Shown here in pieces: positions 1-34,715 of a DNA stretch of 34,715 bases. The stretch is from positions 1 to 34,715 of the forward strand of contig CANFSB010000015.1 in assembly GCA_947449495.1 (NCBI GenBank). The letters are read 5' to 3'. Numbering within the stretch: position 1 is the stretch's first letter; each line of letters begins with the position of its first letter. This stretch comes from Pseudomonadota bacterium (GTDB lineage Bacteria > Pseudomonadota > Gammaproteobacteria > Steroidobacterales > Steroidobacteraceae). The position numbers and the translations under genes are program-made. Below the pieces are notes generated by a model. That model was not told the origin of the DNA. It did no database searches and was given only the letters and a program-made list of their open reading frames with translations.

Positions 1-1
1 A

Positions 2-154
2 GAGGTCACGCCGGTTCGTTCGGTGGATCGGCTTGAAGTGGGCAACGGCAAGCGTGGCCCGATGACGCATGCGATTCAAAAGGCTTTCTTTGGATTGTTT
101 ACTGGCGAAACGCCCGATCCGCATGGCTGGCTGCAGCTCGTCGATCCGGCCTGA
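2..154 (+). CDS. ilvE: Branched-chain amino acid aminotransferase, C-terminal end (partial)
   Basis: Only the last 50 codons are in the window; the gene starts before base 1. The reading frame beginning at base 2 gives a tail containing [16 protein letters not shown] and FFGLFTG, ending [10 protein letters not shown] before a TGA. This matches the C-terminus of PLP-dependent class IV aminotransferases of the IlvE type, which interconvert leucine, isoleucine and valine with their 2-oxo acids. The stop lies 10 bases before the leuC start and the leuC ribosome binding site overlaps the stop, so the two are probably cotranscribed. That fits a joint role in branched-chain amino acid synthesis. The fragment is short, so a D-amino acid transaminase relative cannot be fully excluded. 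Confidence 0.8.
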
Positions 155-164
155 GGAGTACGTC

Positions 165-1568
165 ATGAGCGAAGCCAAAACGCTGTTCCAGAAAGTCTGG
201 GAGCAGCATCAGGTCGTGGCCGAGACCGCCGAGACTCCGGCGGTGTTGTTCATTGATCTGCATCTGATCCATGAAGTGACTACGCCGCAGGCCTTCAGTG
301 AATTGCGTGAGCGCGGCCTCAAGCTGCGCCGCCCTGACCTGACGCTGGCTACCATGGATCACTCGACGCCAACGCGCACCGAACAGGTGTTTGGCGGACA
401 GCCCATCACGATCGAGTCTGCTGCCAAGCAGATCAGTGCGCTGGAGCGCAATTGCGCAGAGTTTGGCGTGAAGCTGTTGGGTTTGCAGAACTCGCAGCGC
501 GGCATCGTGCACATCATAGGCCCTGAGTTGGGCGCGACGCAGCCGGGCAAGACGATTGTGTGTGGCGACAGTCACACCAGCACCCACGGTGCATTCGGTG
601 CACTGGCATTTGGTATCGGTACCACCGAGGTGGGCCATGTGTTTGCCACGCAGTGCCTGTTGCAGCGCAAGGCGCGCACGATGGCTATCAATGTCAGTGG
701 GCGATTGCGCGCAGGTGTCAGTGCCAAGGACTTGATCCTCGCGATCATCAACAAGATCGGCGTGTCGGGCGGTACCGGCTATGTGCTCGAGTATCGCGGT
801 GAGGCCATCAGCGCCTTGTCTATGGATGAGCGCATGACTTTGTGCAACATGTCGATTGAGGCCGGCGCGCGGGCTGGCATGATCGCCCCGGACGAAACCA
901 CGTTTGCCTATCTCAAGGGTCGACCGCTGGCGCCGCAGGGTGCCGACTGGGATCGCTCAGTGGCCCAATGGCGTCAGTTGCCCAGCGACCCCGGCGCAGT
1001 GTTTGATGCCGAGGTGGACCTCGATGCCAATATGCTCGAGCCGATGATTACCTACGGTACGCATCCGGGTATGTCACTGCCCATCTCTGGCAGTGTGCCG
1101 GTGCGCGCCGACGATGCGGTGTACAACAAGTCCCTGGCTTACATGGGCCTCAAGCAAGGCCAACCTATTGGCGGTCATCCGATCAATGTGGTGTTTGTCG
1201 GCAGTTGCACCAACGGCCGGCTGACAGACTTGCAGGCTGCAGCCAGCGTGCTGAAAGGTCGCAAAATTGCCGCGGGCGTCACCATGCTGGTGGTGCCGGG
1301 TTCACAGGGCGTCAAGCGCGAAGCCGAGGCCTTAGGTCTGGATCGCATCTTTCTTGATGCAGGCGCCGAGTGGCGTGAGTCCGGTTGCTCGATGTGCTTA
1401 GGCATGAATGGTGATCTGGTCGATGCCGGCAAGACGTCGGTCAGCACCAGCAATCGCAATTTCGAAGGTCGCCAAGGCGTGGGTGCGCGCACCCTGCTGG
1501 CCAGCCCGCTGACCGCTGCGGCATCAGCGGTGCGCGGCTGTGTGACCGATCCTCGCGAACTGTTCTGA
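165..1568 (+). CDS. leuC: 3-isopropylmalate dehydratase large subunit
   Basis: LeuC, with LeuD, isomerises 2-isopropylmalate to 3-isopropylmalate in leucine synthesis (cytoplasmic, 4Fe-4S enzyme of the aconitase family). The 467-aa protein has the usual family length. Visible signatures are TMDHSTPT near residue 64, [12 protein letters not shown] near 134, GSCTNGR with cysteine 348, and GCSMCLG with cysteines 408 and 411; these three cysteines are the expected cluster ligands. The frame is open further upstream, but the ATG at 165 is chosen because GAGGAG lies 6 bases before it and the protein then begins [12 protein letters not shown] as in homologues. leuD follows after 9 bases. Confidence 0.97.
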
Positions 1569-1577
1569 GGTGATCTG

Positions 1578-2165
1578 ATGGAACCGATTCGCAAGATCGT
1601 GTCGCGCACGGCAGTGCTGCCCTACACCGATATCGATACCGACCAAATCATTCCGGCGCGGTTTTTGCGCACCACAACGCGTGAGGGCCTGGGCAAGCAA
1701 CTGTTTGCCGATTGGCGCTACAACGCCGATGGCAGCGAGCGCAGCGAGTTCCCGCTCAATCAGCCACAGGCAGCGGGCTGCACGGTGCTGGTGGGTGGGC
1801 GTAACTTCGGCTGCGGTTCTTCGCGCGAACATGCGCCCTGGGCGCTATACGACTACGGTTTTCGCGCGGTCATCAGCACCGAGATCGCCGACATCTTCCG
1901 CTCCAATGCACTCAAGAACGGTTTGCTGCCCATCGTGGTCGATGACGCCACGCATCAGTGGCTATTGAGCAATCCGGGTGCAGAGGTCACGGTCGATCTG
2001 GAATCCTGCACGCTGGGTCTGCCCGGTGGGCGCTCGCTGCAATTCGCAGTGGAGCCGTTCGCGCGGGTCTGCCTGCTCAACGGCGTTGATCAACTCGGCT
2101 TCCTGCTCAAGCAGGATGCGGCGATCACCGCATACGAGCAGTCGCATTGGCAGGTGGCCCGATGA
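1578..2165 (+). CDS. leuD: 3-isopropylmalate dehydratase small subunit
   Basis: This is the swivelling small subunit that completes the isopropylmalate isomerase with LeuC. It is 195 aa, close to the usual ~200. Diagnostic segments are [13 protein letters not shown] near residue 16, [18 protein letters not shown] near 73, the typical substrate-recognition stretch of the LeuD/aconitase swivel domain, and [12 protein letters not shown] near 108. The stop codon overlaps the leuB start in an ATGA arrangement, indicating translational coupling inside a leuCDB operon. Confidence 0.97.
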
Positions 2166-3241
2166 AAGCACTCATTGCTGTATTGCCCGGTGACGGCATT
2201 GGGCCCGAGGTAGTGGCCGAGGGTGTGCGCGTACTGGAGGCAGTGGCGGCCCGTCACGGGCATCAGTTCACGCTGCAATCTGCCGATTTTGGCGGCGTGG
2301 CTATCGACGTTGTAGCGGATCCGTTGCCGCAGGCCACGCTTGATCTGTGCTTGCGCAGTGATGCCATCCTGCTTGGTGCTATTGGTGGTCCTAAATGGGG
2401 TGGATCGGATCCGCTGCGCCGTCCCGAGGCCGGCCTGTTGCGCTTGCGTCGCGAGTTGGGCGTGTACGCCAACTTGCGGCCGGTCGCCGTGCACCCTGCC
2501 TTGCGCAGTGCCTCGCCATTGCGTTCTGAACTGCTGGTCGGTGTTGACCTGGTGTTTGTGCGCGAACTGACCGGTGGAATTTATTTTGGTGCCAAGACTC
2601 GCGATGCCACATCGGCCAGTGACCTGTGCAGCTATTCGGTGGCCGAAGTCGAGCGCGTGACGCGTGTGGCTGCGCGTCTGGCGCGTGCCCGGCGCGGCAA
2701 GCTCACGTCGATCGACAAGAGCAACGTTCTTGAAACCTCTCGCCTATGGCGTGAGACGGTCACACGATTGATGGCAGCAGAGTTTGCTGATGTGACGCTC
2801 GAACACGCGCTGGTGGATTCGGCTGCAATGCACCTGATCCGCAAGCCGTCGGATTACGACGTGATCGTTACCGAAAACATGTTTGGCGACATTCTCACCG
2901 ACGAAGCATCGATGTTGGCTGGCTCGCTGGGGGTGTCGCCGTCGGCTTCGCTGGGTGATGGCACTCGTGGTTTGTTTGAGCCCATCCACGGCTCTGCACC
3001 AGACATTGCCGGACGTGGCATTGCCAATCCGATCGGTACGATTTTGAGTGTGGCGCTGTTGCTGCGCCATTCGCTGGGCCTTGAGACCGAGGCACAGGAA
3101 ATTGAAGCGGCGGTCTACCGTGCGATCGACAAGGGGCTGCGCACGGCAGACATTGCCAGCGCCGATGTAAACGGCGGGCATGCAGCCAGCACCCGTGAGG
3201 CTGGCGACGTGATCCTTGCCGAGTTGACCGCCGGCGCCTGA
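2162..3241 (+). CDS. leuB: 3-isopropylmalate dehydrogenase
   Basis: LeuB performs the NAD-dependent oxidative decarboxylation of 3-isopropylmalate to 2-oxoisocaproate, the last specific step of leucine synthesis before transamination by IlvE, whose gene end lies at the left edge. The 359-aa product begins [17 protein letters not shown] and contains GPKWG, the arginine-rich [16 protein letters not shown] stretch, ELTGGIYFG, the [13 protein letters not shown] motif, and the metal and cofactor region [15 protein letters not shown] followed by [14 protein letters not shown] start 5 codons earlier is open, but the ATG at 2162 matches family N-termini and overlaps the leuD stop by 4 bases. The gene ends 27 bases from the convergent metB. 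Confidence 0.97.
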
Positions 3242-3268
3242 GGCACCGACGGTCGCTGCGCGCGGGGC

Positions 3269-4435
3269 TTAGGCTCCGCTGCGTATACGCTGCAGGCCTG
3301 CTGCCAGGTCCGCCTGCAGATCTGCAACAGACTCAATACCTATCGACAGCCGCAGCAGCCCATCGCTAAGGCCGGCGGCCAAGCGTGCCGCAGGCTCCAT
3401 GGCCGCGTGGGTCATGGTGGCCGGATGAGCGATCAGGCTTTCGACGCCGCCGAGTGATTCGGCCAGTGAGAAATACTCCAAGCCGTCCAAAAAGCGCTGT
3501 ACGGCTGCGGTACCGTCTTCCAGTTCCAGCGTGACGATGGCGCCAAAGCCCTTCTGTTGGCGCTTGGCCAGTGCATGGTCGGGGTGATCCGGCAGGCCCG
3601 GGTAATGCACCTTGGCGATGCCGGGTTGCGTGGCCAGCCACGCGGCCAGATGGGTGGCATTGCGGCCGTGTACATCGAGGCGTGCCTGCAGGGTGCGCAG
3701 ACCGCGCAGGGTCAGGAAGCTGTCAAAGGATGAGCCGGTAAGGCCCAAGCAGTTAGCCCACCACGCGACTTGCGTGTGCAGTTCCTCGGTTGCGGACACC
3801 ACCGCACCGCCGATCACGTCGCTGTGGCCGTTGAGGTACTTGGTGGTCGAGTGCACCACCAGGTCTGCGCCCAGCAGCAGCGGCTGCTGCCAACCAGGCG
3901 ACAGGAAGGTGTTGTCCACCGCTACCAGTGCGCCGGCGGCATGAGCACGCTCGGAAAGGGCTTGGATGTCGGTGATCCGCAGCAACGGGTTGCTGGGCGT
4001 TTCGATCCATAGCAGCGCAGTGGGCTTCGACAGCGCAGCCTCTAGTGCCTTGGCATCGGCAAACTTGACGAAGTCCACCTGTAGTTCGCCGCGCTTTTGC
4101 CAAGCGGTAAACAGCCGGAAGGTACCGCCATAGCAATCATGCGGCGCCACGATGCGTGCACCGGCAGGCAACAAATGCCCAACCACGGTGATGGCCGACA
4201 TGCCGGACGAGGTGATGACAGCGCCGGCGCCCTCTTCCAGATCCGCCAGTGCGTTGCCAAGCAAATCGCGCGTGGGATTGCCCGAGCGCGAGTAGTCGTA
4301 CTTGCGCTTGCGACCAAAGCCTTCGAAGGTGAAGTTGGTGGTCAAGTGCAGGGGCGGCACCACTGCGCCGGTGATCGGGTCGCTTTCAAGACCGGCGCGC
4401 ACCGCGCGTGTGGTGAAGTCTGGTCGGTCAGTCAC
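3269..4435 (-). CDS. metB: Cystathionine gamma-synthase / O-succinylhomoserine (thiol)-lyase
   Basis: This is a PLP-dependent Cys/Met-metabolism transsulfuration enzyme that condenses an activated homoserine with cysteine (or sulfide) on the way to methionine. Family signatures include YDYSRSGNPTR, SSGMSAIT, the aspartate of VAVDNTF, and the Schiff-base lysine in HSTTKYLNGHSD, about residue 199. I place the start at the GTG at 4435 (388 aa): AGGA lies 8 bases upstream, the protein then begins with TDRPDFTTRAVRAG, and there is no in-frame ATG. A TTG five codons earlier is the alternative. The start overlaps the metX stop by 8 bases, so the pair is translationally coupled. MetB versus MetZ or MetC-like specificity cannot be settled from sequence, but the neighbouring metX supports methionine synthesis. 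Confidence 0.9.
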   Translation of the reverse strand: MTDRPDFTTRAVRAGLESDPITGAVVPPLHLTTNFTFEGFGRKRKYDYSRSGNPTRDLLGNALADLEEGAGAVITSSGMSAITVVGHLLPAGARIVAPHDCYGGTFRLFTAWQKRGELQVDFVKFADAKALEAALSKPTALLWIETPSNPLLRITDIQALSERAHAAGALVAVDNTFLSPGWQQPLLLGADLVVHSTTKYLNGHSDVIGGAVVSATEELHTQVAWWANCLGLTGSSFDSFLTLRGLRTLQARLDVHGRNATHLAAWLATQPGIAKVHYPGLPDHPDHALAKRQQKGFGAIVTLELEDGTAAVQRFLDGLEYFSLAESLGGVESLIAHPATMTHAAMEPAARLAAGLSDGLLRLSIGIESVADLQADLAAGLQRIRSGA

Positions 4436-5468
4436 TGTCGTGTTCCTCAATGCGTTGCGTGTGTGCCGTCAGTTGCGACAGCACGGGTTTGAGGCGTTCG
4501 GCCTCTTTCAAAAATGCGTCGTGTCCGTAGAGCGAAGAGAACTCGTGCAACTGCGCGCTGGGCAGGCGCGCAGCCAAGGCACGTAGATCTGCCAACGGTA
4601 CCAGTTGGTCTTCGCGCACAGCCACGACGTCGGTGTGTACCGGTATGCGCGTGGCATCCACCTGATGCAAGTCGATGGACTCTGACAGACATAGGAACGA
4701 TTCGAGCTGATAGCGCGTGGCGTAGTCTCGACCGCGGGAAAACAGGTACTCCTCGACAGGGAACACCGCGCGACCGTTCTTGAAATGGGGTTGAGCACGA
4801 AACCGTGCCGCAAATTCTTCGGGGCTGCGATAAGTCGCCATCGCCAGCGCGCGGGCCAGTTCGATGCCCTGGGCTGGCTCGCCGACTGCCAAGCCAAACC
4901 GCAGCATGGCGCGCTGTACGCTGCGCCAGGCCGTGGCCATGGGGTGGGCCCGATCCCCGGCGCTGATCACCACCAGCCGCTCGAGGCGCTGCGGGTGACG
5001 CTGTGCCAAGGCCAGGCCGACCATGCCGCCATAGGAGGCTCCGACGATAGCGCGCAGCTGCAAGATGCCCAGGTGGTCTAGCAGGTCAGCGATAGCGTCG
5101 GCTTGGTCGATACTCGACAAGCTAGGAAAGACGGCGGGTGGTTCGGGGCGGCTAGAGAGCCCGCTACCGCCCAGGTAGTCGATACCCAGAATGCGCACGC
5201 GGTTGCTATCCAGCGCCCGGCCAGGACCGACGATGCCGTTCCACCACCCGCGCTGGCCCTCGTCCTGCCCGAAGACCAGCCGCGAGGCTGAAATGCCGCC
5301 CAGCACCAGCACCACCGGTAGTGCCGGATCACCCACTAGGCGCCACGCCAGAGCGCGCTGCGCCAGTTGGCCGCCGTGATGCAGCGTTGTGCTGCCCGCT
5401 TGCACGTGGATGCCCTGCTGCACGGCAGCGTCGCTGGCGTCTGTGGGGTTGTGCGGACTGGAGCTCAA
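4428..5468 (-). CDS. metX: Homoserine O-acyltransferase, alpha/beta-hydrolase (MetX) type
   Basis: This enzyme activates homoserine with an acyl group (acetyl or succinyl) for MetB. It is an alpha/beta-hydrolase protein with the nucleophile elbow GASYGGM (Ser145), Asp287 in VREDQLVP and His316 in YGHDAF, a complete triad. It resembles the shorter MetX-like branch found beside metB in xanthomonads more than the classical 370-aa MetX, an opinion from recall. MetX in this bacterial group has been reported to prefer succinyl-CoA, so the acyl donor is open. The start is uncertain: no in-frame ATG exists near the N-terminus, TTG at 5468 is the first possible start after an in-frame stop, and GTG codons at 5423 and 5405 are alternatives. 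An S-box aptamer lies in the leader. Confidence 0.88.
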   Translation of the reverse strand: MSSSPHNPTDASDAAVQQGIHVQAGSTTLHHGGQLAQRALAWRLVGDPALPVVLVLGGISASRLVFGQDEGQRGWWNGIVGPGRALDSNRVRILGIDYLGGSGLSSRPEPPAVFPSLSSIDQADAIADLLDHLGILQLRAIVGASYGGMVGLALAQRHPQRLERLVVISAGDRAHPMATAWRSVQRAMLRFGLAVGEPAQGIELARALAMATYRSPEEFAARFRAQPHFKNGRAVFPVEEYLFSRGRDYATRYQLESFLCLSESIDLHQVDATRIPVHTDVVAVREDQLVPLADLRALAARLPSAQLHEFSSLYGHDAFLKEAERLKPVLSQLTAHTQRIEEHDSD

Positions 5469-5562
5469 GGGAAATCACCGTGTGCAACACAGGCCCTGAT
5501 AACCCCTGCGCAGGCGCGCAATACGCTGCGTTACCGGTGCCGCAAGATGCAGCGCACGGTTG

Positions 5563-5680
5563 CCCATCTATCAGCCCGTCTGCCGTAAAGCAGGCCATGG
5601 CCGCAGGAGTTGGCACCGTGCGGGTGGTCCGCGGGTTGCCCCAGCGTCGAAGGGCCTTTCCCTCAGCTGGTCTCGATGAG
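5563..5680 (-). promoter_or_regulatory. SAM-I (S-box) riboswitch aptamer in the metX-metB leader
   Basis: Read on the minus strand, the leader contains the ordered S-box core: CTCATCGAGA, then GAGGGAAAGGCCC, then GGCAACC, then GGTGCCAACTCC, and finally GATAGATGGG. P1 can form between CTCATC (5680-5675) and GATGGG (5568-5563). P2 is closed by CCAGC and GCTGG, P3 by GGC...GCC flanking the GGCAACC/GGTGCC junction, and P4 can form through CTGC and GCAG. The family binds S-adenosylmethionine and shuts down methionine genes, matching metX-metB downstream. About 94 bases separate aptamer and start codon. I see short GC hairpins there but no terminator with a U tract, so translational control or an unrecognised terminator is possible. 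Confidence 0.93.
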
Positions 5681-5687
5681 CCGGAGA

Positions 5688-5716
5688 ATTGTCGGGGGCC
5701 TAGGCTGACACGTCAA
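5688..5716 (-). promoter_or_regulatory. Predicted sigma-70 promoter for the S-box/metX-metB transcript
   Basis: On the minus strand TTGACG (5716-5711, five of six consensus bases) is followed after 17 bases by GACAAT (5693-5688, four of six). Transcription would begin near 5681, essentially at the first base of the S-box P1 strand, which is what a riboswitch promoter should look like. Confidence 0.6.
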
Positions 5717-5742
5717 GCGGCGCTGTTCACAGCCTGACGGGT

Positions 5743-5770
5743 TGTGTTAATGTGCTATCACATTGACACA
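5743..5770. promoter_or_regulatory. Inverted-repeat operator candidate upstream of the TrpR-like gene and his operon
   Basis: Twelve-base arms TGTGTTAATGTG (5743-5754) and CACATTGACACA (5759-5770) are inverted with one mismatch around a 4-base spacer. The repeat ends 15 bases before the ATG of the TrpR-like regulator. A weak promoter can be drawn with TTCACA at 5726-5731 and TAATGT at 5748-5753 (16-base spacing), which would place the -10 inside the repeat. Its position and symmetry fit an operator for a dimeric helix-turn-helix protein, plausibly the adjacent TrpR-like product acting on its own operon. That partner is inference. Confidence 0.65.
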
Positions 5771-5785
5771 CGCGGAACGTCGGTC

Positions 5786-6103
5786 ATGAAGTCACATCGC
5801 ACTGTTACACAACGTCAGGAGGCACAGGCCGAGCGCAAGCTGGTCGATGCGCTGCTGACTATGCGCACGGCAGAGGAATGTCGCAGTTTCCTGCGGGATT
5901 TGTGCACGCCAGCGGAGTTGCAGGCGATGGCTGATCGCTGGGCCGTAGTGCAGTGGCTGCAGCAAGATGTGCCCTACCGCGAAATCCACCGGCTCACCGG
6001 TGTCAGCGTCACCACCATCGGGCGTGTTGCCCGATATCTTGCCAACGGCAATGGCGGCTATGCCCTTGCTACTCGTCGCCTCGAAGGAAGTTCAAATGGA
6101 TAA
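5786..6103 (+). CDS. TrpR-like (YerC/YecD family) DNA-binding regulator heading the his operon
   Basis: This 105-aa protein belongs to the Trp-repressor superfamily. The stretch VDALLTMRTAEECRSFLRDL is followed by CTPAELQAMADRWAVVQWL and then a helix-turn-helix of the TrpR type, YREIHRLTGVSVTTIGRVARYL (roughly residues 63-84). YerC/YecD proteins are TrpR relatives of poorly known ligand. The ATG at 5786 is preferred over an upstream GTG because the conserved region begins soon after it and the upstream extension would run through the inverted repeat. The last 8 bases overlap hisG, so it is the first gene of the his operon. Regulation of histidine synthesis, perhaps with a histidine-pathway effector, is inferred from position. 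Confidence 0.85.
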   Translation: MKSHRTVTQRQEAQAERKLVDALLTMRTAEECRSFLRDLCTPAELQAMADRWAVVQWLQQDVPYREIHRLTGVSVTTIGRVARYLANGNGGYALATRRLEGSSNG

Positions 6104-6995
6104 AGCCACTCGCCTCAAACTTGCCGTGCAGAAGTCCGGGCGGCTGACTGACCATTCGCTGGATATTCTGGGTCGCTGCGGGCTCAAGCTGGCGCGCGGC
6201 AAGGATCAGCTCATTGCGTCGGGCCTGAACATGCCACTGGATGTGCTGTTCGTGCGCGACGACGACATTCCCGATCTGGTGCAGGAAGATGTCTGTGATC
6301 TGGGTCTGGTCGGTTTGAACGTGCTCGAAGAGCGTCGACTTGATCTGGAATCGCGCGGCAAAAAGGCCGACTTCCAAGTGCTGCGTGCACTGGACTTTGG
6401 TCGCTGCCGTCTGTCGCTGGCCATCCCGCAGGGTGAAAGCTGGGAGGGCCCCAAGTCCTTGCAGGGCCGGCGTATTGCCACCACCTACCCTGCCACCTTG
6501 GCCCACTACCTTGCCAAGCACGGGGTAGAGGCGCACATCGTCACACTCTCTGGTGCGGTAGAAATCGCGCCGCGCCTGGGTCGCGCCGATCTGATCTGCG
6601 ATCTGGTGTCGTCAGGCTCGACGCTGCAGGCCAATCACCTGCGCGAAGTCGAGGTGGTGCTGGAAAGCCAAGTGGTGATGATCCGCACGCCGGTGCCGTT
6701 GCCGGCGGTCAAAGAAGAATGGATCGAGCGTCTGTTGCTACGCATCGATGGCGTAGAGCAAGTGCGTGAGAGCAAGTACATCATGCTGCACGCGCCGCGT
6801 TCGGCGTTGCCGCGCATTCGTGAACTGCTGCCCGGAAGCGAGTTCCCCACCATCATTCCCCTCGAAGGCTCGGCCGACAGAGTGGCGGTGCATGCCGTCT
6901 GCCGCGAAACCGTCTTCTGGGAAACGCTTGAAAGCCTCAAGGCTGCCGGTGCCAGTGCCATCCTGGTGCTGCCGGTTGAAAAGATGCTCAACTGA
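6096..6995 (+). CDS. hisG: ATP phosphoribosyltransferase (long form)
   Basis: HisG catalyses the first committed step of histidine synthesis, joining ATP and PRPP, and is normally inhibited by histidine. The 299-aa length matches the long, self-sufficient hexameric form with a C-terminal regulatory ACT-like domain, so no HisZ partner is needed. Signatures are LKLAVQKSGRL at the N-terminus, GLNMPLDVLFVRDDDIP, DLGLVGLNVL, the PRPP-binding segment RADLICDLVSSGSTLQ, and a C-terminal region around PTIIPLEGS. GAAGGAAG lies 5 bases before the ATG at 6096, which overlaps the regulator gene by 8 bases. hisD follows after 2 bases. Confidence 0.97.
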   Translation: MDKATRLKLAVQKSGRLTDHSLDILGRCGLKLARGKDQLIASGLNMPLDVLFVRDDDIPDLVQEDVCDLGLVGLNVLEERRLDLESRGKKADFQVLRALDFGRCRLSLAIPQGESWEGPKSLQGRRIATTYPATLAHYLAKHGVEAHIVTLSGAVEIAPRLGRADLICDLVSSGSTLQANHLREVEVVLESQVVMIRTPVPLPAVKEEWIERLLLRIDGVEQVRESKYIMLHAPRSALPRIRELLPGSEFPTIIPLEGSADRVAVHAVCRETVFWETLESLKAAGASAILVLPVEKMLN

Positions 6996-6997
6996 CC

Positions 6998-8311
6998 ATG
7001 CAGATACTCGATTGGAACCAGCTTGATGCCGCCGGCCGCACGGCTGCGTTGGAGCGCCCGAACCTGGGTGGTCGCGGTGACATTGACCAACTGGCCGCAG
7101 GCATTATTGCTGAAGTGCGTCGTGATGGTGATGCAGCACTGCTGCGCTTTGCAGAGCGCTTTGACAAAGTCAGCTTGCAGTCGCTGCAGGTCACGCCCCA
7201 AGAGTTTGATGAAGCCGAGTCGGCACTGACCGCTGCGCAACGTGCGGCGCTGGTGCAGGCCATTGCCAACGTACGCACGTTTCATGCTGCGCAACTCGGT
7301 CAGCCCCTGACGGTAGATGTCATGCCGGGTGTGCGCTGCGAGCGCATCTTCCGGCCGATACCGGCTGTGGGGTTGTATGTGCCGGCAGGCTCTGCGCCCT
7401 TGCCTTCTACGGTGGTCATGCTGGCAGTGCCGGCTTCGCTGGTGGGTTGCCCTAAGCGTGTGCTGTGCACGCCGCCTGGCCCGGATGGTCGCGCCAATGC
7501 GGCGGTGTTGGTGGCAGCACGCCTATGTGGCATCGATACCGTGTTCAAGGCCGGTGGTGCGCAGGCTATTGCTGCCATGGCTTATGGCACACAGTCGGTT
7601 CCCAAGGTCGACAAGATCTACGGACCAGGCACTGCCATCACCACTGCTGCCAAGCAGCTGGTTGCAGCAGATCCTGCGGGTGCTGCCTGCGATATGCCTG
7701 CTGGGCCCTCTGAAGTGCTGGTCATCGCCGATGCCGCAGCGGATGCCGAGTTTGTGGCTGCCGATTTGCTGGCACAGGCCGAGCACGATGTGCGCTCGCA
7801 GGCCTTGCTGGTCACCGATTCTGCTGCCCAAGCTGTGGCGGTGGCTGCTGCAGTGCAACGTCAGGCGGCGCAGTTGTCGCGCGGCAGCATACTCGAGCAA
7901 TCGCTGGCCAATTGCCGCGCGATCGTGGTGGCAACACTGGATCAGGCCATGCAAGTGTCCAATGACTATGCGCCCGAGCACCTGATCGTACAGACGGTCA
8001 ACGCGCGCGCCCTGCTCGATCAAGTGATCAATGCCGGTTCAGTGTTTCTGGGTGCGTGGTCGCCGGAGTCTATGGGTGATTACTGCTCAGGCACCAACCA
8101 CGTGTTGCCCACTTACGGCTATGCACGCGCCTATAGCGGACTGTCGGTCGCTGACTTTCAAAAGCGCATCACGGTGCAAGAGTTGACCGGCCCGGGCTTG
8201 GCGCTGTTGGGGCCTGTGGCCCACACGCTGGCGCAGTTGGAGGGCCTCGATGGTCATGCCAACGCCGTGACGGTGCGCTTGAACGCATTGCCTGGGCAGA
8301 GCGCATCATGA
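6998..8311 (+). CDS. hisD: Histidinol dehydrogenase
   Basis: HisD oxidises histidinol to histidine in two NAD-dependent steps and is a zinc enzyme. The 437-aa protein has family length. Recognisable segments are RIFRPIPAVGLYVPAG, CTPPGPDGRANAAVL, GAQAIAAMAYGT with KIYGPG, DMPAGPSEVLVIAD, QAEHDVRSQALLVT and YAPEHLIVQT, followed by the C-terminal SVFLGAWSPESMGDYCSGTNH region carrying metal and substrate residues. Its stop overlaps the hisC start as ATGA. Confidence 0.97.
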   Translation: MQILDWNQLDAAGRTAALERPNLGGRGDIDQLAAGIIAEVRRDGDAALLRFAERFDKVSLQSLQVTPQEFDEAESALTAAQRAALVQAIANVRTFHAAQLGQPLTVDVMPGVRCERIFRPIPAVGLYVPAGSAPLPSTVVMLAVPASLVGCPKRVLCTPPGPDGRANAAVLVAARLCGIDTVFKAGGAQAIAAMAYGTQSVPKVDKIYGPGTAITTAAKQLVAADPAGAACDMPAGPSEVLVIADAAADAEFVAADLLAQAEHDVRSQALLVTDSAAQAVAVAAAVQRQAAQLSRGSILEQSLANCRAIVVATLDQAMQVSNDYAPEHLIVQTVNARALLDQVINAGSVFLGAWSPESMGDYCSGTNHVLPTYGYARAYSGLSVADFQKRITVQELTGPGLALLGPVAHTLAQLEGLDGHANAVTVRLNALPGQSAS

Positions 8312-9357
8312 GTCTGGTCAGTCGCCTGGCACGCCCCGAAATATTGGCGCTGAAGGCCTATTCGCATGCGGCTTGGGAGCCGAGCTTGCAGCGCATGCAC
8401 GCCAATGAGCTGCCCTATCGTGTGACTGGCGACAACTCGCAGGCAGGCTTGAATCGCTATCCAGAGCCTCAACCGCCACCGTTAGTTAACGGCATGGCTG
8501 CGTTCTATGGCGTGGACCCTGCTTATCTTCTGGTGGGTCGCGGCAGTGATGAGGCCATCGATCTGCTGATGCGTGTGTTCTGCCGTGCCGGTCAGGACAA
8601 CATCCTGGTCTGCCCGCCTACGTACAGCATGTATGCCGTGGCTGCTGGCATCCAAGGTGCGGGTGTCATCAATGTGCCGTTGCGGCCCGACAGCTTTGAG
8701 CTGGATGTGGACGCGGTACTGGCCCGTGTGGATGCCAGCATCAAGCTGGTGTTTGTCTGCTCGCCCAACAACCCCACAGGCAATGCTGTGCCGTGCGCTG
8801 ATGTGCTACGGCTGGCTGCAGCGCTGGCAGATCGGGCGCTGTTGGTGGTTGATGAGGCCTATGTCGAGTTCACCGACAGCGCTAGCGTTGCGCCCGAGGT
8901 GGCCGTGCTGCCAAATCTGGTGGTGATGCGTACGTTGTCCAAGTCGCACGGTCTGGCCGGTGCGCGCTGCGGGGCGTTGATTGCCACGCCAGAACTGATT
9001 GCCTTAGCGCGCAAGGTCATACCGCCCTATGCCATCACCGAGATGACTGTAGAGGTGGTGGCTCCATTGCTACAGGCTGCTGGCATAGCAGCAATGCGCC
9101 AACGCGTTGCCGACATACTGACCGAGCGTGCGAGGCTGTCAGCAGCACTGGCCAAGCTGCCCGGCGTGCTGCGCCAGTGGCCCAGCGAAGGCAATTTCCT
9201 GCTGGCCTCTTTCGCCGATCCGGATGAGGCTTTGCGACGCGTGCGCGCTGCGGGCTTGATCATTCGCGACATGCGCCAACCGATGCTGCCACAGGCGCTG
9301 CGCATCTCTGTCGGCACGCCCGAACAAAACAACATCCTGCTGCAGGCACTGCAATGA
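8308..9357 (+). CDS. hisC: Histidinol-phosphate aminotransferase
   Basis: This PLP enzyme converts imidazole acetol phosphate to histidinol phosphate with glutamate as amino donor. The 349-aa class I/II aminotransferase contains ANELPY and NRYPEPQ near the N-terminus, the GRGSDEAIDLL segment, CSPNNPTGN, VVDEAYVEF with the cofactor-binding aspartate and tyrosine, and the Schiff-base lysine in RTLSKSHGLAGARCG (Lys212). Both ends overlap neighbours by 4 bases (hisD and hisB), consistent with translational coupling through the operon. Confidence 0.96.
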   Translation: MSLVSRLARPEILALKAYSHAAWEPSLQRMHANELPYRVTGDNSQAGLNRYPEPQPPPLVNGMAAFYGVDPAYLLVGRGSDEAIDLLMRVFCRAGQDNILVCPPTYSMYAVAAGIQGAGVINVPLRPDSFELDVDAVLARVDASIKLVFVCSPNNPTGNAVPCADVLRLAAALADRALLVVDEAYVEFTDSASVAPEVAVLPNLVVMRTLSKSHGLAGARCGALIATPELIALARKVIPPYAITEMTVEVVAPLLQAAGIAAMRQRVADILTERARLSAALAKLPGVLRQWPSEGNFLLASFADPDEALRRVRAAGLIIRDMRQPMLPQALRISVGTPEQNNILLQALQ

Positions 9358-10427
9358 GCGCACCAATCAAACTGCTGTTGATAGACCGTGACGGCACCTT
9401 GGTTGAGGAGCCGCATGACAATCAAGTCGACAGTCTTGCCAAGATCCGCTTCATGCCAGGTGTGTTTGCCGCGATGCAGCAATTGCAGCGCGCCGGCTAT
9501 CGCTTTGCCATGGTCACGAATCAGGACGGCTTGGGGACGGACAGCTTTCCGCTGGCCGACTTTGAGCTGCCACAGCGTTTCATCATCGATGCCTTTGCCA
9601 GTCAGGGCTTAACCTTCGACGAAGTATTCATCTGTCCACACAAACCGGCCGATAACTGCGCCTGCCGCAAGCCGCGCACGTTGCTGGTGGATGCTTGGCT
9701 GGCTGCGCGCAACATCGATGCCGAGCGCAGCGCTGTCATCGGCGATCGCGATACCGATATGGCCTTTGCAGCCAATTTGGGCTTCAAGGGTGTGCGGGTG
9801 CGCGTCGATGGCGTTGCCGATGAAACCTGGCCTGCAGTCGTGGCGCAGTTGCTGTCACGCAAGGCGACGGTTCAGCGCCAAACTCGCGAGACCAGTATCA
9901 AGGTTGAGGTCAACCTCGATGCTGAAGGTCCCATACACATTGCAACGGGTCATGCGTTCTTCGATCACATGCTCGAGCAACTGGCCAAGCATGGCGGGTT
10001 CTCTATGCAGCTCGATTGCAAAGGTGACTTGCAGGTCGATGAGCACCACACAGTCGAGGACTGTGCTTTGGCCATAGGTGAAGTCTTGCGACGTGCTTTG
10101 GGTGACAAGCTCGGTATTGGTCGCTACGGCTTTTTACTGGCCATGGATGAGGCGCAGGCGCAGGTTGCAATCGATCTTTCGGGTCGGGCCTATGCGGTGT
10201 TTGAAGGGGCCTTCAATCGCAACGAGGTCGGCGGACTGGCCACCGAACTGGTGCCGCACTTCTTCCGCTCGCTTGGTGATTCGTTGGGCGCGGCCATCCA
10301 TGTGTCGGTGCGCGGCGAGAATACGCACCACATGGTTGAGGCCTGCTTCAAGGGTGTGGGTCGTGCGCTGCGTCAGGCGTTACGCCGCGAAGGCAACGAA
10401 TTGCCCAGCACCAAGGGCGTGTTGTGA
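9354..10427 (+). CDS. hisB: Bifunctional histidinol-phosphatase / imidazoleglycerol-phosphate dehydratase
   Basis: This 357-aa fusion carries two non-consecutive histidine steps. The N-terminal HAD-type phosphatase (about residues 1-165) shows LLIDRDGTLVEEP, VTNQDGLGT, the zinc-binding CPHKPADNCACRKP loop, and VIGDRDTDMAFA. The C-terminal dehydratase (about 170-357) shows HAFFDHMLEQLAKHG, DEHHTVEDCALAIGE and ENTHHMVEACFKG, the metal-binding histidine motifs. The bifunctional arrangement is typical of many gammaproteobacteria. The ATG overlaps the hisC stop by 4 bases. Confidence 0.97.
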   Translation: MSAPIKLLLIDRDGTLVEEPHDNQVDSLAKIRFMPGVFAAMQQLQRAGYRFAMVTNQDGLGTDSFPLADFELPQRFIIDAFASQGLTFDEVFICPHKPADNCACRKPRTLLVDAWLAARNIDAERSAVIGDRDTDMAFAANLGFKGVRVRVDGVADETWPAVVAQLLSRKATVQRQTRETSIKVEVNLDAEGPIHIATGHAFFDHMLEQLAKHGGFSMQLDCKGDLQVDEHHTVEDCALAIGEVLRRALGDKLGIGRYGFLLAMDEAQAQVAIDLSGRAYAVFEGAFNRNEVGGLATELVPHFFRSLGDSLGAAIHVSVRGENTHHMVEACFKGVGRALRQALRREGNELPSTKGVL

Positions 10428-11044
10428 TGGATGTGGCCATCATCGACAGCGGCGGTGCCAACCTGGCCTCGCTGGTGTATGCGCTGCAACGCCTAGGCGC
10501 CAAGGCCGTGGTCAGTGATGAGGCTGCCGTCATCCGAAGCGCGCCGCGCGTCTTGCTGCCCGGTGTGGGCTCTGCGGGTAATGCCATGGCGCGGTTGCGC
10601 GCCAAGGGTCTGCACGAAGTCATCCCGCAACTGACGCAGCCACTGCTGGGCATTTGCTTGGGGATGCAGTTGTTGTTCGACCATTCCGATGAGGGAGATG
10701 GCCCGTCTGACGGCGGTGCGGGCACGCAATGTCTGGGCATCATCGCCGGCAAGGTCGCTCGGATGACGGCTACGACGCAGTTGCCGGTGCCCCACATGGG
10801 ATGGAACCAATTAGCCGTGCAGCAGGACGATCCGCTGCTTACTGGTATTGGCAGCGAGGCCTGGTTCTATTTTGTACACAGCTACTGTGCTGCACCGGGC
10901 CCCAGCACGCTGGCGCAGACCGTCTATGGTGCGCCCTTCACTTCCATCTGTTCGCTGCGCAATTTCCGCGGCGTGCAGTTTCATCCTGAACGATCGGCGG
11001 GCCCTGGCGCCCGTCTGCTCGCCAACTTCCTGACCTTGGTTTGA
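10427..11044 (+). CDS. hisH: Imidazole glycerol phosphate synthase, glutaminase subunit
   Basis: HisH releases ammonia from glutamine and channels it to HisF. The 205-aa class I glutamine amidotransferase has the nucleophile Cys77 in GICLGMQLLF and the catalytic pair His186 and Glu188 in QFHPERS, plus the oxyanion region LPGVGSAGNAM. Two starts are adjacent: GTG at 10424 and ATG at 10427. I chose ATG, which gives MDVAIIDSGGANLASL and shares one base with the hisB stop. hisA follows with a single base between stop and start. Confidence 0.96.
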   Translation: MDVAIIDSGGANLASLVYALQRLGAKAVVSDEAAVIRSAPRVLLPGVGSAGNAMARLRAKGLHEVIPQLTQPLLGICLGMQLLFDHSDEGDGPSDGGAGTQCLGIIAGKVARMTATTQLPVPHMGWNQLAVQQDDPLLTGIGSEAWFYFVHSYCAAPGPSTLAQTVYGAPFTSICSLRNFRGVQFHPERSAGPGARLLANFLTLV

Positions 11045-11045
11045 T

Positions 11046-11786
11046 ATGCAACTGATCCCCTCTATAGACCTGCGTGGCGGGCACTGTGTGCGCCTGTTCA
11101 AAGGCGCGTTTGATGCTGAGACCCGCTATGAACTCGATCCGTCAATGCTGCTGGGTCGCTATGCCGACATGGGCGCCAGCTGGCTGCATGTGGTTGACCT
11201 GGATGGTGCCCGTGATGGCGTGATGGGTAATCGCGCTTTGCTGGGTCAGATGGCCGCTTTGGGCCGTCTGAAGATGCAAGTGGGCGGCGGCCTGCGCAGT
11301 CTGGCTGTCATGGAAGATCTGTTTGCCGCTGGCGTGTCGCGCGCAGTCATCGGTAGTGCTGCCGTTGAGCAACCCGAGATTGCCCGTACTGCCTTGCAAC
11401 GTTTTGGCACTGAGGCCGTGTGCCTTGCGATTGATGTGCGCGTGGATGAGGGCGGCGTGCCGCGGGTGCGCACGCGCGGCTGGGTCACCGAACATCCGGT
11501 GAGCCTGTGGGACCTGATCGCGCAGTTCCAAGCCGATGGACTGCGGCATGTGCTGTGTACCGATATCGAGCGTGATGGCGCGCTTGGCGGTCCTAATGTT
11601 GCCTTGTACGAAGAAGGCCTCAAGCGTTGCCCCGGTATCGCCTGGCAGGCCTCGGGCGGAGTGCGCGATGCCGCTGATCTGGCAGCACTGGCGCGCGTGG
11701 GCGTGGCCGCAGCGATCAGCGGCAAAGCACTGCTCGAAGGACGCATGACTACAGAGGAGCTGCAGCCATTCTTGCGCGACGCATAA
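11046..11786 (+). CDS. hisA: ProFAR isomerase
   Basis: HisA is a (beta/alpha)8 barrel that isomerises ProFAR to PRFAR. The 246-aa protein begins [20 protein letters not shown] with the first catalytic aspartate in SIDLRGG, and has [29 protein letters not shown], the second catalytic aspartate region [14 protein letters not shown], and [11 protein letters not shown] near the phosphate site. The last 19 bases overlap the predicted hisF start region, so hisF translation probably depends on hisA translation. Confidence 0.97.
11754..11759 (+). promoter_or_regulatory. Shine-Dalgarno sequence supporting an AUU start for hisF
   Basis: GAGGAG lies inside the 3' end of hisA, 8 bases before the ATT at 11768. 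It is a strong ribosome binding site at normal spacing with no ATG, GTG or TTG in the hisF frame at a usable distance, and so it decides the hisF start. Confidence 0.75.
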
Positions 11787-12535
11787 TTCCCTGCCTCGAC
11801 GTACGCGACGGGCAGGTCGTCAAGGGTGTGCAGTTCCGCGACCACCGTGTGGTGGGCGATATTCTGGAACTGGCGCAGCGTTATCGGGATCAGGATGCAG
11901 ATGAGCTGGTGTTCTACGACATCACAGCCAGTCCGCAGGGCCGCTCTGTCGATCGTGGTTGGATCGCCCGCGTGGCCGAGGTGCTCGACATACCCTTCTG
12001 TGTTGCCGGCGGTATTCGCTCGGTTGCAGAGGCCGAGGCCGTGCTCAATGCCGGTGCTGAAAAGGTGTCGATCAACTCACCTGCCCTGTCTGATCCGGGG
12101 CTCATTGATCAGTTGGCCAGCCGCTTCGGTTCGCAGTGCGTGGTGGTTGGTATCGACAGCCAAACCACACCCGAGGGCTGGAGCGTGCACCAGTTCACCG
12201 GCGATCCGGATCGCAGCCGTGATACGCGACGTGAAACCTTGCAATGGGTCAGTGAAGTGCAACAGCGCGGCGCCGGCGAGATCGTCCTCAACTGTATGGC
12301 CAGCGATGGTGTGCGGCGAGGCTATGACTTGGCGCAATTGGCTGCAGTACGCGAGATTTGCCGTGTGCCGCTGGTGGCATCGGGTGGAGCCGGAACGCCG
12401 GAGCATTTTGCCGCCCTATTTGAGGCGGGCTGTGCCGATGCGGCACTGGCTGCGAGTGTGTTTCACTCTGGCGCAATTGCGATTCCCGATCTCAAACAAT
12501 TTCTGAAGAGCCGGCACATCGAGGTGCGTACATGA
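11768..12535 (+). CDS. hisF: Imidazole glycerol phosphate synthase, cyclase subunit, probable AUU start
   Basis: HisF is the cyclase barrel that uses ammonia from HisH to form IGP and AICAR. The first ATG/GTG/TTG in frame is a GTG at 11828, but that would remove the essential N-terminal strand. Reading back in frame gives [19 protein letters not shown], the universal HisF N-terminus with the catalytic aspartate (Asp11), directly after an ATT at 11768. No conventional start exists just upstream, and GAGGAG is 8 bases before the ATT. With this start the protein is 255 aa, the normal length. Other motifs are [43 protein letters not shown] with the second catalytic aspartate, and [10 protein letters not shown]. 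Confidence 0.9.
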
Positions 12536-13179
12536 GTTTCACCAACGCCGATATCGACCGGCTTGATTTCGACAAAGGCGACGGACTGCTACCGGCCATC
12601 GTGCAGGACGCAGCGACCGGCGCAGTGCTGATGCTTGCGTACATGAATCGAGAGGCACTGCAGCAGACCCTGCTGCGTGGTCGCGTAGTGTTTTTCAGCC
12701 GATCGCGCCAGGCCTTGTGGGAAAAGGGCGAAACCTCCGGCAACAGCCTCAAGCTGGTGCGGATACAGTCGGATTGTGACCACGACACGCTGCTGGTGAC
12801 TGCCGAGCCTGTAGGCCCGGCCTGCCATCGCAACACACCCACCTGCTTTGGCGATGGCAATGCCGATGAATTGCCAGCCGTGCAGTTTCTAGGTCAGCTG
12901 GAGCGCGTCATCGCCCAGCGGCTTGCAGAACGTCCGGAAGACAGTTACACCGCCCGCTTGCATGCGCGTGGCACACGTCGCATGGCGCAGAAGGTGGGCG
13001 AAGAAGGCGTTGAGGTGGCTCTGGCCGCAACTGCCGGTGACGATGCTGAGCTGGTATCAGAGTCTGCCGACTTGATTTTCCACTTGGCGCTGGTGCTGGC
13101 AGCGCGGGGTTTGTCATTGCAAAAAGTCGCCCGAGAGTTGCAGATGCGTCATCAGCAGCGCACCGCTGCAAAGCTCTGA
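12532..13179 (+). CDS. hisIE: Bifunctional phosphoribosyl-AMP cyclohydrolase / phosphoribosyl-ATP pyrophosphatase
   Basis: This 215-aa fusion performs the second and third histidine steps. The HisI part (about residues 1-115) has [32 protein letters not shown] and the zinc-binding cysteine pair region DCDHDTLL to [12 protein letters not shown]. The HisE part (about 120-215) has the MazG-like helices with [28 protein letters not shown] and [11 protein letters not shown]. It overlaps the hisF stop as ATGA and is the last his gene, so all pathway activities are present in one run. Confidence 0.97.
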
Positions 13180-13197
13180 CACTAACCCCACAAGCAA

Positions 13198-13217
13198 AGG
13201 GCGCGATGCAGCGCCCT
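13198..13217. terminator. Stem-loop between hisIE and lysAC, possible bidirectional terminator
   Basis: AGGGCGC (13198-13204) and GCGCCCT (13211-13217) form a perfect 7-bp GC-rich stem with a 6-base loop, located between the convergent stops of hisIE and lysAC. On the minus strand the stem is followed by TTTGCTTG, a weak T-rich tail. On the plus strand there is no T tract. Confidence 0.6.
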
Positions 13218-13222
13218 CGCCC

Positions 13223-15805
13223 TCAGATCATTAGTTCGTCTGGGATCTGCCGCTCGTTATAGGTGCTGGCCATCGAATGCCCATAGGCGCCCGTAGTGCC
13301 AATGAGCATGATGTCGCCCTCGACGCTGGGCGGCAGTTGCCGGCCGTGACCGAGCACGTCGCCAGTCTCACAGATTGGCCCGACCACGTCGTACAACTGC
13401 GTGTGTGGCTCAGACAGCCGCGACAGGTTGGCGATCTCGTGGAAGGCTCCGTAGAGCGCCGGACGGATCAATGCATTCATGCCAGTGGCAACGCCTAGGT
13501 AGGCATGATCGCCCTTCTGCTTGAGCTGCGTGACGCGCGCCAGCAATACGCCGGCCTCTGCCACCAAATAGCGGCCTGGTTCGATTTGCAGCGACAGTGA
13601 CGGATGCGCTTGCTTGAATGTCAGTAGGGCTGCGTCGAGCTTGGGCAGGTCGACTGTCGACAGATCCGCTCCATCCGGGACGCCAAAGCCGCCGCCCAGA
13701 TCCAGCGTGCGCACTGTGCCCAATTGCGCTGCAAGTGCTGCCAGTTGGTTGGCGGTTTGCACCCAGTTGTCTATGTCGAAGATGCCGCTGCCGGTATGCG
13801 CGTGCAGTCCGATGATCTTGAAACCAATCTGCTGCGAGAGCTGCTGCAATTGCGCAGCTTCTGCCAGCGGCACGCCGAACTTGGAGGCTTGGCCAGCTGT
13901 GCGTACGTGCTCATGGTGGCCGCGACCAGTGCCCGGATCGATGCGCACGAACAGCTCGGTACCCTTGAAGAGTTCGGGCCAGTTGCGCAGCACATACAAG
14001 TTGTCGATGGTCAGTTGCACGCCGGTTTGCAGCGCCCAAGCGTATTCGGAACGTGGCGCAAAGTTGGGCGTAAACAGGATCTGCGAACGATCCAATTGTG
14101 GCAGTGCAGCCAGAACGTTTTCCACTTCACCACGCGACACGCATTCCATGCCGATGCCTTCAGCATGCAGCAGCTTGAGGATTTCGGTGTTCGGGTTTGC
14201 CTTGGTGGCAAACAGCACGCGGTCAAGCGATTTGAGGGCGCGCAACGACTGAGCGCGGGCACGCAGCGTGGCAGTGTCGTATACATAAGCGGCATCGCGT
14301 GCGCCAAGCACCTGCACCAGTTGGGCAGACTTGGCTTGCCACCACTGCTGAGACCGAGTGCCGGTTGCCGCGGGCTTATCGAACAGCTGCTCCCAAGTGG
14401 GGCCGAGCACGCGATCACCCGGCACCGGCTGGATGAGCAGGTCATGCAGCTGATTGACCAAACGATCGGCTTGATCTTCATCAACCACGAAGGTGAAGTT
14501 GAGGTCGTTTGCCGCTTGGCTTACCAGGTAGATGCGCTGCTCTTCAAAGAACTCAAAGGCCTCACCCAGCTTGTGCAGGATGCCGCGGATATTGCGTCCC
14601 ACCAGACTGACCGAGGCGCAGGGACCGATCACCTGCACACGAGACAGTTGTGACAGATCGGCCACTAGCGCATCGATAGCCGCTGCATCGAGCGTGTTGG
14701 CAGCAGGGTCTAAAGACACAGTCACGTTGGTCTCTGAAGTGGAGACCAGATCGACTGACATGCCGTGCAGCTTCATGATCTGAAACGCGTCTGCCAAAAA
14801 GCCTACTTCGTGCCACATTCCAGGGCTGTCCAGCGCCAGCAGCGTAATGCCCTTCTTGACGCAGACCGCTTTGACCTTGGCGCTTCCGTCAGCAGGTGCG
14901 CCATTGATGTGTGTGCCCTCAAGGCCCGGCAATTGTGTGGCAAAGACGTACAGCGGAATCTGCTGTGCACGTACCGGCAAGATGCAGCGCGGATGCAGTA
15001 CTTTGGCTCCGCTGCTGGCGATTTCCTGCGCCTCGTCGTAATGCAATTCGCGCAGCAATCGCGATGCAGGTGTGCTGCGTGGATTGGCACTGAACATGCC
15101 AGGCACGTCTGTCCAGATTTCCAATTGCTGTGCTTGCAGCTTGGCGGCGAAATAAGCACCGGAGGTATCCGAGCCACCTCGCCCCAGCAGCACGGTGTTG
15201 CCGTCATCATCGCGGGCAATAAATCCCTGGGTGATAACCACAGGAGCCAGCGCTCGCAGGCGTTCGTTCAGTGCCTTATCTGGCGAGAAGTCGCAGGTGG
15301 CCGACAACAGGCTGCCGCGTGCAGTGCCGCGGTTTTCGGCTCGTAGACCCTCGCGGGCATCAAACCAGCGCACCTCGATGCCTTGTGAAAGCAGAAATCG
15401 GCAGCCGATCTCGGTGGCCATCAGCTCGCCGTGGGACATCACGCGCGCGCGCGCAAGATCGCTGACCTCACGCATCAGACTGATGTCATGCGAGATCTGG
15501 CGCAATTGGTTGAAGTAGCCGTCCAGTTGCGCACTGCTGCCTAGGCCCAGTTCGTCGCACAATTGACGGTGACGACTTTCGATGGCTGCCATGGCCACTT
15601 CGTGTTCGCCGGTTAGCGCGGCGGCCAACAGCTTTTCCAAACGGTCGGTAATGCCACTGACGGCAGAGTGAACCACCAGCACGGCAGCCCCAGCGGCTTG
15701 GCGCTGTTTGACGATGCCGGCGATGTTGCGCCAGTTGGAAACAGTGGAAACGCTGGTGCCACCGAACTTGAGCACCACCCAGGGCAGCAGGGGCTGCTTG
15801 GTCAT
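13223..15805 (-). CDS. lysAC: Bifunctional aspartate kinase / diaminopimelate decarboxylase
   Basis: A single 860-aa chain joins the first and last steps of lysine synthesis. Residues 1-300 are the aspartate kinase: VLKFGGTSVST at the start, GRGGSDTSGAYFAA near 208 and DVPGMFSANPR. Residues about 316-455 are the regulatory ACT region (TSETNVTVSLD, GRNIRGILHKLGEAF). Residues about 490-860 are the fold-type III PLP decarboxylase: Schiff-base Lys535 in LFATKANPNTE, HAHTGSGI, DLGGGFGVP, EPGRYLVAEAG and the ICETGDVLG motif with the catalytic cysteine. The fusion is known from Xylella and Xanthomonas. It allows coordinated synthesis and probably lysine feedback through the ACT domains. GGAG lies 8 bases before the ATG. 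A 72-aa gene is 21 bases upstream. Confidence 0.96.
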   Translation of the reverse strand: MTKQPLLPWVVLKFGGTSVSTVSNWRNIAGIVKQRQAAGAAVLVVHSAVSGITDRLEKLLAAALTGEHEVAMAAIESRHRQLCDELGLGSSAQLDGYFNQLRQISHDISLMREVSDLARARVMSHGELMATEIGCRFLLSQGIEVRWFDAREGLRAENRGTARGSLLSATCDFSPDKALNERLRALAPVVITQGFIARDDDGNTVLLGRGGSDTSGAYFAAKLQAQQLEIWTDVPGMFSANPRSTPASRLLRELHYDEAQEIASSGAKVLHPRCILPVRAQQIPLYVFATQLPGLEGTHINGAPADGSAKVKAVCVKKGITLLALDSPGMWHEVGFLADAFQIMKLHGMSVDLVSTSETNVTVSLDPAANTLDAAAIDALVADLSQLSRVQVIGPCASVSLVGRNIRGILHKLGEAFEFFEEQRIYLVSQAANDLNFTFVVDEDQADRLVNQLHDLLIQPVPGDRVLGPTWEQLFDKPAATGTRSQQWWQAKSAQLVQVLGARDAAYVYDTATLRARAQSLRALKSLDRVLFATKANPNTEILKLLHAEGIGMECVSRGEVENVLAALPQLDRSQILFTPNFAPRSEYAWALQTGVQLTIDNLYVLRNWPELFKGTELFVRIDPGTGRGHHEHVRTAGQASKFGVPLAEAAQLQQLSQQIGFKIIGLHAHTGSGIFDIDNWVQTANQLAALAAQLGTVRTLDLGGGFGVPDGADLSTVDLPKLDAALLTFKQAHPSLSLQIEPGRYLVAEAGVLLARVTQLKQKGDHAYLGVATGMNALIRPALYGAFHEIANLSRLSEPHTQLYDVVGPICETGDVLGHGRQLPPSVEGDIMLIGTTGAYGHSMASTYNERQIPDELMI

Positions 15806-15826
15806 CTTGTCGCTCCGGACCCGAAG

Positions 15827-16045
15827 TCAGGCTTCCAGGTCGTCGAAATCCTGCAGGTCTCTTTCGAGCTTGCGATCGGCAAGCACTTCCTCGAGCTTGC
15901 TCCAAGCTGCTTTGCCGGTCTTTTTGCCTTTGTCACGCGCGCGCTTGTCGACTTTGTCGAGCATGCGGTCGTAAACGTTGCCGTCTTCCTGCTCAACGAG
16001 AAATTCCTCGTCGAGGTCAAAGCGCTCTGTATCGCGTTCAGACAT
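15827..16045 (-). CDS. Small charged protein, possibly related to the PA3496 family
   Basis: This 72-aa protein has an acidic N-terminal half (RFDLDEEFLVEQEDGN) and a lysine/arginine-rich middle (KRARDKGKKTGKAAW), ending with a predicted charged helix, KLEEVLADRKLERDLQDFDD. The terminal pattern reminds me of the small proteins called PA3496 family (putative envelope integrity), but that is recall without alignment. No signal peptide or membrane segment is visible. It lies 21 bases upstream of lysAC on the same strand and may be cotranscribed. Codon usage looks like that of the neighbours, and no other long open frame on this strand competes. Confidence 0.7.
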   Translation of the reverse strand: MSERDTERFDLDEEFLVEQEDGNVYDRMLDKVDKRARDKGKKTGKAAWSKLEEVLADRKLERDLQDFDDLEA

Positions 16046-16156
16046 CTGGCTGGGGATTCTTAAAGGTTATAGAAATCAGGAACTTGTGCGAAACCGTTGG
16101 TGACGCAAGCCGCAAACTATAACGAATTTGGCCCGCTGTTCAACCCCTTTTTTGGA

Positions 16157-18925
<2,769 letters not shown>

Positions 18926-18928
18926 GGA

Positions 18929-19111
18929 TCAGCCCTCGCTGGCAGCCGAGCCGTGATCGGTGCCACCGACGATGCTCTTCCAAGTCACCGAGGGACCATT
19001 GCGACGGCCCTTTTCGACCAGCTTGAGGCCATCGGCGTCGATGGTCAGGGTGTAGGCCTTGTCGTCGATGAGGATTTCGCGCTTGAGCGGACGATCGAGT
19101 TTGGTGGTCAT
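18929..19111 (-). CDS. Conserved small protein of unknown function (60 aa)
   Basis: I do not recognise a named family. The protein starts MTTKLDRPLKREILIDDKAY and is predicted to be mostly beta strand (KREILIDDKAYTLTI, then DGLKLVEKG and VTWKSIVGG), with a flexible C-terminus. I recall similar short proteins annotated as hypothetical in xanthomonads. The ATG at 19111 is supported by GGAG 10 bases upstream; the frame extends further upstream but with no conserved look. It appears to be the first gene of a minus-strand unit with the lipocalin and pobA. The 211 bases to folE hold the divergent promoters, none of which I can place firmly. Confidence 0.75.
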   Translation of the reverse strand: MTTKLDRPLKREILIDDKAYTLTIDADGLKLVEKGRRNGPSVTWKSIVGGTDHGSAASEG

Positions 19112-19322
19112 TGCTGTGGTCTCCGGGCAGTTGTAAGGGAGCCGGCAGGGCCGGCCCGACGCTATAAGGCGATTCCGCAGTCTATCACGCCGGTCTGCGG
19201 TGCCCTTAATCAGGCGGTTTGGATCCGGTCGAGCCTGCCGACGGCGGCGGCCAATCCGCTTGGTAGCACTGGAAAGTAACACTGGTCTAGACTGGCAGAC
19301 CTTCTCATAGAGTGCCGCTGCG

Positions 19323-20012
19323 ATGGGCAAAGACGCCACCCCCATATCTGCGCAAATCCGCCAGCGCCTCGTCGCTGCGGGCAAGCGTTTTCACGCTAAC
19401 GACAACATTGCCCCGTATGTGCAGCCCGGCGAGATGGACGCTCTGCTAGAGGAGGTCGAGGGCAAGGTCAAAGCGATGCTCGATAGTTTGGTGATAGACA
19501 CCGCCAGCGACCACAACACCCAGAACACGGCGCGGCGCGTCGCCAAGATGTATCTGCAGGAAGTGTTCCGGGGTCGCTACGTAGCAGAGCCGGCTGTTAC
19601 CGAATTTCCCAATGCCGAGCATCTTAACGAACTGATGATTGTTGGCCCTATCGCAGTTCGCAGTGCCTGCAGCCACCACCTCTGCCCGATCATGGGGCGC
19701 TTGTTTGTCGGCATTATGCCCAACGAGCACTCCAACCTGATCGGCTTGTCCAAGTACGCACGCTTGGCAGAGTGGATCATGAGCCGACCCCAAATTCAGG
19801 AAGAAGCCATCACGCAGATTGCTGACTTGCTGATGAGTAAAGTCAGCCCGGATGGCTTGGCTGTGGTGATGCAAGCGGATCACTTTTGCATGCATTGGCG
19901 CGGTGTCAAAGACACCGGCGCCAAGATGATCAATAGTGTGATGCGCGGATCTTTCCTGAAAAACGCGCCGCTGCGGCGCGAGTTTCTCTCCCTGATCAAC
20001 CTTAAGGACTGA
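19323..20012 (+). CDS. folE: GTP cyclohydrolase I
   Basis: FolE turns GTP into dihydroneopterin triphosphate, the first pterin intermediate for folate or other pterins. The 229-aa protein has the zinc-site residues Cys116 and His119 in SACSHHLCPIMG and Cys189 in ADHFCMHWRGVKD, and the core GLSKYARLAEW. The motif variant CSHH in place of the commoner CEHH, together with GVKDTGAKMINSVMRG, sets it apart from the E. coli-type housekeeping enzyme; it may be the paralogue that accompanies light-response genes. A BLUF photoreceptor gene starts 7 bases after the stop, which strengthens this idea. The start ATG has only a weak ribosome binding site. Confidence 0.95.
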   Translation: MGKDATPISAQIRQRLVAAGKRFHANDNIAPYVQPGEMDALLEEVEGKVKAMLDSLVIDTASDHNTQNTARRVAKMYLQEVFRGRYVAEPAVTEFPNAEHLNELMIVGPIAVRSACSHHLCPIMGRLFVGIMPNEHSNLIGLSKYARLAEWIMSRPQIQEEAITQIADLLMSKVSPDGLAVVMQADHFCMHWRGVKDTGAKMINSVMRGSFLKNAPLRREFLSLINLKD

Positions 20013-20019
20013 CCACACC

Positions 20020-20448
20020 ATGCTCGTCAGATTGCTTTACGCCAGCCGCGCTATCGAGGCGCTTACTCCGGCTGCCATCGATTCGATCATGTTGCAATGC
20101 CGGCACAACAATCCGGAGCGTGGCATCACCGGCATGCTGTGCTACAGCGATGACATTTTTCTGCAGGTGCTGGAGGGTGGTCGGGACGAAGTCTGCGAGA
20201 CCTACAACGCCATTGTTGGCGACCCGCGCAACGGCCATGTCCGTATTCTCAGTTTTGAGGAGATTCCAGAGCGCCGGTTTGGCAGTTGGACGATGGGCCA
20301 AGTGCACATCTCCAAGGTCAATACGGCCCTGCTGCTCAAATACGCCGAGAAGCCGGTGCTCAATCCGTTTGCCTGTTCGGGTAAAGCATCATTGGCTTTG
20401 CTTGAGGAATTGATTGCCACAGCCTCTGTCATCGGACGCGGCGCCTAA
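20020..20448 (+). CDS. BLUF-domain blue-light photoreceptor, short form
   Basis: This 142-aa protein is a stand-alone BLUF domain that should bind FAD and sense blue light. Key residues are in place: Tyr7 in RLLYASR, Asn31 in NNPERGITGML, Gln49 in FLQVLEGG, and Trp90 with Met92 in SWTMGQV. The Tyr-Gln pair is what the BLUF photocycle needs. About 45 residues follow the core and would form the C-terminal cap helices, as in short BLUF proteins such as PixD or BlrB. No output domain is fused, so signalling must go through a partner protein. It is 7 bases downstream of folE and almost certainly cotranscribed with it. Confidence 0.93.
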   Translation: MLVRLLYASRAIEALTPAAIDSIMLQCRHNNPERGITGMLCYSDDIFLQVLEGGRDEVCETYNAIVGDPRNGHVRILSFEEIPERRFGSWTMGQVHISKVNTALLLKYAEKPVLNPFACSGKASLALLEELIATASVIGRGA

Positions 20449-20561
20449 ATCACGACGTTGATATTGCAATAAACTGTCATGCGGACTGGCTGGACGAGTC
20501 AGGGCGTGGCCCTGCTAGAATCGGCTGGTCCGACCACTTGTAAAAACCGGGGAGTTTTTGA

Positions 20562-21041
20562 ATGAATAAACTGATCAGCTTCGGCATTGCTGCCGCGCTC
20601 GCCGTGGGCGCTGCCCATGCTGCTGCACCTGCTGGCCCGCCCTCACCAGAGGATGCTGCCAAGAGCCAGATCGAGACCCGTCAGGGCCTCTTCAAGGTCG
20701 TCGCAGCCACTTGGGGTCCGGTTGGCGGCATGATGCGCAACACCGCGCCCTTCGACGCCGCGCAGGTTTCCAAGGCTGCCGGACGTCTGGCTGCGATGGC
20801 CCCAATTGCACCGGATCTGTTCGCGGCCGACACGCGCAAGTTCACGCAGTTCAAAACAGCTGCGCTGGATGGCATCTGGAACAGCCAGGCCGACTTCAAG
20901 GCTAAGGCCGACGATCTGGTCAAGGCTGCTACCGACCTGGGCGCTGTTGCTGCCAAGGGCGACAAGGCCGAGACGTTGAAGGCCGCTGCAGCTGTGGGCA
21001 AGGCCTGCGGCAGCTGCCACGACTCGTATCGCGCGAAGTAA
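20562..21041 (+). CDS. Cytochrome c' (class II c-type cytochrome)
   Basis: The 159-aa precursor has a signal peptide (about residues 1-20, ending AHA) and a single C-terminal haem-attachment motif CGSCH (Cys149, Cys152, His153), followed by DSYRAK. A four-helix body with a C-terminal CxxCH is the cytochrome c' layout; these periplasmic haem proteins bind NO or carry electrons. GGGGAG lies about 8 bases before the ATG. The gene converges on the cytochrome b561 gene and is separated from it by a strong terminator hairpin. A partner relation to that b-type cytochrome is plausible but inferred. Confidence 0.93.
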   Translation: MNKLISFGIAAALAVGAAHAAAPAGPPSPEDAAKSQIETRQGLFKVVAATWGPVGGMMRNTAPFDAAQVSKAAGRLAAMAPIAPDLFAADTRKFTQFKTAALDGIWNSQADFKAKADDLVKAATDLGAVAAKGDKAETLKAAAAVGKACGSCHDSYRAK

Positions 21042-21052
21042 TCGCGATGATT

Positions 21053-21088
21053 GGCAGCCGGGCCGCTAGGCCCGGTTGCCAGTTCTTT
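21053..21088 (+). terminator. Rho-independent terminator of the cytochrome c' gene
   Basis: GGCAGCCGGGCC (21053-21064) and GGCCCGGTTGCC (21069-21080) make a 12-bp stem with one G-U pair and a 4-base loop, followed by AGTTCTTT. It starts 11 bases after the cytochrome c' stop. It may also stop minus-strand transcripts from the convergent cytochrome b561 gene. Confidence 0.85.
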
Positions 21089-21100
21089 ACCAGCTTCTAA

Positions 21101-21826
21101 TCAGTAGCTGGTATCCACAGGCGGCGGCGCCTGCTTGAGCACCCACCACACCAGTACAGTTACTGCCACGGCCAGAAACAGTGCCAGTGGCAACCGTGAG
21201 CTCTTGATTGCTTCCTCTGCAGGAACGATCTCAGCACTCTTGTGGCCGTGCACCATCGGCGGCACCAGCCGCTGACGCTTCCACACCGTGTAGAACACAA
21301 TCGCTGCCACATGCGCACCGATTAGCCACTGCAGCAGTTCAAAGTTGCTGTGATGTAGCGAACCGGCAGCAGTGGAGAACGCTGTGCTGACAGCCGGGAA
21401 GAACGGTCCGGCCCAGACGATGTCGTCCGACGTGAACAAGCCGCTGCCAGCCTGCACCGCCACCATCGCTAGCAGTACCAGCACCATCAGCGCCCCCATC
21501 GGGTTGTGACCGATGGCGGGCTTGGAGTCGCGCTGCAACACTGTACCGACGTAGGCCATCAGCTTGCGCGGACTTGGCAAAAACTGCGCGAAGCGCGCGT
21601 GCTTGGGACCCACAAAGCCCCACACAATACGAAAGAGCAGCAAACCGATCACGGTGTAACCGAAGCGGAAATGCCACTCCATCCAGGTGACGTCAAACGA
21701 TCCTGTCAACCACTGTAGCCAATCCGCATCGGCGTGGGCTGTCAGGTACAGACCGACTATGGCCAGCAACAGCGACCAATGAAAAACTCGCAGGGGCAGA
21801 TCCCAAACCAAGCGGCGTTCGGACAT
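21101..21826 (-). CDS. Cytochrome b561 family membrane protein (Ni/Fe-hydrogenase b-subunit type)
   Basis: This 241-aa protein has the di-haem b561 architecture that passes electrons between quinone and a periplasmic partner. It starts with LVWDLPLRVFHWSLL, a hallmark of this family including a haem-ligand histidine candidate. Four hydrophobic segments are visible (about residues 12-30, 50-70, 108-128 and 160-182), with further histidines in EWHFRFGY and LHHSNFELLQWLIGAH. An additional C-terminal membrane helix lies near 211-230. It is the last gene of the minus-strand run, 35 bases after the ankyrin gene, so it may provide the membrane electron link for the exported haem protein encoded upstream. 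That partnership is inference. Confidence 0.9.
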   Translation of the reverse strand: MSERRLVWDLPLRVFHWSLLLAIVGLYLTAHADADWLQWLTGSFDVTWMEWHFRFGYTVIGLLLFRIVWGFVGPKHARFAQFLPSPRKLMAYVGTVLQRDSKPAIGHNPMGALMVLVLLAMVAVQAGSGLFTSDDIVWAGPFFPAVSTAFSTAAGSLHHSNFELLQWLIGAHVAAIVFYTVWKRQRLVPPMVHGHKSAEIVPAEEAIKSSRLPLALFLAVAVTVLVWWVLKQAPPPVDTSY

Positions 21827-21861
21827 GAGCGATAAACCTCGACTGACTTAAATAAATTGAC

Positions 21862-23298
21862 TCAGCGTTGCGCGGTGACGGCAGCAGCCTGTAGCTGTTC
21901 GAGTAGCGTGGCCGTGTCTTTGTAAACGCTGACACCCTGCCCGCCCCGGCCCTGACCACCCGCCTTACCCAGCGCATGATCGACAGGCGTGAGCCCTTTA
22001 GCATCCTTGGCCTGCAACGGCGCGTGATTGGCTGCCAAGAACTTCACCACATCGTTGTAGCCCCAGAATGCGGCGCCATGCAGCGCGGTGCGTCCTTGTT
22101 TGTCTTGCAGCGTCAGGTTGCCGCCAGCCGCGAGCATCAGCTGGAGACTGGCGATCATGCCTGCCTGCGTCTTGAGCGAACCGCGCGTATCTATGTTAGT
22201 TGAACCCAAACCCGCGGCGGCCATAACAGGAGTAATACCGGCCACTTGCGGCAAATTGGGATTGGCGCCTGCTGCGAGCAGCAAGCGTGTGGCCTCTACG
22301 TCACCGGCCTTGGCCGCACGCAGCAAGGGTGTGCTGCCGATGGTCAGCAGTGTGTCGGCCCCGCGATCTGCCCCTACGGCGCGATACGGTGGCAGCAACT
22401 TGAGTTGCAGGTTGGGATTGGCACCGGCCTTAAGCAACAGATCGATCATCTGCAGGCTGCTGATGCGATCCAGTGAAGGCATATCGGGGCGGCCGCCACG
22501 GGGTACCGTGTTGAGATCCACGGCGCACCACAGTGCGGTGCGACCCCACCAGTCCCACAGATTGGGGTTGGCACCCTTGGACAGCAACCAGGCACCAATA
22601 TCAAAGTTGAAGTTATTGACTGCAACGATCAAGGCGGTCACACCTTCCGGATCGGTGTAGTCGATTTGTGCGCCTTTGCCTACCAGCGCCTTCACGCATT
22701 CCAAACAGCCTTGACGCGCGGCAAACAGTAGCGCTGTAAACCCACCTGCCGGGCGATATTGGGCGCGTGGCTCGCCGCTGACCTGACGTTGGTTGTCGTT
22801 GACGAGAGTGCGTGCGTTGACATCGGCGCCGTGCGAGATGAGCTCTCGCACCATCGCGGGCTGTCCTTGTGCCGCAGCCCACATCAAGGCCGTTTGGCCA
22901 CGGATCTTTTCGGCGGCATTAACCTTTGCGCCGGCACGGATGAGCACGCGCACTGCAGCGACATTGCTGGTACGCGCCAGTACCATCAATGAAGTCTGGC
23001 CCGAGGCGTTTACGGCATTCACATCGGCACCGGCTTTGATCAATGCCGTCAATACAACCGTATTGCCGATGACCGCGGCTTCTGCCAATGGCGTTGCGCC
23101 GTAATCATTTATTGCGTTGGGGTTGGCCCCTTCTTTAAGCAGTCTTTGCACCAGTACTGCATCGTCTTGATGCACTGCCCAATGCAAGGCAGTAGAGCCA
23201 TCCTGTGTAAGCTCGCCAGCGTCTGGCGCTTGCGCTGCAGTGGCTACAACCACCGGAGCAAGGGCCAGCACCAGCCACACTACCAGTCGCGTGGTCAT
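21862..23298 (-). CDS. Secreted ankyrin-repeat protein
   Basis: This 478-aa protein has a signal peptide (about residues 1-22, WLVLALAPVVVATAAQA) followed by roughly nine ankyrin repeats through to residue 450. Clear units include GSTALHWAVHQDD, YGATPLAEAAVIGN, GQTSLMVLARTSN, GQTALMWAAAQGQ, GFTALLFAARQG and GRTALHGAAFWGYND, each with the terminal GADVNA or GANPN turn. Ankyrin repeats bind proteins, and the signal peptide places the scaffold in the periplasm. It starts 2 bases after the DUF1552 stop. The combination with DUF1552 and DUF1592-type genes recurs in several bacterial phyla by my recollection. Binding partner and process are unknown. Confidence 0.93.
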   Translation of the reverse strand: MTTRLVVWLVLALAPVVVATAAQAPDAGELTQDGSTALHWAVHQDDAVLVQRLLKEGANPNAINDYGATPLAEAAVIGNTVVLTALIKAGADVNAVNASGQTSLMVLARTSNVAAVRVLIRAGAKVNAAEKIRGQTALMWAAAQGQPAMVRELISHGADVNARTLVNDNQRQVSGEPRAQYRPAGGFTALLFAARQGCLECVKALVGKGAQIDYTDPEGVTALIVAVNNFNFDIGAWLLSKGANPNLWDWWGRTALWCAVDLNTVPRGGRPDMPSLDRISSLQMIDLLLKAGANPNLQLKLLPPYRAVGADRGADTLLTIGSTPLLRAAKAGDVEATRLLLAAGANPNLPQVAGITPVMAAAGLGSTNIDTRGSLKTQAGMIASLQLMLAAGGNLTLQDKQGRTALHGAAFWGYNDVVKFLAANHAPLQAKDAKGLTPVDHALGKAGGQGRGGQGVSVYKDTATLLEQLQAAAVTAQR

Positions 23299-23300
23299 AC

Positions 23301-24623
23301 TCAGATCTCTGACAGCAGACCGGTGCTGTCACCGACCACAGTTTGCGGCACTCCTGCCTTGTCCAGCAGTGTCAGCAGTACGTTGGACAGCGGGGTGTGG
23401 TCTGGGTAGCGCACATGACGACCGCTCTTCATGCGCCCCGCTCCACCGCCAACGATGCTGGTGGGCAGTGGGAACTGGTTGTGCGCATCGCTGTTGCTCA
23501 TGTTGCTGCCATAGACAATCATCGAATGATCCAGCAGCGAGCCTTCACCGTCCGGCATCTCGGCGAGTTTCTTCAGGAAGCGTGCAAACTGTTCGGTATG
23601 CCAGCGCTGAATGCGCACCAACTTGTCTTTCTTGGCAGGGTCGTTCTGGTGATGTGACAGCGGATGGAATGCATCGGCGATGCCGATGTGGTTATAGGTC
23701 ATGTTGCTGACCTCTGCGGCCATCATGAACGTCTGGATGCGCGTCAAATCAGCCTGCCAGGCCAGTGCCATCATGTCGAACATCAGGCCCATCTGATCCG
23801 GGAAGGCATCCGGGATGCCCACCGGCATGTCGGGCAATGCCAGCTTGGACAGGTCCTGCTTTTCAGCCTTTTGCACGCGCCGCTCAATCTCGCGGATGCT
23901 CTCCAGATAGTCATCCAATGCTGCGCGGTCCGGACCACCCAGGCTGCGGCGCAGATCGTTGGCTTCGCTGACGACCATGTCGAGAATGCTGGCGTATTGC
24001 TGCGCCTGCAGCTTGCGCTCGGCAGCAGTATTGCCGCGACCGAACAGTCGCTGAAACAGACTGCGCGGGTTGTATTCCATGGGCAGCGGCGTGGTCGGTG
24101 TACGAAACGACACCGTGCCTGAATAGCTGCAGCCATAAGAGCGATCACAGGCGCCACCACCACCGGGGGCTTCGGTGGCCACCTCCAAAGAAGGCAGCGG
24201 TGTTTCCTGGCCGATATGCATAGCGGCCATCTGATCGACAGTGATACCGCCATAGGCCTCGTGCGTCTCGCGCGGATGCACACAGGACAGCCAGGTTCCC
24301 GGAACGATGGCGTGTACTGCGGCGCTTTGCGCTGGCCGGTTGCCCAAGCCACTGACCACTGTCAGTTGTTGGCGAAAGGGTTTGAGCGGTTCGAGAATGG
24401 GCGACAACTCATAGTTCTCGCCTTCGGTGGTTGGCGTCCACTTGTCCATGATCGCGCCATGGGGGAAGTACACAAAACCCATGCGTAGCTTTGCAGCTGC
24501 GGCAGTCTTTGCCAGCGCTGTGTGCGCGGGGATCATCGCATCGAGTAGCGGCAGAGATAGCGCGATACCTGCGCCGCGCAGGAAGGTGCGGCGTGGCAGG
24601 AATTTGCGTGTGAGATAGGTCAT
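23301..24623 (-). CDS. DUF1552 protein with Tat signal
   Basis: This 440-aa protein starts with a twin-arginine signal, PRRTFLRGAGIALSLPLLDA, so it is folded before export. The body fits DUF1552 (alkaline-phosphatase-like fold by family assignment): GFVYFPHGAIMDKWTP after the signal, SGLGNRPAQ, HAIVPGTWLS, and later DHSMIVYGSNMSNSDAHNQ and GGGAGRMKSGRHV. The enzymatic activity of the family is not established. It overlaps the upstream haem protein gene by 4 bases and is followed by the ankyrin gene after 2 bases, so stoichiometric expression is likely. Confidence 0.9.
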   Translation of the reverse strand: MTYLTRKFLPRRTFLRGAGIALSLPLLDAMIPAHTALAKTAAAAKLRMGFVYFPHGAIMDKWTPTTEGENYELSPILEPLKPFRQQLTVVSGLGNRPAQSAAVHAIVPGTWLSCVHPRETHEAYGGITVDQMAAMHIGQETPLPSLEVATEAPGGGGACDRSYGCSYSGTVSFRTPTTPLPMEYNPRSLFQRLFGRGNTAAERKLQAQQYASILDMVVSEANDLRRSLGGPDRAALDDYLESIREIERRVQKAEKQDLSKLALPDMPVGIPDAFPDQMGLMFDMMALAWQADLTRIQTFMMAAEVSNMTYNHIGIADAFHPLSHHQNDPAKKDKLVRIQRWHTEQFARFLKKLAEMPDGEGSLLDHSMIVYGSNMSNSDAHNQFPLPTSIVGGGAGRMKSGRHVRYPDHTPLSNVLLTLLDKAGVPQTVVGDSTGLLSEI

Positions 24624-27022
24624 GGCGTGCTCCGGGCGAGTTCGGGGCTGCGGGAGAAACGAAATTGCTCACTGAGTACCACACCGGTGAGCAACGAGGA
24701 GAAGCGATAATCGTGAGTGGCCGCCTCGCGCACGATGGCGCGAATGCGTGGCCGGTCGGTGTATTCCACTGCACGACCCAAGGCGAACACCATCAATTTT
24801 TCGGTCAGCGTCTGTGCGAACTGATCGGGCTTGCCTGTTAGGTAGCGGCGAAGATCGTTCACATCTGAGAAGCGCGTGCCATCTACAAAACTCGCAGATG
24901 CATCCACTGGCGTGAGTATTTCGCGATCACGTTCGCGCCAGGCGCCCACTGCATCAAAGTTTTCCAGGGCAAAACCCAGCGGATCCATCACGGCGTGGCA
25001 GCCATTGCAGGACGGCTGTGCCCGGTGCAATTCGAGGCGTTGTCTTACAGTGCTGGGAGGCGCTCCGGGGGTGTTCTCTTTGAGTGCCTCCACGCCGGGC
25101 GGTGGTGCCGAGGGTGGTGTGCCCAGCACGCGCTCGAGTATCCAGTTGCCACGCAGCACCGGCGCCGTACGGTTGCCATAGCTTGTGGACATCAGCATGG
25201 CGCCCTTGCCCAACAAGCCCCAGCGTGCCGAGTCTGCCAGTTGCACACGTCGAAACTGATCACCGCGTACATTGGGTACGCCGTAGTGCAAGGCCAAGCG
25301 CTCGTTTAGGAAGCTATAGTCGGCACTGAGCAAGTCGGTAATGCGACCGTCATTGCGCAAAATACTGTCTGCAAACAGTTCTATCTCGCGCCGAAACCCA
25401 CGCCGCAATTCTTCATCGAAGTTGGGGAACAATGCGCCGTCAGGATCAACGTTGTCCAAGTTCTCGACGTTGAGCCACTGATTGGCGAAGTTACTGATCA
25501 GTGATTTGGAGCGCTCGTCGGCCAACATACGCCGCACTTGCGCTTGCAGGGTTGCCGGGTCTTTGAGCTTGCCCGCTGCAGCCAGTTGCAGCAGTTGCTC
25601 ATCCGGACCGCGACTCCACAGAAAGAACGACAGACGTGAGGCCAAAGCCAGATCGTCCAGCGCATAGGATTGACCTGCGACCACGCCTGCCGGAGGCGTC
25701 TCAATGCGGTAGAGAAACTTCGGGCTTGAAAGGATGGCCATCAGTGCGGTTTGGACGCCGGCTTCAAAGCCGCCGTTGCGCTGACCTTCATCAAAAAAAC
25801 GCAGTGGCGCTGCCAAATCGGCATCGGTTACTGGGCGGCGAAACGCGTCGCGGGCGATGCGCGCGATGATTTGTTGCGCGCAGGGTCGCTCTTGATTGGC
25901 GCTGGCGGGATAGCACGAGAACACTTTGCGCCGACTGGGCGTTTCGCCCACACCGGTGGGATTGAACGGGCCGACGATGTCCATGCCGGCTACCCGCGCA
26001 TAGCTGTCGCTGCCACCACCGGGGACAAAGGGTGCCAATAGCGCCTCGGATTCGGCAAAGCTGGTAGCAACAAAAGTGGCCATGATGCGACGCGGCCCAG
26101 CTTTGACCGGCACGCGGATCTTTTGGAAGCGCGCGTTGATCTTGCCTTGGGCCGGAGCCTGTTGTTGATCGACCGCGCGCGAATCAGTCTCGCCGCCGAC
26201 CTTTTGTTCAAACACACGGCGGCCGTCGATGAGCAGCACTACTGTCTGCTCGGCCATGCCCAGTCCATAGCCACCGCCGACCGGCACACGCAGGTTAAAT
26301 TCGTATTCACCATCGGCGGGGAACCAGTGCTCTATGACCATGCCGCCACGCGTGCCCAGCGGCATGCCCTCTTGATGGAAGGCCTGGCGCGAGGCCGGTG
26401 CGCGATAGGTTTGACTGGCGGAGCGCGGCTTGGCTTCACCAATGGCCATGCTGCTGACCGTGCGTGCGGCTTGCACATACTGATCTAGGAAAGTTGGCGA
26501 TACCTTGAGTACAGCGGCCACATTGTCAAAGCCTTCGCTGCGCGTGTCCTTGGGCAACAACAGCTCTGGGTTTACGCGCAGGCCCAACAGCTCCTCTACC
26601 GCGCGGGCGTACTCATTGCGGTTAAGGCGATGCAGACCCACCCGGCCCGGATCCGGTGCGCGTGCCGCATTGGCGTCGAGTTCGCCCTCCATCCAGCGTA
26701 CGAACTGATCTATTTGCGGCTGTGGCGGTTGCTTCTCACCTGCCGGCGGCATCAAGCGCCCGCGCAGCTTGGTGACGGCCTCCTCCCAGACCTTGGCGTC
26801 GCTACCGATCCCATCGCTATTCATGGTGTCGAAGGCTACGCCGCCGGCCCAGTCTTCAGCGTTATGGCATTTGCTGCAGTATTGGTTGAGCCACTGCAGG
26901 TTGGCTGCGTCGGCGCTACCCGAAGCATGGCCTGAAGCAGTACCTAACGGTGCAGCGAGCACGAACGAGGGGAGCATCAACGCTATCGCGGTGATGCTGG
27001 AAATTAGCCGTGTGTGGATCAT
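24620..27022 (-). CDS. Exported di-haem protein with DUF1587/1595/1592/1588/1585 modules
   Basis: This 800-aa protein has the architecture first seen in planctomycetes. A signal peptide ends near residue 25. A cytochrome-like part carries YCSKCHN (Cys49, Cys52, His53). Then come DUF1587 (HRLNRNEYARAVEELL), a beta-rich carbohydrate-binding-like stretch at roughly 185-330, DUF1595 (IARDAFRRPVTDADLA), DUF1592 (LASRLSFFLWSRGPDE and FANQWLNVENLDNV), DUF1588 with a second haem motif PSCNGCHAVMDPLGFALE (Cys672, Cys675, His676), and DUF1585 (LTEKLMVFALGRAVEY). The ATG at 27022 gives the signal peptide; the longer frame is rejected. It is coupled to DUF1552 by an ATGA overlap. Function is unknown; two covalent haems point to periplasmic electron transfer. 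Confidence 0.92.
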   Translation of the reverse strand: MIHTRLISSITAIALMLPSFVLAAPLGTASGHASGSADAANLQWLNQYCSKCHNAEDWAGGVAFDTMNSDGIGSDAKVWEEAVTKLRGRLMPPAGEKQPPQPQIDQFVRWMEGELDANAARAPDPGRVGLHRLNRNEYARAVEELLGLRVNPELLLPKDTRSEGFDNVAAVLKVSPTFLDQYVQAARTVSSMAIGEAKPRSASQTYRAPASRQAFHQEGMPLGTRGGMVIEHWFPADGEYEFNLRVPVGGGYGLGMAEQTVVLLIDGRRVFEQKVGGETDSRAVDQQQAPAQGKINARFQKIRVPVKAGPRRIMATFVATSFAESEALLAPFVPGGGSDSYARVAGMDIVGPFNPTGVGETPSRRKVFSCYPASANQERPCAQQIIARIARDAFRRPVTDADLAAPLRFFDEGQRNGGFEAGVQTALMAILSSPKFLYRIETPPAGVVAGQSYALDDLALASRLSFFLWSRGPDEQLLQLAAAGKLKDPATLQAQVRRMLADERSKSLISNFANQWLNVENLDNVDPDGALFPNFDEELRRGFRREIELFADSILRNDGRITDLLSADYSFLNERLALHYGVPNVRGDQFRRVQLADSARWGLLGKGAMLMSTSYGNRTAPVLRGNWILERVLGTPPSAPPPGVEALKENTPGAPPSTVRQRLELHRAQPSCNGCHAVMDPLGFALENFDAVGAWRERDREILTPVDASASFVDGTRFSDVNDLRRYLTGKPDQFAQTLTEKLMVFALGRAVEYTDRPRIRAIVREAATHDYRFSSLLTGVVLSEQFRFSRSPELARSTP

Positions 27023-27036
27023 CGCCCTGCTCCGCT

Positions 27037-27966
27037 TCAGACAACGCCGCGCTGTTCGCGCACGTGACCCCAAAGCCCTTTGTAGGTATTCATAAGGAAC
27101 AACCTAGGATCGCCCCACTGGCTGTCATATTCGGCAGTTGGTTTGGCATCGATGATATCCAGATCGCTCATGCCTTTGCGCATCAGTTGCCAGATGCGCT
27201 CTTTGAGTAGATCGAGCATGTCGGTCTGTGCTTGCAAGTGGCTGCGATTCACCACATCACCACTACCTGTGACGATGAGCGTGGCTTCGTCGCACAGCGG
27301 CAGCAACTGCTTGCCTGCATCGACCAGTCCGCCGATCCAGCCGCCTACTGTCCAATCCGGCATCGGCCAGGTTCCGCGCGTTACGGTATCGCCGGTAATC
27401 AACACATTGCTGGCTGGCAGATGTACATACAAATCGCCGTCCGAATGGGCTTGACCCAGCCAACCGTAGCGGATCTGGTGCGATCCGAGCCGCAGCTCAC
27501 CGTCGGTATAGAAGGTGGTGGTGGGCCAGGCCTGCCGCGCAAATGCCGGCACGACGCGCTGCTCCCAAGGCACGGCCACAGGCCGTTGCATCCACAGCCG
27601 AGTGTTTTCGTGCGCGATGATGCCGGCGCCAGCGCGCGCCAGCACTTCATTGCCGCCGGTGTGATCTGCATGACAGTGGGTGTTGATCAGCGTTTTAACC
27701 CGACGCTTGCCCGGTTGCACCAGCGTCAGCAGGTCGCGCGCGCGCGCGCTGGAGCCGCTGTCTACCAGCACGGCACTGTCACCGTCTTCGATGCTCACCA
27801 CCGCGCCACCGGCGCCAGTAATCAACCGCAGACCTGGAGCCAGTGGGTGCGCCTGCAACGGCTGGGAAGGCCCTGCAGCCGCGCTCGCGCCACGTGCAAG
27901 GCTGGCCAGGGCAGCGCTGGCCAGTGCTGCACCCATGAACTGCCGCCGATCGACCCTGCCTGACAT
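27037..27966 (-). CDS. Tat-exported metallo-beta-lactamase-fold hydrolase
   Basis: The 309-aa protein begins MSGRVDRRQFMGAALASAAL, a twin-arginine signal, and then shows the MBL zinc motif THCHADHTGG (HxHxDH), a later metal histidine in GQAHSDGD and the bridging aspartate in LITGDTV. It looks like the stand-alone exported MBL proteins often found with quinoprotein or cytochrome systems, but the substrate is unknown. The ATG at 27966 has GGGGA 8 bases upstream; a TTG one codon earlier is less likely. It is the first gene of the minus-strand run, 14 bases before the di-haem gene. The 186-base divergent gap to the ThDP gene contains a 12-bp palindrome AGCGGCGCCGCT near 28075 and no promoter I can place firmly. 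Confidence 0.9.
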   Translation of the reverse strand: MSGRVDRRQFMGAALASAALASLARGASAAAGPSQPLQAHPLAPGLRLITGAGGAVVSIEDGDSAVLVDSGSSARARDLLTLVQPGKRRVKTLINTHCHADHTGGNEVLARAGAGIIAHENTRLWMQRPVAVPWEQRVVPAFARQAWPTTTFYTDGELRLGSHQIRYGWLGQAHSDGDLYVHLPASNVLITGDTVTRGTWPMPDWTVGGWIGGLVDAGKQLLPLCDEATLIVTGSGDVVNRSHLQAQTDMLDLLKERIWQLMRKGMSDLDIIDAKPTAEYDSQWGDPRLFLMNTYKGLWGHVREQRGVV

Positions 27967-28152
27967 CAAATTGTCCCCATGCCAAATAGAGTTGCGTTAG
28001 TGATGGGACGCAGGCTGCTGCGACAAGTTCCCACCTAGGAAGTATGCAACAGAGTCGGTGTCATTCGCTCTAGCGGCGCCGCTCATGGGTGGGGCCGCTG
28101 CGCCGGTCTTGGTACACTACACGGCTTACTTGACCGACTGGAGTGACTATCC

Positions 28153-29799
28153 GTGAAAACCGATGCGGCGATGGCCGAAATCCTCAAGCGCGAGCGCGTG
28201 CAATACCTGTTTGGCTATCCGCGCAACGCGCTGCTCGATGCCGCCGCAAAGATCGACATCCGCACGATTATCGTCCGTCAGGAACGCACCGGCCTGCACA
28301 TGGCCGATGCGGTGTCCCGGTTGACACGTGGCGAGAGCATGGGTGTGTTCTGCATGCAGCACGGCCCCGGCGCCGAGAACGCCTATGGCGGCGTGGCACA
28401 GGCCTATGCCGATTCGATACCCATTTTGGTGGTGCCGCAGGGCTACGCGCGTAAGAACATGTTCCTGCCCTACAACTACAACTCGACGCTGCAGATGCGC
28501 GGCATCTCCAAGCACAACGAGCCGGTGCTCGACGGCGCCGAGTCACCCAATATTTTGCGCCGCGCGTTCACGCAATTGCGCAACGGCCGTCCGCAGCCGG
28601 TGGTGGTCGAAGTGCCCCTCGATGCTTTCAACGATGAAGTGCCCGAGCCGCTCAATTACACGCCGGTCTACAAGACCCGTTCCGCCGCAGACCCCGAGGC
28701 AGTGGTGCGCGCGGCAGCCCTGCTGGTGGCCGCCAAGCGTCCGGTCATCCATGCCGGTCAAGGTGTGCACTGGGCCAACGCCTATGCCGAGCTGCAAGAA
28801 CTGGCCGAGTTGCTGGGCGCACCAGTCAGCACGTCACTGCCGGGCAAGAGCTCCTTTAACGAGCGCCATCCGCTGTCGCTGGGTTCCGGTGGTCACGGTA
28901 TCAACCGTCAGATCCATCACTTCATCAGCTCTGCCGACGTCATCTTCGGCATCGGTTGCTCGTTCACCGAGAGCAGCTTTGCTATCGCCATGCCCAAGGG
29001 CCCCACTTATATCCACTCGACCAACGATCCGGTGGATCTCAACAAGACAGTGACTTCGGCACTGGGTCTGGTCGGCGATGCACAGCTGGTGTTGCGCGCC
29101 GTGATCGCCGAGATCCGCAAGACGGTCACTGCCAACCGCGATGCCACCGCCGTGGCCGCCGAGATCAAGCGCGTGGAAGCGGAGTGGATGCAGAACTGGC
29201 TGCCCAAGCTGCAGAGCGATTCAGCGCCCCTGAGCCCCTATCGCGTGTTGTGGGACCTGCAGAAGACCGTCGACATCGACAACACCATCATCACCCACGA
29301 CGCCGGCAGCCCGCGCGATCAGCTGGTGCCGTTCTGGAAGTCGACGACGCCCTTGTCGTACATCGGTTGGGGCAAGACCACGCAGTTGGGCTTCGGTCTG
29401 CCGCTGGCCATGGGCGCCAAGCTAGTGCACCCGGACAAGCTGTGCATCAACGTGTGGGGTGATGCGGCCATCGGCTTCACTGGCATGGATTTCGAGACGG
29501 CGGTGCGTGAGCGTCTGCCGATCCTGTCGATCCTGCTGAACAACTTCTGCATGGCCATCGAACTGCCGATCATGCCCAACGCCACTGAGCGGTTCCGCGC
29601 CACCGATATCTCGGGTGACTATGCCGCCATGGCACGGGCCTTCGGTGGTTATGGCGAACGCGTGACACGCCCTGAAGACATCATTCCTGCAATCAAGCGT
29701 GCTATCGAGCAAACCCAAAAGGGTGTGCCGGCGCTGCTGGAGTTCATCACCGAGCAGGAGACCGAAGTCTCCCGCCCGTGGGTGCCGGGCGGCAAATAA
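28153..29799 (+). CDS. Thiamine diphosphate-dependent enzyme of the acetolactate synthase superfamily, substrate unknown
   Basis: This 548-aa protein has all three domains of the POX/ALS family. The N-terminal PYR domain carries the cofactor-activating Glu44 in VRQERTGLHMADA and QHGPGAENAYGG. A central domain follows (KRPVIHAGQGVHW), then the C-terminal PP domain with the ThDP and magnesium motif from GDAAIGFTG (Gly436) to LLNN (Asn463-464). It lacks features that would let me call acetolactate synthase, oxalyl-CoA decarboxylase or glyoxylate carboligase. It starts with GTG, and GGAG is 9 bases upstream. It converges on a benzoylformate decarboxylase-like gene. A 2-oxoacid decarboxylase or carboligase role is the limit of what can be claimed. 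Confidence 0.85.
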   Translation: MKTDAAMAEILKRERVQYLFGYPRNALLDAAAKIDIRTIIVRQERTGLHMADAVSRLTRGESMGVFCMQHGPGAENAYGGVAQAYADSIPILVVPQGYARKNMFLPYNYNSTLQMRGISKHNEPVLDGAESPNILRRAFTQLRNGRPQPVVVEVPLDAFNDEVPEPLNYTPVYKTRSAADPEAVVRAAALLVAAKRPVIHAGQGVHWANAYAELQELAELLGAPVSTSLPGKSSFNERHPLSLGSGGHGINRQIHHFISSADVIFGIGCSFTESSFAIAMPKGPTYIHSTNDPVDLNKTVTSALGLVGDAQLVLRAVIAEIRKTVTANRDATAVAAEIKRVEAEWMQNWLPKLQSDSAPLSPYRVLWDLQKTVDIDNTIITHDAGSPRDQLVPFWKSTTPLSYIGWGKTTQLGFGLPLAMGAKLVHPDKLCINVWGDAAIGFTGMDFETAVRERLPILSILLNNFCMAIELPIMPNATERFRATDISGDYAAMARAFGGYGERVTRPEDIIPAIKRAIEQTQKGVPALLEFITEQETEVSRPWVPGGK

Positions 29800-29811
29800 G
29801 CCGGTTCGCGA

Positions 29812-31389
29812 CTAGCCCTGGCTGACCATCACCTCGACCAGCGTCGGTCGAGGTGATGCGATGGCCTCACGCAACGTGTTGGCCAATTCTGCGGCGTGTT
29901 CCACCCGCAGACCGTCGCAGCCCTGTGCGCGTGCGATGGCCGCAAAATCCACGCCACCCAAATCTGTTCCCACTGCCTGCTTGATGCCAAAGCGCTTGGC
30001 AAAGTGATGCAGTGCTTCATAGCGACGGTTGTTGACGATGATGAAGGTGATGGGCAGGCCCAGTTGCGCGGCGCTCCACAGCGCCTGGATGGAATACATG
30101 GCAGAGCCATCGCCAATCAGCGCAATCACCTTGCGACCCGGATTAGCCAATGCCACACCCACCGCTGCCGGCAGACCATGCCCCAAGCCACCGCTGCTGC
30201 AGGTGTAGAAGGTTTCGCTTTGTATGATGGGCAGGTAGGCCTGCATCGGCCCGCGACTGCTGGGTGCTTCTTCGACAATGATGCTGTCTGCGCTGCGCAC
30301 GTCGGCCAGCGTCTGCATCAGGAAGCTGTCGGGAAACGGATCGGTGGGCAGCAGCCGCGCGGGTGCGGCGCGACCGTGCTGTGCTGCAGGTATGGCTGGA
30401 CCCGGGCGATCGAGTAGATCCCGAAGGGCTGGAGCCAAGCTGGTATAGATCGCAGTGCCGGTGATGGCGCAAGCAGCCCAGTCCGGATCATCGGTCAATT
30501 GCCAGACCTCAAGGCCTGGCGGCGTGTAGTCGCCCACGCCTTCAGCGTGATAGGTGAACACCGGCGCGCCGATGGCCACGCACACGTCATGCGGCTGCAA
30601 ACGCGCGCAGATCTCTTCGCGGAAGGCCGGCAGAAAGCCGGCAAACAAGGGGTGATTCTCTGGAAAGCCGCAGCGGCCGATCAGCGGACTGGCCCATACC
30701 AGTGCCCCATGACGCTCTGCAAGCTGCAGCAGCATGGCCCAACCTCCCTCACGATCCACGCCACCGCCGATCACAAACACCGGACGCTGGCTGTTGCGTA
30801 AGACCACTGCCAAAGCATCGATTTGTGAAGCCTCGGCACGCATCGATGTGGATACCTTGCGTGCTGGTACAGGTGCAGTCTGCACATCCCAGTCATCGAC
30901 CGGAATGGATACGAAGGTCGGGCCACAGGGCGGCAGACAGGCGATGTAGTAAGCACGCGCTATAGCCGCGGGCACGTCCTCAGCGCGCGCCGGCTCGCAA
31001 GCCCACTTCACGTAGGGCCGTGGCAACTCGGTGGCTTGAGTAGAGAACAGGAACGGTTCCATCTGCAGCAATGAGCGCGACTGCTGACCCGCGGTGATGA
31101 CCATGGGCGTGCGGTTGCGATACGCAGTAAAGATGTTGCCCATCGCATGGCCTACACCGGCAGCCGAATGCAGATTGACGAATGAGGCGTTGTGAGTTGC
31201 TTGGGCGTATCCATCGGCCATGCCTACTACAGTTGATTCCTGCAACCCAAGCACATAGCTGAAGTCTTCGGGGAAATCACGAAACATGGGCAGCTCGGTT
31301 GAGCCCGGATTGCCGAAGACTTTGTTGATGCCCAGTTCGCGCAGCAACGTAAAGGTGGCTTCGCGAACGCTAACTGTTTTGGATGACAT
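29812..31389 (-). CDS. mdlC: Benzoylformate decarboxylase
   Basis: MdlC decarboxylates benzoylformate to benzaldehyde in mandelate degradation. The 525-aa protein matches the length of the Pseudomonas putida enzyme and keeps its catalytic set: Ser30 in FGNPGSTELP, Glu51 in GLQES, His74 in NLHSAAGVGHAMG and His281 in GAPVFTYH. The ThDP motif GDGSAMYSIQALWSAAQ to VNN is near residue 430. The ATG at 31389 is chosen because GGGA lies about 7 bases upstream and the PYR domain begins at once; 68 further open codons upstream are not protein-like. No mandelate racemase or dehydrogenase is in the window, so the physiological 2-oxoacid could differ. A perfect inverted repeat lies in its last codons. 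Confidence 0.85.
   Translation of the reverse strand: MSSKTVSVREATFTLLRELGINKVFGNPGSTELPMFRDFPEDFSYVLGLQESTVVGMADGYAQATHNASFVNLHSAAGVGHAMGNIFTAYRNRTPMVITAGQQSRSLLQMEPFLFSTQATELPRPYVKWACEPARAEDVPAAIARAYYIACLPPCGPTFVSIPVDDWDVQTAPVPARKVSTSMRAEASQIDALAVVLRNSQRPVFVIGGGVDREGGWAMLLQLAERHGALVWASPLIGRCGFPENHPLFAGFLPAFREEICARLQPHDVCVAIGAPVFTYHAEGVGDYTPPGLEVWQLTDDPDWAACAITGTAIYTSLAPALRDLLDRPGPAIPAAQHGRAAPARLLPTDPFPDSFLMQTLADVRSADSIIVEEAPSSRGPMQAYLPIIQSETFYTCSSGGLGHGLPAAVGVALANPGRKVIALIGDGSAMYSIQALWSAAQLGLPITFIIVNNRRYEALHHFAKRFGIKQAVGTDLGGVDFAAIARAQGCDGLRVEHAAELANTLREAIASPRPTLVEVMVSQG
29827..29858. repeat. Perfect 13-bp inverted repeat at the convergent junction of two ThDP genes
   Basis: CATCACCTCGACC (29827-29839) and GGTCGAGGTGATG (29846-29858) are exact reverse complements around a 6-base loop. 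The repeat is within the final codons of mdlC and begins 27 bases after the stop of the plus-strand ThDP gene. No T tract follows on either strand. It may be a terminator-like stem serving the plus-strand transcript or an mRNA 3'-end stabiliser. Confidence 0.8.
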
Positions 31390-31527
31390 GGCAAATCCCT
31401 GCTGATGTTGGTGCCAATCATACTCACCTGCATCGGCCTCTCGCATTACCTCAATTTGCCGGGGGATGTGATAGCCTCTTCGAGCCTTTAAAGCCTCCCC
31501 GTAGATGCACGCCGAGTACCGAAAACA

Positions 31528-33693
31528 GTGAATGCCCCTCTCGCTGCCGGACGCCTCCAGGTCGCCCACGCCCTCGCCCAGTTTGTCGCTCAAGAAGCCC
31601 TTCCCGGCACTGGGCTGACAGCAGAAACATTCTGGGCTGGCGTGGAAGCCATACTGCTCGTCTTTACGCCGCGCAACACCGCACTGTTGGCAGAGCGTGA
31701 CCGCTTGCAGTCACGGATCGATGACTGGTGGCGCGAGCATGGGCAAGAGCCGTTTGATGTTGTGGGCCACACCACATTCCTGCGTAGCATTGGTTATCTG
31801 GTGGATCCACCCGCACCGTTTACTATCGACATCAGTCATGTGGATGACGAGATTGCTTTGGTGGCGGGTGCGCAGCTTGTAGTGCCGGTCAGCAACGCGC
31901 GCTATGCGCTCAACGCTGCCAATGCACGTTGGGTCAGCTTGTACGACGCACTCTATGGCACCGATGCATTAGAGCCGCAGGTAGCTGGTGCGCGCGGCTA
32001 CGATGCGACGCGCGGCGCACTGGTGATTGCCCATGTGCGTACCCTGCTTGATCAAATCGCACCGTTGGACAGCGGCAGTCATGCCAGCGCAGTGCGCTAC
32101 TGTGTGGTTGGCGGCGTACTACAGATCACGCTAGGGGATGGCAGCAGCACAGGCCTTGCGCAGACTCAGCAACTGGCCGGCTGGAGCGGTGATGCTGCGG
32201 CGCCGGCCTCTGTGCTGCTCAAACACAATGGCCTGCATCTTGATGTGATCTTTGATCGCAATAGCGTAATCGGTGCCACAGATGTGGCCGGTATTTCTGA
32301 TGTCGTTATCGAGGCGGCGCTGACCACCATTCAGGACTGTGAAGACTCGGTTGCCGCAGTGGATGCCGACGATAAAGTCGGTGTTTATCGCAATTGGCTG
32401 GGGCTCATGAATGGCTCCCTAGAAGCGCAGTTTGCCAAGGGCAGCGGCACGGTCACGCGCCGCTTGGCACAGGATCGCCAATACAGCGCACCGGACGGCG
32501 GCAGCCTCACCTTGCCGGGTCGCAGCTTGCTGCTGGTGCGTAATGTCGGTCACCACATGCAAAGCGACGCTGTGTTGCTGGATGGTCAGCCGGTCTATGA
32601 AACCGCGCTCGATGCCTGCATCACCTTGATGATCGCGCTGCACGACCTGCGCGGTGGTCGTCTCAATTCTCGCGCCGGCAGTATCTATGTGGTCAAACCC
32701 AAGATGCATGGTCCGGCCGAAGTGGCGTTGGCTGTCGAATTATTTGACCGCGTAGAAGACCTGCTGGGTCTGCCGCGCAACACCGTCAAAATGGGTGTGA
32801 TGGACGAAGAGCGCCGCACCAGTGCCAACCTCGCAGCGTGCATCCATGCGGCACGCCAGCGCATCGTGTTCATCAATACCGGCTTTCTCGATCGCACCGG
32901 TGATGAGATTCACACCTGCATGGAAGCGGGGCCGGTACTGCGTAAAGACGAAGTCAAATTGCAGCCGTGGATTGCCGACTACGAGAAGCGCAACGTACAG
33001 ATCGCGCTTGCTGCGGGGTTTCGTGGCCGTGCGCAGATAGGCAAGGGCATGTGGGCCATTCCCGATCGCATGGCCGAGATGCTGCGTGTCAAAGTCGGTC
33101 ATCCCAAGGCAGGTGCCAATACAGCCTGGGTGCCCTCACCTACTGCTGCGGCATTGCATGCGCTGCATTATCACAGCGTGCATGTCGATGCTGTTCAGGC
33201 ACTGCTGCAAGCGCAGAGTGTGCCGGGTACGGATGCATTGCTGACACCGCCGCTGGCCAAGCGCCTGCCCGATGCGACCGACATCCAGCAAGAGTTGGAC
33301 AACAACCTGCAGGGTATCTTGGGCTACGTAGTGCGCTGGATCGATCAGGGCGTGGGCTGCTCCAAGGTGCCCGACATTCACGACGTGGGCTTGATGGAAG
33401 ATCGCGCCACGCTGCGCATCTCCAGCCAACATGTTGCCAATTGGTTGCGCCATGGCGTGGTCAGCGAGGCGCAGGTTAGCGCCACGCTGGTGCGGATGGC
33501 TGGCGTGGTTGATCGGCAAAATGCCGCCGATCCGTTGTACACGCCGATGAGCACAGGCCTCGACGCCAGCATTGCTTTTCAGGCGGCCCGCGAACTTGTG
33601 TTCCAAGGTCGCGCTCAGCCCAACGGCTATACCGAACACATCCTTCACCGCCGCCGGCGCGAGCACAAGCTGCGTCACGGCACCGCACACTGA
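31528..33693 (+). CDS. glcB: Malate synthase G
   Basis: GlcB condenses glyoxylate with acetyl-CoA to malate. The 721-aa length is that of the monomeric G isoform rather than the ~530-aa A form. Typical segments are [55 protein letters not shown] with an active-site arginine/glutamate neighbourhood, [15 protein letters not shown], and the C-terminal [20 protein letters not shown]. It starts with GTG and the ribosome binding site is poor; no better start is near. The 138-base gap to mdlC is the divergent promoter region. A glcG-like gene follows after 17 bases, forming a small glyoxylate operon. Confidence 0.97.
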
Positions 33694-33710
33694 CATCAAG
33701 GATCGTACGA

Positions 33711-34115
33711 ATGCTCACGCGCAAGACACTCTCACTCGCCGACGCTAAGATCATCGCTGCCGCCGCTTCAGCCAAGGCTGTGGCAGAAGGCTGGACTGTT
33801 GTCATAGCCATCTTCGACATCACTGGGCATCTGGTGTATCTGGAGCGTGCCGATGGCACTCAGCTGGGCTCCGTACTGGTAGCCCAGGAAAAGGGCCGCA
33901 CCGCTCTGCTCTTCAAGCGTCCCACCAAGGCCATGGAAGATGGCGTATTGGGCGGTCGCATCCATATGTTGTCGATGCCCGCTACTCAGGTTGAGGGCGG
34001 TGTGCCGTTGGTACACGGTGGCGAGATTGTCGGCAGCATCGGCGTGTCCGGCGTGCAGTCCGCGCAGGACGGAATCGTGGCGGCTGCGGGCGCCGCGGTG
34101 GTCGACAGCCTCTAA
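33711..34115 (+). CDS. glcG: GlcG/HbpS-like protein (DUF336)
   Basis: This 134-aa protein belongs to the DUF336 (GlcG/HbpS) family, named from the E. coli glycolate locus and from a haem-binding protein in Streptomyces. Features are LSLADAKIIAAAASAKA at the N-terminus, VVIAIFDITGHLVYLERADG, and GGVPLVHGGEIVGSIGVSG near the C-terminus, the conserved glycine-rich core. No signal peptide is visible. The biochemical role is uncertain, but the position 17 bases after glcB agrees with the known glc association. The stop overlaps the convergent small membrane-protein gene by 4 bases. Confidence 0.9.
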   Translation: MLTRKTLSLADAKIIAAAASAKAVAEGWTVVIAIFDITGHLVYLERADGTQLGSVLVAQEKGRTALLFKRPTKAMEDGVLGGRIHMLSMPATQVEGGVPLVHGGEIVGSIGVSGVQSAQDGIVAAAGAAVVDSL

Positions 34116-34321
34116 CCTTCCGGTTTGGCGGCGTCTGCCTTGCGCAGCGCCGCCTCTTCACGACGGACGGTGCGTACTACGGTGGCTATAGCCACCCCAA
34201 AGAAGCCCATCAGGGCGAATACCAGCACCACCATGCCGCCGGTCAGCTGGTAGCCCTCATACAGGCCCAAGGCCACGCCAACCGGCGTGGTGACCAGCAG
34301 GATAGGTTTCCCGATTCTCAT
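34112..34321 (-). CDS. Small two-helix membrane protein of unknown function
   Basis: This 69-aa protein is predicted to have two membrane helices, ILLVTTPVGVALGLYEGY (about residues 7-24) and MVVLVFALMGFFGVAIATVV (about 30-49), then a charged cytoplasmic tail, RTVRREEAALRKADAAKPEG. It begins at the ATG at 34321. I have no named family for it. I recall hypothetical proteins of this kind beside TonB-dependent receptors in xanthomonads, and here a receptor gene starts divergently 104 bases away, so a link to iron-uptake genes is possible but unproven. Confidence 0.7.
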   Translation of the reverse strand: MRIGKPILLVTTPVGVALGLYEGYQLTGGMVVLVFALMGFFGVAIATVVRTVRREEAALRKADAAKPEG

Positions 34322-34366
34322 GTCCCGATCCTACAGGTCTTCTGCATCCTTCCACCAAATACGAAT

Positions 34367-34385
34367 AGAAATGATTCGCATTAAG
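34367..34385. promoter_or_regulatory. Fur-box-like site before the TonB-dependent receptor gene
   Basis: The 19 bases here match the consensus GATAATGATAATCATTATC at 11 positions, including the symmetric AATGAT and CATTA elements centred at 34376. It lies 39 bases before the receptor start and between the divergent small membrane-protein gene and the receptor. Iron-dependent repression of the receptor would follow if Fur binds. Confidence 0.55.
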
Positions 34386-34424
34386 ATATAGGCTGGAGGC
34401 CCAGACCTTCCGGAGATCCCTCCA

Positions 34425-34715
34425 GTGCCTCGTCTAGCTGCCCTGACTCTCAGCCTGACAACCCTCACGGCGGCTGCAGCCGCACCCGACGACGGGCTGG
34501 AGACCGTATCGGTGTCTGCCACCGCAGTGACCTACGCTGCGCCCCCCACGCAAACCCTCCTGACCTCAGGGCAATCGCTACTAGAACTCCCTCGGTCGCT
34601 GACAGTGCTGAGCGCCGACTATTTGCGGGATCGGGCGCCTCTGTCGCTGGGCGAGGCACTGCGCGGCGTACCTGGGGTCGGCATTACCCAAGGTGAAGGC
34701 CATCGGGATGCGCTG
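34425..34715 (+). CDS. TonB-dependent (siderophore-type) receptor, N-terminal part cut by window edge
   Basis: The frame is open from a GTG at 34425 to the window end (97 codons). GGAG lies 9 bases before the GTG. The product starts with a short hydrophobic signal peptide rich in leucine and alanine, then DGLETVSVSATA, resembling a TonB box, and a plug-domain start: QSLLELPRSLTVLSADYLRDR, then LSLGEALRGVPGVGITQGEG. This order is diagnostic for outer-membrane siderophore receptors of the FhuA/FpvA type. A Fur-box-like site upstream supports an iron-uptake role. The substrate cannot be told from the plug alone. Confidence 0.85.
   Translation, partial: MPRLAALTLSLTTLTAAAAAPDDGLETVSVSATAVTYAAPPTQTLLTSGQSLLELPRSLTVLSADYLRDRAPLSLGEALRGVPGVGITQGEGHRDAL

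Follow-up and report, generated by a model that had tools for sequence, protein, structure and literature searches.

The window analysed here, a 34,715-nucleotide stretch of DNA from a member of the Steroidobacteraceae (contig CANFSB010000015.1), holds a compact group of minus-strand genes and raises the question of whether their products form one working unit and, if so, what this unit does. In the initial annotation, five genes were described as separated by 14, -4, 2 and 35 bases, which ORF calling reproduced exactly to the base, and the families named for all five were matched by Pfam profiles. The two Tat and two Sec-type signals assigned there agree with the N-termini read by eye, which are of the twin-arginine type in the MBL-fold protein (MBL; RRQFMG) and the DUF1552 protein (RRTFLRG), and Sec-like in the di-haem cytochrome (CYT) and the ankyrin-repeat protein (ANK). 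A further gene, absent from that account, encodes a cytochrome c' and converges on the b561 gene, with 59 bases between the two. The features are as follows, ORF coordinates including stop codons.

27037..27966, minus strand: MBL-fold protein, 309 aa, twin-arginine-type N-terminus, HCHADH motif complete
24620..27022, minus strand: CYT, 800-aa exported PSCyt/PSD (DUF1587-1595-1592-1588-1585) protein with two CxxCH motifs
26864..26878, minus strand: first CxxCH of CYT, residues 49-53, invariant in 62/62
24995..25009, minus strand: second CxxCH of CYT, residues 672-676, invariant in 62/62
23301..24623, minus strand: DUF1552 (HXXSHH) protein, 440 aa, twin-arginine-type N-terminus, predicted alkaline-phosphatase-superfamily fold
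23649..23666, minus strand: HxxSHH motif of DUF1552, residues 320-325, its three histidines invariant in 60/60
21862..23298, minus strand: ANK, 478-aa exported ankyrin-repeat protein
22696..22707, minus strand: CxxC of ANK, residues 198-201
21101..21826, minus strand: cytochrome b561-type membrane protein, 241 aa, accessory of the window copy
20562..21041, plus strand: cytochrome c', 159 aa (PF01322), convergent with b561, accessory of the window copy

Promoter- and terminator-like patterns between positions 20500 and 28300 were not enriched over shuffled sequences (1 versus 2.2 and 4 versus 6.7) and are uninformative on transcription. The 2.58 Mb genome containing the window encodes eight DUF1592-type cytochromes, the gene of each being paired with a DUF1552 gene. 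An ankyrin gene is present in 8/8 of these cassettes, two of the assignments spanning contig ends with an overlap of 149 identical bases, and eight of the nine ankyrin genes of the genome lie within cassettes. The usual fourth member is an MBL-fold gene. Within the genome the cassette genes diverge in step (distance agreement r 0.94, 0.89 and 0.88 over 8 cassettes), in a comparison that includes three fragments or trimmed proteins, namely CYT of C21, ANK of C112 (from C71) and the CYT start in C7b.

The search for conserved linkage in relatives, suggested as a check in the initial annotation, was run on 80 related loci; the linkage is present, and the reading survives. CYT is encoded upstream of DUF1552 in 74 of 77 loci (3 dropped because they offer at most 500 bases of upstream sequence), the exceptions without an adjoining CYT being L088, L092 and L094. 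ANK follows downstream in 68 of the 74 loci with room (6 dropped, with at most 400 bases downstream) and is missing from L038 and L052. An MBL gene lies nearby in 43/58 (22 dropped, with at most 3,600 bases upstream). The CYT-DUF1552-ANK set is also carried by Novosphingobium sp. KACC 22771. Judged from sequence, CYT, DUF1552 and ANK, usually with the MBL-fold protein, thus constitute a core that is linked across genomes and co-diverges within the genome. This bears out the earlier proposal in so far as the genes form an exported unit that is conserved and has two motifs for c-type haem, with the ankyrin protein indeed a regular member. Since the set is also kept together in other bacteria, the eight diverged copies of the exported cytochrome-DUF1552-ankyrin(-MBL) set are probably one undescribed working unit. 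A chance neighbourhood of unrelated exported proteins is favoured by nothing beyond the point that spacing alone is only suggestive; because the linkage holds in the own cassettes and in the related loci, and divergence runs in parallel, this explanation is effectively ruled out.

CYT matches PSD4/DUF1592 (PF07631) at 3.5e-45, together with PSCyt3 (PF07627), PSD2, PSD5, PSD3 and PSCyt1; the PSD4, PSCyt3, PSD2, PSD3 and PSD5 matches exceed the cut-off. The two CxxCH motifs noted earlier are invariant throughout an alignment of the window protein with 61 complete proteins chosen from the 80 loci, as is Met91 (62/62), and by its motifs CYT appears to be a c-type di-haem protein. Modelling further predicts a carbohydrate-binding-module-like domain (CBM36/35/6-like) in CYT, described here for the first time. 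Outside its beta-sandwich no fold match was found among the matches listed, which does not make the fold new. Sequence searches of CYT and DUF1552 against solved structures, both single and profile-based, gave nothing credible.

The DUF1552 protein shows a full-length Pfam match over the cut-off (PF07586, HXXSHH; 2.3e-94) and contains the HxxSHH motif. In an alignment of the window protein with 59 complete proteins chosen from the 80 loci, the twin-arginine RR and five histidines are invariant (60/60 each). Its predicted model resembles the alkaline phosphatase superfamily, with Z up to 17.1, an rmsd of 3.7 and 265/440 residues aligned, and a Foldseek value of 7.1e-07 but a TM-score of about 0.4; the closest matches are sulfatases and phosphodiesterases. 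An alkaline-phosphatase-superfamily fold is therefore newly predicted for DUF1552, a likeness to sulfatases, nucleotide pyrophosphatases and LtaS that lies in the predicted fold, whereas no sequence alignment to known or solved members was obtained and the invariant histidine set differs. The genome's own DUF1501 protein gave no match as a DUF1552 relative, a weak test with one sequence.

ANK (Ank, 4e-59) usually contains a CxxC motif, an observation new here. It is present in 54/62 relatives, 6/8 own cassettes and 2/24 control ankyrins, and missing from 8 relatives and two own copies. The 62 complete proteins are related by descent and not independent, and the controls are 24 stop-to-stop ORFs from 30 loci returned for 25 genomes without DUF1552 found, some cut by locus ends so that a CxxC could be missed. 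The retention of CxxC in most copies hints that ANK may be more than a scaffold. The MBL protein matches Lactamase_B (5.4e-21), and its zinc motif is complete in the window copy and degenerate in many relatives. Assignment as a class B beta-lactamase was rejected, as it stays below the NCBIfam cut-offs (subclass B1 55.7 versus 200 bits, core 55.5 versus 100). It likewise falls below those of the curated quinoprotein relay zinc metallohydrolases (TIGR04558 53.2 versus 300, TIGR04559 72.2 versus 280); the latter, quinoprotein relay system zinc metallohydrolase 2, is its best NCBIfam match, and the PQQ dehydrogenases near some cassettes recall that system.

The b561 protein (PF01292, 8.8e-27, 94.5 bits versus a cut-off of 30.1) retains five histidines invariant in 7/7. 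Its gene was found in 5/80 loci, in four of them beside a cytochrome c' gene, so that both occur together in the window, in L025, L026, L031 and L038, and also in a distant operon of Sphingobium. The stretches read around the seven remaining own cassettes, some of them cut off by contig ends, showed no b561. These counts rule out b561 as a core member. The wiring to the quinone pool proposed in the initial annotation consequently stands in part: with cytochrome c' included, it suits the window copy and a number of relatives, and is not general, because b561 was not found near the other seven cassettes as read and occurs in 5/80 loci.

PQQ dehydrogenases lie near 3/8 own cassettes against about 0.6 expected (p 0.02). 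These figures are rough and take the genome to have 2,400 genes with a base rate for PQQ proteins of 1.2%, and 3.9% of its length to lie close to cassettes. Most cassettes have no such neighbour. Around the other loci, 268 candidate ORFs yielded 199 that passed a codon-position GC filter, and 198 were scanned (93 + 105), with PQQ dehydrogenases as the most frequent family. This excess of PQQ dehydrogenases around the cassettes tips the balance slightly towards substrate oxidation as the direction of electron flow.

The preferred explanation, to which an even chance is given, is a paralogous periplasmic redox module diversified by substrate, with the window copy coupled to the quinone pool. DUF1552, exported folded by the Tat route and rich in invariant histidines, would be a metalloprotein acting jointly with CYT on a dissolved organic substrate, and CYT would pass on the electrons. 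ANK may dock onto both, its CxxC, where present, possibly serving in assembly, protection or electron transfer, while the MBL protein might process the substrate or product. In the window copy, b561 and cytochrome c' would carry electrons between CYT and the quinone pool, and the substrate would vary among the eight copies. A bolder version is unlikely: a new periplasmic enzyme system in which an alkaline-phosphatase-fold redox metalloprotein is fed or drained by the di-haem cytochrome and the CxxC found in most ankyrin copies is an active site for thiol-redox chemistry or metal transfer, the whole being multiplied to eight cassettes in a 2.6-Mb genome as a substrate-specific toolkit.

Of the explanations competing with the substrate-diversified redox module, one concerns only the window's accessory genes. 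That b561 and cytochrome c' form an electron-transfer pair of their own, adjacent to the module but outside it, is fairly unlikely; their absence near the other seven cassettes as read, the rarity of b561 among the loci, the 35-base gap before it, the largest of the four, and the opposite strand of cytochrome c' are consistent with this, whereas the recurrence of b561 in five other loci and the co-directional arrangement of DUF1592, DUF1552, cytochrome c' and b561 on a distant Sphingobium plasmid argue for membership. In a different reading, held to be quite unlikely, the cassette is a hydrolase system: DUF1552 would be an active sulfatase- or phosphodiesterase-like enzyme, targeted to glycans by the CBM36/35/6-like domain of CYT, with the haems secondary. 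The fold matches and that domain point this way, as do, according to passages of PMC5615132, Verrucomicrobia PSCyt genes near sulfatase genes, some with CBMs. However, the invariance of both haem motifs means that the haems matter; what is invariant in DUF1552 is a set of histidines, no sulfatase nucleophile motif was recognised by eye, and sulfatase families are absent from the 25 most frequent families listed in either neighbour set.

Rather improbable, too, is a role in haem care or oxidative stress, with ANK resembling AnkB of catalase operons and assisting CYT in haem acquisition or retention, or shielding it, and with the cassette detoxifying peroxides or similar compounds instead of feeding the cell. 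A passage in PMC3091734 is in line with this. Moreover, 68 of 74 loci link ANK with a haem protein. Against it, haem c is covalently attached by its own machinery, a scan of ten proteins around the window cassette revealed no catalase, and the divergence of the eight copies, with their differing neighbours, fits substrate diversity better than stress defence.

Several known systems resemble the module in part. PSCyt/PSD cytochromes with DUF1552-type neighbours are described, in the passages available from PMC5615132, as numerous in Planctomycetes and Verrucomicrobia, with nothing known of their function; in Planctomycetes and freshwater Verrucomicrobia these genes adjoin families without assigned function. 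The window CYT shares PSCyt1, PSD3, PSD5, PSD4, PSCyt3 and PSD2, the adjoining DUF1552 and the many copies per genome. In contrast, ANK and MBL are regular members here; no such partner is named in those passages, and the genes listed for a copy on a Planctomyces plasmid include DUF1592-DUF1552 but no ANK. Cbp2D of Cellvibrio japonicus is, according to PMC8981238, a cytochrome protein that contains DUF1587 and reduces LPMOs through its X183 domain. CYT resembles it in being exported and in combining a c-type haem domain with DUF1587 and a carbohydrate-binding module, the last predicted and CBM-like in CYT. Unlike it, partners and domain order differ, and an AA10 LPMO (PF03067) is ruled out as partner by 0 matches in the window genome. 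Catalase-ankyrin pairs of the katB-ankB type likewise tie an exported ankyrin protein to a haem protein (passages of PMC7567364 and PMC3091734), whereas ANK is partnered by a c-type di-haem protein and DUF1552, without catalase, and usually has CxxC.

The DUF1552 literature found by searching an open-licence library includes PMC2754498. That search returned no paper naming both DUF1592 and DUF1552 and none on the ankyrin link, and a term search of the main text of the tomato-saponin Sphingobium paper PMC10653915 gave neither 'DUF' nor 'cytochrome'. What makes the question testable is the regular ankyrin and MBL partner, the predicted DUF1552 fold, the possible quinone-side link and the carriers that seem to be in culture. 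Many carrier genomes come from lakes and soils, and if the module does oxidise dissolved organic matter, carbon turnover there would include a step so far unrecognised. Novosphingobium sp. KACC 22771 is apparently held in culture collections, as is Sphingobium herbicidovorans MH for the b561 version. Plasmid pMSHV of the latter carries the operon DUF1592-DUF1552-cytochrome c'-b561, all four in common with the window, and differs by a shorter DUF1592 protein with one CxxCH and by lacking any match to ANK or MBL over the 19 kb read.

The five-gene minus-strand redox operon placed at 21101-27966 in the initial annotation is a real finding and a larger one than was stated, namely a repeated, conserved exported module. 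Its core consists of an 800-residue exported cytochrome protein of the DUF1592/PSCyt/PSD type (CYT), a DUF1552 protein and an exported ankyrin-repeat protein (ANK). An MBL-fold, zinc-hydrolase-like protein (MBL) is the usual partner, and the membrane cytochrome b561 and a cytochrome c' are joined to the core in the window copy. A redox role for the module is likely. All five genes lie where they had been placed, the gaps of 14, -4, 2 and 35 bases were reproduced, and the families named for them are those matched by Pfam. The two CxxCH motifs of CYT are present, and the signal types, read by eye, agree as well, with twin-arginine-type N-termini in MBL and DUF1552 and Sec-like ones in CYT and ANK. 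The cytochrome c' gene had been overlooked.

Genes flanking the window cassette
20020-20448, plus strand: BLUF blue-light sensor gene, immediately 3' of a GTP cyclohydrolase I gene
20562-21041, plus strand: cytochrome c' gene (Pfam), converging on the b561 gene
28153-31593: two facing thiamine-diphosphate enzyme genes (PRK06154-like and benzoylformate-decarboxylase-like), adjoining the cassette
31528-33693: malate synthase G gene, after the two thiamine-diphosphate enzyme genes

The window's genome (2.58 Mb, completeness estimated at 100%), of whose 159 contigs the window is one, contains eight DUF1552 and eight DUF1592 genes in adjacent pairs. ANK adjoins DUF1552 in the window, on contigs C1, C89 and C21, in both C7 cassettes (C7a and C7b) and on C112, where the contig end falls inside ANK. 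An end overlap of 149 identical bases joins C112 to C71, and another of this length joins C37 to C117; with these continuations counted in, ANK is present in 8/8 cassettes. MBL genes accompany seven of the eight, in varying positions. The eighth is C21, where the contig stops inside CYT and the upstream side is not covered; its ANK is followed by a gene for a PQQ dehydrogenase that also has a cytochrome domain.

Position of MBL in the cassettes of the window's genome
Window and C1: upstream
C89: upstream, divergent
C37 (C37-C117): between DUF1552 and ANK
C112-C71 and C7b: downstream of ANK
Between the two C7 cassettes: opposite strand, the sole MBL for C7a

Nine ankyrin genes were counted in this genome (C71 and C112 as one), and the only solitary one, similar in type to those of the cassettes, is located on C62 (locus L133, 9539-11056, minus strand), without a cytochrome-DUF1552 cassette. 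Upstream of it lies a 253-aa ORF, by eye a Rossmann-type protein.

With the eight DUF1552 paralogs as query, 587 loci were confirmed, and the 80 best of them were analysed. Their record labels are mostly Proteobacteria/Gammaproteobacteria and Acidobacteria/Terriglobia/Bryobacterales, with few Alphaproteobacteria. The proposed gene linkage is conserved among these 80: CYT is immediately 5' of DUF1552 in 74 of 77 loci with room, ANK is 3' in 68 of 74 (56 immediately, 12 further on), and MBL is present in 43 of 58, figures that hold for one DUF1552 branch rather than the whole family, as the loci were chosen by similarity to the genome's own cassettes. All 12 of the more distant ANK genes are found behind an MBL gene. 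Six loci have no ANK downstream; L077, L093, L100 and L103 carry an ANK ORF elsewhere, L038 has cytochrome c' and b561 in its place, and L052 MBL only. In L088, MBL, DUF1552 and ANK follow in sequence, and a CYT match is absent between MBL and DUF1552. Two cassettes (L060, L080) come from a MAG whose record bears the title Klebsiella pneumoniae (MoH-23oct19-118), a label that appears doubtful.

Among eight further genomes from the genus, seven have 7-10 DUF1552 matches each and the remaining one has 1. Of 276 genomes sampled evenly across the class, 6 contain DUF1552, the window's included, so the module is patchy. A Planctomyces plasmid carries DUF1592-DUF1552, with ANK absent among the listed genes. 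A CYT-DUF1552-ANK cassette is also located on a 1.3-Mb plasmid of the alphaproteobacterium Novosphingobium sp. KACC 22771 (L136, 6422-11620), in a stretch without genes in the distributed gene table.

Distances between the eight cassettes of the window's genome agree between proteins, with r 0.94 for CYT-DUF1552 (0/999 permutations as high), 0.89 for DUF1552-ANK and 0.88 for CYT-ANK (1/999 each), and, over five cassettes, 0.78 for DUF1552-MBL (22/999). In other genomes, 43 cassettes give r values of 0.65-0.81 (0/999 each), to which species kinship contributes. MBL separates DUF1552 from ANK in 12 loci; 11 of these were compared with the genome's paralogs, and 11/11 are nearest to C37, the genome's own cassette with this order. 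L083 is also nearest to C37, yet without MBL.

The quinone link through b561 proposed in the initial annotation stands in part: b561 with cytochrome c' recurs elsewhere, but b561 is outside the core. Given its occurrence in 5 of the 80 loci (L025, L026, L027, L031 and L038) and in Sphingobium herbicidovorans MH, where DUF1592-DUF1552-cytochrome c'-b561 share a single strand, the pair is regarded as a recurring accessory. Cytochrome c' adjoins b561 in four of these loci, with the window's convergent arrangement in L025, L026 and L031 and co-directionally in L038; none lies beside b561 in L027. Five histidines are invariant across seven b561 sequences. On two Sphingobium plasmids (L135, 11090-12310; L137, 5986-7331, split across two ORFs), related hypothetical proteins encoded upstream of a short DUF1592 gene are possibly another partner.

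Both CxxCH motifs of CYT and Met91, a candidate ligand of haem, are invariant in 62/62 aligned proteins. The confident AlphaFold2 model of CYT (pLDDT 89.7) includes a predicted beta-sandwich at residues about 200-355, nearest to CBM36, CBM35 and CBM6 domains with a moderate score (Z 9.0, rmsd 2.7, 103 residues); a Foldseek match at 0.001 was not found for it. The DUF1552 model (pLDDT 84.9) resembles sulfatases, nucleotide pyrophosphatases, LtaS and alkaline phosphatases, with a best Foldseek match of 7.1e-07 (TM-score 0.40) and structure alignments up to Z 17.1 (rmsd 3.7, 265 residues). Sequence similarity to solved members of this fold was not found. H104, H320, H324, H325 and H381 are invariant in 60/60 sequences, H55 is kept in 56/60 and H403 in 55/60, and the active site is probably unlike that of sulfatases.

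The window MBL has a complete HCHADH motif. Among 32 aligned MBL sequences, the two leading histidines are each kept in 27, and the motif ends in Q in 14 sequences and in H in 11. A CxxC is present in 54/62 complete ANK relatives, 53 of these 54 in the setting [ATV]-R-x-[GNRD]-C-x-x-C and 43 in the stricter AR-x-GCxxC; as the cassette proteins are kin, the counts indicate retention in most branches and not independent origin. Any CxxC occurs in 2/24 control ankyrin ORFs, which were taken from related genomes lacking DUF1552. The motif cannot be essential to every copy: it occurs in 6/8 ANK proteins of the genome's own cassettes (not in C7a and C112-C71) and is missing from the ANK of Novosphingobium. 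The ankyrin protein encoded alone on C62 has it.

PSCyt genes of Verrucomicrobia adjoin families of unknown function, occur in high copy and are themselves of unknown function, and some of the proteins carry carbohydrate-binding modules, according to PMC5615132. LPMOs can be reduced by the cytochrome domain of Cbp2D, which also contains a DUF1587 domain (PMC8981238); an AA10 LPMO was not found in the window's genome. DUF1592 is named only in tables in the passages covered from PMC7789669 and PMC6004670, and catalases are reported to need exported ankyrin proteins (PMC7567364, PMC3091734). A description of the module was not found in the passages covered from these articles. The PSCyt-DUF1552 pairing is known; a description of its partners was not found in the literature searched.

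PQQ dehydrogenase genes are near three of the eight own cassettes (C21, C71 and C117), compared with roughly 0.6 expected (p about 0.02). The genome has a dense set of about 16 PQQ-dehydrogenase-type genes. Also near the cassettes are two of the genome's seven carotenoid-oxygenase-family genes and genes for P450, alcohol dehydrogenase, thiamine-diphosphate enzyme and MFS proteins. At other loci, where 198 neighbouring proteins were scanned, the PQQ family is the commonest (11/93 and 5/105). These neighbours suggest that small organic molecules are used oxidatively.
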